DNA of 64,000 nt from Prosthecobacter vanneervenii. GTDB taxonomy: Bacteria; Verrucomicrobiota; Verrucomicrobiia; Verrucomicrobiales; Verrucomicrobiaceae. The notes under the pieces were generated by a model. That model worked only from the letters and a program-made list of their open reading frames with translations. It did no database searches and was not told the origin of the DNA. The position numbers were made by a program, and so were the translations under genes. Shown here in pieces: positions 1 through 64,000 of this stretch (positions are counted from its first letter, which is position 1; every line of letters starts with the position of its first letter). The stretch is taken from the NCBI RefSeq assembly GCF_014203095.1, contig NZ_JACHIG010000011.1:1-64000 (forward strand), read 5' to 3'.

Positions 1-63
1 TGATCATGGTGTGCACACCATACCAAATCGCGCTCTCCTAGGAGAGCGGAGGCTTGAAACACT

Positions 64-120
64 GTTTTCCCTTCGCATTCATGTCGCCTGACCCCGTTTC
101 CTGACCCCGTTTCCTCGCCT
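64..120. repeat. TGACCCC-type repeat cluster, left edge
   Basis: The core CTGACCCCGTTTCC occurs twice in tandem at about 89-114. The 30 bases at 70-99 match 3386-3415 with about five differences. The same TGACCCC core ends the inverted repeats around the transposase at 1.2-2.4 kb, so this is probably another copy of that REP-like family just past the stop codon of the minus-strand gene. Confidence 0.6.
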
Positions 121-804
121 CAATGGATCGATTTGAGACAAAGGGATTTTTTCTTCTGTGCTCACTTTCTCCATGAGTCGCTTCTCATAAAAGCTCCGCA
201 CACTCGAGTCATTGTAGCGGTTTAAAAAACGCTCCACCGCCAGCTTAGCAGGTTCGCGATTCTCAAGAGGAACATAGTTACAGTACACTGTGATCTGGCG
301 AGTGAACTCATTAAACCGCTTTTGAGCATCTTCTTTGTTGGATGTGTCTTTTGGTAACTCTGCTTCAGCAGCAGCGATCAACTCTCTCAAAACTTCTTCA
401 CTAGGTCGATCAGAGTTGGCATACGCTTCGCCAATGGCATGACGAAGACGCAGATTCGGGGTCTTTGCGATTTTTTTGAGAACAGGAATAAAATTTTCAT
501 GACCTGAAACGATGCAGCGAGTGATAATATCCTCAATGGATTCCTCCAAGTGAGCACTGACAGGCAATGACCCATTTGCTACTTGTTCGAGCACCATTTT
601 GGCATCAGCAATAGCCTCCACTGATAGGTAATCATGCGAGTTCTTAGACTGCAGCCTCGTGAGTGCAAGACGCAAGCCTATATCAGTCACCTCTGCGTAA
701 GGAACTTGGACGGGAGGTGGTACATCTTGCGACCATAGCTTGGCATTCGCAAAACCAGAAAGCACGCAGGCCCAAACAGTTATTCGGAGAATGTATCTTT
801 TCAT
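79..804 (-). CDS. Exported hypothetical protein
   Basis: I do not recognise the family. The 241-residue product begins with a clear Sec signal peptide (MKRYILRITVWACVLSGFANA, cut around residue 21-25). The mature part is charged and mostly helical, with no cysteines in the second half and no catalytic motif I can name. The helix-rich pattern with short repeated turns (for example around LRLRHAIGEAYANS) resembles HEAT-like folds, but that is a guess. The 3' end runs into the TGACCCC repeat cluster, which supplies its last bases. Base composition is lower in GC than the housekeeping genes to the right, as expected of accessory DNA. Confidence 0.6.
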   Translation of the reverse strand: MKRYILRITVWACVLSGFANAKLWSQDVPPPVQVPYAEVTDIGLRLALTRLQSKNSHDYLSVEAIADAKMVLEQVANGSLPVSAHLEESIEDIITRCIVSGHENFIPVLKKIAKTPNLRLRHAIGEAYANSDRPSEEVLRELIAAAEAELPKDTSNKEDAQKRFNEFTRQITVYCNYVPLENREPAKLAVERFLNRYNDSSVRSFYEKRLMEKVSTEEKIPLSQIDPLRRGNGVRKRGQAT

Positions 805-1208
805 GGCGGCAATATAAACGGAGACTGTTGAAGTTGCGGCACTACTTGAGGCGTTCCGTATTTGGAGATGCGCTTTCGGTCGAATATATCGCCATTGTCA
901 GGCCCAAGAGTATGCCAGAGACAGCGTAAAAAATTATACTCTACATCATTGCGACCGTCCATTGATGAGTGAACGTCATTAAGGAGGCGGTGCAGTGTTT
1001 CATGAGCTGCCGTATGCAATCTTTTTCCAGGAGTGATCAGGATGAAAAGCCTCGTTGATGAGGCGCTTGCCGCGCTTGGAATAAGTGTATACGCTTTGTC
1101 GTACGAATCATGCCGTTAAGATTTGGGAATCGAAAAGAATTGGTGTAAATCAATACCCATCTTTGTTCGTTACACTTGGATATATTGAACTGATATAGCT
1201 CAAGAAAC
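805..1208. other. No intact gene; probable decayed coding sequence
   Basis: No convincing gene is present. On the minus strand, two overlapping frames give protein-like but interrupted text. One has an HETLH motif and runs from about 1124 to 801 without an ATG. Another reads INEAFHPDHSW near 1020-1060 and stops at about 1006. This looks like a frameshifted remnant next to the transposase unit, but composition alone could produce it. Confidence 0.3.
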
Positions 1209-1234
1209 GGGGTCAGGGTGCAAATAATTGACAA
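1209..1234 (+). repeat. Left inverted repeat of the RAYT unit
   Basis: 26 bases beginning GGGGTCAGGGTGCAAATAAT. Their reverse complement recurs at 2336-2361 with one mismatch and at 3257-3282 exactly. The repeat lies 27 bases before the longest transposase start and 53 before the preferred one, the arrangement expected for REP-like sequence associated with a RAYT. Confidence 0.85.
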
Positions 1235-1261
1235 AATGAAATGTTGCCATACGAGTCGTGC

Positions 1262-2323
1262 ATGGCACGCAGCATCCGCATTCAGTCTGCCGGCGCGTAT
1301 TATCATGTGATGGCGCGGGGGAACCGGCGGGAGGTGATCTTTCATGATGACGATGACCGGCGCTTCTTATTGCACACGCTGGGGCAGGCCTGCGAGATGA
1401 CCGGATGGCGCGTGCATGCCTGGGTGCTCATGAGCAATCATTACCACCTCTTTCTCCAGACGCCGGAGCCCAATCTCGTGGCGGGCATGTCCTGGCTGCA
1501 AAACACCCTGACACGCCGCTACAACGTCCGGCACCGGAAGTGGGGGCGGCTCTTTGGCGACCGCTACAAGGCCGTCGTGGTGGAAGGCGAAGACTGCTAC
1601 CATTACCAGACGCTGATGGACTACATCCACCTCAACCCCGTGCGGGCACGGCTCATCCAGCCCAAGGAGAAGCAGAGCGTGCTGGACTATCCGTGGAGCA
1701 GCATCGCTGGAGGCTATGCGCTGCCGCCTGCCCGGCGTGCGAATTGGCTGGCGGCTGGGCGCGGTTTGGAAGCCTTTGACCTGCCAGACACCGCAAACGG
1801 ACGGCGGAGGATGATTGAGCGGCTGGACCGGCGGGCGACGAGCGAGGAGATGCAAAGCTGTGGCGTGCCTCCGCTGGCTGCGGAGGTGGATGCACGGGCC
1901 AGCCACCTGCGGCGCGGGTGGTACTGGGGCAGCCAGGCCTTTGGGGAGAGGATGAGAAGGCTGGTCGGGGCGCTGCTGAAGAAAAGCGCGCCGAGATCGC
2001 GCAACTATCAGGCGGATCCGCATGTGGCGGCACATGGGGTGCAGCAGGCGGAGGCGTGGCTGAAGCAGGGGCTGAAGGCAGCAGGCCTGAAAAGAGCTGA
2101 GATGGGGCGGCTGAAGGGATCGGATGTGAGGAAACTGCTGCTGGCAGATCTGCTGTGGCGGCGCACGACGGTGTCGCAGGAATGGCTGGCGGAGGCGCTG
2201 GCGATGAAGTCAGCGGCGAATGTGAGCCAGCAGCTCCGGCGGCTGGACCGCCAAAAGGCCCTTCAACAAGCTCCCGAAACCCTCCAGGACTTTTTGAGTC
2301 AGCCGGAGTTCACCGCGAGCTGA
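1262..2323 (+). CDS. REP-associated Y1 (HUH) transposase
   Basis: Single-strand-specific HUH transposase of the IS200/IS605 Y1 superfamily, RAYT group. The metal-binding histidine pair is in LMSNHYHLFLQTP. The motif YNVRHRKWGRLFGDRYKA carries conserved Tyr/Arg/Phe residues typical of the group, and the start MARSIRIQSAGAYYHVMARG is characteristic. The 353-residue protein has a long basic C-terminal extension found in larger RAYTs. I chose the ATG at 1262 over 1241 because homology begins at MARS. The gene sits between 26-bp inverted repeats, so it probably moves or maintains those repeats. The frame is intact. No TnpB or second IS gene is present. Confidence 0.92.
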   Translation: MARSIRIQSAGAYYHVMARGNRREVIFHDDDDRRFLLHTLGQACEMTGWRVHAWVLMSNHYHLFLQTPEPNLVAGMSWLQNTLTRRYNVRHRKWGRLFGDRYKAVVVEGEDCYHYQTLMDYIHLNPVRARLIQPKEKQSVLDYPWSSIAGGYALPPARRANWLAAGRGLEAFDLPDTANGRRRMIERLDRRATSEEMQSCGVPPLAAEVDARASHLRRGWYWGSQAFGERMRRLVGALLKKSAPRSRNYQADPHVAAHGVQQAEAWLKQGLKAAGLKRAEMGRLKGSDVRKLLLADLLWRRTTVSQEWLAEALAMKSAANVSQQLRRLDRQKALQQAPETLQDFLSQPEFTAS

Positions 2324-2335
2324 AGCTCATGAGAT

Positions 2336-2361
2336 TTGTCAAGTATTTGCACCCTGACCCC
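2336..2361 (-). repeat. Right inverted repeat of the RAYT unit
   Basis: Reverse complement of 1209-1234 with a single mismatch (AAGTATTT instead of AATTATTT). It starts 13 bases after the transposase stop codon, so the gene and its two ends form a compact unit of about 1.15 kb. Confidence 0.85.
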
Positions 2362-2366
2362 ATTTT

Positions 2367-2675
2367 ATGCTCATGGTGCAGGCAGACAAACGTCGTTCAC
2401 CTGGAGAAGCCGGACGCCTTTCCTTCAAGGGCACGCTGGATCGAGTCAACCAATGGCACGGCACGCTGTGGGGCTGTACCAGTGCCAGGCAGTCAACCGG
2501 ACGCTACGAGCAGTTCCTGCAACTCATCGCCGGAGATGTGGTGCCCACACGGCTCAAACGCAACGAGCCGCGAGTGGTCAAACGACGGCGTGACAGCTAC
2601 CAACTCATGACTCAGCCGCGCTACGTGATGCGTCTCTTTCCAGCCCCGCCAAAACACAGAAAATCCGCCGCTTAA
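2367..2675 (+). pseudogene. IS4-family transposase, C-terminal remnant
   Basis: The 102-codon reading frame ends with sequence typical of the extreme C-terminus of IS4/DDE_Tnp_1 transposases: RYEQFLQLIAGDVV, then RNEPRVVKRRRDSYQLM. Everything upstream of about residue 30, including all the DDE catalytic residues, is missing. The fragment begins directly after the right repeat of the RAYT unit, so the larger part of the IS was probably lost when that unit arrived or by later deletion. The sequence after its stop codon resembles an IS end and has an inverted copy near 3.36 kb. Confidence 0.7.
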
Positions 2676-2710
2676 GATGCTAAGTAAGTGCCATTCCACC
2701 CTGACCCCAT
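2667..2710 (+). repeat. IS-end-like repeat, copy 1
   Basis: This stretch starts GCCGCTTAAGATGCTAAGTA, runs through the stop codon of the IS4 remnant and ends in the TGACCCC core. An inverted copy lies at 3339-3380, with about 39 of 42 positions identical. The two copies bracket the small zinc-ribbon gene. Confidence 0.75.
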
Positions 2711-2768
2711 TTTACGTCCATCCACAGCGGCAGAACACGGATGAAAACATCACCGCCTATTCGCAGCC

Positions 2769-3017
2769 ATGAACATGTTTCCTATGCAATGCCCGCGTTG
2801 CCGCCAGGGCCACGATCTCCATGCCATTCGAGTCGATGGGATCAAAACAACCCTTTTTGTTTGCCATGAATGCGATGCGACCTGGACTTCAATTGAGGCA
2901 ATTGGAGCTCTCCCCCCAGAAGATTTTGAGTCGTATCTAGGACAGAAGGGCATTGATCCAATTCGAGCCTACTCCGAAGTCATTGATGCCAAAATGAACT
3001 CATACGGCAACCGCTAG
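2769..3017 (+). CDS. Small zinc-ribbon protein
   Basis: An 82-residue protein with two CxxC pairs, CPRCRQGHDL near residue 8 and CHECDATW near residue 33, spaced as in a zinc ribbon. The second half (IGALPPEDFESYLGQKGID) is acidic and helical. I do not recognise a named family. It lies between inverted IS-like ends, so it may be cargo of a decayed mobile element. There is no obvious operon partner. It might instead be the remnant of a longer protein, but it has its own ATG and an intact frame. Confidence 0.55.
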   Translation: MNMFPMQCPRCRQGHDLHAIRVDGIKTTLFVCHECDATWTSIEAIGALPPEDFESYLGQKGIDPIRAYSEVIDAKMNSYGNR

Positions 3018-3256
3018 CGCGGGACATGCCAGCCTATTTGCGATTGTTTGCAGTGGTTTGACCGCAGTTTTGGAGGGAGATGGGTGGGGTGGGAGACAAT
3101 CAGATAATGAGACAATCAGATGGGGAGAGGGATGGTGATTGCTGGTAAGACTGGCAGCTGATGTTGAAGCGCTTTTGCTTTGGGTGTTTGCCGAATGACT
3201 GACATCTTTTCGGTAATGTGGCACCGAGTGACGACGAAGGGGAAGCCGGAATGAAA

Positions 3257-3282
3257 TTGTCAATTATTTGCACCCTGACCCC
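3257..3282 (-). repeat. Third copy of the RAYT-type repeat
   Basis: Exact reverse complement of the 26 bases at 1209-1234, and a direct repeat of 2336-2361. No transposase gene is attached, as expected of a repeat mobilised in trans. Confidence 0.85.
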
Positions 3283-3338
3283 GTTTATGCGACGCCTACG
3301 AATACGCCGAGCGGCTGCCACGACCCCATCAGGGGAAA

Positions 3339-3380
3339 CGGGGCAGGGTGGAATGACACTTACTTAGCATCATAAGCGGC
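3339..3380 (-). repeat. IS-end-like repeat, copy 2 (inverted)
   Basis: Read on the minus strand it starts GCCGCTTATGATGCTAAGTA and matches 2667-2710 apart from about three positions. With copy 1 it frames a segment of about 700 bp containing the zinc-ribbon gene. Confidence 0.7.
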
Positions 3381-3439
3381 TTTCTCCTTCGTATTCTGGT
3401 GGCCTGATCCCGTTTGCGCGCTTTTTTGCGCGTTGAACA

Positions 3440-4309
3440 ATGAAGGTCATTCTCACCATTCTAACCTGTGCGGCGCTCAGTCCATTTGTGTTCGGCTCCG
3501 CATCTGTGGTTCCACCCAAACAGCATGGCCAGTTGCGCTGCCTTGAGACGCTCACTCTCAAAGACATTTTTGATGCTGGTTTCAGGCCCTATCGGTTAGC
3601 AGAAAGTATCTGTAGCGTGGGAAAAGCAGATCTCATGCTCTCGCTTCCTTCGTCGAGCGGAGAAATTCCGCTGGATGTCGAATACATTAGTTTCCGCATC
3701 ACTCGAACTGAAACAGTCAGAGGGATTGATCTTCAGACGAAGGTGGCATCCCCCCAGCAGACAGGGGAGGTGCTGCGGCGGCTTGCTCAATCCATCGGGC
3801 TCAGATTGACAGGACTGGATGAGGCCCTGACCCGAACAACACTTGACACCCCTAAACGACTCGATCCATGGACTCAAGATTGGTCGAATGAATGGCTCTC
3901 CATCAGGTTTGGGCTGCAGCCAATTTTGAGCTTCATTAATGATGCAAGCAAAGGGTACCGTGAGGTGAGATGCTATGCCGTGCTGGGTATCAATTGGAAG
4001 CCGACAGAGATCGGGCCAACTTACCGTGAAACACGCATCACGCCGCCCAAAGGCTATGAGCATGTCTCAATGGACATACCGAATTCGGACCTGGTGAAGA
4101 AAGCTCAAGCTTCGGATGATCCATCCTTAGCTCATCTTCGTTACGCTGATGAGAAGACGCGGCAAGCCATCATCGAAAGCGTGGCCGAGACTGTGGTGAA
4201 ACGTCAACCAGCCCACAAAACCTCCCTTTTAACGCCGTGGAGTATCATCGTGGTGTTGACCGTGGCGGCAACTGGCCTGCTGTGGTTTTTGCTCAAGCGG
4301 CGTTCGTGA
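3440..4309 (+). CDS. Exported, C-terminally anchored hypothetical protein
   Basis: I do not recognise the family. The 289-residue protein has an N-terminal signal peptide (MKVILTILTCAALSPFVFGS) and a single C-terminal membrane segment (WSIIVVLTVAATGLLWFLL) followed by KRRS. The bulk therefore lies outside the cytoplasmic membrane, anchored by its tail. The central region is mixed alpha/beta with no visible catalytic motif. It stands alone between the accessory repeats and the 4.5 kb repeat element. GC content is lower than in the housekeeping genes. Confidence 0.7.
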   Translation: MKVILTILTCAALSPFVFGSASVVPPKQHGQLRCLETLTLKDIFDAGFRPYRLAESICSVGKADLMLSLPSSSGEIPLDVEYISFRITRTETVRGIDLQTKVASPQQTGEVLRRLAQSIGLRLTGLDEALTRTTLDTPKRLDPWTQDWSNEWLSIRFGLQPILSFINDASKGYREVRCYAVLGINWKPTEIGPTYRETRITPPKGYEHVSMDIPNSDLVKKAQASDDPSLAHLRYADEKTRQAIIESVAETVVKRQPAHKTSLLTPWSIIVVLTVAATGLLWFLLKRRS

Positions 4310-4837
4310 GTATGGACAAAAGAAAAAGATGCCGGGCGAGAATGGCATGCGGCCTGCCAGCGATCGAGCGGAGTGGGGGCGTCCTGATTCCATACGCTCC
4401 TGCAACGTTGAGCGTCCCCACATTATCCGTGAATACGCGGCAGGTGGGGGGATCAAGATGATCCCCCCTCCGTCTGCCGGTGCTTGTGACCTCATACCAC
4501 CATCTGTTGAAAACGGGTCTGTCTCAGAGGGAGAGTTTGCTGCGGAAGACTTGGGGGGCGGAGTCGTATTGAAGCGCGTTCTGAAAGCGGGGGCCGATGT
4601 GCGGCGGAGCGCAAGGCAGACGCTGCTGGTGAACGCGGTGTGATGTAGAAAGTCTTGGGTTTGCTTCCCAGCCGGTGGCTTGCAGACCCAGGGTCGCCTC
4701 GCTGAGGCTCGGCTGACCCTGGGCTCAATTACGCAACCCCTTTGGGGTTGGCGTAAAGAGGGGCTGAGTGACGAAAAGAGAACAGACCTGTTTTCAATGG
4801 GTTGTGGTATCAGAGCTGTTTTCAGCGCCTCGTGGGA
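4310..4837. other. Intergenic gap occupied by a repeat element
   Basis: No gene is supported. Short open frames here follow the repeat's composition and have no homology I recognise. The space is filled by the inverted-end element at 4494-4810. Confidence 0.6.
4494..4810. mobile_element. Intergenic inverted-end element, family A copy 1
   Basis: About 317 bp with imperfect 28-bp inverted ends of the form ATACCAC, about seven bases, then TTGAAAACRGGTCTG. Inside are hairpins: CCCAGGGT (4687-4694) pairs with ACCCTGGG (4716-4723), and AACCCC TTT GGGGTT lies at 4735-4749. A second copy with the same ends is at 8710-8976. There is no open reading frame, so it resembles a MITE or other non-autonomous element. 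I do not recognise it as a named family. Confidence 0.6.
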
Positions 4838-6388
4838 TTACTCAACTGCATAGCTGAACAAGTCTCCGCTTTGGAGGTGGAACTGCAGACGGATGGGGAT
4901 GCCTGATGGAAGTGTGGTGGTGTTTCCCCACTGAACGGGGAGCTTGACGCCGTCCTGAGCTTTGAGCACGCAGGCTGCTTTTTCGTAGCCTTTGATTGTG
5001 TGGCCTGTGGCGTCAAGCACTTCGACGCTGAGCTGTCCTTTGGTGAGGTCTGCATTGACGAAAAGCTGTGTGCCCTGGGGTGTGAAGTCGTGTGTTTCGA
5101 TGGTGCCGGTTTTTTCTCCTGCCCGCAGCGAGGCGAGGCCATCGGTGCGCCAGATGGCGAGGGCGATGGACTGCTGCTTTTCGGGGGCCAGGCCGCCGTG
5201 CGGGGTGGTGGATGCGGTGTAGTACATCCACATTTCGTCGCCGACGAAAACGGGGGCATTGCAGAGGCCGAAGATGCTGCCGGCATCGTAGGCGTGCGGG
5301 CCCAGCGGAATCACGGGAGTGCGGTCTGAGCAGCGGTCCCAGTGGCGACCATCGCGGCTGGTGACGAGTTTGACATCAATGATGCCGGTGGCGGAGCGCT
5401 TGCGGCCATCGACTTCGTCATTGCCAAACAAGGCTGAGGGTGGCTCGATCCGCCGGAAATGGGTCACAAAACCGAGCCACTGACCTGCATAAGGAAAGGC
5501 GGAGAGATTGTAGTATTCCGAGTAGGTGCCGCCTTTGAGCTTTCGGGCGGCTTTGTTGTCAACCTCGTCGGCGACGACGACGGGGTGCGGCTCTGACCAG
5601 TGCTGCATGTCTTTGCTGACGGAAAGGAACACGTGGCGGATGCCGATGACGCGGGGGTCTCCCTGGCGCTTGTGAAAGGCGAGGTATTCGCCGGTCTGCG
5701 GATCCTGGGAGAGGGTGATGGTGTCGCAGCCGAGGAGGATGGGCTCGGGCTCGACGGTCCAATGCCAGCCGTCGGCCGAGTAGGCGGAGTAGTAGAGCCG
5801 ATGATCTTTGTCACGATACCAGTCCACGAGCTCAAACTTGTCTTTGAGCCGCTGCAGCTTGGCGTCGTCCACGCCGCGGCCTGCATTGCCCACGGCTTTG
5901 TATCGTTTCCTGGGATCTGTTTCGAATTTGTCCTCGATGATGCTGGGGCTGTGGAGGCGCAGGTCTGTTTCATTGGTGTCGCCAGCGACCTTCAGGGCTG
6001 GCTTTTCCCAGTGGATGCCATCGGCGGAAGTGGCGTAGAGGACGCTGCCGGGGTCTGCATACCACATGCGGAAAGAGCCGGTTTTTTCATCGCGCAAGAC
6101 GGTGCCGTAGATGTTGACCCGCTTGTCGAGAATGCCGTCTTTGGTCCGCACCTCCCAGGGCATGTCTGCAGTGAGGACGGGGTGCTCTCGTTTCCTGGCC
6201 GGGTGGATGACGCGGGTGATGCCTTGCTTGCTGCGGATCATGAGGCTGTCCACGAAGAGCTGCTTTTCGCCTTTTTTCAGCAGCGGTGAGGGAGGGCGTT
6301 TTAACGGGGCTTCTTGGGGGAGGGCTGGAGAGGTGAGCATGCCAAGACCGAGCAGAGGCAGAAGACGGGGGAGAAGATGTGAGGGCAT
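4838..6388 (-). CDS. Exported five-bladed-propeller glycosidase-like protein
   Basis: A 516-residue protein with a signal peptide (about residues 1-25). Its body has recurring blade signatures of the GH32/GH43/GH68-like five-bladed propeller: FRMWYADPGSVLYATSADGI, then LYYSAYSADGWHW, VTSRDGRHWDR and MWMYYTAST. Proteins of this type are frequent in Planctomycetota and Verrucomicrobiota and are usually annotated as glycosyl hydrolases, but their substrates are mostly unknown. Acidic residues at blade starts (VDSLMI near residue 49) are in plausible catalytic positions, though I cannot assign them. It is monocistronic and convergent with the 3.4 kb gene across the repeat element. It probably acts in the periplasm or outside the cell on a polysaccharide. 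Confidence 0.7.
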   Translation of the reverse strand: MPSHLLPRLLPLLGLGMLTSPALPQEAPLKRPPSPLLKKGEKQLFVDSLMIRSKQGITRVIHPARKREHPVLTADMPWEVRTKDGILDKRVNIYGTVLRDEKTGSFRMWYADPGSVLYATSADGIHWEKPALKVAGDTNETDLRLHSPSIIEDKFETDPRKRYKAVGNAGRGVDDAKLQRLKDKFELVDWYRDKDHRLYYSAYSADGWHWTVEPEPILLGCDTITLSQDPQTGEYLAFHKRQGDPRVIGIRHVFLSVSKDMQHWSEPHPVVVADEVDNKAARKLKGGTYSEYYNLSAFPYAGQWLGFVTHFRRIEPPSALFGNDEVDGRKRSATGIIDVKLVTSRDGRHWDRCSDRTPVIPLGPHAYDAGSIFGLCNAPVFVGDEMWMYYTASTTPHGGLAPEKQQSIALAIWRTDGLASLRAGEKTGTIETHDFTPQGTQLFVNADLTKGQLSVEVLDATGHTIKGYEKAACVLKAQDGVKLPVQWGNTTTLPSGIPIRLQFHLQSGDLFSYAVE

Positions 6389-6770
6389 GAGGGCATGCGA
6401 ACGGTTTGGCAGGGGGGAAATTGCAGGTTTGTTTCGGGGGGGGGAGAGGGAGATGGTGTGTGGGCGTTGGGTGGCAGTGCTGGCATCGCTACGCGATGCG
6501 AGTACCGAAGAAGTGCGAGGTGTGTGTTAACGAGGGGTGTCGCTTCGCTCAACCCCTCGCTACAGGCTGGGATGGCTCCGCCATCCGTGGATGGTGTCAT
6601 TTCTCGAAGCCCAGGGGCATCACTTGTTTTCATTTTGCGGAGGCTGGCAGGATCAGCATTTTGAAAACATCATGCCGAGATGTGTTGCAGGATGGAAGTG
6701 TGAGGTATAGCGATTCCCGCCGAGCACTGGCATCCACACATGTCCACGAAGGGCGCAATCATTGGCAAAA
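6389..6770. other. Intergenic gap with hairpins, no gene
   Basis: No gene is supported. Hairpin-type sequence occurs: CATCGCTACGCGATG near 6484-6500, and GAGGGGTGTCGCTTCGCTCA followed by ACCCCTC near 6532-6560. These belong to the general class of intergenic palindromes that recur in this window. The divergent promoters for the flanking genes should lie here, but I cannot place them. Confidence 0.5.
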
Positions 6771-7253
6771 ATGCAAACAAATGATCTGCCATCCAGAAGA
6801 AGAACCATGCTCACTGCGTTGCTTCCGGCGGTCTTTTTGGGGATGGGAATTCCCGACTTGCTGGACACGATTGCTCTTCATCGGAGTCAAAGCGAGGTGG
6901 ATGCACGTGTCATCGACAACAGAACCATGTTTAAAAGGTTTGGTGTCTCTCATGAACTGAAATACGTGTTTCAACCTGCTCTCAGAAGAGACACAATCGG
7001 CAGGCAAGGTGCTTTTAATGATAACATGTGGTCTTCGCTGCCCGAAGCTGAATGGGGTAAGGCTGTCGAAAAAGGATTTGTGTCTGTCAGGTATGATCCA
7101 TCCAAACCTGGGAATAACGCTCCAGCTTCGGCTTTGCCGTCAATTCTTGACAGCAGTGTTCCGATATTTTTGGGGCTGCTCTTCAGCTGGGGCATCGTCG
7201 TTGTCGAGGTAAGGCGCAGGAGGTTGTCCAGAACTGCTCCTGCCATTGGGTAA
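6771..7253 (+). CDS. Hypothetical protein with two membrane segments
   Basis: A 160-residue protein with an N-terminal hydrophobic stretch (MLTALLPAVFLGMGIPDLL) and a C-terminal one (IFLGLLFSWGIVVVEV) followed by basic residues. The roughly 85-residue loop between them probably faces the periplasm. The layout resembles DUF3592-type proteins, but I see no decisive motif. I start at the ATG at 6771 because the upstream TTG at 6762 is weaker. Its end overlaps the longest possible start of the MFS gene, so the two may be co-transcribed. Confidence 0.6.
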   Translation: MQTNDLPSRRRTMLTALLPAVFLGMGIPDLLDTIALHRSQSEVDARVIDNRTMFKRFGVSHELKYVFQPALRRDTIGRQGAFNDNMWSSLPEAEWGKAVEKGFVSVRYDPSKPGNNAPASALPSILDSSVPIFLGLLFSWGIVVVEVRRRRLSRTAPAIG

Positions 7254-7296
7254 AGAGCTTGCCATTGGGGGCGGTCTGCTAAAGACTCGCGGCCGC

Positions 7297-8577
7297 ATGA
7301 GCCAACCAGCCTCCACTGAAATCACCCGACTGAGGGATCTTTCGCCTGAGCAACGCCGTTCCGGACTGGCCGCATGGCTGGGGTGGATGTTTGACGGGCT
7401 GGACATGCACCTGTACACGCTGGTGGCGACGGCGTTTGTGGCGTCGCTGCTGGCGGTGCCGGAGTCGGACCCGAGCGTGGGCATGCATGGGTCGATCATC
7501 CAGGCGGCGTTCCTTGTGGGCTGGGCGGTGGGCGGGGCGTTTTTCGGGCGCGTGGGGGATGTGCTGGGGCGGAGCAAGGCGCTGACGCTGACGATTCTGA
7601 CGTATGCGTGCTTTACGGGATTGTCGTTCTTTGCGCAGACCTGGTGGCACCTCATGATTTTCCGTTTCCTGGCGGCGCTGGGGATCGGCGGGGAGTGGGC
7701 GGTGGGGGCGTCTCTGCTGTCTGAGACGTGGCCGAAGAAGTGGCGGCCGTGGATCGCGGCGACTCTGCAGAGCGCGGTGAACTGCGGGGTGCTGCTGGCG
7801 TGCCTGGCGGGGTATCTGCTGGCGGGCAAGGAGCCGCGCTACATTTTCCTGATCGGGATCCTGCCGGCGCTGATCACGCTGTGGATCCGCAAGGCGGTGC
7901 CGGAGACGGAGGAGTGGGTGCAGGCACGTGAAGGGCAGCCGGTGCCGAAGATCGGTGATCTTTTCAGCCCGGCGGTGCGGGGGGTGACGTGGCGGGTGAT
8001 GCTGATCTGCTCGGTGTCGCTGACGGCGCACTGGACGTTTCTCTTCTGGCAGCAGAAGCATGTGCTGAGCCTGGAGGAGATCGTGCCGCTGGACAAGGCG
8101 GGGAAGGATGCGGCTGTGGTGACGGCGCTGATGTGGATCATGTTTGGCTCGTTGATCGGGAATTTCATCAATGGCGGGCTGGCGAAGGTGTTTGGCTACC
8201 GGAACACGATCGTGGGGATGATGCTGGCGTATTTTGCGATCATGTATGTGTCGTTTTCACAGGTGTGGAGCTGGGAGGCGACGAAGTGGCAGTTTGCGAT
8301 CATCGGGGCATGCCAGGGTGTGTTTGGGCTTTTCACGATGTGCCTGCCGCCGGTGTTTCCGGTGCTGCTGCGGACGACGGGTTCGGGCTTCTGCTACAAC
8401 ATCGGCCGCATCGTGGCTGCGGGCGGGACGGTGTTTTTTGGGATCTTTGTGAAGGTGGGGGATTTCAGGACGGCGCTGCTGTATGCGGGGTTCCTTTTCA
8501 TTCCGTCGGCGGCGGTGGCGTTTATGCTGCCGTCTGAGCCGAAGGAAGCGGATGGGGTGGCGAGTGCGGTGGACTGA
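7297..8577 (+). CDS. MFS transporter
   Basis: A 426-residue major facilitator superfamily protein with about twelve hydrophobic segments. The loop 2-3 signature is GRVGDVLGRSKALTL, and the helix-5 region GIGGEWAVGASLLSETWP resembles the aromatic-acid/H+ symporter and sialate/shikimate transporter branch. The motif DGLDMHLYTLV in helix 1 is typical of that branch. It probably imports an organic acid or acidic sugar with protons, but the substrate cannot be read from the sequence. I chose the ATG at 7297 because homology starts at SQPASTEITRL; the upstream start lies in the tail of the previous gene. Confidence 0.85.
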   Translation: MSQPASTEITRLRDLSPEQRRSGLAAWLGWMFDGLDMHLYTLVATAFVASLLAVPESDPSVGMHGSIIQAAFLVGWAVGGAFFGRVGDVLGRSKALTLTILTYACFTGLSFFAQTWWHLMIFRFLAALGIGGEWAVGASLLSETWPKKWRPWIAATLQSAVNCGVLLACLAGYLLAGKEPRYIFLIGILPALITLWIRKAVPETEEWVQAREGQPVPKIGDLFSPAVRGVTWRVMLICSVSLTAHWTFLFWQQKHVLSLEEIVPLDKAGKDAAVVTALMWIMFGSLIGNFINGGLAKVFGYRNTIVGMMLAYFAIMYVSFSQVWSWEATKWQFAIIGACQGVFGLFTMCLPPVFPVLLRTTGSGFCYNIGRIVAAGGTVFFGIFVKVGDFRTALLYAGFLFIPSAAVAFMLPSEPKEADGVASAVD

Positions 8578-9003
8578 GGGGGATGGGGAATGACGAAGTC
8601 CGAAATCCGAATGACGAAATAATGGCGAGTGGCGAAGCCTGAAGCAGGTGGAGGCAGGGGAAGTACCAATTGCTAGAGCCGCAGATGGTGCGTCTCTTGG
8701 TGCTGAGTCATACTGCCATCCATTGAAAACAGGTCTGAACAGGCGCGCAGATATCTTCAGGGCGGCCTGCAGGGGGACGATGATCTCGCAGCCTCTCCTG
8801 CGCTCCTTCAGAGCGCGGCCTTGAGCGAGAATGCCGCTGTGATCCAATCCCCAGGGCTAGCGCCCAGAGCTGACTCCTGCGGGCCTTTGGCCCACGGCGC
8901 CGGGCCTTGGCGAGCCCTGCTTACCCATGGACTCACCGACTCTCTCTTCAGACCCGGTTTCAACTGTTCGTGGTATCAAGCGCGCGCCAGCAGGCGAGCT
9001 GGC
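8578..9003. other. Intergenic gap occupied by a repeat element
   Basis: No gene is supported between the two convergent genes. Most of the space is the family A element at 8710-8976. The rest shows nothing I can assign. Confidence 0.6.
8710..8976. mobile_element. Intergenic inverted-end element, family A copy 2
   Basis: About 267 bp. The left end ATACTGCCATCCATTGAAAA continues with CAGGTCTGAA. The right end (8947-8976), read in reverse, is ATACCACGAACAGTTGAAAC then CGGGTCTGAA. These are the same ends as the copy at 4494-4810. The interior holds hairpins GCGCTC-CTTCA-GAGCGC and GGGCC-TTT-GGCCC, and shares long stretches with 16.86-17.03 kb. Confidence 0.6.
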
Positions 9004-10116
9004 TCAGGCGGGTTTGGAGGTGGGGAAGTGGGTGCTGGCGCAGTCGGGGCAGATGCCGTGGGAGACGCTGGCCTCTGTGTGTCTGGCGATGTAGGAGGCG
9101 ACGTCGTCCCAGTAGCCCTGGTCATCGCGGATTTTTTTGCACCAGGCGCACATGGGGAGAAGGCCCTGGAGGGTGCGGACTTCATCGAGGGCTTGCTGGA
9201 GTTCGGCGATGGTGTGGTCGCGGGCATCGACGGCCTCGCGTCTGGCGACGTCAAGATGGTGAAGCTGACGGGCGGTGGCGAGGATGAGGGCGGTGAAGAA
9301 GAACATGGCGCAGACGACGAAGAAGGCGACGCCGTGAGGCGAGTCGTAGAGGCCAGGGCGGAGGTCGCTGATGACGAGCCAACCGATGAGCAGGGGGAGG
9401 AGGATGGCGGCTGGCAAGAGTCGGCGGGCCATGATGCCGCCGGTGGTGTCGCTGAAGAGGAGGGTCTTTTTTGGCGCTGACTCCTGCATGGCACACCAGA
9501 GGCCTGCGCTGAGGAGGAGGAAGGCGAGGGCGGTGTGAACGGCCATGCCGGTGATCTGGCTAATGCCGACCCTGAAGACGAAGCCGAAGAGATGACCTGC
9601 GAGATTGGCGAGCGTGATGAAGGTGAGGCAGATGCGGAGGGCGCGGGAGAGGGTGCGGCGCCAGCCCACCCAGCCACCTGAAGAAAGCAGGAGTGAGAGG
9701 CCGAAGAAGAGAAAGCAGACGGCCGTCTGTGAGGACATGCGGCCGGGGATGTACTTCCTGGTGGCGGGTGCGGTTTCTGCGATGAGGAGATTGTCGATGC
9801 CGAGATCCTGCCGGAAGAGGTGCTCGACGAGGGTGAGTGAGGCAGTGAGAATGACGAGTCCGGTGCAGAACTGCGCCACGCGCCTGCATCTGTGGCTGCG
9901 GCAGGAGGAAGCTCCGCGCAGTGAGAGGCCGGCGAGGAGGAACATGAGGGCCGCATTGAACTTCATGGCGATGCTGCCGGGGACGATGCGCTTGAGGAAG
10001 GAGACATCGAAGATCCATCCGGCGATGGCGGAGATGCCAATGCCGATGACCAGGAGGCTGAAGAGATTGGTCCAGCGGGTGAGCCCTGTGCGGGAGGTGG
10101 GAGGGTTGTCTGTCAC
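9004..10116 (-). CDS. Membrane sensor-like protein with four-Cys C-terminal domain
   Basis: A 370-residue protein with about eight hydrophobic segments (residues 15-270), like MASE-type integral sensor domains. A short coiled linker (residues 275-310) and a compact C-terminal domain follow. That domain carries LLPMCAWCKKIRDDQGYW and HGICPDCA, two CxxC pairs that could bind one zinc. The same LLPxCxWCKKIRDD motif occurs, to my knowledge, at the end of many orphan PAS, receiver and membrane sensor proteins, and its function is unnamed. No histidine kinase or GGDEF domain follows. The FHA/cyclase-like gene lies upstream on the same strand about 230 bp away, so the two may form a signalling pair. 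Confidence 0.7.
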   Translation of the reverse strand: MTDNPPTSRTGLTRWTNLFSLLVIGIGISAIAGWIFDVSFLKRIVPGSIAMKFNAALMFLLAGLSLRGASSCRSHRCRRVAQFCTGLVILTASLTLVEHLFRQDLGIDNLLIAETAPATRKYIPGRMSSQTAVCFLFFGLSLLLSSGGWVGWRRTLSRALRICLTFITLANLAGHLFGFVFRVGISQITGMAVHTALAFLLLSAGLWCAMQESAPKKTLLFSDTTGGIMARRLLPAAILLPLLIGWLVISDLRPGLYDSPHGVAFFVVCAMFFFTALILATARQLHHLDVARREAVDARDHTIAELQQALDEVRTLQGLLPMCAWCKKIRDDQGYWDDVASYIARHTEASVSHGICPDCASTHFPTSKPA

Positions 10117-10280
10117 TGAGGGGATAAGGGATTGAGAATCAACCAGAAGAAGATCGATTCGGGGCGGGGGTTTTTGTCACCTCAAATGGTGGTCGTGTTC
10201 AATGTGAGGGGGCATGATGAGGCTGCTGGCCCAGCGGGAGCGCCCCTTTCCAGATGATGCTGAGGGGCGTATGGCACATG

Positions 10281-10309
10281 AGCGCCGGAGCTGGTGGAGC
10301 TCTGGCGCT
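10281..10309. terminator. Strong hairpin downstream of FHA gene
   Basis: AGCGCCGGAGCT (10281-10292), a five-base loop, then AGCTCTGGCGCT (10298-10309): 12-bp arms with one mismatch. It lies 34 bases past the stop codon of the minus-strand FHA gene. There is no T-run, so it may only stabilise the 3' end or be one of the intergenic palindromes. Confidence 0.4.
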
Positions 10310-10342
10310 CCCAGCCAGGAGTGGTGCCGACCGTGGCAGCGG

Positions 10343-11212
10343 TCAGTCGCCAGGAGTGTAGAATTTGGCGGGCCTGGTGAAGCCTGGGACGGGGGATTCG
10401 CAGACGAGGCGGACTTCGGAAGCTGCGGAGAGGTGTGTGACGGCGGCTTCGGAGAAGAGGATGCTCTGCTGCTGGGCGGCGGCGATTTTTGACATGGCGA
10501 GAACGAAGTCGATCTCGGCGCCATGGAGGCGGGGCTCATCGAGTAGCGGGACAGTGCCGATCTCGACTGGGCCGAAGTGGAGGACGAAACGGAAGGGCGG
10601 GGAGGCTGCGCGCTGGGCCTCGTACATCAAGGAGACGGCCTGGCGGAGCTGGATGGTGCTGTCGTCTGAGTTTTCCCAATGGCAGAAGAAGCCCTCGGGG
10701 AGGTAGCGGGAGGTGTGGCCGCCGCATTCTTCGATGATCTGGCGGGAGTTTTTGAGCCAGGTACCGATCTGGTGTGAGAGCTCTGGGGCGGGCAGAGATT
10801 GGGCGAGCTGGGAGTAGCCGATGACCTCGGCAACCATGAGCCAGCACTGGGAGAGATTGGATGGGAGGGCCTGTGATGCAGAGGAGCTGGCGGGGGGCGG
10901 AGCGGGGGTGCCTGGAGGGCGGGGACTGAAGGCGAGCTCGTGGGTGCCGAGACGGATGAGGTCGCCATGATGAAGGGGCATGGGTTGGGAGATGCGGCGG
11001 CCATTGAGGAAGGTGCCATTGGCGCTGCCGAGATCGACGAGCCAGCATTCGAGGTCTCCCTGAGGCTGGATGATGGCGTGACGGCGTGAGACTTCGGTGT
11101 CTGCGATGGGGAGGGGGTTGTCCGGCACGCGGCCAAGGGTGCAGGTGCCGGTGATGTCATGGCGCGCTCCGCCCGGAAGGCGCAGCCAGGGCGGTGAGAG
11201 TTTGGTGCTCAT
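10343..11212 (-). CDS. FHA domain fused to degenerate class III cyclase homology domain
   Basis: A 289-residue cytoplasmic protein. The N-terminal FHA domain (about residues 5-95) has its phosphothreonine-binding signature: GRVPDNPLPIADTEVSRRHA, then DLGSANGTFLNGRRI. After a Pro/Ser linker comes a class III adenylate/guanylate cyclase-like domain (about 118-270). The first metal motif, normally (A)DIxGYT, reads VAEVIGYSQ. The second, normally GDG, reads PEGFF. Both aspartates therefore appear as glutamate. HFGPVEIG, typical of the third motif, is kept. The domain may be inactive or a binding module. The start at 11212 is preferred because the FHA homology begins there. The gene upstream on the plus strand is divergent. 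Confidence 0.75.
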   Translation of the reverse strand: MSTKLSPPWLRLPGGARHDITGTCTLGRVPDNPLPIADTEVSRRHAIIQPQGDLECWLVDLGSANGTFLNGRRISQPMPLHHGDLIRLGTHELAFSPRPPGTPAPPPASSSASQALPSNLSQCWLMVAEVIGYSQLAQSLPAPELSHQIGTWLKNSRQIIEECGGHTSRYLPEGFFCHWENSDDSTIQLRQAVSLMYEAQRAASPPFRFVLHFGPVEIGTVPLLDEPRLHGAEIDFVLAMSKIAAAQQQSILFSEAAVTHLSAASEVRLVCESPVPGFTRPAKFYTPGD

Positions 11213-11331
11213 GCCTGGGGTGGTTGTGAGGTAATGTGGCAAAGGAAACGGCGGCAGCCAAGGGGTGTTGCGCAAGAAATATCGCTTTGCGATGTCTTGC
11301 GTGTGGCGCTGAGGGTGACGATGATGGGCGG

Positions 11332-11616
11332 ATGAATGAAGCGGAGCCTCTGTCGGTGCATGCGGTGTTTAACTATGCGGAGGCGGGGCTGTGGTTTGTG
11401 ATCGCGCTGGTGCTGGCGGTGAGGCTGCGGATGGGGAGGCCATGGCGGTGGCTGGTGCCGGCGGCGTTTGGGTGCTTTGGGGTGTCGGACCTGATCGAGG
11501 TGCAGACGGGGGCGTGGTGGGAGCCGTGGTGGCTGTTTGTGCTGAAAGCGGCGTGTGTGCTGGTGTTTCTGCTGGCGTGGCTGGCGTTCCGACGGCAGGG
11601 GAAGAGGCATGGCTGA
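11332..11616 (+). CDS. Small membrane protein
   Basis: A 94-residue protein with about three hydrophobic segments (FNYAEAGLWFVIALVLAV, LVPAAFGCFGVSDLIEV and LFVLKAACVLVFLLAWLAF) and a basic tail. I do not recognise the family. I start at the ATG at 11332 because the longer upstream frame is polar and unlike the rest. Its last 8 bases overlap the start of the Nudix gene (ATGGCTGA), so the two are translationally coupled and probably one transcript. Confidence 0.6.
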   Translation: MNEAEPLSVHAVFNYAEAGLWFVIALVLAVRLRMGRPWRWLVPAAFGCFGVSDLIEVQTGAWWEPWWLFVLKAACVLVFLLAWLAFRRQGKRHG

Positions 11617-12139
11617 GTCTCCTTTCAAATACTGCAGCGACTGCGGACGGAACGAGTGGATCACGAAGAGTGACCGGGAATTTGTGTGCGTGGCGTGCGG
11701 GTTCCGGCATTTCATCACACCGATCCCGGCGGCAGTGGCGCTGATCCTGGATGCGGAGGAGAGGGTGCTGATCATCCGGCGTGCGCATGAGCCGGGCTAT
11801 GGGAAGCTGGGGCTGCCGGGTGGAGTGATCGAGCCGGAGGAAACGGGTGAGATGGCGGCGGCGCGTGAGACTCGTGAGGAGGTGGGGATTGATCTGCCTG
11901 CGAGCGCGTTCACGTATTATCTGGCGCTGAACAACCGGTATCCGTTTCAGGGATTTACGTGGCCGACGCTGGACCTCTTCTACATGGCGCGCGTGCCGGA
12001 CTTTAGCACGGTGATGCCGGATGCGGCGGAGGTGTCAGAGTGCCTGATCTGCAAGCTGGATGAGGTGCCGCTGGAGGAGTTTGCGTTTTGGTCGAACGCG
12101 GAGGCGGTGAGAAGGTGGAGGGAGATGGGGGCGAGGTAG
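11609..12139 (+). CDS. Nudix hydrolase with N-terminal zinc ribbon
   Basis: A 176-residue protein. Residues 5-35 form a zinc ribbon with CSDCGRN and CVACGF, as in NudC-type enzymes. The Nudix box is intact (GGVIEPEETGEMAAARETRE followed by EVGI), with the REtrEEvG glutamates that bind magnesium. It should hydrolyse a nucleoside diphosphate linked to another group. The zinc ribbon suggests NADH or dinucleotide substrates, but the protein is shorter than E. coli NudC, so specificity is open. The start at 11609 follows the 8-base overlap with the upstream membrane protein. Confidence 0.85.
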   Translation: MAESPFKYCSDCGRNEWITKSDREFVCVACGFRHFITPIPAAVALILDAEERVLIIRRAHEPGYGKLGLPGGVIEPEETGEMAAARETREEVGIDLPASAFTYYLALNNRYPFQGFTWPTLDLFYMARVPDFSTVMPDAAEVSECLICKLDEVPLEEFAFWSNAEAVRRWREMGAR

Positions 12140-12229
12140 AGTGCAGGAAGACCGAGCCATCATGGGGCGTGTGCAGCAGGTGCTGCAAGACTGCTTGCCA
12201 GTTTTGATTCTGAAATTAATGTTTCCCGC

Positions 12230-12802
12230 ATGGTGCCTATCTTGTCGCAGCCAGCTTTTCAACAGCGTGCACTGCCGCTGTCTGTCGCGGCATGGCATCA
12301 GATGATCGACAAAGGGCTGGCTCCTGAACGGGCGGAACTGATCCGTGGGGTCATCATTGAAAAAATGAGCAAATCCTTTCTTCACACCCGGCTGGCAGAT
12401 GCGCTGGTCGAGCTTTTAAGGAATGCCGTCGGTGGCCTGTTCTGGGTGCGCCAGGAGGCTCCGCTGACGTTTAAGGATTCCGAGCCTGAGCCGGACATCT
12501 CCATTGTGGAAGGTCGTCGGGATGACTATCAGGCCCACCCTGTGACCGCGCGACTGGTGGTGGAGGTATCAGTAAGCAGCTTGCAGGTGGATCGCGAGAT
12601 GGCGTCGGTGTATGCCGAGGCCGAGGTGGCGGAGTATTGGATCGTGAACGCGGCGGAACGGTGTCTTGAAGTGTATCGAGATCCGGTCGAAGGGCGCTAT
12701 CAAAGCCAGCAACGTGTGACTGAGGGTGAAGTGCTGGAGTGTGGCGTGCTCAGCGGTGTGAGCGTGAAGGTAGCCGAGCTTTTTGCCGGAGTGGCAGTGT
12801 AG
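12230..12802 (+). CDS. Uma2 family (DUF820) PD-(D/E)xK protein
   Basis: A 190-residue protein of the Uma2/DUF820 family, a PD-(D/E)xK nuclease fold best known from cyanobacterial and other expanded families. Family marks are AELIRGVIIEKMSKSFLH, EPEPDISIVEG (the metal-binding Asp), LVVEVSVSSLQVDRE (the E-x-S strand) and VAEYWIVN. Length and motif order are normal. Its cellular role is unknown. The family is abundant in multicopy and often near transposases or in accessory DNA, and no partner gene is visible here. It stands alone, followed by the convergent ispG. Confidence 0.85.
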   Translation: MVPILSQPAFQQRALPLSVAAWHQMIDKGLAPERAELIRGVIIEKMSKSFLHTRLADALVELLRNAVGGLFWVRQEAPLTFKDSEPEPDISIVEGRRDDYQAHPVTARLVVEVSVSSLQVDREMASVYAEAEVAEYWIVNAAERCLEVYRDPVEGRYQSQQRVTEGEVLECGVLSGVSVKVAELFAGVAV

Positions 12803-12972
12803 GTTGACTGACTGGTGCCGCTGGAACGGAGCGTGTAAATGAAAAGGTCGTTCGCATGTCATGCTACTTGCCGAGCGCTGGTGGACGGGCGGGCTGTCGC
12901 CACACCCATCCTACGACGTGGCGTTGGGGCGCGGCTTGCAGTTTAAGTGGGCTGGAGTGAGGCAGCTTTGCC

Positions 12973-14751
12973 TCAGGCGGGGACGGGGGCGTCGAACCAG
13001 CGGTTGTGTTCTTTGATGAGGTCGATGAGGCGTTCGACGGCTTCTTCTTCGGGGATGTTGAACTTCACGGCGGTCTTGCCGACGTAGAGGTTGATCTTGT
13101 CGGGGGCGCCGCCGACGTAGCCGAAGTCGGCATCGGCCATTTCGCCGGGGCCATTGACGATGCAGCCCATGACGGCGATGCGGACGCCTTTGAGGTGGCC
13201 GGTGGCGGCGCGGATCTTCTGCGTGGTGGTCTGCAGATTGAAGAGGGTGCGGCCGCAGCTGGGGCAGGCGACGTAGTCGGTCTTGAAGATGCGGACGCCG
13301 GCGGCCTGGAGGATGTTGTAGCTGATGCGGAGTGACTGGCCGGGGGCGGGCTCGCCATTGACGATGACGGCATCGCCGATGCCATCGCAGAGGAGGGAGC
13401 CGATGTTGGTGGCGGCGACGAGGAGGTTTTCGGTGAAGTCGTCGCTGCCGGAGGGCTGGAAGGTGTCTTTGAGCAGGATGGGGTGGCGCGGCTGGAGCCG
13501 GGCGGCGAGGAGGCGGTAGGCGGCGATGACTGGGAGGGTGAGGCCGTCTTTCACAGCGACGAGGCGGGGCTCTGCGCTGGCATTGATCTCGGCGACGGCG
13601 GAGTCGTCACGAGGGTCGAGCTCGGTGACGCCACTATCTTCGATGACGACCTCGGGTTTGTAGTCGCCGAGCTTGTCGATCTTGTGGGCGACGGCGTCCC
13701 ACTTCTGACGGGTGGTGAAGACGGGGACGGTTTCGCCGCCACCGGCTTTGATGCCGTTGATGGTAACGAGCTGTGAGGCGCGGCGCTGGTAGTCGAAGGG
13801 GTCGTAGCTGACTGGAGGGGCGTTTTGGATGCGCTCGTTTTTGGCGGGGAGGCCTTCGTTGTAGGGTTTGACGAGCTGCTGGGCGACGGGGATCTCGAAG
13901 ATGGCGTCTTCGGTGAGGGAGACGCGCACGGTATCGCCAATGCCGTCTGCCAGGAGAGAGCCGATGCCGATGGCACTTTTGATGCGGCCGTCTTCGCCAT
14001 CGCCTGCCTCGGTGACGCCGAGGTGGATGGGGTAATTCCAGTCGGAGCCCTGTTGATCGAGATGAGCGACGAGCAGGCGGTAGGCCTCGATCATGACCTT
14101 GGGATTGCTGGCCTTCATCGAGAAGAGGAAATTGTGGTAGCCTTGGGAGCGGGCGATGCGGGCGAACTCGAGGGCGCTTTCCACCATGCCGAGGGGGGTG
14201 TCGCCGTAGCGGTTCATGATGCGGTCGCTGAGGGAGCCGTGATTGGTGCCGATGCGCATGGCGCGGCCGAGGCGGATGCACTCCTTCACGAGGGGGACGA
14301 ACTGCTCCTCCATGTAGGCGACCTCGGCGGCGTATTCGTCGTCGGTGTATTCCTTGACGGCGAACTTCTTTTTGTCGGCGTAGTTGCCGGGATTGACGCG
14401 GACTTTTTCGACCCACTTGACGGCCTCCATGGCGGCGTCGGGTTTGAAGTGGATGTCGGCGACGAGGGGAACATCGCAGCCTGCGGCGCGGATGCCATCG
14501 CGGATGTGCTGGAGGTTTTCGGCGATGACGCGGGTCTGGGCGGTGACGCGGACGATCTGGCAGCCAGCTTCGGCGAGGCCGAGGGCCTCCTTGACGCAGG
14601 CAGCGGCGTCGCGGGTGTCGCTGGTGAGCATGCTCTGGACGACGACGGGAGCACCGCCACCGATCTGCACCTTGCCGACCATGACCGGGCGCGTCTCACG
14701 GCGCTGGTAGTTGTAGAGATCGGGGCAGTAGCGGAGGAGGGGGGAAGACAT
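12973..14751 (-). CDS. ispG: 4-hydroxy-3-methylbut-2-en-1-yl diphosphate synthase
   Basis: The penultimate enzyme of the MEP isoprenoid pathway. It converts MEcPP to HMBPP with a [4Fe-4S] cluster. At 592 residues this is the long, three-domain form with an inserted central domain (roughly residues 270-450), known from Chlamydiae, Bacteroidota and plants, and longer than the roughly 370-residue E. coli type. The N-terminal barrel has GKVQIGGGAPVVVQSM. The cluster domain has ACPSCGRTLFNLQ and MGCIVNGPGEMADADFGYVG. The start at 14751 is chosen because the longer frame to 14976 is translated repeat sequence. It is monocistronic. Confidence 0.95.
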   Translation of the reverse strand: MSSPLLRYCPDLYNYQRRETRPVMVGKVQIGGGAPVVVQSMLTSDTRDAAACVKEALGLAEAGCQIVRVTAQTRVIAENLQHIRDGIRAAGCDVPLVADIHFKPDAAMEAVKWVEKVRVNPGNYADKKKFAVKEYTDDEYAAEVAYMEEQFVPLVKECIRLGRAMRIGTNHGSLSDRIMNRYGDTPLGMVESALEFARIARSQGYHNFLFSMKASNPKVMIEAYRLLVAHLDQQGSDWNYPIHLGVTEAGDGEDGRIKSAIGIGSLLADGIGDTVRVSLTEDAIFEIPVAQQLVKPYNEGLPAKNERIQNAPPVSYDPFDYQRRASQLVTINGIKAGGGETVPVFTTRQKWDAVAHKIDKLGDYKPEVVIEDSGVTELDPRDDSAVAEINASAEPRLVAVKDGLTLPVIAAYRLLAARLQPRHPILLKDTFQPSGSDDFTENLLVAATNIGSLLCDGIGDAVIVNGEPAPGQSLRISYNILQAAGVRIFKTDYVACPSCGRTLFNLQTTTQKIRAATGHLKGVRIAVMGCIVNGPGEMADADFGYVGGAPDKINLYVGKTAVKFNIPEEEAVERLIDLIKEHNRWFDAPVPA

Positions 14752-15163
14752 GGTGGGTGGGTAAAATGCCGGAATGCGGTCATGACGCAAACGAGAAGCC
14801 GCTGGGGTAGGCACTGATTTACACCGCGAGAGATTAGACCAGTTCTCGAAAAGCCTGTCACATTGCCCGAGCGGCGGAGCGGCCCCATTGGCTGCGTTGG
14901 TCGCTTGCCTGTTATTTTTATATAGCAGGCGGCGCTCCCGCCTTGCCACTGGGGCCGCTGCGCTCGCCGGTTCCATCGGACATTCTTTTCGAGAACAGGT
15001 CTAGAAGACCGCAGAGAATGCTTTTTGAATCAAGGCTTTGCGATTCTTCATGTTGAGGTACGTGGTTTTTTTTCAGCGGTTCCCTCTTGGAGTGGGGGTG
15101 GGCTGACAAGTTTCTTACATGGTTCTTGCCGAAAAGAGACAAAGTGTTAAAATTCGATTTAAT
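14752..15163. other. Intergenic region between divergent genes, carrying a repeat element
   Basis: No gene is supported. The divergent promoters of ispG and the receiver gene must lie here. Their most likely places are the two flanks of the family B element (14836-15002), for example the AT-rich stretch at 15138-15163 before the receiver gene. Confidence 0.5.
14836..15002. mobile_element. Intergenic inverted-end element, family B copy 1
   Basis: About 167 bp. The 17-bp ends AGACCAGTTCTCGAAAA (14836-14852) and TTTTCGAGAACAGGTCT (14986-15002) are inverted repeats with one mismatch. The interior aligns with the element at 26412-26545, but carries about 30 extra bases containing a small hairpin (GCCTG, AT-rich loop, CAGGC). 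No coding capacity. The copy lies between two divergent genes. Confidence 0.65.
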
Positions 15164-15586
15164 ATGGCAAATATTGTGATTATCGAGGATCATCAACCGG
15201 TCCTGAAGCTTCTTTCCTCTCTCTGCCAAGCGGAAGGGCATGATGTGATGGCCTTGGACAATGGGCGTGCTGGAATGGCGGCGATCCGCGAGATGACGCC
15301 GGATGTGGCGCTGATGGACCGGCGGCTGGGCGATCTGGACGGGCTGGAGATGATCCGAGAGGCGCGTGAGGCCTCGCCAAACACACGGTTTGTGATGGTG
15401 TCTGCATGCAGTGACACGCGGGACATTGTGACGGCGGTGAGGCGTGGTTTTTGTGACTATGTGACGAAGCCCTTTGAGCCTTCGGAGATCAAGGATGCGG
15501 TGAACCGAGCGCTGACGGAACCGGCAGAACCGGCACCGATTTCACGGCAGAAGCTGGTGATCTTGTGTCCGAAGCAGGCGGCGTGA
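15164..15586 (+). CDS. Single-domain response regulator
   Basis: A 140-residue receiver protein. The acidic pair is E8-D9 (IIEDHQ), the phospho-acceptor is D52 (ALMDRRLGD), the signalling Ser is S80 (MVSAC) and the lysine is K102 (VTKPF). About 20 residues follow the receiver fold, too few for an output domain, so it acts through protein contacts, like CheY or Spo0F. No histidine kinase is nearby. The ATG at 15164 places the start just before the first strand; the longer frame adds a polar, unconserved N-terminus. The HtrA-type protease follows on the same strand 63 bp on. Confidence 0.88.
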   Translation: MANIVIIEDHQPVLKLLSSLCQAEGHDVMALDNGRAGMAAIREMTPDVALMDRRLGDLDGLEMIREAREASPNTRFVMVSACSDTRDIVTAVRRGFCDYVTKPFEPSEIKDAVNRALTEPAEPAPISRQKLVILCPKQAA

Positions 15587-15649
15587 GGAGAGAGTGGTCA
15601 GGAGTACTTTGACCGTTGAAGTTGGGAAGCGCTGGCGCATTGGTACTGC

Positions 15650-16855
15650 ATGGAGAACCTCCGTCGTCTGCTTTTTGCCTTTTCTGTGTTTGTGCTCTCG
15701 GCGCTGCTGTTTTCGTGGTGGCGGCAGGGCAAGGATGGGTATGGGGTGATGAACCTGCTGAAGAGCGAGAAGCCCGGGCCGACGACCCTGACGACGCCGA
15801 GCAAGCCGAAGATCGGCCCGAATGAACTGCCGCTTCTGGCACAGATGAATGATGAGTTTGCGAAGCTCTCGGCGGCGGTCCAGCCTGCGGTGGTGAGTGT
15901 GACGGCGAAGACGGTGCGGCGGGGACCGGTGAGCTGGCATCCGCTGTTTGGCAACATTGGCCAGCGTGCGCAGATCGTGCCGAGCCTGGGCTCAGGGGGT
16001 ATCATCAGCAAGGAGGGGCATGTGATCACGAACTATCATGTGATCGAGGGAGCGCTGCTTTCGGAGATGGAGATAGCGACGAATGACAACAAGAAATATC
16101 CGGCGTTGGTGCTGGGATTTAACAAGGAGCGAGACATTGCGCTGCTGAAAATTGACAGCCCGCGGGCGGACTTTCCGGCGCTGACCTTTGCCAATTCGGA
16201 TGAAGTGCGGGTGGGGGAGATCGTCATGGCGGTGGGCAATCCGTTTGGACTGAGCGGCACGGTGACGAAGGGCATTATCAGCGCGCGGGACCGGCATCTG
16301 AGCGACAGCCAGTTTGACTACCTGCAGACGGACACGGTGATCAATCCGGGGAACTCCGGGGGACCGCTGGTGAACATCCGGGGCGAGATCATCGGGATCA
16401 ACGTGGCGATCTATCGTGGCGATGCGAACATCACGAGCTGGCAGGGGGTGGGGCTGGCGATCCCCTCGAACGAGGCGAAGATGGTCGTGGAGGAGATTCA
16501 GAAGAAGATCAAGGAAAGCGCCAAGCAGGACAAGGGGGTGACGACGGCGACGGGTAAGGGGTACCTGGGACTGGAGGTGAGCAGCGAGCCTGTGGAGATC
16601 GATCCAGTGTGGGGGACATCGAGGCGTGGGGCGCTAATCACGGACATCGCGCCGAATTCGCCAGCGGATGAAGCCGGGCTGAGGCAGGGGGATGTGGTGA
16701 CGAAGTTTCAGGGCATGGCATTTCGGTCGCCAGCGGACCTGCTGCAGATCATCCGCACGCAGCCGCCGGGCAATGAAGTGAAGCTGGAGGTGATCCGGAA
16801 CAACAAGATGGGGGACATCATCGCGAGGCTGGGATCGAGGCCGGATGCGGGGTGA
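15650..16855 (+). CDS. HtrA/DegP-type serine protease with PDZ domain
   Basis: A 401-residue envelope protease. An uncleaved-looking N-terminal membrane segment (LLFAFSVFVLSALLFSWW) anchors it, followed by a Pro/Thr-rich linker. The S1C trypsin fold has its triad: H130 (TNYHVIEG), D162 (ERDIALLKID) and S236 (NPGNSGGPLVN). One PDZ domain lies at about 310-395 (GALITDIAPNSPADEAGL). Such proteins degrade or refold damaged periplasmic proteins and may also take part in signalling cascades. The membrane anchor plus single PDZ resembles DegS more than DegP. Its neighbour is an orphan receiver, with no proof of a functional link. Confidence 0.92.
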   Translation: MENLRRLLFAFSVFVLSALLFSWWRQGKDGYGVMNLLKSEKPGPTTLTTPSKPKIGPNELPLLAQMNDEFAKLSAAVQPAVVSVTAKTVRRGPVSWHPLFGNIGQRAQIVPSLGSGGIISKEGHVITNYHVIEGALLSEMEIATNDNKKYPALVLGFNKERDIALLKIDSPRADFPALTFANSDEVRVGEIVMAVGNPFGLSGTVTKGIISARDRHLSDSQFDYLQTDTVINPGNSGGPLVNIRGEIIGINVAIYRGDANITSWQGVGLAIPSNEAKMVVEEIQKKIKESAKQDKGVTTATGKGYLGLEVSSEPVEIDPVWGTSRRGALITDIAPNSPADEAGLRQGDVVTKFQGMAFRSPADLLQIIRTQPPGNEVKLEVIRNNKMGDIIARLGSRPDAG

Positions 16856-17151
16856 GAGGGGGGCAAGGGGCTGCGGTGCATCTCCTGCGCTCCTTCAGAG
16901 CGCGAGCTTGGGTGGGAGATGGTGTGCGTGCGCGAACCCAGGGCTTGCTCGTTCCTCGCAGCGCCCAGGGCTGAGTCCTGCGGGCCTTTGGCCCGCGAAA
17001 CACTCCATGGTGTGTTGGAAAATGGTCTGCTTATGGAGTGAGAGTGTGTGAGGATGCGCGGGCAGGCTGGACGGTGCGGGCGTGTGTGGGATCGGGACGA
17101 TCCCACTCCTCCTGAAGGAGAGGTATTGGCTACGATTATTTTTAAAACGAG
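16856..17151. repeat. Hairpin-rich intergenic repeat, family A-like
   Basis: No gene is supported. The stretch at 16880-16905 (CTCCTGCGCTCCTTCAGAGC) and the one around 16960-16995 (CCCAGGGCTGAGTCCTGCGG, then GCCTTTGGC) match the interior of the element at 8710-8976. One possible end, TTGGAAAATGGTCTGC, is near 17017. The second end is not visible, so this may be a truncated copy. Confidence 0.55.
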
Positions 17152-19533
17152 CTAGGGGCGTGGTTTGAGGGTGAGGTGCTGGTGGGTGCGATGGGTGGAG
17201 ATTTGGAGCTGGGCGGGGGTGAATTCGAGGTCGATGCCGCCAGTGAGCCAGGTGTCCAGGTGGGGAATGTTTTGGGCTTTGGCGTGATCTGCAACGGTGG
17301 TGGAGGGGGCGGTCTGGGTGGCGCGTGCGTCGCTGCTGGAGAGGATAAGCTGTGGTGAGGCTTTGAGGAGGAACTCCGGGGAGGTGGCCTGGTCGAGCTC
17401 GTGCTGGCTGCGGATGAGGACATCGCAGCGGAGATCGGCGGAGCTGGAGCAGAGGGTTTTCTCGGTGGACCATCCGGCATCGCTGAGCCAGAGGACGCGC
17501 CAGGGGCCTAGGTGGAGCATGAGGACCATGGCGCGGTCGTCACCGCGCTGGCTCTGGATTTCTGCGGACGGGTAGAGGACACGGACGTGCGCCTTAAAGT
17601 CAGCGGTGTGCGAGAGAGGGATGAGGTCTCCCGCTACGAGCCGGTGGATTGTGGGCGAGCCGGGTTGGGCGAGGAGCTGGCGCAGTGTGGAGGAGGGAGA
17701 AGCGCGCTTTACGGGCTCGAGTGCGCTGCAGTATAACTGCGGCTGATGAAATGCGGTGAGGACTTTGGAGATGGCGCCGATGTGGTCGGCATCGTCATGA
17801 CTGAGGAAGACGCCTTCCAATGAGTTGACGCCGCTGGTGTGGAGGCAGGGGCGGAGGACGCGCTGGAAGCTGGAGTCAGCGCCGGTATCGAGCAGCCAGT
17901 GGCGACGGCCGATGCGGAGGTGATTGGCGGCGCCGCCGAAGGGAAGCTCGAGCACGTGGAGCGTGGCGGGAGCATGAGGAAGAACGGACGCAGGGGTGAA
18001 GTGGATGTTTGCCCCCGGAAGACTGGCGAACCAGGCGGCGCTGAGGGTCATGGCCTTGGCGAGCGCCCAGTTGGCGTTGTTGAGGATGATCTGGGCGCCG
18101 CTGAGATGAAGAGTGGCGGCGCAGAGGCTCATGCAGGTGGCGGCGAGGCAGAAGGTGGAGAGGGGGACGAGGACACAGTTGGCGAGGACTGCGACGGGAG
18201 TGACCGATTGAAAGTGGGCGAGGATGAAAGGCAGGCTGCCAAGCCAGGCGGCGACGGAGACGCTGACAATCTCTGCGAAACGCAGACGGCACCAGCTCCA
18301 GGCGCGCTGGTGCCATGAGGCGAGCTGGGGTGGGAGAAAGGGATCGAGCCGAGTGAAGGGCAGCAGCTTTTCCAGCAGAGGAGCGGAGCCGATGGAGCTG
18401 AACCAGAGCACGCCGAAGGAAAGCTGGAAGCCGGGCATGAAGAGCTGGTTTGAGTCTGTGCCGAGAAGGAGCAGGGCGGCGGCACCGAGGCTGTTTTGAA
18501 GCGAGGCCTCGCGGTCCACGAGCGTGGCGCTGAGAAAGATGGCGACCATGAAGGCGGCGCGCGCTGCGGAAGGCCGCCAGCCCGTGACGAAGGCATAAGC
18601 AAAGACGATGAGGATGGCGAGCCAGAGGGCGAGGCCGCGACGAATGCCGAGCTGTTTCAGCAGCAAGAGAGCGATGACGCCAAGCAGGCCGACCTGCATG
18701 CCGCTGACGGCAAAGACGTGAAGCGTGCCGCTGCTGCGAAAGGCCTCCTCGATTTCATCATCGGCATCTGCCGACATGCCGAGGGCCATGGCACGGAGGA
18801 CGGCCACCATTTGAGGGTCCTCCTCAAGATCCAAAGCGAGCTGAGAGCTGATCCAGCGCCTGCAGGCCTCGGCTTTATCGAGAAAGGAGCACCAGAGAGT
18901 TTCGCCACCGCTGATGCTGATGCGCTGCATGTGGGTGACATCGAGCCGGGCCACACGGCCCATGAGGAGGGAGTAGGTCTGAGCATCGAAAGCGCCAGGA
19001 TTGGAGGCAGTGCGCGGCAACTGGAGAGTGCCGTGGATCTCATAGATACCGGGGCCGGGGAAGAGCACGCCTTTGGGAAGCCGCACGAGGAGCGTGGCCG
19101 GCTGATGCATCGAGAGGCCGATGGCGGGAGCCTCGATTTTTTGAGAGATGCAGAGAGCATGGGCGCGCTCGTCCGCGGTGTTGTCATACTCCGGCAAAAG
19201 GCTGCCACGAATGACGGCCTGCACGGGCCGGGACTGATGCTGCAAAGCGAGGCGGAGCGGGTGGCGGAAGGTTTCCTCTGTGCGAGTGGTGTGGATGAAG
19301 GCGAAGACCAGCAGGCAAGCGGGAAGCAGCAGCCATGAACGTCCGCGAAGCAGGGCCGCACCCAGCAGCACAAGAGAAGCGGCCGGCAGCCAGGACGAAA
19401 GCGAGTGCAGCCAGCCTGCGTCAGCGATGATGATGCCAGATGCCGCCGCCAGCGCCAGGACGAGCAGAGGATTAGCCTGAGACCAGCGCAGCGTTTTGTC
19501 CTGCAAGGACTGCGGAACTGAGGGGAGTCTCAC
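17152..19533 (-). CDS. comEC: ComEC/Rec2 family DNA-uptake channel protein
   Basis: A 793-residue membrane protein of the ComEC/Rec2 family, which carries single-stranded DNA across the inner membrane during natural transformation. It has an N-terminal DUF4131-type region with hydrophobic segments, a central competence domain (about residues 220-500) with many membrane helices (FAVSGMQVGLLGVIALLLLK), and a C-terminal metallo-beta-lactamase domain with VFLSHDDADHIGAI. The start is the GTG at 19533, which overlaps the stop codon of the TPR gene as GTGA, giving strong coupling. The ATG further upstream is translated TPR-gene DNA in another frame. No comEA or pilus genes are in the window. Confidence 0.9.
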   Translation of the reverse strand: MRLPSVPQSLQDKTLRWSQANPLLVLALAAASGIIIADAGWLHSLSSWLPAASLVLLGAALLRGRSWLLLPACLLVFAFIHTTRTEETFRHPLRLALQHQSRPVQAVIRGSLLPEYDNTADERAHALCISQKIEAPAIGLSMHQPATLLVRLPKGVLFPGPGIYEIHGTLQLPRTASNPGAFDAQTYSLLMGRVARLDVTHMQRISISGGETLWCSFLDKAEACRRWISSQLALDLEEDPQMVAVLRAMALGMSADADDEIEEAFRSSGTLHVFAVSGMQVGLLGVIALLLLKQLGIRRGLALWLAILIVFAYAFVTGWRPSAARAAFMVAIFLSATLVDREASLQNSLGAAALLLLGTDSNQLFMPGFQLSFGVLWFSSIGSAPLLEKLLPFTRLDPFLPPQLASWHQRAWSWCRLRFAEIVSVSVAAWLGSLPFILAHFQSVTPVAVLANCVLVPLSTFCLAATCMSLCAATLHLSGAQIILNNANWALAKAMTLSAAWFASLPGANIHFTPASVLPHAPATLHVLELPFGGAANHLRIGRRHWLLDTGADSSFQRVLRPCLHTSGVNSLEGVFLSHDDADHIGAISKVLTAFHQPQLYCSALEPVKRASPSSTLRQLLAQPGSPTIHRLVAGDLIPLSHTADFKAHVRVLYPSAEIQSQRGDDRAMVLMLHLGPWRVLWLSDAGWSTEKTLCSSSADLRCDVLIRSQHELDQATSPEFLLKASPQLILSSSDARATQTAPSTTVADHAKAQNIPHLDTWLTGGIDLEFTPAQLQISTHRTHQHLTLKPRP

Positions 19534-20180
19534 AGTTTCGCAGCCGCTGAAGCCGCATTTTTGGAGCGCTGATCGACGAGCATCTTGTACTGAATCTGCT
19601 CGATTTCGCTGATGCGGTGGTGGGCGTTGGCGCTGTGGCGGGTGTTTGGGAAATTGCCGATGACCTGTTCCAGCATATCGCGTGCGGTGTCGTAATCGTG
19701 GAGGTGGGTGATGTGGACGTCGGCGATGCGGAACATGATGAAGGCGGCATCGTCGACGGGCCAATCCTTGCTCTGCAGATGGTCCTCAAGAGCCTTGAGG
19801 GCGGACTGGGGATCGCGGAGGCGCTCGGCATACACCTTGGCGATTTCAGCGACGGGGAAGGGATCGTCGGGCTTGTCCTCGAGCATCTTTTCGTAATGCT
19901 CGATGGCACCCTGGTAGTCGCCTTGAGCGATGCTGGCGGCGGCCTTGGTCATTTCGTCCTGCTCCGTTCTTTCGCCGGAGGAGAAGACGGATTCACTGAC
20001 GGCATCCCCAAGCATGGGGATGAGGTATTTCACGGCGAGGATTCCGCCGGTCAAGCCGAGCAGAATCACAAACACGAGCTTCATTCCATCTCCTGCGTCT
20101 TTGACCATATTCCAGAGGAGGGCAATGATCAGAAGCGCAAGCGCAGCGACACCAATACGGACAATGAGTTGAGTGTTCAT
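19530..20180 (-). CDS. TPR-repeat membrane protein
   Basis: A 216-residue protein with two N-terminal membrane segments (IVRIGVAALALLIIALLW and LVFVILLGLTGGILAVKYLI). A TPR-like region follows at about residues 75-190, with pairs such as GDYQGAIEHYEKMLEDKPDD and the closely spaced YDTARDMLEQVI. Such proteins usually scaffold complexes at the membrane. It is translationally coupled to comEC by a 4-base GTGA overlap, so a role with DNA uptake is possible but not shown. I chose the ATG at 20180 because the homologous hydrophobic start begins there. Confidence 0.75.
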   Translation of the reverse strand: MNTQLIVRIGVAALALLIIALLWNMVKDAGDGMKLVFVILLGLTGGILAVKYLIPMLGDAVSESVFSSGERTEQDEMTKAAASIAQGDYQGAIEHYEKMLEDKPDDPFPVAEIAKVYAERLRDPQSALKALEDHLQSKDWPVDDAAFIMFRIADVHITHLHDYDTARDMLEQVIGNFPNTRHSANAHHRISEIEQIQYKMLVDQRSKNAASAAAKL

Positions 20181-20247
20181 GGTACGGGATGCAGGGAAGG
20201 CTATCAAACCGCCCGCGTTCCGCCAAGCATGAAATTTGGAGGGGGTG

Positions 20248-21684
20248 TCAGCCGCCGCCGAGGGCGCGGTAAAGGTTTGCCTGAACCTGGAACTGGCGCT
20301 TCATGACGCCGATGAGCTGGAGCCTGGCCTTGAGGGCGTTTTGCTGGGCATTGAGGACTTCGAGGTAGGTGGCGCGGCGGGTGCGGAAGAGGTCTGTGGC
20401 GGTGCTGACGGAGCCGATGAGGATCTGGACCTCCTTGCTCTTCAGAGCCTGCAGGTCTTTGAGAATGCGGATGAAGGCGAGCTGATTGTGGACTTCGACG
20501 TAGCCATTGACGATGGACTGCTGGTAGGCATTGAGGGCTTCGAGCTGCTGGGCATTGGCGTGATCAAACTCGGCCTGTATGGCGCGGCGATTGATCAGTG
20601 GAGCGACAAGGCCACCGACGGCGGAGTAGGTGGCGGAGTGAGCATTGAGAAGGAGATTACTGCGGAAGGCCTGGAGGCCGAGAACTCCATTGATGGAGAC
20701 CGAGGGGAGGAAGGCGGCGCGGGCCGCCTTTACATCTGCCTTGGCGGCGACGAGCTCGAATTCTGCGCGCCGGATGTCAGGGCGATTTTTGAGGAGGTCC
20801 GCTGGAACACTGGATGAGAGCTGAGGCAGGTGTGCGTCGTGAAGTGAGGTCCTGTTACGCATCACCGGTCTTTTGGGGTCTCCGAGCAGGCTGCAGATGA
20901 CACCCTCCTGCTGAACGATCTGCTGCTGGGTGTCGAGACGCATGCCCTGAAGGTTGTAGAGCAGGGCCTCGAACTGCTGGATGGCGAGTTCATTGGCAGC
21001 GCCGGCCTGCTTTTGAATCTGCACGGTTTCGAGGGCGTCTTTCTGAAGCTTGATGGTCTCGTCGATGTTAATGATCTCGGCGTCGAGGGCTACCAGCTCA
21101 TAATAGGCGGTGGCGAGCTCTGAGATGAGCTGAGTTTGGACGAGATTGCGGCCTTCGACCGTGGCGAGCATGCGGGCGGTGGCGGAGGATCTTTTGCTGC
21201 GGAGTTTTCCCCAGATGTCGAGCTCCCAACTGGACTGGAGGCCGACGGAGTAGTCCTGCAGATCCCGGGGAATGATGCGGCCATCGTAGATGGGCGAGGT
21301 GCTGTTGCCCGCGCCATCCATGGTGTAGAGGCCGAAGCGCTGGAGGCCAGCGCCAGCGGTGCCGGAGACCTTGGGAGCCAAGGCGCTGCGAGCGGCGGTG
21401 ATCTGGGCCTTGGCCATCTCGATGCGCTGGAGCGCGATCTTGAGGTCGCGATTGTTTTCGAGCGCCTTGTCGGTGAGAGACTGGAGGTGGGGATCTGTGA
21501 AGTGTCTGCGCCACTGACTGACGCCGGTGAAGGAGGCGGTCTTGTCGGGGGCCTGAGCGGCTGAGGGTGAGGTGGGGGATTTTTTGCCGAAGCGGCGGAA
21601 GTCCTCGCAACTGGTGCAGAACAGGGTGACGAACGAAATGCAGGCGCTGAAAAAAGGCCAGCTCAGATGCAGGGACTCACGCAT
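20248..21684 (-). CDS. RND efflux outer-membrane channel (TolC/OprM-NodT type)
   Basis: A 478-residue outer-membrane factor lipoprotein. The signal sequence ends at CTSC, giving a lipidation cysteine around residue 28. Two OEP repeats have the alternating helix pattern of TolC family members (GLQSSWELDIWGKLRSKRSS and AADV-type blocks such as VAAKADVKAARAAFLPSVSI). It forms the exit duct of the tripartite pump. The start at 21684 gives an 8-base overlap (ATGCGTGA) with the pump gene, so it is the last gene of the operon. The longer frame to 21729 is unlikely. Confidence 0.9.
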   Translation of the reverse strand: MRESLHLSWPFFSACISFVTLFCTSCEDFRRFGKKSPTSPSAAQAPDKTASFTGVSQWRRHFTDPHLQSLTDKALENNRDLKIALQRIEMAKAQITAARSALAPKVSGTAGAGLQRFGLYTMDGAGNSTSPIYDGRIIPRDLQDYSVGLQSSWELDIWGKLRSKRSSATARMLATVEGRNLVQTQLISELATAYYELVALDAEIINIDETIKLQKDALETVQIQKQAGAANELAIQQFEALLYNLQGMRLDTQQQIVQQEGVICSLLGDPKRPVMRNRTSLHDAHLPQLSSSVPADLLKNRPDIRRAEFELVAAKADVKAARAAFLPSVSINGVLGLQAFRSNLLLNAHSATYSAVGGLVAPLINRRAIQAEFDHANAQQLEALNAYQQSIVNGYVEVHNQLAFIRILKDLQALKSKEVQILIGSVSTATDLFRTRRATYLEVLNAQQNALKARLQLIGVMKRQFQVQANLYRALGGG

Positions 21685-24600
21685 GTTCCGGTTCCTTGGA
21701 GGGCTTGGGGGTTGAGGTGAAGGAGGCAAAGATGACGTAGAGGCCGGGGATGAGGAGCATGCCGAAGACGGTGCCGAAGATCATGCCGCCAACTGCGGAG
21801 GCGCCGATGGTGCGATTGCCTGCAGCGCCGACACCCGATGCCGCCATGAGGGGGCTGAGGCCGGCGACGAAGGCGAGAGAGGTCATGAGGATGGGGCGCA
21901 GGCGGGAGACGGCGCTCTCGACAGCGGCCTGCAGAGGGGTGAGACCTTCGCGCTGACGCTGGATGGCGAACTCGACGACGAGGATGGCATTTTTTCCGAG
22001 GAGGCCGATGAGCATGATCATGGAAACCTGGGCGTAGATATTGTTTTCCAGGCCCATCCAAAGAAGGAAGGCGAAGGCGCCGAGCAGGCCGGTGGGCAGA
22101 GAGAGGATGACGGGCAGGGGGAGCAGGAAGCTCTCATACTGCGCGGAGAGCAGCAGGTAGACGAAGGCAAGGCAGATGATGAAGATGAAGACGGCCTGAT
22201 TGCCGGCGAGAATCTGGTCGCGGGTGATGCCAGCCCAGTCGATGCCGAAGCCTTTGGGCAGCTTTTCACGGGCTGTCTCCTGAATGGCCTTGATGGCGGC
22301 GCCGCTGCTGAATCCGGCGGAGGGCTCGCCATTGATCTCGGCGGAGGTGAACATGTTGTAGCGGGTGATCTGATCCACGCCGTAGACTTTCTCCAGCTCC
22401 ACAAAAGTGGAGAGCTGGACCATCTCTCCGTGCTCGTTTTTGACGTGGAGCTTGAGGATGTCCTCAGGATGTGCGCGGTATTCAGGGAGGGCCTGAACCA
22501 TGACCTTGTAGAGCTGGCCGAAGCGGATGAAGTTGGTGGCGTACTTGCCGCCGAGGAGGGTCTGCAAGGTGCTCATGACATTGCTGGTGGTGACGCCTTT
22601 CTGGGCCGCGCGGTCATTGTCCACATGCACCATGTACTGCGGGAAGCTGGCGTCGAAACTGGTGAAGGCGTTGGCGATTTCAGGACGCGACTGGAGATCT
22701 GTGATGAACCTGGCGGCGACGCGCTCCATGTTTTTGAAGTCGCCGCTGCCGGTGCGGTCGAGGAGGCGGAGCTCGAAGCCGCTGGCGTTGCCGTAACCTG
22801 GAACCGCAGGCGGGGAGAAGAATTCGATTTTGGCGTCTTTGATGTGCTTGATCCTGCGGAGGAGCTCGTCCATGACCTGCCTGACGGACTCGGAGCGGTC
22901 GTGCCAGCCGGTGAGGTTGATGAGGCAGGAGCCGTAGGTGGAGCCGCTGGCATCTGTGATGATGTTGACGCCAGCGAGAGTGGAGACGGAGGATATGGCG
23001 GAGATGCCCTCGCAGGAGGCCTGGATCTCATCGATCACGGCCTTGGTACGCTCCAGGGTGGAGCCCGCAGGGGTGGTGACGCCGATGTAGAAGGCGCCCT
23101 GGTCTTCATTGGGAATGAAGCCGGAGGGAAGCCTGCCGCCTGCAAACACCATGAGGGCGCAGAAGCCGAGGAGGATGCCCCAGCTGATGGTGCGCCTGCC
23201 AGCGAGGGCGGTGATCCAACTGGAGTAAACGCCGGAGACTTTGTCGTAGCTGTGATTGAAGAGCTTGAAGAAGCGCCCCAGCAGGCCGCCGCCGCCGGAG
23301 GAGTGGTGGATGCTTTTGAGCATCAAGGCACAGAGGGCGGGCGTGAGGGTGAGAGCCACAACACCGGAGAGCACGATGGCGATGGCCATGGTGAGGGCGA
23401 ACTGCTGGTAAAAGATGCCCGAGGGGCCGGACATGAAGGAAGCGGGCACGAAGACGGCAGCCATGACCAGGGTGATGGCGATGATGGCGCCGCCAATCTC
23501 CTCCATGGCGGACTCGGTGGCCTCGCGGGGGCCAGCGCCGGAGGTTTCCATCTTGGCGTGAACGGCCTCGACCACGACGATGGCGCCGTCCACCACGATG
23601 CCGATGGCGAGGACGAGGGCGAGGAGGGTGATGAGGTTCAGAGAGAAGCCGAGCAACTGCATGAAGAAGAAGGTGCCGACGAGGGACACGGGGACGGCAA
23701 TGACAGGGATCAAGGTGGAGCGCCAGTCCTGGAGGAAGACAAAGGTGACGACGGAAACGAGGAGGAAGGCCTCTGCGAGGGTGCGAAAAACCTCATGCAG
23801 AGAGGCATCAAGGAAACGCGAGACGTCGTAGCTGATCTCGTAGTTCATGCCCTTGAGGAAGGTGGACTCTTTCAGCTCGGCCATGCGCTGCTTGATATTG
23901 GCGATGACCTCGTTGGCATTGGAGCCTGGGAGCTGCTTGAGGAGAATGGCGGCGGTGGGGCGGCCATTGAGCTTGGCCTCGACGTCAAAGTAGTTGGTGC
24001 TGAACTCGACATCGGCAACGTCCTTGATGCGGAGTACCTGGCCTTCATCCGTGGAGAGTATGGGGATCTTTTCGTAGTCCTCCTTGTTTCGATACTTGCC
24101 GGAGTAGCGGATGACGTACTGGAGGTGAGGCTCTGTCTTGTCGGAGCTTTCCCCGACCTTGCCGGGGGCGGCCTCGACATTCTGCTCCTTCAGCGCCGTG
24201 AGCACATCCTCCGCCGAGATGTTGTAGGCGAGCATATTGTCCGGCTTGAGCCAGATGCGCATGGCGTATTCGCGTGTGCCGAGGATGTCCACAAAGCCGA
24301 CGCCCTTGATGCGCTTGAGCTCTGTGAAAATATTGATGTCCGCAAAGTTGTAGAGGAACATCTCGTCGATGTCCGGATTGGTGCTGGTGATGTCGAGGTA
24401 CATCAGCATGGCCTTTTCTTCCTTGGCGATGCGGACGCCGGCCTTGATGATCTCCTCCGGGAGTTCGCCCATGACGGTGGCAACGCGGTTCTGGACATTG
24501 ACGGCGGCAACGTCGGGATCTGTGCCGACTTCAAAGACAACGGAGATGACGCCTACGCCGTCATTGGCGGCGCGGGAGGACATGTACTTCATGCGGGGGA

Positions 24601-24814
24601 CGCCATTGATGGAGCGCTCCAGGGGGACGATGGCCGCCTTTGTGAGCGTCTCGGCATTGGCACCGGTGTATTCCACGGTCACGTTCACCTCGGGAGGTGC
24701 GATGCTGGGAAACTGGGTGATGGGGAGCTGGAGGAGAGACAGGATGCCGAGGAAGGTGATGATGATGGAAATCACCATCGAGAGCACGGGTCTGCGGATG
24801 AACTCGCGAATCAT
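21677..24814 (-). CDS. RND multidrug efflux pump (HAE1/AcrB type)
   Basis: A 1045-residue inner-membrane transporter of the hydrophobe/amphiphile efflux class: 12 membrane helices, two large periplasmic loops and the usual duplication. The helix-4 proton relay reads VVDGAIVVVEA around residues 407-416. The first Asp (D409) is present, but the next position, Asp in AcrB (D408), is Gly here. The helix-10 lysine is kept in LLGKNAILVVEF. The operon order adaptor-pump-channel is complete. Drug, bile-salt or lipid substrates cannot be deduced. An unusual relay may change coupling rather than abolish it. Confidence 0.93.
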   Translation of the reverse strand: MIREFIRRPVLSMVISIIITFLGILSLLQLPITQFPSIAPPEVNVTVEYTGANAETLTKAAIVPLERSINGVPRMKYMSSRAANDGVGVISVVFEVGTDPDVAAVNVQNRVATVMGELPEEIIKAGVRIAKEEKAMLMYLDITSTNPDIDEMFLYNFADINIFTELKRIKGVGFVDILGTREYAMRIWLKPDNMLAYNISAEDVLTALKEQNVEAAPGKVGESSDKTEPHLQYVIRYSGKYRNKEDYEKIPILSTDEGQVLRIKDVADVEFSTNYFDVEAKLNGRPTAAILLKQLPGSNANEVIANIKQRMAELKESTFLKGMNYEISYDVSRFLDASLHEVFRTLAEAFLLVSVVTFVFLQDWRSTLIPVIAVPVSLVGTFFFMQLLGFSLNLITLLALVLAIGIVVDGAIVVVEAVHAKMETSGAGPREATESAMEEIGGAIIAITLVMAAVFVPASFMSGPSGIFYQQFALTMAIAIVLSGVVALTLTPALCALMLKSIHHSSGGGGLLGRFFKLFNHSYDKVSGVYSSWITALAGRRTISWGILLGFCALMVFAGGRLPSGFIPNEDQGAFYIGVTTPAGSTLERTKAVIDEIQASCEGISAISSVSTLAGVNIITDASGSTYGSCLINLTGWHDRSESVRQVMDELLRRIKHIKDAKIEFFSPPAVPGYGNASGFELRLLDRTGSGDFKNMERVAARFITDLQSRPEIANAFTSFDASFPQYMVHVDNDRAAQKGVTTSNVMSTLQTLLGGKYATNFIRFGQLYKVMVQALPEYRAHPEDILKLHVKNEHGEMVQLSTFVELEKVYGVDQITRYNMFTSAEINGEPSAGFSSGAAIKAIQETAREKLPKGFGIDWAGITRDQILAGNQAVFIFIICLAFVYLLLSAQYESFLLPLPVILSLPTGLLGAFAFLLWMGLENNIYAQVSMIMLIGLLGKNAILVVEFAIQRQREGLTPLQAAVESAVSRLRPILMTSLAFVAGLSPLMAASGVGAAGNRTIGASAVGGMIFGTVFGMLLIPGLYVIFASFTSTPKPSKEPEHA

Positions 24815-24925
24815 TCAGAGGCGTCTGGTTGGTCGGTTGGGTGCATGGAGCCAGAAGCCGGATGCGGAGGAGGTCCGCATCGTCCGTTTACACGCCCGGC
24901 TATCCGTTGGGGTTGGGGGCATCTG

Positions 24926-26068
24926 TCAGAAGGGCGCCACTTCAGCGAGCGCCTTGAAGTCGGGTGCGATCACCTCGCCTTCCTTGACCACCTGAATGCC
25001 CTCAAAGATGATGCGGTCGCTGGGCTTGAGGCCGGAGTCGATGACGTAGTGGTTTTGGAGGCGGAGCTTTGTGCCGATGCTGCGGAGTTCGATGCTGTTC
25101 TCCGGAGTGAGGGCAAAGACGCAGGTTTTGTGCTGGACCTCGAAGGTGCATTTCTGCGGGATGACGAGCGCGTTTTTGAGCTCTGAGCGCAGGATGACCT
25201 TGCCGGTGGAGCCATGCTTGAGGAGGTGCTCTGGGTTGGGGAAGCTAGCGCGGAAGGCGATGTTTCCAGTGCTTTTGGAGATGACGCTTTCCCAGGTCTC
25301 GATCCTGCCCTGATGAGGGTGGATTTCGCCATTGGCGAGTTCGAGCATGACGCTGCCCTGTTCGCCGAGATCGCGGCGCTTGGCGAGTTCAAGGTATTCG
25401 CGCTCGGAGACATTGAAGTAGGCGTAAACGTCTCCGTCATTGGAGATGGAGGTGAGGAGATCGCCTTCTGCGATGAGGCTGCCAGTCTTGCTGCGGATGC
25501 GGTTGATGATGCCGTCAAACGGGGCGCGGACTTCGGCATAGGAGAGTCTGCGCTCGGCATCGGCGACAGTGGTGAGAGCTTCGTCCACCCTGGCCATGGC
25601 AGAATCGAGCTTGGCCTTGGACATTTCCCATTCGGAGAGGGAGATGATTTTTTTGTCGAGGAGAAGCTGGTTATTCTGAAGGTCGATCTCGGCCATCTTG
25701 GCCTCAGCCTGGGCCCCCTTGAGACGGGCATTGGCGCGCTTGACCTCCTCCTGATACTCGTGGCTGCTGATAGTGAAGAGAAGCTGTCCGGTGGTGACGC
25801 GCTGGCCTTCATCGGCAGATACTTTTTCCAGGCGGCCGCTGACGCGGGCACGGAGCTCGATGAAATTGGAATTCTGAATACTGGCCACGTACTCCTGGCC
25901 GTGAGGGACATCCATGACCACGGCGGAGGTGACCGGGTATGATTTGCTGGGAGGCGGGGCGACTGCGGTTTTGTCTTCACCGCAGGAAGCCAAGGAGAGG
26001 AGGAGCGAGAGAGAGGCGACCGCTTTCAATCCGGCACATTTGTCGAGTACGTCTTTATATGAGGTCAT
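24926..26068 (-). CDS. RND efflux periplasmic adaptor (AcrA/MexA type)
   Basis: A 380-residue membrane-fusion lipoprotein. The signal ends at SLASCGED with the lipidation Cys near residue 29. The lipoyl-like and barrel-sandwich region (DVPHGQEYVASIQNSNFIEL, then LRARVSGRLEKV) flanks an alpha-hairpin (about residues 100-170), and beta-barrel and membrane-proximal domains follow. It bridges the pump and the outer channel. The three genes run in the order adaptor, pump, channel from one upstream region that carries a 27-bp palindrome. The start at 26068 is the first ATG before the signal peptide. Confidence 0.92.
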   Translation of the reverse strand: MTSYKDVLDKCAGLKAVASLSLLLSLASCGEDKTAVAPPPSKSYPVTSAVVMDVPHGQEYVASIQNSNFIELRARVSGRLEKVSADEGQRVTTGQLLFTISSHEYQEEVKRANARLKGAQAEAKMAEIDLQNNQLLLDKKIISLSEWEMSKAKLDSAMARVDEALTTVADAERRLSYAEVRAPFDGIINRIRSKTGSLIAEGDLLTSISNDGDVYAYFNVSEREYLELAKRRDLGEQGSVMLELANGEIHPHQGRIETWESVISKSTGNIAFRASFPNPEHLLKHGSTGKVILRSELKNALVIPQKCTFEVQHKTCVFALTPENSIELRSIGTKLRLQNHYVIDSGLKPSDRIIFEGIQVVKEGEVIAPDFKALAEVAPF

Positions 26069-26219
26069 GAGATTTGAGCATGAGCATGTGATGTGCCATT
26101 TCTATACGGGCGGGGCGATGCATAGGTAGAACGCCTTCTTTGGAGAAAGGCGGTGGAAGTTTGTAATGGCCGGTGGTTATAAATCGGCCTGAGATTGTTG
26201 GTTCCGCTTGGGTTTGGGG

Positions 26220-26246
26220 TTAAACTATTGTATATGAATAGTTTAA
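26220..26246. promoter_or_regulatory. 27-bp palindrome, likely operator
   Basis: TTAAACTATT, seven bases, AATAGTTTAA: perfect 10-bp arms. It lies 152 bp upstream of the adaptor start. Size and symmetry fit TetR/AcrR- or MarR-type operators, which commonly control RND pumps. No such regulator gene lies within about 18 kb on either side. A transcriptional role is inference. Confidence 0.5.
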
Positions 26247-26367
26247 TTGGTTGTTTTGTGACAAAACACACCCTTTGATCGCTCTTATTTAGAGCGCGTA
26301 AAACCTGTAAATGAGGGCGGGTTGTAGTAATAAGCGCCACATTGTTTGCGTGAAAAGCACGCGTCAC

Positions 26368-26392
26368 AAAAAGTTCAGAAAATGAACTTTTT
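26368..26392. terminator. AT-rich hairpin with flanking T/A runs
   Basis: AAAAAGTTCA, loop GAAAA, TGAACTTTTT: perfect 10-bp arms with a T-run on both strands. On the minus strand it would terminate transcripts from the PQQ-propeller gene, whose stop is at about 26544. On the plus strand it has the same shape. It could instead be a second operator for the efflux operon. Confidence 0.5.
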
Positions 26393-26411
26393 TTCCGGGA
26401 ACTGGTATTTC

Positions 26412-26545
26412 TGACCAACTCTCAAATCTTGTCACCTAGCCGGATGGCGCAGCGGCCCGAGTGGCTGCATTCGTTGCTTCCGCCTTGCCATAGGGGGGAC
26501 GCTGCGCTCGCCGATTCAATCGACAATCTTTTCGAGGACAGGTCT
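26412..26545. mobile_element. Intergenic inverted-end element, family B copy 2
   Basis: About 134 bp, aligned with the copy at 14836-15002 but without its 30-bp hairpin insert. The right end TTTTCGAGGACAGGTCT is at 26529-26545, and the bases just past it complete the stop codon of the PQQ gene. The left end is more divergent (GACCAACTCTCAAA). Confidence 0.6.
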
Positions 26546-28025
26546 ATTCGCCGCGAAGATCCAGGCAGAGGACGCGGGAGTCGGACTTTCTGAGGAGGTC
26601 CTGTGACTGCTGGCGGACATAGAGCAGGCCGTGGCTGAGGGCGGGGAGGCTCCAGGTATTGAGGGCGTAGAAGAGCTGGGTCTGGGCGATGACTTTGGCT
26701 CCAGCGGGGCTGAGGTCGAGCCAGTGGAGGGAGCCGGTCTCGCCGAGGCAGAGGAAGGCGCCGTCTACCTTGAGAAGGCTGGCGCGGAGGATGCTGAGGC
26801 GGGTGGGATTGGAGCGGCCGGTCTGCTTGCTGAACTCTGAATCTTCCCACTCGATGTGCTGCTCCCAGACTTCGGCGCCGGTGTCTGCATTGACGCAGAC
26901 GAGGCGGGATTTGGGCTCTGTTTCGCCATCGATGGCGTAGAGATAGCCGTCGTGGTAAACGGGGTTCATCCAATGAACGCCGAGCTTTTTGGACTGCCAG
27001 ACTTCCTTGGCCTGGAAGTCGGCGTCATACTCGACCATGGCACCGCCAAGAGGGCGGCCTTTGGGGTAGGCGGTGGTGATGAAGGCGCGGTTTTTCCCGG
27101 GGATGACGACGGGTGAGGAGCCGATGGCCTGGATGTAGTCCTCGCTGCGCCAGGGGAATTTGGAGTGGAGCTTGCCCGAGGTGGGATCGATGCACATGAG
27201 GCCGCCGGTGGCGGGGTCGCTCTCGCCACCCGCGTAGATGAGGATCTTGGTCTGGCCGTGGAGCTGAGCGGGGACGGGAGAGGCGTAGCTGGCGCCCCAG
27301 GCGTCTTCGACGGTCCAGAGGATCTTGCCGCTGTGGAGGTCAAAAGCTGCGACGCTGACGCCTGCTTCGGCGAGGCGCTCTTTGCGGTCGCGCAGGCCCT
27401 CGGTGTCTTCGATGGGGGCTTTTTTGCCGCCGACATTGAGGATGACGCGGCCGTCGAGAATGAGGGGGGTGCCGCCTGCGCCGAAGAAGTCCTGCGGGAC
27501 GTGGTATTCGGAGCGGAGGTCGTGTTTCCAGAGCTCTTTGCCTGTTTTTAGATCGTAGGCGTGAAGCTCGGCGGTGACGCCGAAGGTGACAACGATGCCA
27601 TCGGCGATGACGGGGGAGCCGCGCGGGCCATTGCTGAAGCCATAGCGGTCCTGGTAGGAGACTGGGTAGTCGGCGGTCCAGAAGCGTTTGCCGGTTTCGC
27701 GATCAAGGCACTCGATGGTTTCTTTGCCAGCGAGGGCGTGGAAGAGCACGCAATAGCTGCCGCTGATGGCGGGGGAGTTGTAGGCATCGCCCATCTGGAC
27801 TTCCCAGAGGGTCTTGAGGCCGGATTGAGGCCAGGATTTGAGCAGATGGGTTTCGGGCGAGATGGCGTCGTGGGTGGGGCCGAGGACGCGGGGCCAGTCG
27901 CTGTTTTTGGCGGAGGCTGAAAGGGGCCTGGGGGCGGCGTGGGAGGTGAGGCGGTCAAAGCTCTCCTGTGCAGGGCAGAGGCGAAGGGCCAGAAGGAGGA
28001 GGAAGAGGATCGACGAGCGGTGCAT
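26544..28025 (-). CDS. Exported PQQ-like beta-propeller protein
   Basis: A 493-residue protein with a signal peptide (MHRSSILFLLLLALRLCPAQ) and a WD/PQQ-type beta-propeller. Blade signatures include VLFHALAGKETIECLDRETG, TGKRFWTADYPVS, LHAYDLKTGKELWKHDL and GLMCIDPTSGKL. These are typical of BamB-like and PQQ-dehydrogenase-like propellers common in Planctomycetota and Verrucomicrobiota, where most are not dehydrogenases. I do not assign a cofactor. The ATG at 28025 sits directly before the signal peptide. The last codon and the TAG stop lie at the edge of a repeat element. Confidence 0.8.
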   Translation of the reverse strand: MHRSSILFLLLLALRLCPAQESFDRLTSHAAPRPLSASAKNSDWPRVLGPTHDAISPETHLLKSWPQSGLKTLWEVQMGDAYNSPAISGSYCVLFHALAGKETIECLDRETGKRFWTADYPVSYQDRYGFSNGPRGSPVIADGIVVTFGVTAELHAYDLKTGKELWKHDLRSEYHVPQDFFGAGGTPLILDGRVILNVGGKKAPIEDTEGLRDRKERLAEAGVSVAAFDLHSGKILWTVEDAWGASYASPVPAQLHGQTKILIYAGGESDPATGGLMCIDPTSGKLHSKFPWRSEDYIQAIGSSPVVIPGKNRAFITTAYPKGRPLGGAMVEYDADFQAKEVWQSKKLGVHWMNPVYHDGYLYAIDGETEPKSRLVCVNADTGAEVWEQHIEWEDSEFSKQTGRSNPTRLSILRASLLKVDGAFLCLGETGSLHWLDLSPAGAKVIAQTQLFYALNTWSLPALSHGLLYVRQQSQDLLRKSDSRVLCLDLRGE

Positions 28026-28047
28026 TGGGTGGTAAGGTAATACAGCC

Positions 28048-28203
28048 ATGAAAACCGCCACTTTCATTCTTCTTGCGGCCAGTGTTTTGAGCTCGTGCAC
28101 CGGAGGAGGAAGCGGAGTGCCGGGCAAGGGGCAGGTGGCGAAGGATCAGACGGTGTTTTCGTGGCTGAGCACGACAGCGGTGACGCCGACGGTGGCGAGG
28201 TGA
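28048..28203 (+). CDS. Small lipoprotein
   Basis: A 51-residue protein. The leader KTATFILLAASVLSSC has a good lipobox (VLSSC) around residue 17, followed by a Gly/Ser-rich stretch and a short tail ending in TVAR. I do not recognise it. The start at 28048 is divergent from the PQQ gene, 22 bases away. The stop is just before the next gene, so the two probably share a message. It is small but has the expected export signals. Confidence 0.6.
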   Translation: MKTATFILLAASVLSSCTGGGSGVPGKGQVAKDQTVFSWLSTTAVTPTVAR

Positions 28204-28213
28204 GGTGAGATTT

Positions 28214-28687
28214 ATGGAGGGCATGAATCCAAAACAAGATTTTACCTGGTTTGAGCGCCAGTTTGGAGCGTTCGCGCTGGCTGGCATTTCTGTTTATGGC
28301 ATCGGATATGGACTTGGGTTGTGGGGGGCTGTAATTGGTGGAGCCAAGCTGGATGCCGGCACGGTTTTAATGCGTGGTGTCTACTGCGCTTTGTTTCCTG
28401 TCACTCTGGCTTGGTTCACACGCACGGCCTGGCTTTTCATGGTGCCGATCTACATGATCGGTTTTGGCATGAGCTTTGGGAAAGTTTTAACGTTTGGGAT
28501 TCGAGACGCCATCATGGCTTGGTGTTCTTTGCTGGCAGGTGAGCGCCCGATTCCATCTCAGCCGCCCTCGCATCCTGATTTGCCATGGATTTTTGCGATC
28601 ATGCTGTGGTTGATGGGGCTGGCAGCCATCGTGTGCCGAAGCGGGCGGTTTGGGCGTGGGGGCGGTCTGCAGGAAACGACCAAGTGA
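28214..28687 (+). CDS. Membrane hypothetical protein
   Basis: A 157-residue protein with three to four hydrophobic segments (FALAGISVYGIGYGLGLWGAV, GVYCALFPVTLAWF, LFMVPIYMIGFGMSFGKVL and FAIMLWLMGLAAIV). I do not recognise the family. Possible starts are GTG 28205, ATG 28214 and ATG 28223. I prefer 28214 because the purine-rich GAGGTGAG sequence lies at suitable distance before it. It directly follows the small lipoprotein. Confidence 0.6.
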   Translation: MEGMNPKQDFTWFERQFGAFALAGISVYGIGYGLGLWGAVIGGAKLDAGTVLMRGVYCALFPVTLAWFTRTAWLFMVPIYMIGFGMSFGKVLTFGIRDAIMAWCSLLAGERPIPSQPPSHPDLPWIFAIMLWLMGLAAIVCRSGRFGRGGGLQETTK

Positions 28688-28793
28688 ACATGGATCAGCA
28701 GCAGTTGATCGTGTTAGAACAACAAAAGCCAATGATAGGGCGTTGAGCGGGGGGAATTCCGGCGTATGAGGGAGGGAACACCCCACCAACCGC

Positions 28794-29651
28794 ATGCTGA
28801 TCCCCACCTCTTTCCCGACGTCCAATGGTCCTGCTGAATCGAAGCCGCTGATCGCCCAGGAGGGCTGGGTGGTGCAGCACCTGTTTTTCACGATTGATCA
28901 TGGCTACTGGGCGGCGCTGACGCCGGAGGAGCGGCAGGAGAGGCGGGAGAATTTTACGCGCACGATTGAGGCGATCCGCAAGCACCCGGGCACGCAGCTG
29001 CTGGCGTTTGCGATGGTATCGCCGAAGTCGGAACTGGGCTTCATGCTGATCACACCGGACCTGCATGACTCGCAAAAGTTTGAAAAGCAGATCAGCCTGG
29101 CACTGGGGCCGGATGTGCTGACGCCTGCTTACAGCTACCTCTCGATGACAGAGTGGACGGAGTACTCGCAGAGCGAGGAGGAGTTTAAGGTGCAGCTGGA
29201 GAAGGCGGAAAACCTGACGCCGGGGACGGAGGCCTTTGAGAAGCGGCTGGCCGAGTGGAAGGGGCACATGACGAAGTACTTCAACGACCGCCTGTACCCG
29301 AACATGCCTGACTGGCAGGTGGTCTGCTTCTACCCAATGAGCAAGCGCCGCAACGTGGGCGCGAACTGGTATGCGAACGAATTTGCGAAGCGCCGTGAAC
29401 TGATGGGCGGCCACGCCAAGACGGGACGCAAGTATGCCGGCAAGGTGCGCCAGCTGATCACGGGCTCGACGGGACTGGACAGCTATGAGTGGGGCGTGAC
29501 GCTGTTTGCGCACGACATGTTCCAGATCAAGAGCATCGTGTATGAGATGCGCTTTGACGAAGTGACGGCGCAGTATGGCGAATTTGGTGATTTTTACATC
29601 GGCATCCAGACGCCGACAGGCGAGCTGCTGCAGCGGGTGATGCTTGCGTGA
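28794..29651 (+). CDS. hemQ: Coproheme decarboxylase (HemQ/ChdC)
   Basis: A 285-residue protein of the chlorite dismutase superfamily, HemQ/ChdC branch, which converts Fe-coproporphyrin III to heme b in the coproporphyrin-dependent pathway. Conserved parts are GWVVQHLFFTID, FYPMSKRRNVGANWYANEF, H207 in MGGHAKTGRKYAGKV (the expected axial heme ligand) and YGEFGDFYIGIQTPTGE. It is slightly longer than the Firmicute enzyme because of an N-terminal leader of about 20 residues. No other heme genes are in the window. thiG follows 29 bp on, probably in one transcript. Confidence 0.9.
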   Translation: MLIPTSFPTSNGPAESKPLIAQEGWVVQHLFFTIDHGYWAALTPEERQERRENFTRTIEAIRKHPGTQLLAFAMVSPKSELGFMLITPDLHDSQKFEKQISLALGPDVLTPAYSYLSMTEWTEYSQSEEEFKVQLEKAENLTPGTEAFEKRLAEWKGHMTKYFNDRLYPNMPDWQVVCFYPMSKRRNVGANWYANEFAKRRELMGGHAKTGRKYAGKVRQLITGSTGLDSYEWGVTLFAHDMFQIKSIVYEMRFDEVTAQYGEFGDFYIGIQTPTGELLQRVMLA

Positions 29652-29680
29652 TGCGGGAATGGGTGCATCTCTGACTTCCC

Positions 29681-30463
29681 GTGTCTAATCAGCCTCTCAC
29701 CATTGCCAACCGTCAGTTTAACTCCCGTCTCATGCTGGGCACGGGGAAATTTGCCAGCGGAGAGCTGATGAGGGACGCGATTGTGGCGTCGGAGACGGAG
29801 ATCGTGACGGTGGCGCTGAGGCGGGCGGATCTTTCGGGCAAGGGGGATCCGTTTGCGAACATCCTCGACTTCATTCCGAAAAACGTGCTGCTGCTGCCGA
29901 ACACCAGCGGGGCGATGAATGCGGAGGAGGCGGTGCGACTGGCGAGGCTGGCGGTGGCTGCCGGGCTGCCAAACTGGGTGAAGCTGGAGATCCACCCGGA
30001 CCCGCGCTACCTGCTGCCGGACCCGATTGAGACGCTGAAGGCGGCGGAAGTGCTGGTGAAAGAGGGGTTTACCGTGCTGCCTTATATCAATGCGGACCCC
30101 GTTTTGGCCCGCCGACTGCAGGATGTGGGCACGGCAACGGTAATGCCGCTAGGCTCTCCAATCGGTTCGCATCAGGGGATTACGACGCGGCGGCAGATCG
30201 AAATCATCATCACCCAGGCGACGGTGCCGGTGGTGGTGGACGCCGGTATCGGCGCGCCAAGTCATGCGGCGGAGGCTTTTGAGATGGGTGCAGACGCCGT
30301 GCTGGTGAATACCGCGATTGCGGTGGCATCTGACCCTGTGCGCATGGCCAAGGCGTTCAAAATGAGCGTGGAAGCGGGGCGAAGCGCCTATGAGATCGGG
30401 CTGAGCGAAGGCACTGGGGAGGCTTCAGCCACCAGTCCGCTGACGACGTTTCTTTATAAGTGA
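29681..30463 (+). CDS. thiG: Thiazole synthase ThiG
   Basis: A 260-residue (beta/alpha)8-barrel enzyme that builds the thiazole phosphate of thiamine from DXP, dehydroglycine and ThiS-thiocarboxylate. Typical motifs are [53 protein letters not shown] (the lysine that forms the Schiff base), [15 protein letters not shown] and [20 protein letters not shown]. The start is a GTG at 29681. thiS, thiH/thiO and thiF are not adjacent, and I see no TPP riboswitch in the 29-bp gap to hemQ. Confidence 0.95.
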
Positions 30464-30480
30464 CCCTGAGGCGGCCTGAT

Positions 30481-30564
30481 TCAGCCTTTCACCAGGTAGG
30501 TGAAAGCAAGAACTCCGCAGAAAAGCAGCGCGGCGGCGAGACACATTCCGTAAAAGATGACCAT
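30481..30564 (-). CDS. Possible 27-residue single-membrane-span protein
   Basis: A tiny open frame, MVIFYGMCLAAALLFCGVLA followed by FTYLVKG. It is one hydrophobic helix with a short basic tail, like accessory peptides of membrane complexes. No clear ribosome site is visible, and its 3' end overlaps a hairpin (30486-30506), so it could be chance. I do not recognise a family. Confidence 0.3.
   Translation of the reverse strand: MVIFYGMCLAAALLFCGVLAFTYLVKG
30486..30506. terminator. Hairpin after thiG
   Basis: CTTTCACC (30486-30493), loop AGGTA, GGTGAAAG (30499-30506): perfect 8-bp arms, about 25 bases after the thiG stop. No T-run follows on the plus strand, so termination would not be classical. 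It may belong to the possible minus-strand peptide instead. Confidence 0.35.
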
Positions 30565-30653
30565 AGTGAGGGGTTTTTAGCGTGAATCAGAGGCAGCGCC
30601 AGTGGAAATTTTCTCTTGCGAAAAGAAGGCTTTGAGGCAGACTCCGCGCCCCT

Positions 30654-30923
30654 ATGGCAAAAACATGCTGGCTCGAGCGCGACAAGCGCAAACGTAAAAC
30701 CGTCGAAAAGTACGCAAAGCTGCGTGCTGAACTCAAGGCGAAAGGCGACTTCGTCGGCCTCTCCATGCTTCCCCGTGATGCAAGCCCGACCCGTCTGACC
30801 AACCGCTGCCGCGTGTCCGGCCGCCGTCGCGCTTTCATGCGCCGCTTCCAGATGTCCCGTATGACTTTCCGCGAACTCGCCTCCCAGGGAATGATCCCAG
30901 GGGTGACGAAGTCCAGCTGGTAA
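30654..30923 (+). CDS. rpsN: Ribosomal protein S14
   Basis: An 89-residue uS14. Family sequence is clear: [51 protein letters not shown] and [23 protein letters not shown]. It has only one Cys in the region where zinc-type S14 carries CxxC pairs, so it is the zinc-independent (C-minus) form. It lies outside the ribosomal protein operon, alone before a FmdB zinc-ribbon gene. Such a solitary C-minus copy could be a zinc-starvation paralogue, but no Zur site is recognised and it could be the only copy. Confidence 0.95.
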
Positions 30924-30939
30924 AGAATACGTCCGAACT

Positions 30940-30965
30940 TGCAGCCGGGGTAAACTCCGGCTGCA
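30940..30965. terminator. Hairpin after rpsN
   Basis: TGCAGCCGG (30940-30948), eight-base loop, CCGGCTGCA (30957-30965): perfect 9-bp arms 17 bases after the rpsN stop. Only a weak T-rich stretch follows 15 bases further on. It is the best terminator candidate between rpsN and the FmdB gene. Confidence 0.5.
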
Positions 30966-30998
30966 TGGAGGGGCGGAGCGTTTATAATTTGATTGTAG

Positions 30999-31250
30999 AT
31001 GCCAACCTACTCCTACATCGCTGAAGACCCTGAGAAAGGATGCCCTGCGTGCCGCAGAGGTTTTGATCTGCGCCGACCTCTGAGCAGGCCGGCGCTGGAA
31101 AGCTGCCCGCTATGCAAGCAGCCGGTCAAAAAGCTGATCTCGGGCTTCAACACGCCCAAAATCACCAAACCCCTTTCTGTTTCCGACGCGAAAGCGGCCG
31201 GCTTCACCATCCTCGAAAAGCGATGCGATGGTAACTACGAGAAGCTGTGA
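30999..31250 (+). CDS. FmdB-family zinc-ribbon protein
   Basis: An 83-residue protein starting MPTYSYIAED, with CPACRRGF near residue 15 and CPLCKQPVKKLIS near residue 37. This is the FmdB/Zn-ribbon family layout, which usually starts MPTYEYRC. The second Cys pair is intact. The function of FmdB-type proteins is not settled. A CorC-like gene follows 20 bp on, in the same orientation, and rpsN precedes it, with a hairpin between. Confidence 0.8.
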   Translation: MPTYSYIAEDPEKGCPACRRGFDLRRPLSRPALESCPLCKQPVKKLISGFNTPKITKPLSVSDAKAAGFTILEKRCDGNYEKL

Positions 31251-31270
31251 ACGTCTGACCGCGCCGCCTC

Positions 31271-32671
31271 ATGACACTCCTGCTTGCCAACGCCTCCGCT
31301 GAACTCGTACGCGAGTGGAGTTTCACCTCTTCGGAGCTTTTCTGGCAAGCCGTGATCGTGCTGCTGATCGTGCTGCTGAACGCCTTTTTTGTGGCGGCGG
31401 AGTTTGCGATCGTCAAAGTCCGCGACAGCCAGCTGCAGGCTGCGATTGATGAGGGGACGCGCGGAGCGAAGTTCGCGCAAAATGTGACGCGTAACCTGGA
31501 TGCGTACCTTTCCGCCGGGCAGCTGGGCATCACGCTGACGAGCATCGCGCTGGGTATTTTTGGCGAGCCATTTGTGGCCATCGTGGTACAGCCGATGCTG
31601 TTCAAGATCGGGATTGTCAGCGAGACGGTGATCCGGTGGACATCGATCGGCATTGCGTATGCGATCGTGACCTACCTGCACGTGGTGCTGGGGGAGCAGA
31701 CGCCGAAGGTGCTGGCGATCCGCAAATCGCTGCCGATGACGCTCTTAATCGCGCGGCCGCTGCATTTGTTTTATGTCGTGCTGAAGCCGGCGATCTGGAT
31801 CCTGAGTGCGAGCACGAACATGGTGCTGCGGACGATGGGCATCAGCGCGGTGTCGGAGCATGAGATCGCCCATTCTGAAGAAGAGCTGCGGCACATCGTG
31901 GCGGAGAGCCAGAAGTCCAAGGAGGTGACGGAGACGGAGAAGGACATCCTGCTGAATGCGCTGGCGCTGAACGACCGCTGCGTGCGTGATGTGATGACGC
32001 CGCGCAACCAGGTGGTGTCCCTGGATGCGGATGAAACCTTTGAAGCCAACCTCAAGATCGCGATCGATACGAAGCATACGCGCTACCCGCTGGTGGAAGG
32101 ACATCTGGACCACGCGATCGGCATCATTCACATCAAGGACCTGCTGAGCCTGATCGGGAAGCCGCAGCCGGATCTGCGCAAGATCATGCGCACGCTGCAC
32201 ATGGTGCCGGAGATGATGCCGATCGACAAGCTGCTGCGCTTCTTTCTGGACAAGCACGTGCATGTGGCGCTGGCGGTGGATGAGTTTGGCGGAGCGGTGG
32301 GCATCGTGACTCTGGACAATGTGCTGGAGGAGATCGTGGGAGACATTCAGGATGAGTTTGACCACGAGGTGAGTGAGTTCCGCCGTATCAACGACAATGA
32401 GTTTACGGTCGAAGGCACCTTCAATCTCTATGAGCTGGCAGACCAGACGGGGATCGAGCTGGAGAGCGATGAAGTGACGACCATCGGCGGCTATGTGACG
32501 CACCTGCTGGGGCATCTGCCGAAGGTGGGGGAGAAGGTGACGATCGAGGACTATGAAGTGACGACGACGAAGGCGGATCTGCGGCGCGTGCTGCAGCTGC
32601 ATTTCCAGCGGACCTCTGCGGTGACGCAGGGACAGGGTGATGAGAGCAGCGACGAGCCAGAAGGTTTGTAA
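31271..32671 (+). CDS. CorC/HlyC-type CNNM (DUF21-CBS) membrane protein
   Basis: A 466-residue hemolysin C/CorC-like protein. The N-terminal DUF21 (CNNM) domain has about four membrane segments (VIVLLIVLLNAFFVAAEFAI, and GQLGITLTSIALGIFGEPFV, which is the most conserved motif). A CBS pair follows at about residues 215-340 (VMTPRNQVVSLDADETFEAN, HVALAVDEFGGAVGIVTLDN), and a C-terminal CorC_HlyC domain at about 365-445. Relatives are Mg2+/Co2+ transporters or regulators; the old hemolysin name has no support here. It ends 9 bp from the convergent threonine aldolase. Confidence 0.9.
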   Translation: MTLLLANASAELVREWSFTSSELFWQAVIVLLIVLLNAFFVAAEFAIVKVRDSQLQAAIDEGTRGAKFAQNVTRNLDAYLSAGQLGITLTSIALGIFGEPFVAIVVQPMLFKIGIVSETVIRWTSIGIAYAIVTYLHVVLGEQTPKVLAIRKSLPMTLLIARPLHLFYVVLKPAIWILSASTNMVLRTMGISAVSEHEIAHSEEELRHIVAESQKSKEVTETEKDILLNALALNDRCVRDVMTPRNQVVSLDADETFEANLKIAIDTKHTRYPLVEGHLDHAIGIIHIKDLLSLIGKPQPDLRKIMRTLHMVPEMMPIDKLLRFFLDKHVHVALAVDEFGGAVGIVTLDNVLEEIVGDIQDEFDHEVSEFRRINDNEFTVEGTFNLYELADQTGIELESDEVTTIGGYVTHLLGHLPKVGEKVTIEDYEVTTTKADLRRVLQLHFQRTSAVTQGQGDESSDEPEGL

Positions 32672-32680
32672 AAAAGCAGA

Positions 32681-33715
32681 TCAGACCGAGGCTACGGCGT
32701 CGGCGACGAAGGCGTCCACGTCTGACTCGGTGGTGCGCCAGGAGCACATGAGGCGGGAGCCGCCGCCGATGAAGCTGTAGAAGACCCAACCACGTGCCTT
32801 GAGGGCGTCCTTCATTTTTTCGGGGAGCTTGGCGAAGACGGCGTTGGCATCGACCGGGTAGAGAATCTGCACACCGGGGAGGTGGCCGAGGGCGTCTGCG
32901 AGGCGACGGGCGAGGGTGTTGCCGTTTTGGGCGTGCCTGCGCCAGGTATCGTCGCGCAGGATGCGGAGCCACTGGGCAGAGATGAAGCGCATTTTGGAGC
33001 AGAGCTGTCCGGCCTGCTTGCAGCGGTAGGCGAACTCCTGGGAGAGCTCTTTGTTGAAAAAGACAACGGCTTCGGTGACGGCCATGCCGAGCTTGGTGCC
33101 GCCGCAGCAGAGGACGTCCACCCCGGCGCGCCAGGTGATGTCTGCGGGGGCGCAATTGAGGCCGGTGAGGGCATTGAAGAAGCGAGCGCCGTCCATGTGG
33201 ATGGAGAGGCCGTGTTGTTTTGCGACAGCGCCGAGGCCTTTGACTTCGCCGGGGCGATAGACGGTGCCGAGCTCGGTGCTCTGGCTGATGCTGAGGGCGC
33301 GAGGCTTGGGGAAATGGACGTCGGTGCGGCTGGTGGCGAGGCGCTCGACATCGGAGGGGTCGAGTTTTCCCAGAGGGCTGCGTGCGAGGAGGATCTTGGA
33401 GCCGTGGCTGAAGAACTCCGGTGCTCCACATTCATCGGTTTCTACATGGGCCTCCTGCGCGGTGATGATGCTGTGGTAGCTCTGGCAGAGGGTGGCGAGG
33501 GAGAGGGAATTGGCTGCGGTGCCGTTGAAGACGAAATAGACGTCGCAGTCGGTTTCGAAGAAGGAGCGGAAGGTTTCGCAGGCTTCTGCGGTGATGGAGT
33601 CGGCGCCGTAGCTGGGCTGGTAGCCGGAGTTGGCGTCCTCCAAGGCCTGCCAGGCTTCAGGGCAGATGCCGGAGGTGTTGTCCGAGGCGAAGTGGTATTT
33701 GAGTTCGGCGCTCAT
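32681..33715 (-). CDS. Low-specificity L-threonine aldolase-like PLP enzyme
   Basis: A 344-residue fold-type I PLP enzyme of the beta-eliminating lyase/threonine aldolase family, which cleaves L-threonine to glycine and acetaldehyde. Typical parts are FASDNTSGICPEAWQAL, VYFVFNGTAANSLSL, HVETDECGAPEFFSHGSK, LSIHMDGARFFNA and the PLP lysine in CCGGTKLGMAVTEAVVFF. It is the last gene of a four-gene minus-strand operon. The start at 33715 gives a 4-base ATGA overlap with the MauE-like gene. Confidence 0.9.
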   Translation of the reverse strand: MSAELKYHFASDNTSGICPEAWQALEDANSGYQPSYGADSITAEACETFRSFFETDCDVYFVFNGTAANSLSLATLCQSYHSIITAQEAHVETDECGAPEFFSHGSKILLARSPLGKLDPSDVERLATSRTDVHFPKPRALSISQSTELGTVYRPGEVKGLGAVAKQHGLSIHMDGARFFNALTGLNCAPADITWRAGVDVLCCGGTKLGMAVTEAVVFFNKELSQEFAYRCKQAGQLCSKMRFISAQWLRILRDDTWRRHAQNGNTLARRLADALGHLPGVQILYPVDANAVFAKLPEKMKDALKARGWVFYSFIGGGSRLMCSWRTTESDVDAFVADAVASV

Positions 33716-34122
33716 GCTTTTGATCGGGGCTTGCCGTGCCATACCAGAACGAGTCCGCCGATGAGCAGCAGGATGTCCCGCAGGATGAGGTCGCGGTAAT
33801 TGGAGGTGGCGTCGGCGTGGCCGAAGCAGCCGCAGCGGATGTCGATGCCACGCCCCCAGGAGATGGAGATGGCGGCCAGGAAAACGAGCAAGGAGCCATT
33901 GAGGACGAGAAGGCCGCCGGAGCGGAGCACGCCGCTCATCACCGCAAGTCCGGCGAGGATTTCCAGCCAGGGCAGGCCCATGGCGAGCCAGGCGGCCCAG
34001 GGATCTCCCAGGAGGTCGAAGCTGCGGATGTCATCGAGAAAGGACATGGGGTCCGCCGCCTTCAGAATGCCGGCATAGACGAAGACGCCGCCGAAAAAGA
34101 AGTGGAGGAGAAGGCGCAGCAT
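33712..34122 (-). CDS. MauE/DoxX-type membrane protein
   Basis: A 136-residue protein with four membrane segments (MLRLLLHFFFGGVFVYAGIL, WLEILAGLAVMSGVL, GLLVLNGSLLVFLAAISIS and DILLLIGGLVLVWHG) and a cysteine pair in DIRCGCFGHADATS, as in MauE and related DoxX-like proteins that help electron-transfer or disulfide chemistry in the envelope. The ATG at 34122 is the start; the longer frame up to 34968 runs through the neighbouring gene. It is coupled to the threonine aldolase by ATGA and follows the AlgJ-like gene by 17 bp. Confidence 0.85.
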   Translation of the reverse strand: MLRLLLHFFFGGVFVYAGILKAADPMSFLDDIRSFDLLGDPWAAWLAMGLPWLEILAGLAVMSGVLRSGGLLVLNGSLLVFLAAISISWGRGIDIRCGCFGHADATSNYRDLILRDILLLIGGLVLVWHGKPRSKA

Positions 34123-34139
34123 GGGAAAGGGCCGCCAAC

Positions 34140-35168
34140 TTACGGCACCAGTTCCGCCATGGGCAACAGAATGATGACGAGCTTCTTGTCTTCGTATTTT
34201 TCCGCAGGCTGCGGCATGGCCCTGACATCCAAGGGGCGGCCGATGAGGGTGGCCAGCTGGGTGATGAAACCGGCGCGGGGGGATTTGTCGCCGCCGCCAA
34301 AGCTGAGTCTGGCATCGTCGTAAACGTGCATGAGGGCGCCGCCGTGCAGGACGATGGGGGAGGAGGCTGCGGGCTCGATGCCCTGGATGGAGACGAGCTC
34401 GGCGGTTTCGAGGCCCATCAGGGAGCCGGCGAAGAGCGGGGCGAGCTGGAGTGCGAGGTCGCCGGGATCTGTGCGGTCGAGGAGGGTGGCGTTGATAAGC
34501 GGGGTATCCGGGCTGCAAAGGCGGGGATATTTTTCGCGAACGAGCTTGTGAACTGCGAGCGCGGTGAACTTCATGGCCTCGGGAGTCCAGTGGCTGTCGT
34601 GGGAGTAGAAGACGGGTTTTTTGTCGCGGAGGGTCCAGAGAGGCTCCGTCATGTCGAGCACCTCGGCACCAGCGGCTTTGAGCGAGGCGAGCCTGCCGGC
34701 TTCGTCTTTCTGGCGAATGGGGTCCAGGTAACGGCCTGGGCGAAGCTGCTCGGGGTAGATGGTGGCGCGGTCCGGGATGGCGACGACGAGAAGCGGTGTC
34801 TGCTGCGCCTTGAGCTGAGAGGCGAGCTGGAGCAGGGAGGCGTGCAGGCCGCTGTCCGGGCGTCTGGCGTGGGTATGGCGGTCGAGCTCCGCATGGCTGA
34901 AGAGCCAGTCTTCCTTTCCGGCGAAGACACGGTTGTTGCCCTCGCCAAGAAGGTTGAGGAGCAGCCACTGCATGCCACTGCGGACGGTGGCGGCGGCGAG
35001 ATTGGTCCGGGAGGGGAGGAGAAAGGAAACGCCCTCAAAGAGCAGCGGCAGCGCCAGGAGCAGGGTGAAGACACGCAGCACATTCTGAACGGTGCGCGGG
35101 CTGAGCCGTGGGTCTGGCTCAGGCACGAAACCCTTGGGAGGAGAGACTTTGGCGGTGGGGGGCTTCAT
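34140..35168 (-). CDS. AlgJ/AlgX-like SGNH-hydrolase protein lacking the nucleophile
   Basis: A 342-residue protein, one N-terminal membrane anchor (VFTLLLALPLLFEGVSFLL) and an AlgJ/AlgX-type SGNH domain involved in polysaccharide O-acetylation. Family marks are GKEDWLFSHAELD, VVAIPDRATIYPEQLRPG and the DxHW motif in SHDSHWTPEAM. Where relatives have GDSF with the nucleophilic serine, this protein reads HGGALMHVYDD, so the serine seems absent. It starts at 35168, overlapping the MBOAT-like gene by ATGA. It is either inactive, or acts as a binding partner of the acetyltransferase. Confidence 0.8.
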   Translation of the reverse strand: MKPPTAKVSPPKGFVPEPDPRLSPRTVQNVLRVFTLLLALPLLFEGVSFLLPSRTNLAAATVRSGMQWLLLNLLGEGNNRVFAGKEDWLFSHAELDRHTHARRPDSGLHASLLQLASQLKAQQTPLLVVAIPDRATIYPEQLRPGRYLDPIRQKDEAGRLASLKAAGAEVLDMTEPLWTLRDKKPVFYSHDSHWTPEAMKFTALAVHKLVREKYPRLCSPDTPLINATLLDRTDPGDLALQLAPLFAGSLMGLETAELVSIQGIEPAASSPIVLHGGALMHVYDDARLSFGGGDKSPRAGFITQLATLIGRPLDVRAMPQPAEKYEDKKLVIILLPMAELVP

Positions 35169-35851
35169 GGCGTGGGTGAGGCGTGGGTCCACAGCATGGC
35201 GATGGCGAAAGCGAAGGTGAGGAGGCAGACGGTGGCCTTCCAGGGGGCGGCTACGCGGAGGAAATCGCGCGAGTGGGGCAGGCCGAAGAGGCAGGCCAGT
35301 CCCGCGATGATGGTGAGCACATGGAAGTCTGTGCGCACACGGGTCTGCTGCAGCAGGGTGGCGTAGGTCTGGCGCGGGGGCTGGTGCAGGGATTTGAGAT
35401 GGAGCCAGGCATCGTCCCACGAGCCGGTCTGCCAAAGGATAGCGAGCGGAGTGACCGCGAGGAGGAGCAGGAGCAGCCAGTGCGCTTTGTCTTTGGTGAG
35501 GCTGCGAAGGGAGAGAATTTCCTGAATGGAGTCCGGCACCGTGAAGCCGAACATGCCGCCGAGGCCGACGAGGATATCTCCCGCGCCGGTGCAGGCGAAG
35601 TGGAGACTAATCAGGGTGCCGAGAAAGCCCATCCAGGCGATGCTGGTGCCGAGGCTGTCGGGGCCGCCGTGGGCGACGATCACGGCAAGATGCCAGAGAG
35701 GAGCGACGAGAAGCACCCATTTGCCAATTCCGAGACAGAAGCGCAGCACGGCCTCGGCGAACTCGAGCTGAGCGGGGCGGGGCCTGACATACAGGCGAAC
35801 CGCCAATGCAAGGGGCAGCAGGATAAACAGCAGATGGTGGAGACTGGGCAC
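35165..35851 (-). CDS. Shortened AlgI-like MBOAT protein
   Basis: A 228-residue membrane protein with five to six segments. One stretch, FACTGAGDILVGLGGMFGF, closely follows the AlgI signature (FSGYSDMAIGLGRMFGF), and GSWDDAWLHLKSL resembles the end of the MBOAT fold. In AlgI the catalytic middle (with RRWH and a later conserved His) lies between these marks. It is missing here, and the protein is about half the normal 460-500 residues. It is the first gene of the operon, overlapped ATGA by the AlgJ-like gene. Divergent from the sulfatase gene, 96 bp away. Confidence 0.65.
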   Translation of the reverse strand: MPSLHHLLFILLPLALAVRLYVRPRPAQLEFAEAVLRFCLGIGKWVLLVAPLWHLAVIVAHGGPDSLGTSIAWMGFLGTLISLHFACTGAGDILVGLGGMFGFTVPDSIQEILSLRSLTKDKAHWLLLLLLAVTPLAILWQTGSWDDAWLHLKSLHQPPRQTYATLLQQTRVRTDFHVLTIIAGLACLFGLPHSRDFLRVAAPWKATVCLLTFAFAIAMLWTHASPTP

Positions 35852-35947
35852 GGAGTATGGAAATGGCGAAGGCTAGACGCGCGTCAATCGCGGAATCTTG
35901 GGAGCAATGGTGACAGTTTGAGGTGGGTGGCGTCGTTTGCGGCTGCC

Positions 35948-37369
35948 ATGCGCCCATTTCTAGCCCTCTTTCTGCTGATGACCCTGACCGCCACGGCGGT
36001 GGAGAAACCGAACATCATCTTCATCCTGGCCGATGACCTGGGCTGGGGAGATCTGGGGTGCTATGGCAACCGGATCATCCGTACGCCGAACTTGGACAAG
36101 ATGGCGCGGCAGGGGACGGTGTACACGCAGTTTTATGTGAACGCCTCGGTGTGCTCGCCGAGCCGCTGCGCTTTTTTTACCGGGCAGTATCCGTCGAGGC
36201 ATCGCATCCACGGGCACTATGCCACGCCGCAGCAGAATGAGGCGCGTGGCATGTCCAACTGGCTGGAGCCGCAGGTGCCGAACGCGGCGCGGCTGCTGAA
36301 GACGGCCGGGTATAAGACGGCACACATCGGGAAGTGGCATCTAGGCAATGCATCAGGCGGGCCGGAGATCGGCGCGTATGGTTTCGATTTTGTGGGGACC
36401 TCTGAGAAAGAAGGGGCGAATGGTCCGGCCGCGGATCCATACTTCCGCGCCAAGTCCACGGCGCTGTTTGTGGATGAGGCGATCAAGTTTATCGGAGAAG
36501 CGGGGGACAAGCCGTTTTACCTGCAGCTGTGGACGCTGGTGCCGCATGCGACGCTGAACCCGACGCCTGAGCAGATGAAGGCATATGCGCACCTGAGGGC
36601 GGGCGGGAAAGACTTTCCGCTGGCGGCTGCGATGGAGGTCTTTGCCGCGAGTGTGACGGACCTAGACACGCAGGTGGGGAGGCTGATGGCGGAGCTGGAG
36701 AAGATGGGCAAGGACAAGGACACGCTGATTCTTTTCAGCAGTGACAACGGGCCGGAGGACATCCACATCGGCAATGCAGGGCATAGCGGCGTGGGCAGCG
36801 CGGGGCCTTTCCGCGGACGCAAGCGCAGCCTGTATGAAGGAGGCATTCGGGTGCCGGGCATCATGCGCTGGCCGGGGAAGGTGCCTGCGGGACAGATCAA
36901 TGACAAGGCGGTGCTGGCCGGCGTGGACTGGCTGCCGACGATCTGCAAGATCGCAGGGGTGCAAATACCTGAAGGGCATATGCTGGACGGGGAGAATGTG
37001 AGCGACGTGATGACGGGGGGCGAGCGCCCGCGTGGCAAGCCACTGATGTGGGAGTGGCGGTTTAACATTGCGGGCGAACCGTTTCACCACAGCCCGGAGC
37101 TGGCGATCCGCGAAGGAGACTGGAAGCTGCTGATGAACCCTGACCGGAGCCGCGTGGAGCTGTATGACGTGACGAAGGACCTGACGCAGCTGAACAATGT
37201 GGCCGAGCATCATCCTGAGGTGGTGGAAAAGCTGGCAGGGCAGGTGGCTGCGTGGGCCAAAACGCTGCCGGAAGGGCCGCATGACCCTACCGCCGGAAAG
37301 ATGCACGCGGGCATGCCAGGGGATCCGCCGCGCGGGCAGGGAAAGAAGAAAAATGAGCCAGCGAAGTGA
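35948..37369 (+). CDS. Exported formylglycine-dependent sulfatase
   Basis: A 473-residue arylsulfatase-type enzyme with a signal peptide (MRPFLALFLLMTLTATAVE). The sulfatase fold has the first metal motif IIFILADDLGWGDLGCYGN, the modification site C69-S-P-S-R (NASVCSPSRCAFFTG, Cys to formylglycine), HIGKWHLG and the later metal site SSDNGPEDIHIG. It should hydrolyse sulfate esters of polysaccharides in the periplasm or outside the cell. It depends on an FGE-type modifying enzyme, which is not in the window. The DUF1501 gene follows 27 bp on, so they are probably co-expressed. Confidence 0.95.
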   Translation: MRPFLALFLLMTLTATAVEKPNIIFILADDLGWGDLGCYGNRIIRTPNLDKMARQGTVYTQFYVNASVCSPSRCAFFTGQYPSRHRIHGHYATPQQNEARGMSNWLEPQVPNAARLLKTAGYKTAHIGKWHLGNASGGPEIGAYGFDFVGTSEKEGANGPAADPYFRAKSTALFVDEAIKFIGEAGDKPFYLQLWTLVPHATLNPTPEQMKAYAHLRAGGKDFPLAAAMEVFAASVTDLDTQVGRLMAELEKMGKDKDTLILFSSDNGPEDIHIGNAGHSGVGSAGPFRGRKRSLYEGGIRVPGIMRWPGKVPAGQINDKAVLAGVDWLPTICKIAGVQIPEGHMLDGENVSDVMTGGERPRGKPLMWEWRFNIAGEPFHHSPELAIREGDWKLLMNPDRSRVELYDVTKDLTQLNNVAEHHPEVVEKLAGQVAAWAKTLPEGPHDPTAGKMHAGMPGDPPRGQGKKKNEPAK

Positions 37370-37396
37370 TTCTGGGAGCGTTTTACTGGTACTGCC

Positions 37397-38851
37397 ATGC
37401 ACGATTTTGATCCCTCCCTGCCCGAGCACCTGGTGCGCCGTGATTTCCTGAAGAAACTGGCGGCGGCCAGCACTGCGGCGTGGATGACCGGCGAGCCCAG
37501 AGCGATCTGGGCGAAGTCTGGCGACAAGGTGACGCACCCACCCGCGAAGGCGGATGCGTGCATCCTGCTGTGGATGGCGGGCGGCATGGCGGCGCCGGAC
37601 ACCTTTGACCCGAAGGGGTACCTGCCGTTTGAGAAGGGGCTGGAGGTGAAGCGGATGCTGAGCACGTTTCCGGCAATCAACACGAGCGTGGACGGGATCA
37701 AGATCTGCCAGGGGCTGGAAAACATCGCGCAGGTGATGGACCGTGCGACGCTGATCCGAAGCGCGGTGCAGCCGGATCTGGGGAGCATTTTGCACTCGCG
37801 GCATCAGTACCACTGGCACACGGGCTATGTGCCGCCGCAGACGGTGGCATGCCCGCACATCGGCGCATGGATGGCGAAGGTGCTGGGGCCGCGCAATCCG
37901 GTGATGCCTGCGTTTATCAACATCGGCCAGCGTCTGGAAGGTGTGGGCGAAAGCGAGGAGCTGAAGGCTTTTACCACAGCGGGATTTTTTGGCAGTGAGT
38001 TTGGGCCGATGAACCTGCCGTTTCCGGAGGAGGCGGCGCAGAGTGTGAAGCCGCCGAAGGGGATGGATGCGAACCGTTTTGCGAATCGTGACCGGCTTTT
38101 CCGAAAGCTGGTGGACCAGAGCCCGCAGCGCGAGTTTATGAGCGACTACCAGCAGGAGTCGATGCTGCGCAGCATGGACAATGCGTACCGCCTGCTGAGC
38201 GCGAAGGAGAGGGAGGCCTTTGACATCACGCTGGAGCCGAAGGAGAGCTATGCGAAGTATGACACGGGGCGCTTTGGGCGCGGGTGCCTGCTGGCAAGGA
38301 GGCTGGTGGAAGCGGGGACGCGCTTTGTGGAGGTGACGACGGAGTATGTGCCGTTTTTTCAATGGGACACGCACAAGGACGGCCACACGACGGTGGAGGC
38401 GATGCACAAGGAGATCGACATGCCCATCGCGCAGCTAGTGCGCGACCTGGAGGCCAAGGGGCTGCTGGACCGGACGCTGATCATCATCGCGAGCGAGTTC
38501 AGCCGTGATGCGCTGATGGAGGGCAAGCCGGGATCGAATGCGAACGACCAGACGACCTTCAAGGTGGACACACTGAGCGAGATGAAGCACTACGGGCTGC
38601 ACCGCCATTTTACCGGAGGGACAAGCGTGGTGATGTTTGGCGGCGGAGTGAAGAAGGGACACCTGTATGGAGAGACGGCTGACGAGAGACCGCTGATCGC
38701 GACGAAGAATCCGGTGAGCGTGATGGACCTGCATGCGACGATCATGACGGCGATGGGCATCAGCCCGAAGACGGAATTTGAGATCGAGGGACGGCCCTTC
38801 TACGTGACAGAAGACGGGAAGGGGAAGGCGGTGACGGAAATCTTTGGGTAA
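37397..38851 (+). CDS. Tat-exported DUF1501 protein
   Basis: A 484-residue DUF1501 protein. The Tat signal reads RRDFLKKLAAASTAAW near residue 14. The fold is alkaline-phosphatase/sulfatase-like, with the characteristic stretches ILLWMAGGMAAPDTFDPKGY, LHSRHQYHWHTGYVP, RGCLLARRLVEAGTRFVEV and a C-terminal VSVMDLHATIMTAMGI. DUF1501 proteins usually pair with DUF1549/DUF1553 (PSD1) proteins in Planctomycetota and Verrucomicrobiota; here the partner is a sulfatase. Enzymatic function is unknown. Its 3' end is repeated as a short scar at 39895-39912. Confidence 0.9.
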   Translation: MHDFDPSLPEHLVRRDFLKKLAAASTAAWMTGEPRAIWAKSGDKVTHPPAKADACILLWMAGGMAAPDTFDPKGYLPFEKGLEVKRMLSTFPAINTSVDGIKICQGLENIAQVMDRATLIRSAVQPDLGSILHSRHQYHWHTGYVPPQTVACPHIGAWMAKVLGPRNPVMPAFINIGQRLEGVGESEELKAFTTAGFFGSEFGPMNLPFPEEAAQSVKPPKGMDANRFANRDRLFRKLVDQSPQREFMSDYQQESMLRSMDNAYRLLSAKEREAFDITLEPKESYAKYDTGRFGRGCLLARRLVEAGTRFVEVTTEYVPFFQWDTHKDGHTTVEAMHKEIDMPIAQLVRDLEAKGLLDRTLIIIASEFSRDALMEGKPGSNANDQTTFKVDTLSEMKHYGLHRHFTGGTSVVMFGGGVKKGHLYGETADERPLIATKNPVSVMDLHATIMTAMGISPKTEFEIEGRPFYVTEDGKGKAVTEIFG

Positions 38852-38896
38852 AAAGATTGGTGGCAGGGACTGCGTCCGTTTAGGCTGCCCACGTTC

Positions 38897-39844
38897 ATGA
38901 AAGCCTACCGTCTTCTCTGCCTCGGGGTCACGACATTTGTCCTGGCCATTTCCACCATGCTGCGCGCGGCTGAGGCCGATGCTGAATGGAAGAAGGTTGC
39001 CGACATCATGGAAAGCATCCGCAATCTCAAGGAGGACCCGCAGACGAGTGATGCCGCGCGCTTGACGCTGAAGAAAAGCCTGATGGATTTTGATGCGGCG
39101 TATGAGGCTGCCATGAAGGCTGCTCCTGCGAACCCCGAACGCTGGGATGTGGCTTTGTTTGCCGCGATGCTTGGGCGTCTGCGAGCTCTGGCGGGCGTGA
39201 CTGCGCCAGCAAGGGAGGCCATCAGTCTGGAGGAAATAACGAAAGCGCCGGATGCGAAGCCAGAGACGAGATCTCAAGCGAGCCTGACGCAAGTAATGCT
39301 GGCCTCAGACTCCGCTCTCGCTCCAGGCGGAGACACAGCAGCCTGGATTGCCCAAGCTGAAAAGCATCTGAAGAATTATCCTGCGGAAAAGCTGAACAAG
39401 ATGGTGCAGGACAGGCTCGCGGAGGTCAGCTTCCGGACCAAGCCGCTGGAGCTGAAGTTTACGGCATTGGATGGTCGTGTGGTGGATGTGAGCAAGCTGC
39501 AGGGCAAGGTGGTGCTGATCGATTTTTGGGCCACATGGTGCGGGCCGTGCGTGGAAGAGCTGCCGAAGGTGATCAAGCTCTACCAAGAGCTGCACGAAAA
39601 AGGCTTTGAGGTGGTGGGCATCTCACTGGACCAGGACAAGGCGGAGCTGGAGGCCTTTTTGAAGGAGAAGGGCATGGAGTGGCCGCAGTATTTTGACGGT
39701 AAAGGCGCGGAGAATGAGCTTTTCGTGAAATACAAACTCGAGTCCATCCCGACGGCGTGGCTGCTGAACAAGAAGGGCGTGGTGGCAAGCAAGACCGCCT
39801 TTGAAGGGCTGGAGGAGCAGGTGAAGAAGCTGCTGGCGGAGTAG
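38897..39844 (+). CDS. TlpA-type thioredoxin, tandem copy 1
   Basis: A 315-residue exported protein. After the signal peptide (residues 1-26) comes a helical N-terminal domain of about 150 residues, then a TlpA/ResA-like thioredoxin fold with ATWCGPCVEELPKVIKLYQE. The WCGPC motif is the redox site. It likely reduces or isomerises disulfides of exported proteins. A close paralogue follows directly (39959-40918). The two share the same leader sequence nearly unchanged, so the duplication is recent. Confidence 0.92.
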   Translation: MKAYRLLCLGVTTFVLAISTMLRAAEADAEWKKVADIMESIRNLKEDPQTSDAARLTLKKSLMDFDAAYEAAMKAAPANPERWDVALFAAMLGRLRALAGVTAPAREAISLEEITKAPDAKPETRSQASLTQVMLASDSALAPGGDTAAWIAQAEKHLKNYPAEKLNKMVQDRLAEVSFRTKPLELKFTALDGRVVDVSKLQGKVVLIDFWATWCGPCVEELPKVIKLYQELHEKGFEVVGISLDQDKAELEAFLKEKGMEWPQYFDGKGAENELFVKYKLESIPTAWLLNKKGVVASKTAFEGLEEQVKKLLAE

Positions 39845-39894
39845 AGTGGCGTGGCCTCGCGGGGTGAGTGATCCGCACCGAGGTGCAGGTGTAT

Positions 39895-39958
39895 GATGGA
39901 AATCTTTGCGTAAAAAGATTGGTGCGGGGGATTGCGTCCGTTTAGGCTGATCAACTTC
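39895..39958 (+). repeat. Duplication scar between tlpA copies
   Basis: These bases repeat 38833-38896, which include the last codons and stop of the DUF1501 gene (GGAAATCTTTGCGTAAAAAG against GGAAATCTTTGGGTAAAAAG) and the leader of tlpA copy 1. The duplicated unit therefore began inside the DUF1501 gene. Confidence 0.85.
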
Positions 39959-40918
39959 ATGAAAGCCCGCCATCTTCTCTGCCTCGGGGTCACGACATTT
40001 GTCCTGGCCGTTACTTCTTCAATGCGTGCTGCCGACGGCGATGCCGAATGGCAGAAGGTCAATGAGATCGTGGAGGGGGTGAAAAACCCGAAGGAGAAGC
40101 CCAAGACGCGTGAAGAAGCGATCGGGATGCTGAAGAAGGGGATCACGGAATTTGATGCCGCATACGCTGCTGCGCTGAAAGCGGGGCCGTCCAACGCGGC
40201 GCGCTGGGATGCGGCACTGTTTGAAGCGATGACGGGGCGTGTGCGTGAGGTGGCTGGCATTCCTGCACCTGCCAAGCCGGCGATCAGCCTGGACGACATT
40301 GTGAAGGCGGCGGATGCCAAGGCGGAAACCAAATCCCAGGCGAGCCTGGTGAGTGTGATGGAATCTGCGGAAGCCGCCGAGGCTCCCGGGGGTGACCTGG
40401 CCGCATGGACTGCGAAAGCGGAGAAGCATCTGAAAGATTTCCCGGATGAGAAGATGAACCAGATGGTGGAGGGCAAGCTGAAGAGCATCAAGGCGAGCGC
40501 CGACCTCAAGACCAAGCCGCTGGAGCTCAAGTTTACCGCCGTGGACGGACGTGAGGTGGATGTGAGCAAGCTGCAGGGCAAGGTGGTGCTGGTGGACTTC
40601 TGGGCCACATGGTGCGGACCGTGCGTGGCGGAGCTGCCGAACGTGATCAAGGCCTACAAGGAACTGCATGCCAAGGGCTTTGAAATCGTGGGCATCTCTC
40701 TGGACCAAGACAAAGCGGAGCTGGAAGGCTTTGTGAAGGAGAAGGGCATGGAGTGGCCGCAGTATTTTGACGGTAAGGGCTGGCAGAATGAGATCGCCAG
40801 CAAGTATGGCATCCAGTCGATTCCGGCGATGTGGCTGCTGAACAAAAAGGGCATGGTGGTGAGCACGGATGCGCGCGGTCATCTGGAAGAGGCGGTGACG
40901 AAGCTGCTGGCGGAGTGA
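39959..40918 (+). CDS. TlpA-type thioredoxin, tandem copy 2
   Basis: A 319-residue paralogue of the upstream gene with the same order: signal peptide, helical N-terminal domain and TlpA thioredoxin fold (ATWCGPCVAELPNVIKAYKE). The C-terminal half is strongly conserved between copies (YFDGKG, LLNKKG); the N-terminal domain has diverged more. The ATG at 39959 matches copy 1 exactly; the longer frame to 39932 uses the repeated leader. The CocE-type hydrolase starts 4 bp after its stop. Confidence 0.92.
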   Translation: MKARHLLCLGVTTFVLAVTSSMRAADGDAEWQKVNEIVEGVKNPKEKPKTREEAIGMLKKGITEFDAAYAAALKAGPSNAARWDAALFEAMTGRVREVAGIPAPAKPAISLDDIVKAADAKAETKSQASLVSVMESAEAAEAPGGDLAAWTAKAEKHLKDFPDEKMNQMVEGKLKSIKASADLKTKPLELKFTAVDGREVDVSKLQGKVVLVDFWATWCGPCVAELPNVIKAYKELHAKGFEIVGISLDQDKAELEGFVKEKGMEWPQYFDGKGWQNEIASKYGIQSIPAMWLLNKKGMVVSTDARGHLEEAVTKLLAE

Positions 40919-40922
40919 TTTT

Positions 40923-42770
40923 ATGAGACGTCAGCGATTGATCCTGACGGTCCTTTGCGCCGTCTCCTGGCTGCCTATGCAGGCGCAGGAGACGGGGGTG
41001 AAGGTGGAGAAGAACGTCATGGTGCCGATGCATGATGGCGTGAAGCTGGCGACGGATGTGTATCTGCCAGAAGGGAGGACCGAGAAGCTGCCGGTGGTGC
41101 TGACGCGCACGCCTTACAACAAGGACGGAGCGAAGAGCTATGGCGAGTACTTCGCCAAGCATGGGTATGTGTTTGTGGCGCAGGACACGCGCGGGCGCTA
41201 TGCCAGCGAGGGCGTGTGGCACTGGATGACGGATGATGGCGTGGATGGGACGGACTGCGCCGCGTGGATAGCCGCGCAGCCGTGGGCGAACGGGAAGATC
41301 GGGATGGTGGGCACGTCGTACGTAGGCGGCACGCAGCATGCGATGGCGCTGGCGAAGGTGCCGGAGCTGACAACGGTGATCCCGGTGGATGCGGTGTCGA
41401 ACATGGGACTGCAGAGCATGAGGAATGCGGGGGCGTTTGAGATGCGCTTCTGGAACTGGATCATGCTCAATGCGGGCAAGGGCAGCAATGCGGCGCTGAA
41501 CCCGGCGACACAGGTGGAGCTGAAAGAGATGGCGGATCATCGGTGGGACTACCTGTCTCTGCTGCCGCTGCGTCCGGGCTGCACGCCGCTGAAGCTGGCG
41601 CCGGAGTATGAGGACTGGCTGATCCAGGCGATGAGGCATGGCAAGGACGATGACTTTTGGGCGCAGAACAACATCCTGGCTGATCCGAAGCGCTACAAAG
41701 ACATGCCGGTGTATCTGGTGGGAGGGTGGTATGACTCGTGGGCGGGGAACACGTCAGCGAATTTTCAGGCGCTGAGCAAGGCGCTCAAAAGTGATGTTTA
41801 CCTGATCATGGGGCCGTGGATTCACGGCGCGCAGAACAAGTCGGCGCACGGGCAGGTGGAGTTTGGAGCGGAGGCGGCGATCGCTGACCAGCTGGCGTGG
41901 CGCAAGGAGTGGTTTGACCACTGGATGAAGGGGCTGGACAACAGCGTGGGCAAGGCCGCGCCCTTTGCGAAGAAGGTGCGCATCTTCGTGATGGGCACGG
42001 GTGATGGCAGCAAGACGAAGGATGGGCTGCTGAATCATGGCGGGCAGTGGCGTGATGAGGATGAGTGGCCGCTGGCGCGGGCGAAGGTGACTCCGTTTTA
42101 CCTGCATCCGGAAGGGGTGCTGAGCGATGGGAAGCCGAAGTTGGAAGTGGCGGCGCAGAGTTATGCGTTTGATCCGAAGAATCCGGTGCCGACGCTGGGT
42201 GGGAATATCTCGTCAGGCGATGGCATCATGCAGCAGGGGGCGTGGGATCAGCGTGGGAATGACAAGTTCTGGAACTGGACGAAGCCCATCCCGCTCTCGG
42301 CGCGCAATGATGTGCTGGTGTTTCAGACGGCACCGCTGGCGGAGGACACGGAAGTGACAGGGGAGATGGAGGTGAAGCTGTGGATTTCGTCGTCAGCCGT
42401 GGACACGGATTTCACCGCCAAGCTGGTGGATGTGTATCCGCCGAGCGCCGACTGGCCGCATGGCTTTGACCTGAACCTGACAGACGGGATCATGCGGGCG
42501 CGGTTTCGTGATTCGCTGAAGGAGGAGAAGCTGATGCAGCCAGGGAAGGTGTATCCCATCACGATCAAGCTTTACCCGACGAGCAATGTGTTCAAGAAGG
42601 GGCACCGGATTCGGGTGGACATCAGCAGCAGCAATTTTCCACGCTTTGATGTGAATCCGAACACGGGTGAGCCGCTGCAGCAGCATCGGAGGACGGTGAT
42701 CGCGACGAACACGGTGCATCATGACCGGGAGCATCCGTCGCAGATTGTGCTGCCGGTGGTGGGCAGGTAG
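40923..42770 (+). CDS. Exported CocE/NonD-type hydrolase
   Basis: A 615-residue alpha/beta-hydrolase of the X-Pro dipeptidyl-peptidase/CocE family. The signal peptide ends near AQETG. The nucleophile elbow is GTSYVGGTQHAMAL (Ser near residue 132), with family signatures DGVKLATDVYLPEG, TRTPYNKDG and DTRGRYASEGVW. The jelly-roll C-terminal domain begins near residue 340 (VTPFYLHPEGVL). Members hydrolyse acyl or ester substrates. It is the last gene of the sulfatase-to-hydrolase run. Confidence 0.9.
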   Translation: MRRQRLILTVLCAVSWLPMQAQETGVKVEKNVMVPMHDGVKLATDVYLPEGRTEKLPVVLTRTPYNKDGAKSYGEYFAKHGYVFVAQDTRGRYASEGVWHWMTDDGVDGTDCAAWIAAQPWANGKIGMVGTSYVGGTQHAMALAKVPELTTVIPVDAVSNMGLQSMRNAGAFEMRFWNWIMLNAGKGSNAALNPATQVELKEMADHRWDYLSLLPLRPGCTPLKLAPEYEDWLIQAMRHGKDDDFWAQNNILADPKRYKDMPVYLVGGWYDSWAGNTSANFQALSKALKSDVYLIMGPWIHGAQNKSAHGQVEFGAEAAIADQLAWRKEWFDHWMKGLDNSVGKAAPFAKKVRIFVMGTGDGSKTKDGLLNHGGQWRDEDEWPLARAKVTPFYLHPEGVLSDGKPKLEVAAQSYAFDPKNPVPTLGGNISSGDGIMQQGAWDQRGNDKFWNWTKPIPLSARNDVLVFQTAPLAEDTEVTGEMEVKLWISSSAVDTDFTAKLVDVYPPSADWPHGFDLNLTDGIMRARFRDSLKEEKLMQPGKVYPITIKLYPTSNVFKKGHRIRVDISSSNFPRFDVNPNTGEPLQQHRRTVIATNTVHHDREHPSQIVLPVVGR

Positions 42771-42821
42771 GGGGGATGGCGTCGGTAAGCGGGGCGGTGC
42801 TCTAGATGGCCCCTCACCCGG

Positions 42822-42871
42822 CCTCTCCCCATAGACGTCGTGGGCTTTGCCGTGTCCTCGGTGGGGAGAGG
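42822..42871. terminator. Long hairpin between convergent genes
   Basis: CCTCTCCCCA (42822-42831) pairs perfectly with TGGGGAGAGG (42862-42871) over a 30-base loop. The sequence CCCCTCACCCGGCCTCTCCC around it is a very common intergenic palindrome in bacterial genomes. It lies between two convergent genes and may serve both as a weak terminator. There is no T-run. Confidence 0.4.
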
Positions 42872-42893
42872 GGATGGCTTTGGTGCGATAGAG

Positions 42894-43856
42894 CTATGCG
42901 CCGAGTGCTTCGCGCAGGATGCTCATACTGGCGTTTGCGCCGGAGAGGATGCAGGCGACGCGTTTGCCCTGCCAATCGGCGCGGTGTTTTTTGAGGGCGG
43001 CGTGGGCGAGGGCACCGGAGCCTTCAGCGATGTTGTGGGTGGACTGGATGATCTCGCGCATGGCGGCGAGGGCTTCGTCGTCGGTGACGGTGAGGATGTC
43101 GTGGGCGTGGTGGAGGATGTGCTGGAGTGCGTCCTGGTTTGGGGTCTTGCAGGCGACGCCTTCGGCCACGCGGGTCATGCTGGACTGCTCGACAAACTGA
43201 CGCTGCTGAAAGGAGAGGGCGTAGGCGGGTGCGTGAGCGGATACGACGCCGATGATTTTGGTTTTAAGGCCCAGAGCCTCGCGTGCCGAAGCGATGCCGC
43301 AGAAGCCGGAGCCGAGGCCGATGGGGACGAAGATGGCATCGAGATCTGCGACTGAGTGGAAGAGCTCCAATGCGTAGGTGGCGACGCCGCGCACGAGCCA
43401 GGGGTGGAAGGAGGGAACGGCGTGCAACGACTCTCTGGCAGCGAGCTCGCGGGAGTATTCGAGCGCCTCCTGAAACTCGCGGCCGTGCTCGACCAGCTCT
43501 GCGCCGAGAGAGCGCATGGCGGCATTTTTTTCGGGGTTGTTGCCATGCGGTACGACGATGACGGCGCGCAGACCGTTGCGCCTGGCGGCGTAGGCGATGG
43601 ACTGGCCGTGGTTCCCGGTGGAGGCGGCGATGACCCCGCGAACGCCGGGCTGGTGGCGCTTGAGCTCGTCCATGTAAACGAGGCCGCCACGGATTTTGAA
43701 AGCGCCGACGGGGGTGTGGTTTTCGTGTTTCATCCACAGCTCGCAGCCGAGGCCTGATTCCAGCAGCGGCCAGCGGTAGGTGGGGGTCTCGCGAATGTGC
43801 GGGCGGATGAGGGCCTTGGCAGATTCGATTTCGCTGAGGGTCGGCAGGGGCTGCAT
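42894..43856 (-). CDS. Threonine dehydratase-like fold II PLP enzyme
   Basis: A 320-residue fold-type II PLP enzyme of the threonine dehydratase/serine racemase family. The PLP lysine is in PVGAFKIRGG, ASTGNHGQSIAYAARRNGL follows, and the phosphate loop reads GLGSGFCG rather than the usual GGGGL. It lacks the C-terminal ACT-like regulatory domain of biosynthetic IlvA, as catabolic TdcB types do. The exact amino acid and reaction are open. Divergent from the Gfo/Idh gene. Confidence 0.88.
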   Translation of the reverse strand: MQPLPTLSEIESAKALIRPHIRETPTYRWPLLESGLGCELWMKHENHTPVGAFKIRGGLVYMDELKRHQPGVRGVIAASTGNHGQSIAYAARRNGLRAVIVVPHGNNPEKNAAMRSLGAELVEHGREFQEALEYSRELAARESLHAVPSFHPWLVRGVATYALELFHSVADLDAIFVPIGLGSGFCGIASAREALGLKTKIIGVVSAHAPAYALSFQQRQFVEQSSMTRVAEGVACKTPNQDALQHILHHAHDILTVTDDEALAAMREIIQSTHNIAEGSGALAHAALKKHRADWQGKRVACILSGANASMSILREALGA

Positions 43857-43918
43857 CTTGCATGGCTAAGCATGAAGTTCGCAAAGGCAAGCCCGGTGCG
43901 GACGTTATGAGACGCACT

Positions 43919-45376
43919 ATGAACGCGCCCGTCACCCTCACTTCACGTCGTCGATTTCTTCAGACCACTCTTGCCGGAATGACATCGATGCCCGTGTGGG
44001 CGGCACCGCTGGGGGCCAATGGCGATGTGCGCGTGGCGGTGATCGGATTCCGCGGGCGTGGGCGCGGGCATATCAAGGAGCTGATGAAGGTGCCCGGCGT
44101 GCGTCTGGTGGCGCTGTGTGACGTGGATCAGGAGGTGATCGACAAGCAGGTGGCGGAGCTGTCGAAGCAGAACGTCACGGTGAAGACGTATCGTGATTTC
44201 CGTGAGTGCTGTGCCGATAAGAACATCGATGCGGTGACGATTGCCACGCCGAACCACAGCCATGTGCTGATCGCGCTCACCGCCTTGCAGCACGGCAAGC
44301 ATGTGTATGTGGAGAAGCCGGTGTGCCACAATCTGGTGGAGGGGCGCAAGCTGATGGCGGCCGCGACAAAGGCGGCGGCGAAGGGGATCATCGTGCAGCA
44401 TGGGATGCAGCGGCGCTCGGATCTGGGATGGGCTGCGGCGATGGCGTGGGTGAACGAGGGGCACATCGGGAAAAAGAAGCTGTCGCATGCGCTGGTTCAC
44501 GGGATGCGCCTGAGCATCGACAAGGTGGACGCTCCGCAGCAGCCGCCTGCCACGGTGGACTACAAGCTGTGGTCTGCGCCGCGTCCGGTGCTGCCGATCA
44601 TGCGGAAGCAGTTTCACTACGACTGGCACTGGCAGTGGCCGTATGGGAACGGCGACATCGGGAACCAGGGGCCGCATCAGTACGATGTGGCGCGGTGGGC
44701 GCTGAATGATCCGGCGGTGCTGCCGCAGCGAGTGATGAGTCTGGGCCACCGCTGGGGGTATGTGGATGACGGGCAGACGGCGAACTGCCAGCTGGCCTTT
44801 CATCCCTACGAGCCGGTGCCGCTGCTGATGGACATGTTTGGCCTGCCGATGAAGAACATGGACAAAAAGAGCGGCGAGCCGCCTTACAAGGGGATCCGCA
44901 CGGGGAACATCATCCACTGTGAAGGCGGCTATGTGGCGGAGTCCAAGGCCTATGACAACGAGGGGAAGGCGATCACGAAGTTTGAGAACTTCCTGACGGG
45001 GCCGGACCATATGAAGAATTTTATCGATTCTGTGCGTGCGGGGAAATACACCAAGGATGTGCTGCACATCCGGCATGGGCAGCAGGCGGCGGCGCTGTCG
45101 CATCTGGCGAATACGTCGTATCGCCTGGGCAAGGCGATGAAGAACGAGGAGATCAAAGAGCGTCTGCAGGGAGACAAGATGGGACAGGCGATGTTTGAGG
45201 GCATGCTGGCCACGCTGGCGGCGAACCAGATCAACACTGAGGTGGATCAGGTCATTGTGGGGCCATGGCTGGACTTTGATCCGGTGAACGAGGTGTTTAC
45301 CGGTGAATTTGCCGCCGAGGCGAACAAGCTGGCGCAGGAGGAATATGCGGCGGGGTTTGAGCTGCCTGAGGTGTAG
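43919..45376 (+). CDS. Tat-exported Gfo/Idh/MocA oxidoreductase
   Basis: A 485-residue NAD(P)-dependent oxidoreductase with a Tat signal (SRRRFLQTTLAGM), the Rossmann motif VAVIGFRGRGRGHI and the family catalytic-lysine stretch VYVEKPVCHNLVEG. Such exported family members are numerous in Planctomycetota and Verrucomicrobiota and act on sugars. The start is uncertain: 43862 is 5 bp from the divergent gene and 43907 is possible; 43919 gives the usual short leader before the twin arginine. Confidence 0.88.
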   Translation: MNAPVTLTSRRRFLQTTLAGMTSMPVWAAPLGANGDVRVAVIGFRGRGRGHIKELMKVPGVRLVALCDVDQEVIDKQVAELSKQNVTVKTYRDFRECCADKNIDAVTIATPNHSHVLIALTALQHGKHVYVEKPVCHNLVEGRKLMAAATKAAAKGIIVQHGMQRRSDLGWAAAMAWVNEGHIGKKKLSHALVHGMRLSIDKVDAPQQPPATVDYKLWSAPRPVLPIMRKQFHYDWHWQWPYGNGDIGNQGPHQYDVARWALNDPAVLPQRVMSLGHRWGYVDDGQTANCQLAFHPYEPVPLLMDMFGLPMKNMDKKSGEPPYKGIRTGNIIHCEGGYVAESKAYDNEGKAITKFENFLTGPDHMKNFIDSVRAGKYTKDVLHIRHGQQAAALSHLANTSYRLGKAMKNEEIKERLQGDKMGQAMFEGMLATLAANQINTEVDQVIVGPWLDFDPVNEVFTGEFAAEANKLAQEEYAAGFELPEV

Positions 45377-45811
45377 TGGCAGGGAGGGGCGGATGTGTTA
45401 CCGCTGGCTCTCTCCTGCTGCGGGGTGGCGGGGTAACGCTGCTGGTGGACGCGGTGTTGGAAGAGGGCGATGGGTTTGCTTCCGAATTTGTGGGGCAGAA
45501 CCCAGGGCGGCGCTCGCCCAGGCTCGCTTGCCCTGGGCTATACTATGTCGCCCCTTTGGGGCTGGGGAGGCATAGTTAAAAGGGATGGCTCCGTGTTTGA
45601 TGGGGCGTGTGATTAGAAGGGAATGAACGCTGGATTCTGAGAGGGGGATGATGGTTTGTACATCAGCAGGCTTGCGAGCCGCACAGAGGATTGCCTTCGG
45701 CTGGCTTCGCGTTGTGCGGACCACTATGCTGGCGCCCTCGCGGGACATCGTTGTGCTTTTGATTATCGCTTTGACCCTTTGTCTCGTCGGATTCTATCAG
45801 TGCCTATTCTC
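45377..45811. repeat. Hairpin-rich intergenic repeat
   Basis: No gene is supported. Nested palindromes are present: CCCAGGGC/GCCCTGGG (45501-45508, 45530-45537), GCCCC-TTT-GGGGC (45550-45562) and outer ACTATG/CATAGT (45542-45547, 45571-45576). The stretch ACGCTGCTGGTGGACGCGGT near 45440 and the following GGGTTTGCTTCC match the interior of the element at 4494-4810. End motifs are not visible. Confidence 0.5.
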
Positions 45812-46699
45812 TCAGCGGAGTGTGTGCTGACGGCGGAAGTCTTTGGGGGACATGCCGACGACTTGTTTGAAGCGGCGGGAGAAGTGGAAGGCATCGTGGA
45901 AGCCGAGGTCGTCGGCGATGCGGGCGAGAGTGTGGGTGCTTTCGAGAAGGCGGGAGCAAGCGCGCAGAACGATGGCGTCGGCGCGGAATTCGCCGGGGCT
46001 TTTGCCGGTCATGTGCACGAAGCGTTTGCGGAAGGCGCTGTAGGACATGCCGAGGTCTGCGGCGATCTGCTCCAGCGAGGGAGAGCCGAGCCTGCCACGG
46101 GCGAGCATGCGCTCGGCGGTCTCACGCCACTGCATGGTTTCCGTGGTCTGGTGCCGTGTGTCATCCTGCTGAAGCGCATCTGCCAGCCACTGCTGAAAGT
46201 GGCAGAGGCGGGAAAGAGGTGTCTGAGGTGGTGTGTCGGATGGTGGCTGGAGGATGCGGCGGAGCCGGTCAGTCCAGTAAGGTAAGGGGCTGAGCTCCAG
46301 CACGCGGCTGCGCTCTCCGGGGAATCCGGCGGACTGCCAGGCATCGAACACGCTGCCATTGAACCAGAGGAAGAGCTCGCTCCAGCGCACGCCGTTTTGC
46401 GGGCCGTAGCTTTGATTGATGCCGGGCTTTGACCACACGAGCGTGCCGGGCTGTAGTGTGCAGCGGACGCCGGTGTCGTCCATGTAGTCGGCGGTGCCTT
46501 CGAGTGTGAGCACGAGGAGGTAATTGGGCGTGGGACGCAGGTAGTGCGGCGGTGGTGCGTGTGCGTAGGTGGCCTGGCTGTTCCACTTGGTGCCTGCGTA
46601 AACGACCTGTCCCAGATCGCAGTGCACGGGCCGTGTGGCGTTCACATTCCAGGGGCCGGGAATGTTGAAATAGAGGTTGGGGTCGTGCTCTGAGGCCAT
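45812..46699 (-). CDS. AraC-family transcriptional regulator
   Basis: A 295-residue regulator. The C-terminal HTH pair (about residues 200-290) has LEQIAADLGMSYSAFRKRFV, TGKSPGEFRADAIVLRACSR, LARIADDLGFHDAFHFSRRF and GMSPKDFRRQHT, all typical of AraC/XylS. The N-terminal domain (residues 1-150) is a cupin-type sensor (YLLVLTLEGTADY, CTLQPGTLVWSKPG), usually binding a sugar or related ligand. It is divergent from the cytochrome/PSD1 gene 79 bp away, so it probably controls that operon and itself. Confidence 0.92.
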   Translation of the reverse strand: MASEHDPNLYFNIPGPWNVNATRPVHCDLGQVVYAGTKWNSQATYAHAPPPHYLRPTPNYLLVLTLEGTADYMDDTGVRCTLQPGTLVWSKPGINQSYGPQNGVRWSELFLWFNGSVFDAWQSAGFPGERSRVLELSPLPYWTDRLRRILQPPSDTPPQTPLSRLCHFQQWLADALQQDDTRHQTTETMQWRETAERMLARGRLGSPSLEQIAADLGMSYSAFRKRFVHMTGKSPGEFRADAIVLRACSRLLESTHTLARIADDLGFHDAFHFSRRFKQVVGMSPKDFRRQHTLR

Positions 46700-46777
46700 G
46701 TCAAAATATGCATGAAATAGGCCAGATGTTCAATTTAGAGAGGTGTGGAATGGTCGTATTGATGTGACAGACCATCT

Positions 46778-48847
46778 ATGCCAGCCGAATCTCAGTCTGA
46801 GCCGCGCTCATGCCATCCACTGAAATCTGCAGCCAATGCAGCGCTGTGGGTGTGTGGCTGGATGACTGCGTCTGGGCAGATGCTGCTGGCGGCGGATTAC
46901 GTGAAGGACATCAAGCCGCTGCTCAAAGAGCGCTGCATATCGTGCCATGGGACAGTGAAGCAGAAGGGCGACTTGAGATTGGATGCGGGGGCTTTGATTC
47001 CGAAGGAGTCTCATGAAGCGCTGCTGGAACGCATTGTATCCAATGATGAGGATGAGCGCATGCCGCCGGAAGGCAAGAGGCTGAGCGTGGAGCAGATCGA
47101 GTTGCTGAAGCAATGGATTGCGGAGGGTGCGCCGTTTCCGAAAGAAGAGGTGATTCCGAAGAAGCCTTCGGAGCATTGGTCATTCCAGCCTGTGCGGCGT
47201 GTGGTGGTGCCGGAGTCGGCGTACCAAAATCCGATTGATGCGTTTGTATTTGGCAAGGCGGAGGCTGCGGCAAAGGCGAGTCCGCAGGCGCTGCTGCGTC
47301 GGGTGCATCTGGATCTGATGGGGCTGCCGCCGACGGTGGAGGAGCAGGAGAGGTTTTCTCGATCTGGAGAGCTGAACGCGGTGGTGGATGATCTGCTCAA
47401 GCGACCGGAATATGGCGAGCGCTGGGCAAGGCACTGGCTGGATGTGGTGCGCTATGCGGACAGCAATGGCTATGAGCGTGATGCAGAGAAGCCCTTTGTG
47501 TGGCGCTACCGAGACTATGTGATCGAGGCGCTCAATGCTGACAAGCCTTACAACCGCTTTGTGATGGAGCAGCTGGCGGGTGACGAACTGCCGGAGCGAA
47601 CTTTGGAGTCGGTGATCGCCACTGGGTTTCTGAGACTGGGGCACTGGGATGATGAGCCGGCTGATCCCGCAGCGGACCGGTATGACCAGCTGGATGACAT
47701 CGTGAGCACCATGGGGCAGGCGTTTCTAGGACTGACGATCGGCTGTGCGCGATGCCATGATCACAAGTTTGAGCCGCTGGCCACGCGTGATTACTACAGT
47801 CTGGTGGCGGTGTTTAATCCGCTGCAGCGTCCGGCGAAGGGGCGCAAGGAGCTGACGGTGGCTGTGGATGGAACAGAGGTCTATGCGTGGGACGAGCCGT
47901 CAGCGAAAGCACCGGAAACGCATGTGCTGGTGCGTGGGTCGCCCACACGGTTTGGCGATTTGGTCGGGCCTGCGGTGCCTGCCATCCTGGTCAAAGAGCA
48001 GCCATTGTTTGCGGCTTCAAGTGACAAGACCACACAGCGGCGTCTGGGGCTGGCGCGCTGGATGGCGAGTGAGCAGAACCCACTGACGGCACGAGTGATG
48101 GTGAACCGAATCTGGCAGCAGCATTTTGGCCAGGGGCTGGTGAGCACGGCGAATGACTTTGGTCTTATGGGCGCGGCTCCTTCTAATCCGGAATTGCTCG
48201 ACTGGCTGGCGCACTGGTTCATGCATGATGCGGGGTGGTCGCTGAAGAAGCTGCATCGTCTCATCCTGACCAGCAGGGCGTGGCAGATGGGAAGATCATC
48301 CGAGGCGCTGATGCGGTATCGGCGGCTGGAGGTGGAGGCCATCCGGGACTCAATGCTGGCGGTGAGCGGCAGGCTGAATCCGAAGCGATTTGGACCCGCG
48401 ATGAAGCCCGGCATTTCGCAGGCGGCGCTGGAGGCGAATACGGACAAGGACAAAGTCTGGAAGGTGTCGGATGAGGCCGAGGCCTCACGGCGCAGCATCT
48501 ATGCCTTTATCAAGCGCGGGCTCGTGGTACCGATGTTTGAGACGCTGGATCTTGCAGACACCGTGAGCAGCTGCCCGCAGCGGCAGGTGACCACGGTGGC
48601 ACCGCAGGCGCTGAGCTTGTTCAACGGTGAGTTTGTGAACGAGCAGGCGCGGCACTTTGCGGGGCGCCTCAGGCGGGAGGCGGGAGATGATGCGGCGAGG
48701 CAGATCGAGCTGGCGTGGAAGCTGGCGCTATGCCGGGAGCCCACGGGCGATGAGATGGCGAAGATGCGTGTGTTTTTGCAGGAGCAGCCGCTGGAGCAGG
48801 CGTGCCGGGTGATTTTGAATCTGAACGAGTTTGTTTATCCGGAGTGA
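46778..48847 (+). CDS. Cytochrome c-PSD1 protein (PSCyt1, DUF1549, DUF1553)
   Basis: A 689-residue exported protein with a cytochrome c-like PSCyt1 domain (C53-I-S-C56-H57), then DUF1549 and DUF1553 (PSD1). Family marks are YVKDIKPLLKERCISCHG, RRVHLDLMGLPPTVEEQERF, WLDVVRYADSNGYERDAEK, GCARCHDHKFEPLATRDYYS and NRIWQQHFGQGL. The length is below the usual 700-1000 residues. The role in Planctomycetota and Verrucomicrobiota is unknown; an electron-transfer step linked to DUF1501 partners is likely. The DUF1501 gene follows 5 bp on. Confidence 0.92.
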   Translation: MPAESQSEPRSCHPLKSAANAALWVCGWMTASGQMLLAADYVKDIKPLLKERCISCHGTVKQKGDLRLDAGALIPKESHEALLERIVSNDEDERMPPEGKRLSVEQIELLKQWIAEGAPFPKEEVIPKKPSEHWSFQPVRRVVVPESAYQNPIDAFVFGKAEAAAKASPQALLRRVHLDLMGLPPTVEEQERFSRSGELNAVVDDLLKRPEYGERWARHWLDVVRYADSNGYERDAEKPFVWRYRDYVIEALNADKPYNRFVMEQLAGDELPERTLESVIATGFLRLGHWDDEPADPAADRYDQLDDIVSTMGQAFLGLTIGCARCHDHKFEPLATRDYYSLVAVFNPLQRPAKGRKELTVAVDGTEVYAWDEPSAKAPETHVLVRGSPTRFGDLVGPAVPAILVKEQPLFAASSDKTTQRRLGLARWMASEQNPLTARVMVNRIWQQHFGQGLVSTANDFGLMGAAPSNPELLDWLAHWFMHDAGWSLKKLHRLILTSRAWQMGRSSEALMRYRRLEVEAIRDSMLAVSGRLNPKRFGPAMKPGISQAALEANTDKDKVWKVSDEAEASRRSIYAFIKRGLVVPMFETLDLADTVSSCPQRQVTTVAPQALSLFNGEFVNEQARHFAGRLRREAGDDAARQIELAWKLALCREPTGDEMAKMRVFLQEQPLEQACRVILNLNEFVYPE

Positions 48848-48852
48848 AGACC

Positions 48853-50262
48853 ATGAACCGATCTCTCACACGACGTGAATACCTGATGCGTGCCACCGGC
48901 GGCTTTGCCGGGCTGGCGCTGGCGGATCTGCTGGCTGCGGATGCGATGGCGGCATCGCCGCTGGCGGAGAAGAGGCCGCATTTTCCGGCGAAGGCGAAGC
49001 ACTGCGTGTTTCTCTTTATGAACGGCGGGCCGAGCCAGGTGGACACGTTTGATCCGAAGCCGGCGCTGAAGAAGTACCATGGCATGCCCTACACTGGGGA
49101 TGCGAAGGTGGGATCGAACGGACGTGCGGTGGGGCATCTGATGCAGTCGCCGTTTGAGTTTAAGAAGCATGGGCAGAGCGGGCTGGAGATCAGCAGCCTG
49201 TTTCCTCATGTGGCGATGCATGCGGATGACCTGTGCGTGATTCGCTCCATGCATGCAGATACGGCGGCACATGCCTCGGGCTGTCTGCAAATGAACACGG
49301 GCAGCATCTTCATCGGTAAGCCGAGCCTGGGCTCGTGGCTGAACTATGGGCTGGGTTCGGCGAATCAAGATCTGCCGGGGTTTGTGGTGATGACGGACCC
49401 GCGTGGCGGACCCATCGGCAGTGCGTCGAACTGGACGGCGGGCTACATGCCTGCGGCGTATCAGGGCACGCTTTTTCGCAGCGGAGGGCCGCCGCTGCTG
49501 GATCTGGCCACGCCGGAAGGGACGAGCGAGCGGACGCAACGGCGCAGCCTGGACCTGCTGAAGTCTTTGAACGAGACGCACCTCATGCGGCACCCCGAGG
49601 AGACGGAGCTGATGGCGCGCATTGAATCCTATGAGCTGGCCTACCGCATGCAGACGGAGGCGATGAGCGTGGTGGATCTGGAGAATGAAGATGCGGCGAC
49701 GCGCGAGATGTACGGACTCAATGACAAGCGCACGGCGGATTTTGGCCGCAAGTGCCTGATCACGCGCAAGCTGATCGAGAAAGGGGTGCGATTCATCCAG
49801 TTGTACTCGGGAGGCGGGCATATCGAGGACACCTGGGACGGGCATAATGACTGCATTACCAACCACACGCTGCATGCGGGAGAGACGGACCAGCCGATTG
49901 CCGCGCTGATTGCGGATCTGAAGCGAACCGGGCTGTGGGATGAGACGCTGCTGGTGTGGGGCGGGGAGTTTGGCCGCACGCCGACGAGTGAGGGCGTGGG
50001 CAAGCCGGGGCGAGATCACGACTGGCATGGCTTCTCCATGTGGCTGGCCGGTGCCGGGGTGAAGGGCGGGCAGGCCATCGGAGCGACGGATGAGCTGGGA
50101 TTCAAGGCGGTGGAGGAGCGCTGCCATGTGAGTGATCTGCATGCGACGATCCTGCATCTGATGGGCATTGATCATTCGCGGCTGAGTTATCTGCATCAGG
50201 GACTGGCGCAGCGGCTGACGGGGGTGGAGGATCGCAGGGTGATCGCGAAGGCGCTGGCGTGA
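48853..50262 (+). CDS. Tat-exported DUF1501 protein, second copy
   Basis: A 469-residue DUF1501 protein with a Tat signal (TRREYLMRATGGFAGLAL) at the N-terminus. Characteristic stretches are CVFLFMNGGPSQVDTFDPKP, AHASGCLQMNTGS, RKCLITRKLIEKGVRFIQLY, GGEFGRTPTSEG and a C-terminal LHATILHLMGI. The start at 48853 gives 5 bp to the PSD1 gene, so they are one operon; this is the standard PSD1-DUF1501 pair. It is distinct from the 37.4 kb copy, which lacks a PSD1 partner. Confidence 0.92.
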   Translation: MNRSLTRREYLMRATGGFAGLALADLLAADAMAASPLAEKRPHFPAKAKHCVFLFMNGGPSQVDTFDPKPALKKYHGMPYTGDAKVGSNGRAVGHLMQSPFEFKKHGQSGLEISSLFPHVAMHADDLCVIRSMHADTAAHASGCLQMNTGSIFIGKPSLGSWLNYGLGSANQDLPGFVVMTDPRGGPIGSASNWTAGYMPAAYQGTLFRSGGPPLLDLATPEGTSERTQRRSLDLLKSLNETHLMRHPEETELMARIESYELAYRMQTEAMSVVDLENEDAATREMYGLNDKRTADFGRKCLITRKLIEKGVRFIQLYSGGGHIEDTWDGHNDCITNHTLHAGETDQPIAALIADLKRTGLWDETLLVWGGEFGRTPTSEGVGKPGRDHDWHGFSMWLAGAGVKGGQAIGATDELGFKAVEERCHVSDLHATILHLMGIDHSRLSYLHQGLAQRLTGVEDRRVIAKALA

Positions 50263-50346
50263 GCAGGTGGAAAAAAATCCAGGGGCTGAGATGAGGTTTT
50301 GTTTGATCAAACGGCCTGCGTGGTGCGTTTGCATAGGTCCCTTCCC

Positions 50347-51480
50347 ATGAAACGCCTTGTGCCGTTCCTTTTCATTGCCCTCGTCAGCCTTCGCGCTGAG
50401 ACGCCCAAACCCATCGCCTCGGTTTTGCAGCCGTATGTGGATGACAAGGTGCTGGCGGGAGCGGTGACGATGGTGGCGGACAAGGACAAGGTGGTGGATG
50501 TGACGACGGTGGGCTGGGCGGATATCGCAGCGAAGAAGCCGATGGCGAAGGATGCGATCTTCTGGATCGCGTCGATGAGCAAGCCGATCACGGCGACGGC
50601 CTTCATGATGCTGGTGGACGAGGGGAAGGTGTCTCTGGATGATCCGGTGGAAAAATACCTGCCGGAATTCAAAGGGCAGATGGTCGTGGCGGAGAAGGAT
50701 GGGGAGCATGTGCTGCTGAAGAAGCCGAAGCATCCGATCACGGTGCGCAATGTGTTGAGCCATACGAGCGGGCTGGCCTTTAAGTCGGCGGTGGAAAATC
50801 CCACACTGGACATGCTGCCGCTGCGGGTGGCGGTGCTGAGCTATGCAGCGGCACCGCTGCAGTTTGAGCCAGATACGAAATACCAGTATGCGAATGCGGG
50901 CATCAACACTGCGGCACGCATCATCGAGGTGGTGTCTGGAATGAGCTACGAGGACTTCATGCAGCAGCGGCTCTTTGCGCCGCTGGGGATGGTGGACACG
51001 ACCTTTTGGCCCAGCGAAGAGCAGGAAAAGCGCATCGCGACTTCCTACAAGGCGAACGAGGGCAAGACGGATCTGGAGGCCACGACGGTGGGGCAACTGC
51101 ACTACCCGCTGCACGAGCGCATACGCCAGCCGATGCCAGCGGGCGGGCTTTTCAGCACGGCGGCGGATGTGGTGAAGTTTTGCCAGATGCTGCTCAATGG
51201 CGGGCAGCTGAACGGGAAGCGCTATATTTCGGAGGCGGCACTGAAGCAGCTGCAGACAAAGCAGACCGCCGAGGGGTTGAACGCTTACAGCCTGGGGTAT
51301 CAGCTCAATGGCAGCGCGTTTGGTCACGGGGGTGCCTATTCCACCAACATGTCCATCGATCCGGCCAAGGGCATCGCGACTGTCTTTATGGTGCAGAATG
51401 CGGGCTGGAGAACCGACGAGGGGAGGAAGATTCTGCCCGCATTTCAAAAAGCCGCTGCGGACCGTTTTGCCAAACCCTGA
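50347..51480 (+). CDS. Exported beta-lactamase-family serine hydrolase
   Basis: A 377-residue class C beta-lactamase-like (serine esterase/DD-peptidase fold) protein. A signal peptide (residues 1-17) precedes SxxK (S76-M-S-K79, in IASMSKPITATAF) and YxN (Y181-A-N183). The late HxG motif lies in SAFGHGGAYST. Substrate could be an ester or a peptidoglycan-like amide. The start at 50347 is directly before the signal peptide. The esterase gene follows 20 bp on. Confidence 0.9.
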   Translation: MKRLVPFLFIALVSLRAETPKPIASVLQPYVDDKVLAGAVTMVADKDKVVDVTTVGWADIAAKKPMAKDAIFWIASMSKPITATAFMMLVDEGKVSLDDPVEKYLPEFKGQMVVAEKDGEHVLLKKPKHPITVRNVLSHTSGLAFKSAVENPTLDMLPLRVAVLSYAAAPLQFEPDTKYQYANAGINTAARIIEVVSGMSYEDFMQQRLFAPLGMVDTTFWPSEEQEKRIATSYKANEGKTDLEATTVGQLHYPLHERIRQPMPAGGLFSTAADVVKFCQMLLNGGQLNGKRYISEAALKQLQTKQTAEGLNAYSLGYQLNGSAFGHGGAYSTNMSIDPAKGIATVFMVQNAGWRTDEGRKILPAFQKAAADRFAKP

Positions 51481-51500
51481 TCTCTTTCCAATCCACGATT

Positions 51501-52472
51501 ATGAAATCACCTGCCATTCTGACACTGATTCTTGCTGCGTCTTTGAACGCACAGACACCTGCTCCAGCGACGAAACCTGCTGCTGTGCCTACTGAGAAGC
51601 CTGCCACGCCGAAGAGGGCGCCGACGCTCGCTAATGTGCCGTATGGTGCGCATGAGAGGCAGGTGCTCGATTTTTACAAAGCGGACGCTGTGAAGCCCAC
51701 ACCGCTGCTGTTTTTCATCCACGGCGGCGGCTGGGTGGCGGGGGACAAATCCAAGGTGGGCGAGCTGGAGGCCTGCCTGAAGGCGGGGATTTCCGTGGTA
51801 TCGATCAACTATCGCTACTCGTGGCAGGCGCAGCTGGCGGGTGTGATGCCGCCGGTGCAGTGGCCGCTGGAGGATGCGGCGCGTGCGCTGCAGTTTGTGC
51901 GCAGCAAGGCGGGAGAGTGGAACATCGACAAGCAGCGCATCGGTGCGAGCGGCGGCTCGGCGGGTGCGTGCAGCAGCCTGTATCTGGCCTTTCACGACGA
52001 CATGGCCGATCCGAAGAGCAGCGATCCCATTGCACGTGAGTCCACACGCCTCTGGTGCGCAGCGGTGAGCGGCGCGCAGACCTCGCTGGACCCGAAGCAG
52101 CTCAAGGAGTGGACGCCGAACAGCCGCTATGGTGGCCATGCCTTTGGGTTTATGGACCCGAACGAGCGCAAGACACGCGACACGAGGTTTGCGGAGTTTT
52201 TGGAGAAGCGTGAGTCGGTGCTGAAGTGGATCAAAATGTACTCGCCGTATGAGCTTGTGAGCAAGGACGACCCGCCGGTTTATCTCTACTACACTAGTGT
52301 TCCAGGGATCGGGCAGGAGCAGAAGGACCCGACGCATACCTCGAACTACGGCGTGAAGCTACAGGAGCACTGCCGTGCGATCGGTGACGAGTGCGAGCTG
52401 GTGTATCCGGGGGCGCCGGAGCTGAAGCACAAGAGCATTGCGGAGTTTTTGATTGAGACGCTGAAGAAGTGA
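51501..52472 (+). CDS. Exported alpha/beta hydrolase, tandem copy 1
   Basis: A 323-residue hormone-sensitive-lipase/BD-FAE-like esterase. It has a signal peptide, an Ala/Pro/Lys-rich linker (residues 20-42), the oxyanion motif LLFFIHGGGW and the nucleophile elbow GASGGSAGA (Ser near 153). The C-terminal Asp/His lie in the region ending at PGAPELKHKSIAEFL. It should deacylate sugar or aryl esters outside the cytoplasm. Close paralogue of 52977-53933. The frame extending to 51006 is the previous gene in another frame. Confidence 0.9.
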   Translation: MKSPAILTLILAASLNAQTPAPATKPAAVPTEKPATPKRAPTLANVPYGAHERQVLDFYKADAVKPTPLLFFIHGGGWVAGDKSKVGELEACLKAGISVVSINYRYSWQAQLAGVMPPVQWPLEDAARALQFVRSKAGEWNIDKQRIGASGGSAGACSSLYLAFHDDMADPKSSDPIARESTRLWCAAVSGAQTSLDPKQLKEWTPNSRYGGHAFGFMDPNERKTRDTRFAEFLEKRESVLKWIKMYSPYELVSKDDPPVYLYYTSVPGIGQEQKDPTHTSNYGVKLQEHCRAIGDECELVYPGAPELKHKSIAEFLIETLKK

Positions 52473-52488
52473 GATTGGGGCCTCTCAT

Positions 52489-52920
52489 ATGATGAGATTC
52501 TTCATAAAAAGACGCTTGCTGACCGCAGGCTTTGGCCTTGCGGTTGGAAGCGCGCTTCTCGTCGGATACCTCTTAAATTCGAATTACTGGGACAATCGAA
52601 ACCCGTTTATGAGACGGCACATGTGGCATGTGACGCGCGCTTGGTCGGGGGTGCCTGATCTTCCTGTGGATGCCAGAAATTTTAAAATTGAGACTTTTGG
52701 AGATTTCTTAACACGAAAGTTCAAAAGCTCATTTTCTGCGCCCAGGTCGAGTGTTGAATCCTGGCTGACGCGGGTTCCAGATTTGGATCAAGCGGAGCGC
52801 ACAGACTTAGACGATGGAGGACGCGAATATGTTGGACGGGGCAAAGAAGGGGCGACTTCTTTCACGCTGGAACTGGGTCCGGACATGACAGCCGTAAAGT
52901 TAAGCGTCTCTTGGAACTAG
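52489..52920 (+). CDS. Hypothetical protein with one membrane segment
   Basis: A 143-residue protein with an N-terminal anchor (LLTAGFGLAVGSALLVGYLL) and a polar C-terminal part. I do not recognise the family. Its GC content is visibly below that of the two esterases that flank it, so it was probably inserted between them after the duplication or was carried along from elsewhere. It starts 16 bp after the first esterase. Confidence 0.55.
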   Translation: MMRFFIKRRLLTAGFGLAVGSALLVGYLLNSNYWDNRNPFMRRHMWHVTRAWSGVPDLPVDARNFKIETFGDFLTRKFKSSFSAPRSSVESWLTRVPDLDQAERTDLDDGGREYVGRGKEGATSFTLELGPDMTAVKLSVSWN

Positions 52921-52976
52921 AGACAAAAACGAGAAAATAGCGAATTCGGTCTCATAAGATGCGTTCTAACTGCTCC

Positions 52977-53933
52977 ATGAAACTCGCTCTGTCTCTCCTC
53001 CTGCTCGTTTCCATTGCCTCAGCCGCCGATGCTCCGGCGAAGAAGGCTGAGGCTCCTGCTAAAAAAGCTCCGGCCAAGAAGGTCTATCCGAAGAATCCGC
53101 CGCCGATGGTGGCGGATTTTAAGTATGGGCCGTTTGAGCGGAACGTGCTGGATTTCTGGCAGGCGAAGTCTGACAAGCCGACGCCGCTGCTGTTTTTCAT
53201 CCATGGCGGTGGCTGGATGGGTGGAGACAAGAAGGGCATCTCGGTGGAGCCGTTTTTGAAGGAAGGCATCTCGGTGGTGTCGATCAACTACCGCTACATC
53301 TCGCAGGCGCAGGATGTGGTGCCACCGGTGAAGGCCCCGCTGACGGATGCGGCGCTGGCGCTGCAGACGGTGCGCAGCAAGGCTGCGGAGTGGAACATCG
53401 ACAAGACACGCATTGCCGCGAGCGGCGGTTCGGCCGGGGCCTGCAGCAGCCTGTGGCTGGCCTTTCATGATGACATGGCGGATCCGAAGAGCAGCGATCC
53501 GATCAAGCGCGAGTCCACACGCCTGCTGACCGCGGCGGTGAATGGTCCGCAGACGACGCTGGACCCAAAGCAGATGCGCGAATGGACGCCGAACAGCCGC
53601 TATGGTGGTCATGCCTTCAGCAAGGCGGGCGAGTTCAAAAACTTCGATGACTTTGTGGCCGCGCGTGAGCGCATCCTGCCGTGGATCAATGAATACTCGC
53701 CCTATGCGCTGGTGAGCACGGATGATCCGCCAGTGTACTGTTATTTCAGCTCCGCACCAGCCATCGGACAGGAGCAGAAGGACCCCACGCATACTGCCAA
53801 CTTCGGCGTAAAGCTGCAGGAACACTGCAAAGAAAAAGGTGTGGCTTGTGACGTCGTTTACCCTGGTGCCACAGACGTGAAGTACAAGACAATCAACGAA
53901 TACCTCATCGCAAAGCTCAAGCAGGCGAAATAA
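52977..53933 (+). CDS. Exported alpha/beta hydrolase, tandem copy 2
   Basis: A 318-residue paralogue of the gene at 51501, with the same signal, linker (this one KKAEAPAKKAPAKK), oxyanion motif (FFIHGGGW, His near 76) and nucleophile elbow (ASGGSAGA). Long central identity (for example WNIDK, DDMADPKSSDPI, EWTPNSRYGGHAF, IGQEQKDPTHT) shows recent duplication. The N-terminal linker and the middle loop differ most. I chose the ATG at 52977, before the signal peptide. Confidence 0.9.
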   Translation: MKLALSLLLLVSIASAADAPAKKAEAPAKKAPAKKVYPKNPPPMVADFKYGPFERNVLDFWQAKSDKPTPLLFFIHGGGWMGGDKKGISVEPFLKEGISVVSINYRYISQAQDVVPPVKAPLTDAALALQTVRSKAAEWNIDKTRIAASGGSAGACSSLWLAFHDDMADPKSSDPIKRESTRLLTAAVNGPQTTLDPKQMREWTPNSRYGGHAFSKAGEFKNFDDFVAARERILPWINEYSPYALVSTDDPPVYCYFSSAPAIGQEQKDPTHTANFGVKLQEHCKEKGVACDVVYPGATDVKYKTINEYLIAKLKQAK

Positions 53934-53962
53934 CCCACACCCGGCAATCTGCATTTACGATC

Positions 53963-54697
53963 ATGAAACTTAACACACTTACTCTTGGCAGCCTGGCGCT
54001 GGCGTTTTGTCTCGTGGCCCGTGCGGAGGACTCCGCATTCAAGCCGATCTTCAATGGCAAGGATCTGACCGGCTGGTACGGGCTGAATCCTCACTCTGTC
54101 GTCAAACTGGCAGGCGAGAAGAAGGAGGCTGCGCTGAAGAAGATGCGCGAGGAATTCGCAACCTTCTGGAAGGTGGAAAATGGCGAACTGGTCAATGACG
54201 GCCACGGTCCGTATGCCACCACGGAGCAGGAGTTTGGCGACATGGAATTCCTCATTGAGTATAAAACCGTGGCGGGTGCTGACAGCGGCATCTATCTGCG
54301 CGGGGTGCCGCAGGTGCAGATCTGGGACAAGAACCAGGTCTTTGATCCGGCGAAGCCAACGCGCAGACCTCATCTGGGTTCGGGAGGGCTTTTCAACAAC
54401 ACTCCTGATACGCCGGGACGTGACCCTCTGGTGGTGGCGGACAAGCCTTTTGGCGAGTGGAACAGCTTCCGCATCCGCCAGATCGGGGCACGCACGTGGG
54501 TGTGGCTGAATGACAAGCTGGTGGTGGATGGCAACGTGATGGAAAACTACTATGACCGCACGAAGCCGCTGCCTGCGAAGGGGCCGATCATGCTGCAGAC
54601 GCATGGCGGTGAGATTCGCTGGAGGAACCTGCAGGTGCGAGAGATCGGCGCCGAGGAGGCGAAGAAGATCCTGGCTGAAGCTGACGCTAAGAAGTGA
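53963..54697 (+). CDS. Exported DUF1080 protein
   Basis: A 244-residue DUF1080 (3-keto-disaccharide hydrolase fold, concanavalin-like) protein. It has a signal peptide and then FKPIFNGKDLTGWYGL, GDMEFLIEYKTVAGADSGIY, LRGVPQVQIWD, GEWNSFRIRQIGARTWVWLN and a C-terminal GEIRWRNLQVREI. Such domains bind or hydrolyse glycans in Planctomycetota and Verrucomicrobiota; only some have shown activity. Followed by a strong terminator, so it ends the operon that starts at 46778 or 50347. Confidence 0.9.
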   Translation: MKLNTLTLGSLALAFCLVARAEDSAFKPIFNGKDLTGWYGLNPHSVVKLAGEKKEAALKKMREEFATFWKVENGELVNDGHGPYATTEQEFGDMEFLIEYKTVAGADSGIYLRGVPQVQIWDKNQVFDPAKPTRRPHLGSGGLFNNTPDTPGRDPLVVADKPFGEWNSFRIRQIGARTWVWLNDKLVVDGNVMENYYDRTKPLPAKGPIMLQTHGGEIRWRNLQVREIGAEEAKKILAEADAKK

Positions 54698-55052
54698 CCG
54701 GGTTGATTTGATGAAACAAAAAAGCCGCAGGGGAGAGATCCGCTGCGGCTTTTTGTTTGAGGCTCGTACTAGGTATGGGCGTCATGGGGCATTTGCGGTC
54801 TCGCGTTCTCCCATGTGGGGTCTTGTTCTTGCTTCTCGTTTGCGTTGGATCGCTGAAGACTTCTCGCATACCTCCGGCATGCGGCCTTGGCTTTGAACAT
54901 CGGTTATCCTGAGTCCGGTGGTTCTCGCTCGCAAAGCCTCGCTTCACCACCGGCTAATTTCCGGGCTCCTTCCAGGAGCCAATGGCAAGGCTGCGCCTGG
55001 ACTGAGCTAGATAAAATGTGCCAACGGATGCCTCAATGTCAGGCTCAATGGG
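54698..55052. other. Gap with terminator and hairpin repeats, no gene
   Basis: Apart from the terminator, hairpins are present: CCGGTGG/CCACCGG (54915-54921, 54947-54953) and GGCTCCT-TCC-AGGAGCC (54964-54980). They belong to the same class of intergenic palindromes as elsewhere. No gene is supported. Confidence 0.5.
54717..54757 (+). terminator. Rho-independent terminator
   Basis: AAAAAGCCGCAG (54719-54730), a twelve-base loop, then CTGCGGCTTTTT (54743-54754): 12-bp perfect arms with a T-run. It starts about 20 bases after the stop codon of the DUF1080 gene. This is the best terminator in the window. Confidence 0.9.
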
Positions 55053-55742
55053 TCACTTGTTCAGCACGAGGCGGAGGGTGCCGTTGTGGATGTCGAGGGA
55101 CTGGATGCCGGCGACGAATTTTTGGAGGGCGGGGTCGGATTCGACATTGGCGGCGATGAGGTCGAGGCCTTTGATGTCGCCGATCCAGCTATTGGGAAGG
55201 GAAATGCCGCCGAGGCTGAGGTCGTCGAGCTTGAGGGAGAGCTTGTGAGCCGGGGTAAGGCTGGTGCCGAAGGTGAAACGGAGGCGGATTTTTTGATTGG
55301 GCATGATCGGGAAATCCGGCGGGGCGGCGAGGATGATGGCGGCGGAGACCTGGCCTTCGGCAAACTGGACCTGGACGCTCTCGCCGAGCTGCTGCTGGGC
55401 GAGGTAGGCGTTTACTTCGCGCTCATTGATGATGATGGTGCGGTTTGCCTCATCGGGAGGGATGGCAGCAGGGTTGTTGAGGGCCTGAAGCTTGTTGTCG
55501 AAGGCGGCCTGCTCCGTGGAGGTGAGGCTGACCGGCTTCATGGGGGAGGGGTAGAAGGTGTGCTTGACCCAGAAGGCGCCGGTGGCAGCGGCGATGCCCG
55601 CGCAGCCGAGGATGACGGCGAGGGTGATGAGGATGATTTTTTTGGTGGAGCGCGCGCGGGTCGCTGGAGCGGGCGCTACGGATTCAGGGGGGGCTTGCAT
55701 GACAGTGGTTTGGATGCTTTCCGCCCGAAAGTATTCATTCAT
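55053..55742 (-). CDS. Membrane-anchored hypothetical protein
   Basis: A 229-residue protein with a cytoplasmic N-terminus (about 35 residues), one membrane segment (IILITLAVILGCAGIAAATG) and an extracytoplasmic beta-rich part (residues 70-229). The end, HNGTLRLVLNK, and the pattern NEREVNAYLAQQ resemble YpmS/DUF2140-type proteins, but I would not assign it. It is divergent from glpK, 84 bp away. Confidence 0.6.
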   Translation of the reverse strand: MNEYFRAESIQTTVMQAPPESVAPAPATRARSTKKIILITLAVILGCAGIAAATGAFWVKHTFYPSPMKPVSLTSTEQAAFDNKLQALNNPAAIPPDEANRTIIINEREVNAYLAQQQLGESVQVQFAEGQVSAAIILAAPPDFPIMPNQKIRLRFTFGTSLTPAHKLSLKLDDLSLGGISLPNSWIGDIKGLDLIAANVESDPALQKFVAGIQSLDIHNGTLRLVLNK

Positions 55743-55826
55743 GGGGAAAAATGCCAGCTACAGGTTCCCTGAGAGTTTGTAAGGCATTGACTCTGCGCGC
55801 AGGGCTTGGGAACATCTGCATTAACC

Positions 55827-57311
55827 ATGAAATACATCCTCGCTCTCGATCAGGGCACGACCAGCTCCCGCGCCATTCTCTTCAATCATGACGGCGGCAT
55901 TGTGGCCACGGCGCAGAAGGAATTCCGGCAGATCTTTCCAAAGCCCGGCTGGGTGGAGCATGATGCGCAGGAAATCTGGGCGACGCAGGCCGGGGTGGCG
56001 GCGGAGGTGCTGCACAAGGCGCGTGCGAAGGCTGGGGATGTGGCCGCCATCGGCATCACGAACCAGCGGGAGACGACGGTGGTGTGGGATCGCAAAACGG
56101 GGAAGCCGATCTGCAACGCGATCGTGTGGCAGGACAGGCGCACGGCACCGATGTGCGACAAGCTGCGAGCCCAGAAGCTGGACAAGCTGATCCAGAAGAA
56201 AACGGGGCTGGTGGTGGATGCGTATTTTTCCGCCACGAAGGTGCAGTGGATTTTGCAGAATGTGAAGGGGGCCAAGGCGCGTGCGGCAAAGGGGGAGCTT
56301 GCCTTTGGCACGATCGACTCCTGGCTGCTGTGGAACCTGACCGGCGGCAAAGTGCATGCGACGGATGTGAGCAATGCCTCGCGCACGATGCTGTATGACA
56401 TCCGCAAGGGCACGTGGGATGAAGAGCTGCTCAGAATTTTTGGTGTGCCGCGCTCGATGCTGCCGGAGGTGCGGGATTCCAGCGGGGTGTTTGGCGAGAC
56501 GACGCTGCTGGGTGGTAAGACTCCCATCGCGGGAATCGCGGGGGATCAGCAGTCGGCGCTGTTTGGGCAGGTGTGCACGAAGCCCGGGATGGTGAAGAAC
56601 ACGTATGGTACGGGCTGCTTCATGCTGATGAACACGGGCACGAAACCCATTGCGTCCAAAAACAAGCTGCTGACCACGGTGGCGTGGAGGATCGACGGGC
56701 GCACGGAGTATGCGCTGGAGGGGAGCGTTTTCATTGCGGGAGCGGCGATTCAGTGGCTGCGAGATGGGCTGGGCATCATCCGGAAGTCGGCAGATGTGGA
56801 GGCGTTGGCTGCGAGTGTGCCTGACACGGGCGGCGTGTATCTGGTGCCTGCGTTTGCGGGGCTAGGCGCTCCGCACTGGGATGCTTATGCGCGCGGCACA
56901 TTGGTGGGGATGACGCGCGGCACCACGGTGGCGCATATCGCACGAGCTGCGCTGGAGGGGATCGCGCTGCAGGTGATGGATATTTTGAAGGCCATGGAGG
57001 CAGATGCGGGGATCAAGCTGAAGGAGCTGCGGGTGGATGGAGGTGCGAGCGTGAACAACCTGCTGATGCAGATGCAGTGCGACCTTCTCGGGGTGCCGGT
57101 GGTGCGGCCAAAGGTGAACGAGACGACGGCACTGGGCGCGGCGTGTCTTGCGGGACTTGCCGTGGGGTATTGGAAAAACGTGGCCGACATTGCCAAACAT
57201 TGGCAGGTGGACCGCAAGTTTAAGCCCACGATGAAGGCGGGAATGCGCAGCCGGATCACGGAAGGCTGGAAACGGGCACTGGGACGTGCGATGGCATGGG
57301 AGGAGAAATAA
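55827..57311 (+). CDS. glpK: Glycerol kinase
   Basis: A 494-residue FGGY-family kinase that phosphorylates glycerol with ATP. Family parts are [72 protein letters not shown] and [20 protein letters not shown], which is the C-terminal FGGY signature. Length is normal. The start at 55827 is the ATG just before the first strand. The GNAT gene follows one base after the stop, so they form an operon. Confidence 0.95.
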
Positions 57312-57312
57312 T

Positions 57313-58392
57313 GTGAAACACACCGCATGGATCAATCCGCCCTGTCCGATGCTGCCGGAGGAAAATCGGCACTATGACCATCATGACATCCAGGCGCTAC
57401 AGCATGACCGCGGGCCGAGGTTTTACGAGGTGGCGCTGCACTATGCGCAGAGCCTTTGGAGAGAGGGATTTCCGGCAAAGAGCATTCTGCTGATCAACCG
57501 CGCGCTTTCCCTGCCGCTGGCGGCGGATGAGCCGATCCTGGCGAAATGGCCGCTGCCTTACCTGGCGCTGGTGTGGATCATGCAGCACCGGGTGGAGGGA
57601 CAGTTTATTGGCAATCCGCGACGGCACTGGCAGCACCTGGCCACTCGGATGGTGGAGCCAAACAAGGAGCTGCGCACCTGGCGGGCCTGGGCGTGCTGGC
57701 ATCTGGCGCGGCTGATTCTGCCTGAGGCGGAATTTCCCGCAGATCAGCGGCAGATCCGTGAGGAGCAGGTGGTGGAGCCGACACAGGAGGAGATAGCCGC
57801 CCATCTGCATCGGCTTTCGCCCGCAAGGGACGAAGAGACCTGGCTGCATGCCGTGAACACGATCCAACAGCAACCGCGCAGTGCGCTGGCGGCGCGTGTG
57901 CGGCGGATAGGGCCCGCTGAGCTGCCAGTGGTGCAGCGGCTGGGGCATGAAATCTGGCATGCGTATTACCCGGGCATCATCAGCGAGGCGCAGATCCGCT
58001 ACATGCTTTCGATCTGGTATCAGCCGGGGGCGATGGCGCATGAGATGCAGGCGCGCGATGTGTGGTATGCGCTGGTGGAGGTGGCAGGGCCGAGGCCGGT
58101 GGGATACATCTCCTTTGAGAAGCAGCTGTTTGAGCCCGTGCTTTTCATCAACAAGCTGTATCTGCTGCCCGAGGTGCATGGGCATGGGCTGGGGGTATTT
58201 ACCCTGCGCTGGGCGGAGGAACGGGCCCGTGAGATGGAGTGCAAGATCGTGCGGCTGCGGGTGAACAAGAAGAATGCCGGCGCTATCCGCTCCTATCTGC
58301 GTGCGGGGTTTCGATTCACCGAGGATGTGGTGAGTGACATTGGCAGCGGGTTTGTGATGGATGATTATGTGATGGAGAAGGCGGTGCCTTGA
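57313..58392 (+). CDS. GNAT acetyltransferase with extra N-terminal domain
   Basis: A 359-residue protein. The C-terminal half (about residues 200-355) is a GNAT N-acetyltransferase with the acetyl-CoA site near LLPEVHGHGLGVFTLRWAEE and the final strand GFRFTEDVVSDIGSGF. The N-terminal 190 residues form a helical domain of unknown type (YDHHDIQALQHDRGPRFYEV, ARLILPEAEFP). The start is a GTG one base after the glpK stop. An AGGAG site lies at about 57300-57304, within the end of glpK, about 8 bases before the GTG. The substrate is unknown. Confidence 0.75.
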   Translation: MKHTAWINPPCPMLPEENRHYDHHDIQALQHDRGPRFYEVALHYAQSLWREGFPAKSILLINRALSLPLAADEPILAKWPLPYLALVWIMQHRVEGQFIGNPRRHWQHLATRMVEPNKELRTWRAWACWHLARLILPEAEFPADQRQIREEQVVEPTQEEIAAHLHRLSPARDEETWLHAVNTIQQQPRSALAARVRRIGPAELPVVQRLGHEIWHAYYPGIISEAQIRYMLSIWYQPGAMAHEMQARDVWYALVEVAGPRPVGYISFEKQLFEPVLFINKLYLLPEVHGHGLGVFTLRWAEERAREMECKIVRLRVNKKNAGAIRSYLRAGFRFTEDVVSDIGSGFVMDDYVMEKAVP

Positions 58393-58440
58393 ACCGAGAT
58401 CGTCTTTGACAGCGTCGATCCTGCATTCCATCTCACTCTT

Positions 58441-60531
58441 GTGATCCCACTCGACCTTTCCCTTTCTGAAGTGCCCGGCCTGCCAGCGCATGCTGCGAGG
58501 CTGCTGGGCAAGGAGGGGGTGAAGACGGCGGCGGATGTGGTGTGGCACATGCCCTTCAGGCATGAGGACCGGCGGCAGATGCAGGCGCTGGCGTTTCAGG
58601 CGGGACTGCAGCCTGCGTGCCACCATGTGCTGGTGACCAAGACGGGGACCAAGTTCTTTGGTGGTCGGTCGGGCGTGTTTGAGGCGGTGGTGCAGCATGC
58701 CACAGGGCTGCTGGGACAGCAGCTGACGCTGAAGTGGTGGAACATGCCCTTCATGAGCCGGGTTCTGGCGGAAGGGCAGGAACTGATCGTCTATGGCGTG
58801 ATCAAGGATACGAAGGGCCGGCTGAGCATGGCACACCCGGAGTATGAGATCATCAAAGGTGGAGCGGATGATGATGCGGAGCAGATCCACACGGGGCGCA
58901 TCACACCGGTGTACCGACTGAGAGGCAGCATGACGCAGAAGGCCCTGAGGGTGGCGGTGTGGCATGTGCTGCAGGGGCTGCCGGATGCGTTTGTGGAAGA
59001 TCTGCTGCCGACGCCAAGCGCGGAGGGGGAGTTTGCCGGGATGTCGCGTGCGAAGGCGCTGAAGGAGGTGCATTTTCCCACGAGCGCGGAGAGTCTGGAG
59101 CAGGCGAAGCGCTACCTGGCGCTGGAGGAGTTTTATGGATATCAGCTCCGCGTGGCGCGGAGAAAGAGACAGGTCATCGAGTCAGGCGGGCGCAGGCAGG
59201 TCGGAACGGGTGAGCTGCTGAAGGACTTTTTCAACGAGCTGCCCTTCCAGCTGACGGCGGCGCAGATGCGCTGTCTGGAAGAGATCCACAAGGACATGGC
59301 GTCGGGGAATCCGATGAACCGGCTGCTGCATGGGGATGTGGGCAGCGGGAAGACGGTGGTGGCGTTTGCGGCGATGCTCCGGGCGGTGGAGTCCGGACGG
59401 CAGGCGGTGCTGATGGCACCCACGCAGATTCTGGCGGAGCAGCATGCGCGGAATGCGCGCAAGTGGCTGGAACCGCTGGGGCTGCGGGTGGCGCTGAGGA
59501 CGGGATCGAAACGGGAGGATGGGGAAGGTTTGGAGCTGATGCGAGGAAAGCGAAGCTCTGACAAAGCGGAGATCGTGATCGGCACGCATGCGCTGCTGCA
59601 TGATGAGGAGCTGATGCACAACACGGGGATCGTGGTGATCGACGAGCAGCACAAGTTTGGCGTGGCGCAGAGGGCGAAGCTGATCCGCAAGGGGGATACG
59701 CCGGATGTGCTAGTGATGACGGCGACACCGATCCCGCGTACGCTGACGCTGACGATTTACGGAGACCTGGAGGTCTCGACGATTGACCAACGGCCGCGCG
59801 ACGGAGTGAAGATCATCACGAAGGTGAGGCCGAAAACGAAGCTGAAGGAAGCGGCGAAGTTTCTGAGGGAGCAGATCGAGGAGGGGCGGCAGGGATATAT
59901 TGTGTATGCGCTGATCGACGAGTCGGAGAAGCTGGAAGCTGGCGCGGCGACAAAGGGGCATGAGGAGTGGTCCAAGCTGCTGGCTCCGTGCGAGGTGGGG
60001 CTGCTGCATGGGAGGATGAGCGCGGAGGAGAAGGAGGATGTGATGAAGCGCTTCCGGGCCGGGAAGCTGGACGCGCTGGTTTCCACGACGGTGATCGAGG
60101 TGGGCATTGATGTGCCGAATGCGACGGTGATGTTCATTCATGACGCGGGGCGTTTTGGGCTGGCACAGCTGCATCAGCTGCGAGGACGCATCGGACGCGG
60201 GGCGCATACGAGCTATTGCGTGCTGTTTGTGGATGACAAAGATGAGGAAAACCGGCAGCGGCTGGCGATCATGGAGGAGACGAGCGACGGCTTTCAAATT
60301 GCCGAGGAGGATCTGCGGCGGCGCGGGCCGGGGGATGTGCTGGGGAACGCGCAGAGCGGCCAAGCTCCACTGCTGTTTGGGGAGCTGCTGGCGGATACAC
60401 GGCTGGTGAGGCTGGCGCGGCAACTGGCTGAGCGGACGCTGGATGAAGACCCCCAATTGAGGAGGCCGGCGCTGGCTGCATTCCGGGGCGAGGAAGTCAT
60501 GGCCGAGAAGGCTCAGGCGATGATGCAGTGA
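58441..60531 (+). CDS. recG: ATP-dependent DNA helicase RecG
   Basis: A 696-residue SF2 helicase that remodels stalled replication forks and branched DNA. It has an N-terminal wedge/OB-fold part (residues 1-180), motif I HGDVGSGKTVVAFAAMLRAV (near 298), motif II DEQH (near 401, VVIDEQHKFGVAQR), motif III TATPIPRT, motif VI LHQLRGRIGRG and a C-terminal RecG-specific end. It starts with GTG at 58441. The length is close to the usual 690-700. Stand-alone gene after the glpK operon. Confidence 0.95.
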   Translation: MIPLDLSLSEVPGLPAHAARLLGKEGVKTAADVVWHMPFRHEDRRQMQALAFQAGLQPACHHVLVTKTGTKFFGGRSGVFEAVVQHATGLLGQQLTLKWWNMPFMSRVLAEGQELIVYGVIKDTKGRLSMAHPEYEIIKGGADDDAEQIHTGRITPVYRLRGSMTQKALRVAVWHVLQGLPDAFVEDLLPTPSAEGEFAGMSRAKALKEVHFPTSAESLEQAKRYLALEEFYGYQLRVARRKRQVIESGGRRQVGTGELLKDFFNELPFQLTAAQMRCLEEIHKDMASGNPMNRLLHGDVGSGKTVVAFAAMLRAVESGRQAVLMAPTQILAEQHARNARKWLEPLGLRVALRTGSKREDGEGLELMRGKRSSDKAEIVIGTHALLHDEELMHNTGIVVIDEQHKFGVAQRAKLIRKGDTPDVLVMTATPIPRTLTLTIYGDLEVSTIDQRPRDGVKIITKVRPKTKLKEAAKFLREQIEEGRQGYIVYALIDESEKLEAGAATKGHEEWSKLLAPCEVGLLHGRMSAEEKEDVMKRFRAGKLDALVSTTVIEVGIDVPNATVMFIHDAGRFGLAQLHQLRGRIGRGAHTSYCVLFVDDKDEENRQRLAIMEETSDGFQIAEEDLRRRGPGDVLGNAQSGQAPLLFGELLADTRLVRLARQLAERTLDEDPQLRRPALAAFRGEEVMAEKAQAMMQ

Positions 60532-60618
60532 GACGCGGATGTGAGAGGGGATGTGAGGAATGACTTAGCCCGGTATGCTTGACCGCTGAGTGCTTTGCCC
60601 GGTCAGTACCGCAGTGAC

Positions 60619-61449
60619 ATGCATCCCATCGCTCCCAGTTGCGCCCCTATGGTGCTGGTGGACCAAACCGAACTCGTTCGCAAACGACGGCGGAGTGGGG
60701 GGAGGGGCGTTTTGATGACGCTGCGTTCGGCCATATTGCTCACCGCAGCATCAGGCGTGACCGCCTTTGTGCTGTGGCTGAAGAGGGAGACGCCTAATCC
60801 GAGCGGGGCCATGGCCATGCGCGAGTCTCCGCTGGTGGAGGCGCGAAGCCTGAAGTCGCCGCTGCAGACGGTTGAGTCATCCGGGCAGGCGTATGGGCTG
60901 AGGAAGAGTCATCCAGCCGTCGTGGCATCAACGACACCCGCAAAAGGAGCTGTGCCGCAGGTGCAGACACCTGGAAGGATTAAGCCGACATGGCTGATGG
61001 CGGAGCTGCTGCCATCTGAGGAAGGGCAAAATGCCCGGACATCTCCGGCGCAGATCATGGAGCAGCTCAGGCAAAGCCTGCGAAATGCAGGGGCGCGGCA
61101 GATGGGGAAGGCGGTGAGGTTTGGAGTGCTGAACCTGGCTGAACTGCTGGCGATGGACTCTAGAACATGGGCTGCAGGGCAGGACACTCCGGTGGCGAGC
61201 GAGAACCGTGCCTCGTCCATGCTGCTAACTTTTTACCTGTGCTATCTGGACCGTGCTGGAGATGGCGCTGGCGTGCAGGCCCTGCTGATGGCGATGGAGC
61301 AAGGCATGGAGGAGGGGGATGCTGTGAGAGAGTGCATTCTGGTGGGGCGCAGTGTGGCCGATCTGGAAAAAGAGATGGGAATGGCCTTTGCGGCCGCCGG
61401 AGTGGAGCTGCAGTTCACCCGAAGAGGTGGGCTGGCCTTCAGGCAGTGA
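60619..61449 (+). CDS. Hypothetical protein with one membrane segment
   Basis: A 276-residue protein. A basic N-terminus (RKRRRSGGRG) precedes a single membrane segment (AILLTAASGVTAFVLWL). The rest is extracytoplasmic, with a low-complexity stretch (residues 65-120) and a C-terminal helical part. I do not recognise a family. ATG 60619 is preferred; 60649 and 60715 are also possible. Confidence 0.5.
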   Translation: MHPIAPSCAPMVLVDQTELVRKRRRSGGRGVLMTLRSAILLTAASGVTAFVLWLKRETPNPSGAMAMRESPLVEARSLKSPLQTVESSGQAYGLRKSHPAVVASTTPAKGAVPQVQTPGRIKPTWLMAELLPSEEGQNARTSPAQIMEQLRQSLRNAGARQMGKAVRFGVLNLAELLAMDSRTWAAGQDTPVASENRASSMLLTFYLCYLDRAGDGAGVQALLMAMEQGMEEGDAVRECILVGRSVADLEKEMGMAFAAAGVELQFTRRGGLAFRQ

Positions 61450-61518
61450 GAAATCATTCATGGGGAGAATCTTTTTGCCCGGGCTGGCATTTGCCCTTTT
61501 AATCATGGTGAATTTCCC

Positions 61519-62541
61519 ATGAAAACATCCTGGCCCATCCGCCTCGTGCGTGCGCTTTTCTTTGCGTTCTCGGTTTTCATTGGCATCGCCATTGCCCTGG
61601 GGCTGCAGCAGGATGCGTGGGTAGGGGCGGTGAGCGGGGCGGTTTTCATGGGCATGCTGATGGTACTGGACGTGATTCTGGCGCAGTTCACGCTAAGGGA
61701 TTTTTCCCATGCCACGCTGGGGCTGGCGGTGGGTCTTTTCTGCGCGTGGCTGATCACGCGGATCGGGGTGTTTCAGCTGGCGTATTTTCAAAACCATGAG
61801 GAGGGCGTGGCGCTGCAAAACATCGTGGAGATCTGCATCTATGGAACGCTGGCGTTTTTCGGAGTCACCTTTGCGCTGCGCAGTGACCGCGACCAGTTTG
61901 CCTTTCTGATCCCATACATCCGCTTCCGCCGTGACGGTTCTGAGGGGGAGCCTGTGCTGCTGGACACGGATGCGGCCATAGATGCCCGGCTGCCCGGTGT
62001 TTTCGGCACTGGCTTTTTAAGCGGAGCCGTGGTGGTGCCGCGCTGTGTGCTGGATGAACTGCAACGGCTTTCGGATTCTGCCGAACCAGCGTTAACGCTG
62101 CGCGGGAAACGAGGGCTGGAAATGATGGAGAAAATGCGTGCCCGGCCTGAGATGAAGGTTTCCATCCATGAGGACGGCATGGCGGATATGCCTGTGGAGG
62201 TGCGGCTGGTGACGCTGGCAAGGGAGCTGAATGCGCGCCTGCTGACCAGTGATGACAATCTGGCAAAAGTGGCGCGCCTGCGGGGCATCACAGTGCTGAG
62301 TCTGCGAGAGCTGGCTGCGGCGCTAAATCCCGAGCTGGGAGTGGGAGATGAACTGCGGCTGCCGCTGACCAAACCTGGGAAGGATAAAAACCAGGCAGTG
62401 GGCTATCTGCCGGACGGAGCGATGATCGTGGTGAACAACGCGGCCTCCCTGATCGGACAGACGGTGGATGTGGTGGTGTCTGGAACCCTGCCGACGAGCG
62501 CCGGGAGGCTGGTGTTTGCGGAACTCAAGCCCGCCGCGTGA
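61519..62541 (+). CDS. PIN-TRAM membrane protein (YacL type)
   Basis: A 340-residue protein with four membrane segments (residues 8-115), then a PIN nuclease-like domain (PVLLDTDAAID, CVLDELQRL, LLTSDDNLAKV, holding the acidic cluster) and a C-terminal TRAM domain (VGYLPDGAMIVVNNAASLIG, then TVDVVVSG). This is the order of Bacillus YacL. PIN domains cut RNA, and TRAM domains bind RNA, so the protein may be a membrane-tethered ribonuclease. Its end overlaps the convergent PEP-CTERM gene by 17 bp. Confidence 0.85.
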   Translation: MKTSWPIRLVRALFFAFSVFIGIAIALGLQQDAWVGAVSGAVFMGMLMVLDVILAQFTLRDFSHATLGLAVGLFCAWLITRIGVFQLAYFQNHEEGVALQNIVEICIYGTLAFFGVTFALRSDRDQFAFLIPYIRFRRDGSEGEPVLLDTDAAIDARLPGVFGTGFLSGAVVVPRCVLDELQRLSDSAEPALTLRGKRGLEMMEKMRARPEMKVSIHEDGMADMPVEVRLVTLARELNARLLTSDDNLAKVARLRGITVLSLRELAAALNPELGVGDELRLPLTKPGKDKNQAVGYLPDGAMIVVNNAASLIGQTVDVVVSGTLPTSAGRLVFAELKPAA

Positions 62542-63523
62542 TCCGCCTGCGCGGGAAGACCGCGAAAGAAAGGGCGAGCATGGCCAGCAAGGCGGAGCCG
62601 GGCTCTGGCACTGCGGTGATCGCCATGATCTCCGCAGAGCTGGTGGAAATGCGGGAGGCGTACATGCTGGAAGGATTGTCCACGGGCAGCTGGGGGATGA
62701 AGGTCCAGCCGAAGGCATCGGAGCCCTGATACAAACCGCCACGATCTGTCAGTGCGGCATTGAATTCCGAGCCGTCTCCAACGGTGTTGTTGGTGTCGAA
62801 CATGCCGTCCACGCTGTAGTTTACGCCGGCGAGTTTCCAGATGCCGCCGTCATTGACGAAGACTCCGCCACCGGAATCGCCGTTGGAGAGAGTGGCCTCC
62901 TCTGCGGTGCCGCTGGCGCTGAAGGTGGCGGTGAGGAGATTTCCGACAGCACTGGAGTAGATGCTGCTGACGGTGTTGCTGCCCCAGCGAGCGACGCCAT
63001 CCGGAGAGGTGGCTTCCCAACCCTGCAAGGTGCCGCCGACGATGACATCCGCACCCCTGGGCCCGCCTCTGCCATTGATCTCCATCGTCATGCCCACCTC
63101 CGAGGAGCCTGTGTAGAGAGGAGCGTAGGTGGAGAAGGTGCCTTGGATTTTGAAGAGGCGCAGGTCGGTTCCGGAGATGTCCCAGTAGCCGAGGCCGCCA
63201 TTGGCGGCGGTGTCGATGTTGTAGGTGATGTCCGAACCACCATTGAAAATGCCGCTGGAGGTGAAGGTGGTGCCCTGAGTGCCAATATGCTGTGCGGTGA
63301 TGAAGTACTGCGGCGCGATCATGGTGCCGAGGTAAGAGCCATAGGTGCCCTCGTACTGCCAGCCTGAATTGGCGAAGGCACCGGTGGGTGCTGTAGTGTT
63401 GTGGCCGGGGTCTCCCGTGGCTTCAAAAACGATGGCCTTGCATGGCAGGGTGCAGAAACAAAACGCACCCAAAAGCATGCGCAGCAAGGGCGAGTGCTGA
63501 GATGCTGATGTTTTGGGCCGCAT
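62525..63523 (-). CDS. Trypsin-like protein with PEP-CTERM anchor
   Basis: A 332-residue exported protein. The signal sequence is at the N-terminus. The trypsin-like motifs are TAQHIG (for the usual TAAHC) and NGDSGGGVF. The C-terminus has the PEP-CTERM sorting signal VPEPGSALLAMLAL, a hydrophobic helix and the basic tail FPRRRITRRA. The exosortase that processes PEP-CTERM is not in the window. The central Asp of the triad is probably in DLRLFKI. The start is uncertain (63523, 63529 or 63538). Confidence 0.8.
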   Translation of the reverse strand: MRPKTSASQHSPLLRMLLGAFCFCTLPCKAIVFEATGDPGHNTTAPTGAFANSGWQYEGTYGSYLGTMIAPQYFITAQHIGTQGTTFTSSGIFNGGSDITYNIDTAANGGLGYWDISGTDLRLFKIQGTFSTYAPLYTGSSEVGMTMEINGRGGPRGADVIVGGTLQGWEATSPDGVARWGSNTVSSIYSSAVGNLLTATFSASGTAEEATLSNGDSGGGVFVNDGGIWKLAGVNYSVDGMFDTNNTVGDGSEFNAALTDRGGLYQGSDAFGWTFIPQLPVDNPSSMYASRISTSSAEIMAITAVPEPGSALLAMLALSFAVFPRRRITRRA

Positions 63524-63703
63524 GACCATCAAGCACATTCATAGCAAATTCTGGAATTTCCATAAAAGTTTGCTGAACCGCCTTAATTTGGCGGCTTCAA
63601 AACGGCGGAAAGCCATTTTTGGGGTGGCATGATACCCGCTGACTAAATATGGGCTCGACACCTATATCATTTTTGTTATGGATGGCGCGCCTGTGACGCA
63701 AAA

Positions 63704-64000
63704 ATGAAAAGCAAGTGGTTCAACATGTTAGGTGCATGCATCCTCCCGCCGCTGGTCGGGGTGGGGATGTGCAGCGGCATCATCCATTTGCTGAAGAATC
63801 ATGAGCTGTTTCGTGTCAATGTGCTGGCGGCACAGCCTGAGACTGGAAAGCTGAGGCATGGACGAGGCGGCGAGCACGGGGCCGAGGTAAGACCTGCCCT
63901 GCCTGCTAATGCTGAGTTCAGCCCGGTGAGGCCTGCGCCTGTGACGCCTGGTGCTGACAAGGCAGCTCTCCGGCGCGCTGAAGAGGCTGCAAAAGCAAAG
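63704..64000 (+). CDS. Exported protein, partial (cut by window end)
   Basis: The frame is open to the last base, at least 99 residues. It begins with a hydrophobic leader (MLGACILPPLVGVGMCSGII), then a Pro/Ala-rich stretch and an Ala/Lys/Glu-rich helix (ALRRAEEAAKAK) running off the edge. No family is identified. The helix pattern suggests a coiled-coil region to follow. Confidence 0.55.
   Translation, partial: MKSKWFNMLGACILPPLVGVGMCSGIIHLLKNHELFRVNVLAAQPETGKLRHGRGGEHGAEVRPALPANAEFSPVRPAPVTPGADKAALRRAEEAAKAK

Follow-up and report, generated by a model that had tools for sequence, protein, structure and literature searches.

Within a 64,000-nucleotide stretch of the Prosthecobacter vanneervenii genome (hereafter the window), the end of a short repeat coincides with the end of a gene, such that the repeat supplies the gene's stop codon. 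This raises the question of whether the repeat changed the end of the protein when it arrived, or whether such a landing can leave the protein as it was. The reading we favour, at a probability of about 0.92, is that the repeat is a non-autonomous MITE of an IS630-family (Tc1/mariner-like) IS, moved in trans, which inserts into TA, rebuilds TAG stops where it lands in one and is tolerated there.

The repeat and its target site

The repeat is a palindrome of 169 bp with ends TAGACC(T/A)GTTCTCGAAAA. It has no coding content, its terminal inverted repeats of 25 nt are 88% complementary and its size precludes a transposase gene, which together identify it as a MITE. Searching the window with the end pattern TAGACCWGTTCTCGAAAA returned matches at 14835–14852 (plus strand, 0 mismatches), 14986–15003 (minus strand, 0 mismatches) and 26529–26546 (minus strand, 1 mismatch). 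The sole further match in the window, at 473–490, carries 3 mismatches, and shuffling gives a mean expectation of 0.04 matches in the window at up to 3 mismatches. The window holds two copies, laid out as follows:

14835..15003, plus strand: copy 1, the standard 169-bp MITE with the TA duplication included, flanked by ispG/gcpE and a response-regulator gene
14835..14859, plus strand: left terminal inverted repeat of copy 1, 25 nt
14979..15003, minus strand: the right-hand counterpart in copy 1, also 25 nt long; the two repeats are 88% complementary
14810..15058, plus strand: dispersed repeat hosting copy 1, a second repeat of this genome with empty copies elsewhere
26412..26546, plus strand: copy 2, a 135-bp MITE with an internal deletion, of the subfamily whose left end is TAGACCAACTCTC, here short of one base
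26529..26546, minus strand: gene-facing end of copy 2, TAGACCTGTCCTCGAAAA

An earlier note on this DNA had described near-perfect ends in both copies. This holds for both ends of copy 1 and for the right end of copy 2 (0–1 mismatches), but not for the left end of copy 2. The latter, TGACCAACTCTCAAA, has no TAGACCWGTTCTCGAAAA match at up to 3 mismatches and equals the left end of the subfamily of L049 and L051 (TAGACCAACTCTC) minus one base. The same note took a 30-bp hairpin to be an extra feature of copy 1, and here the relation is reversed. Among 22 near-full-length copies, 19 measure 169 bp and 3 measure 168 bp; copy 1 therefore has the standard form, and copy 2 is the deleted one, without the central stem-loop (~31 alignment columns missing). 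Copy 1 folds into one long palindrome (z = −10.7 against shuffles). The fold of copy 2, taken alone, has a z of −1.5 and is equalled by 14 of 200 shuffles.

The copy number and end conservation, which had been proposed as a check, were then established across the genome. A search with copy 1 yielded at least 22 near-full-length copies, copy 1 included, with 86–100% identity to copy 1, plus fragments; the count is a lower bound, as 40 of 47 candidates were scored. Allowing up to 2 mismatches, the 6.66-Mb genome contains 52 matches to the TAGACCWGTTCTCGAAAA-type end, as compared with 0 for a reversed-pattern control.

Empty sites revealed the mode of insertion. The dispersed repeat that hosts copy 1 has four further copies in this genome that read AGAGATTAGAAGACC; they contain one TA at the place where copy 1 shows TA-element-TA. 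Orthologous empty sites in relatives gave the same picture for L034 (3 loci) and L046 (4 loci), where both flanks align once the element and one TA are removed. These empty sites, in the own genome and in relatives, show that the MITE inserts into TA and duplicates it. Together with the family copies, they bear out the earlier view of the repeat as an inserted mobile element. Y-TA-R is preferred as the target, with both flanking bases present in 37 of 63 sites versus 231 of 1087 background TAs.

A candidate parent element

Using a truncated relative from another genome (G010; 839 bp between perfect ends, bearing pieces of a DDE_3 transposase) as the query, we found a 1129-bp element at G000:C16 in the own genome. 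It contains one intact frame of 346 codons, which scores 202.5 bits with the NCBIfam IS630 family transposase model NF033545 (cut-off 100) and 98.2 bits with Pfam DDE_3 PF13358 (cut-off 28.6). Its ends read TAGACCGGTTCTCAAAAAGAATGTCAT, in fuller form TAGACCGGTTCTCA(A/G)AAA, with TA at both ends. The outer 25–30 nt are 81–92% identical to the MITE ends. Inside the ends, no convincing common sequence was found between the MITE and this element, nor between the MITE and the G010 element. Four elements of 1129–1198 bp with such ends are present in three other Verrucomicrobia MAGs.

Because the ends are alike, we link the MITE to this IS. The 1129-bp IS630-family element is likely to be the parent of the MITE, and its transposase most likely moves the 169-bp MITE in trans, as the shared ends suggest. 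We also considered an IS5/IS4-type parent, for which the genome offers two DUF4096 loci, L098 and L099. This was rejected, as the ends of L098 (DDE_Tnp_1; the locus whose ends were read), TAGAGCCTGTTATTAAC, match the MITE ends only partially.

In the mechanism that we propose, the transposase of the 1129-bp element would recognise the common ends TAGACC(N)GTTCTC(G/A)AAAA and mobilise the 169-bp derivative in trans. The derivative enters a TA, favouring Y-TA-R, and the TA is duplicated. At either end, the first base inside the element is G. When the TA that is entered belongs to a TAA or TAG stop, the stop is rebuilt, because the G adjoins the TA: TA plus G gives TAG, with the codon position unchanged. 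Such insertions would be expected to persist, the protein being intact. The excess in and just after stop codons probably reflects the tolerance of gene 3′ ends, perhaps with some insertion preference as well.

Similar relations between short repeats and IS elements are described elsewhere, and we compare them here from excerpts of the published accounts. RUP, a 107-bp repeat of Streptococcus pneumoniae, is linked to IS630-Spn1 by its ends and its TA-containing targets (PMC2229807). Between convergent genes, pneumococcal BOX, RUP, SPRITE and IS elements are found in excess (PMC3049150). RUP resembles our element in being a short repeat without coding content whose ends are similar to those of an IS630 element in its genome, with TA targets and an excess between convergent genes. 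It differs in sequence, length and phylum, and the excerpts describe no stop-codon landing for RUP. Correia/NEMIS and the enterobacterial RU repeats are likewise MITE-like, with stem-loops, and lie near or fused to genes; RU also shares TA at its ends and TA duplication (PMC2229807, PMC2759123).

Insertions at gene 3′ ends

For statistics, we assembled 82 loci, of which 15 had no end pair, leaving 67. Four of these (L194, L197, L199 and L235) were excluded because they were doubtful or differed in length. The resulting 63 scored copies comprise 22 from the own genome and 41 from other genomes of the genus; with copy 2, which was entered manually, the total is 64. The own-genome fragments L017 and L053–L056 are outside these counts, and end matches were fetched in part. 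Genes were called, and the TA background was drawn up, with a simple codon model made for this analysis and not with an annotation. A TA was counted as tolerated if it lies, within the same loci, in intergenic sequence or inside a stop codon.

Stop-codon TAs are occupied by 13 of 63 elements, compared with 50 of 1137 (4.4%) tolerated TAs. The scored copies are partly non-independent (L031/L039, L186/L187 and others share flanks), and the 13 stop cases lie outside those pairs. With copy 2 included, the element end is the stop (TAG) of a called gene in 14 of 64 copies (P = 6e-7, or 3.6e-6 with a Y-TA-R-weighted background). The excess is present in both halves of the data, at 8/23 in the own genome (P = 3.8e-6) and 6/41 in other genomes of the genus (P = 0.009). 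The window-only background is similar, with 14 of 356 TAs in stops, the PQQ stop discussed below being counted.

The excess extends beyond the stop codon. It amounts to 4.5–5.2-fold in the stop codon, at 0–10 nt and at 11–25 nt after it, and falls to 1.4–1.7-fold at 26–200 nt. Since copies are also concentrated over the first 25 nt downstream of stops, what is preferred is the 3′ end of genes and not the stop codon as such. A distinct preference for the stop codon over sites just after it was unsupported. When sites are restricted to those no more than 100 nt from a stop, the codon itself shows only weak enrichment (13/33 versus 50/206, P = 0.056), and in convergent regions the ratio of copies in the stop to those 0–25 nt after it is 9:7, versus 53:40 in the background.

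This distribution could arise from active targeting of gene 3′ ends by the transposase, with stops hit beyond what tolerance would give, a reading that we consider possible but doubtful. The steep fall past 25 nt points in this direction, as do convergent regions, where no promoter is expected to be at risk and 16 of 24 copies nevertheless lie in or within 25 nt after a stop, versus 93 of 296 background TAs (P = 0.001). However, selection against hits in terminators farther downstream could yield the same shape, and the counts are small and the copies partly non-independent. The Y-TA-R preference accounts for a minor share of the excess, its weighting raising the expected stop fraction from 4.4% to 5.1%. 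A more specific version, on which we would place little weight, is that an IS630-type transposase in this genus steers MITEs to gene 3′ ends, with the G next to TA suiting this niche, since any hit on a TAA or TAG restores a stop; landing would then be self-healing and more than mere tolerance. Targeting, if it is the cause of the 3′-end bias, would reveal the way in which a bacterial transposon of Tc1/mariner type reaches safe sites in a gene-dense genome.

Alternatively, copies at 3′ ends might be retained since their hairpin aids the gene, in ending the transcript or stabilizing the RNA. Copy 1 has a strong palindromic fold, and copies sit directly behind stops. Yet copy 2 is without the central stem-loop and folds close to shuffles, a consensus scan of 26000–26700 showed no terminator-like site, and orientation is inconsistent, with the right end facing the gene in 8/13 copies and the left in 5/13. 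We regard a benefit from the hairpin as improbable, and return to tolerated insertion of an IS630-type MITE as the preferred reading.

Stop codons at the element ends

At copy 2, the element meets the following gene:

26544..28127, minus strand: gene for a PQQ_2 (BamB-like) beta-propeller protein ending ...CLDLRGE*, which scores as PQQ_2 by profile
26544..26546, minus strand: TAG stop of this gene, in frame, formed by the target-site TA and the element's first base G

The 3′ end of the gene reads GGC GAA TAG, and the TAG of copy 2 is indeed, as noted earlier, the in-frame stop of the open reading frame 26544–28127. The earlier note also held that the element changes the end of the protein, and took orthologues ending alike without the element as the outcome that would speak against this. 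That outcome is what we found. The protein is matched in 46 of 56 genomes, the own included (45 others), and we compared the best 30 loci, 29 of them from other genomes. In 26 of these 29, the orthologue stops at exactly that codon (TAA, TAG or TGA), while the remaining three are longer, L094 and L095 by one residue and L088 by two. Paired element ends occur at none of the 29 loci. A stray single end match (3–4 mismatches) is present at 8 of them, none at the stop, the nearest being ~130 nt past a stop (L088).

The end of the PQQ protein is unaltered by copy 2, because the TA entered was already part of a stop and the element's G restored TAG. The empty site would have read GAA-TAG-AAATACC, if the missing base of the left end was lost later. 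The opposite view, that the insertion made a new stop and altered the PQQ C-terminus, can draw on the TAG physically belonging to the element end and on the three longer orthologues. We consider it very unlikely, given the 26 orthologues that end at the same codon and the reconstructed empty sites of the MITE family, 14/14 of which carry an in-frame TAA or TAG (that of copy 2 on the assumption of one lost base). A repeat of REP/RAYT type or a structural RNA, in place of a TA-inserting MITE, deserves almost no credence: REP/BIME repeats with RAYT have no target duplication and a Y1 transposase flanked by the same repeat. This alternative can point to the palindromic form of our repeat and to a gene for an IS200-like transposase (Y1_Tnp), flanked by repeats of its own, at another place in the window, but those repeats differ in sequence, the element shows TA duplication, clean empty sites and ends common to a DDE transposase element, and no Rfam match was found at the element at gathering thresholds.

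Supply of stop codons by repeats has precedents. The pneumococcal BOX differs from our element in its modular build of boxA, boxB and boxC. Excerpts of its published account state that, of 58 CDSs overlapping a BOX, 36 take their stop from it, with no strong sign of truncation; they also liken its ends to ISSpn2, a further difference (PMC3049150). This is the closest precedent found, the parallel being limited to the supply of stop codons; the excerpts describe no rebuilt native stop. By contrast, an amidase gene with RU-1 at its end is described, again in excerpts, as having apparently lost its usual stop to the repeat, with a longer protein as the result (PMC2759123), whereas the Prosthecobacter element rebuilds the stop at the same codon. 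MITEAba12 of Acinetobacter, which its published account compares with ISAba12, is also a short MITE with one copy that ends a gene, but it truncates the protein, which is 398 residues shorter than in the comparison strain (PMC6382973). A title-level search of the open-licence literature found no published title on IS630 MITEs rebuilding stop codons. The element is a new IS630-type MITE, and what it adds to the known picture is stops rebuilt in place, as shown by empty sites and orthologues. Copy 2 provides a clear case of a transposon inside a gene's stop codon without harm. For annotation, it follows that a repeat-supplied stop should be read as a changed protein only where the empty site lacks a stop.

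We next consider the other copies that meet genes. Among frames scoring at least 25 that meet an element end, 13 end on its TAG and 4 meet it in another frame (L036, L039, L050 and L184; L039 and L050 are weak). L036 is an interrupted gene, its frame running 245 codons across the reconstructed empty site, and this disruption indicates that some insertions are harmful. The TAG is intact at 14/14 gene-facing ends versus 93/114 other ends, a difference that is not significant (P = 0.12) and partly true by definition. None of 6 IS elements ends a frame scoring at least 25, L244 meeting a weak one (15.6, 137 codons). The six stop cases in other genomes of the genus (L178, L179, L189, L198, L208 and L218) have native stops in all reconstructed sites. 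An orientation bias was rejected: the right end faces the gene in 6/7 copies here and in copy 2, but in 2/6 in other genomes (partial alignments).

Besides copy 2, seven copies in the own genome supply the TAG of long, well-scored frames (L033, L034, L035, L038, L040, L046 and L048). By eye, several of these frames look like a methionine aminopeptidase, an ABC-F protein, an SNF2 helicase and a GDP-fucose synthase. Comparing the ends over 29–30 residues, we found that none of 34 orthologue loci of the seven genes, from four close relatives, continues beyond the position. All 22 orthologue loci of L034, L035, L046 and L048 end at this very codon. Those of L033 and L040 stop one codon earlier in 8/8 cases, and for L038, 3/4 stop one codon earlier and 1/4 four codons earlier. 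The own proteins of L033, L038 and L040 exceed their orthologues by one to four residues, a slight drift of the C-terminus.

A second dispersed repeat around copy 1

Copy 1 of the MITE lies inside a second dispersed repeat, further copies of which occur elsewhere in the genome.

Window 14810-15058: repeat beginning CACTGATTTAACACCGCGAGAGATTAGAAGACCGCAGAGAATGC, host of copy 1
C1:591765, C6:125188, C18:27077, C4:524251 and others (G000, the window's own genome): further copies of this repeat

A search of G000 listed 19 matches, four of which are halves of two copies filled by the MITE. The copy at C4:516438 matches the window copy at 94% over 245 bp, flanks included. The same MITE sits in it, at the position occupied in the window, so the repeat was apparently duplicated together with its MITE.

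An interrupted frame and element forms in another genome

One MITE copy disrupts a reading frame.

G000:C4:133708-133876: MITE copy L036, inside a frame

Through the reconstructed empty site this frame runs on for 245 codons, and by eye it resembles an FAD-dependent oxidoreductase. In the genome G016 (loci L190, L192 and L193), a longer, 281-bp form with the same ends as the MITE is present alongside a 167-bp form. Aligned with copy 1, the 167-bp form scores no more than about 110 bits; interiors thus differ between genomes, and the ends are kept.

Other features of the window

Three copies of a 24-nt repeat surround an IS200-like gene, in what looks like a REP/RAYT-type arrangement.

1262-2323: Y1_Tnp gene, IS200-like
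1209-1232, 2338-2361, 3259-3282: 24-nt repeat GGGGTCAGGGTGCAAATAATTGAC, one copy on the plus strand, two on the minus
2667-2707 and 3340-3380: arms of a 41-nt inverted repeat near the Y1_Tnp gene

These arms are 93% complementary and spaced 632 nt apart. At 45517-45563, Rfam matches the Acido-Lenti-1 RNA (39.7 bits; gathering threshold, 37).
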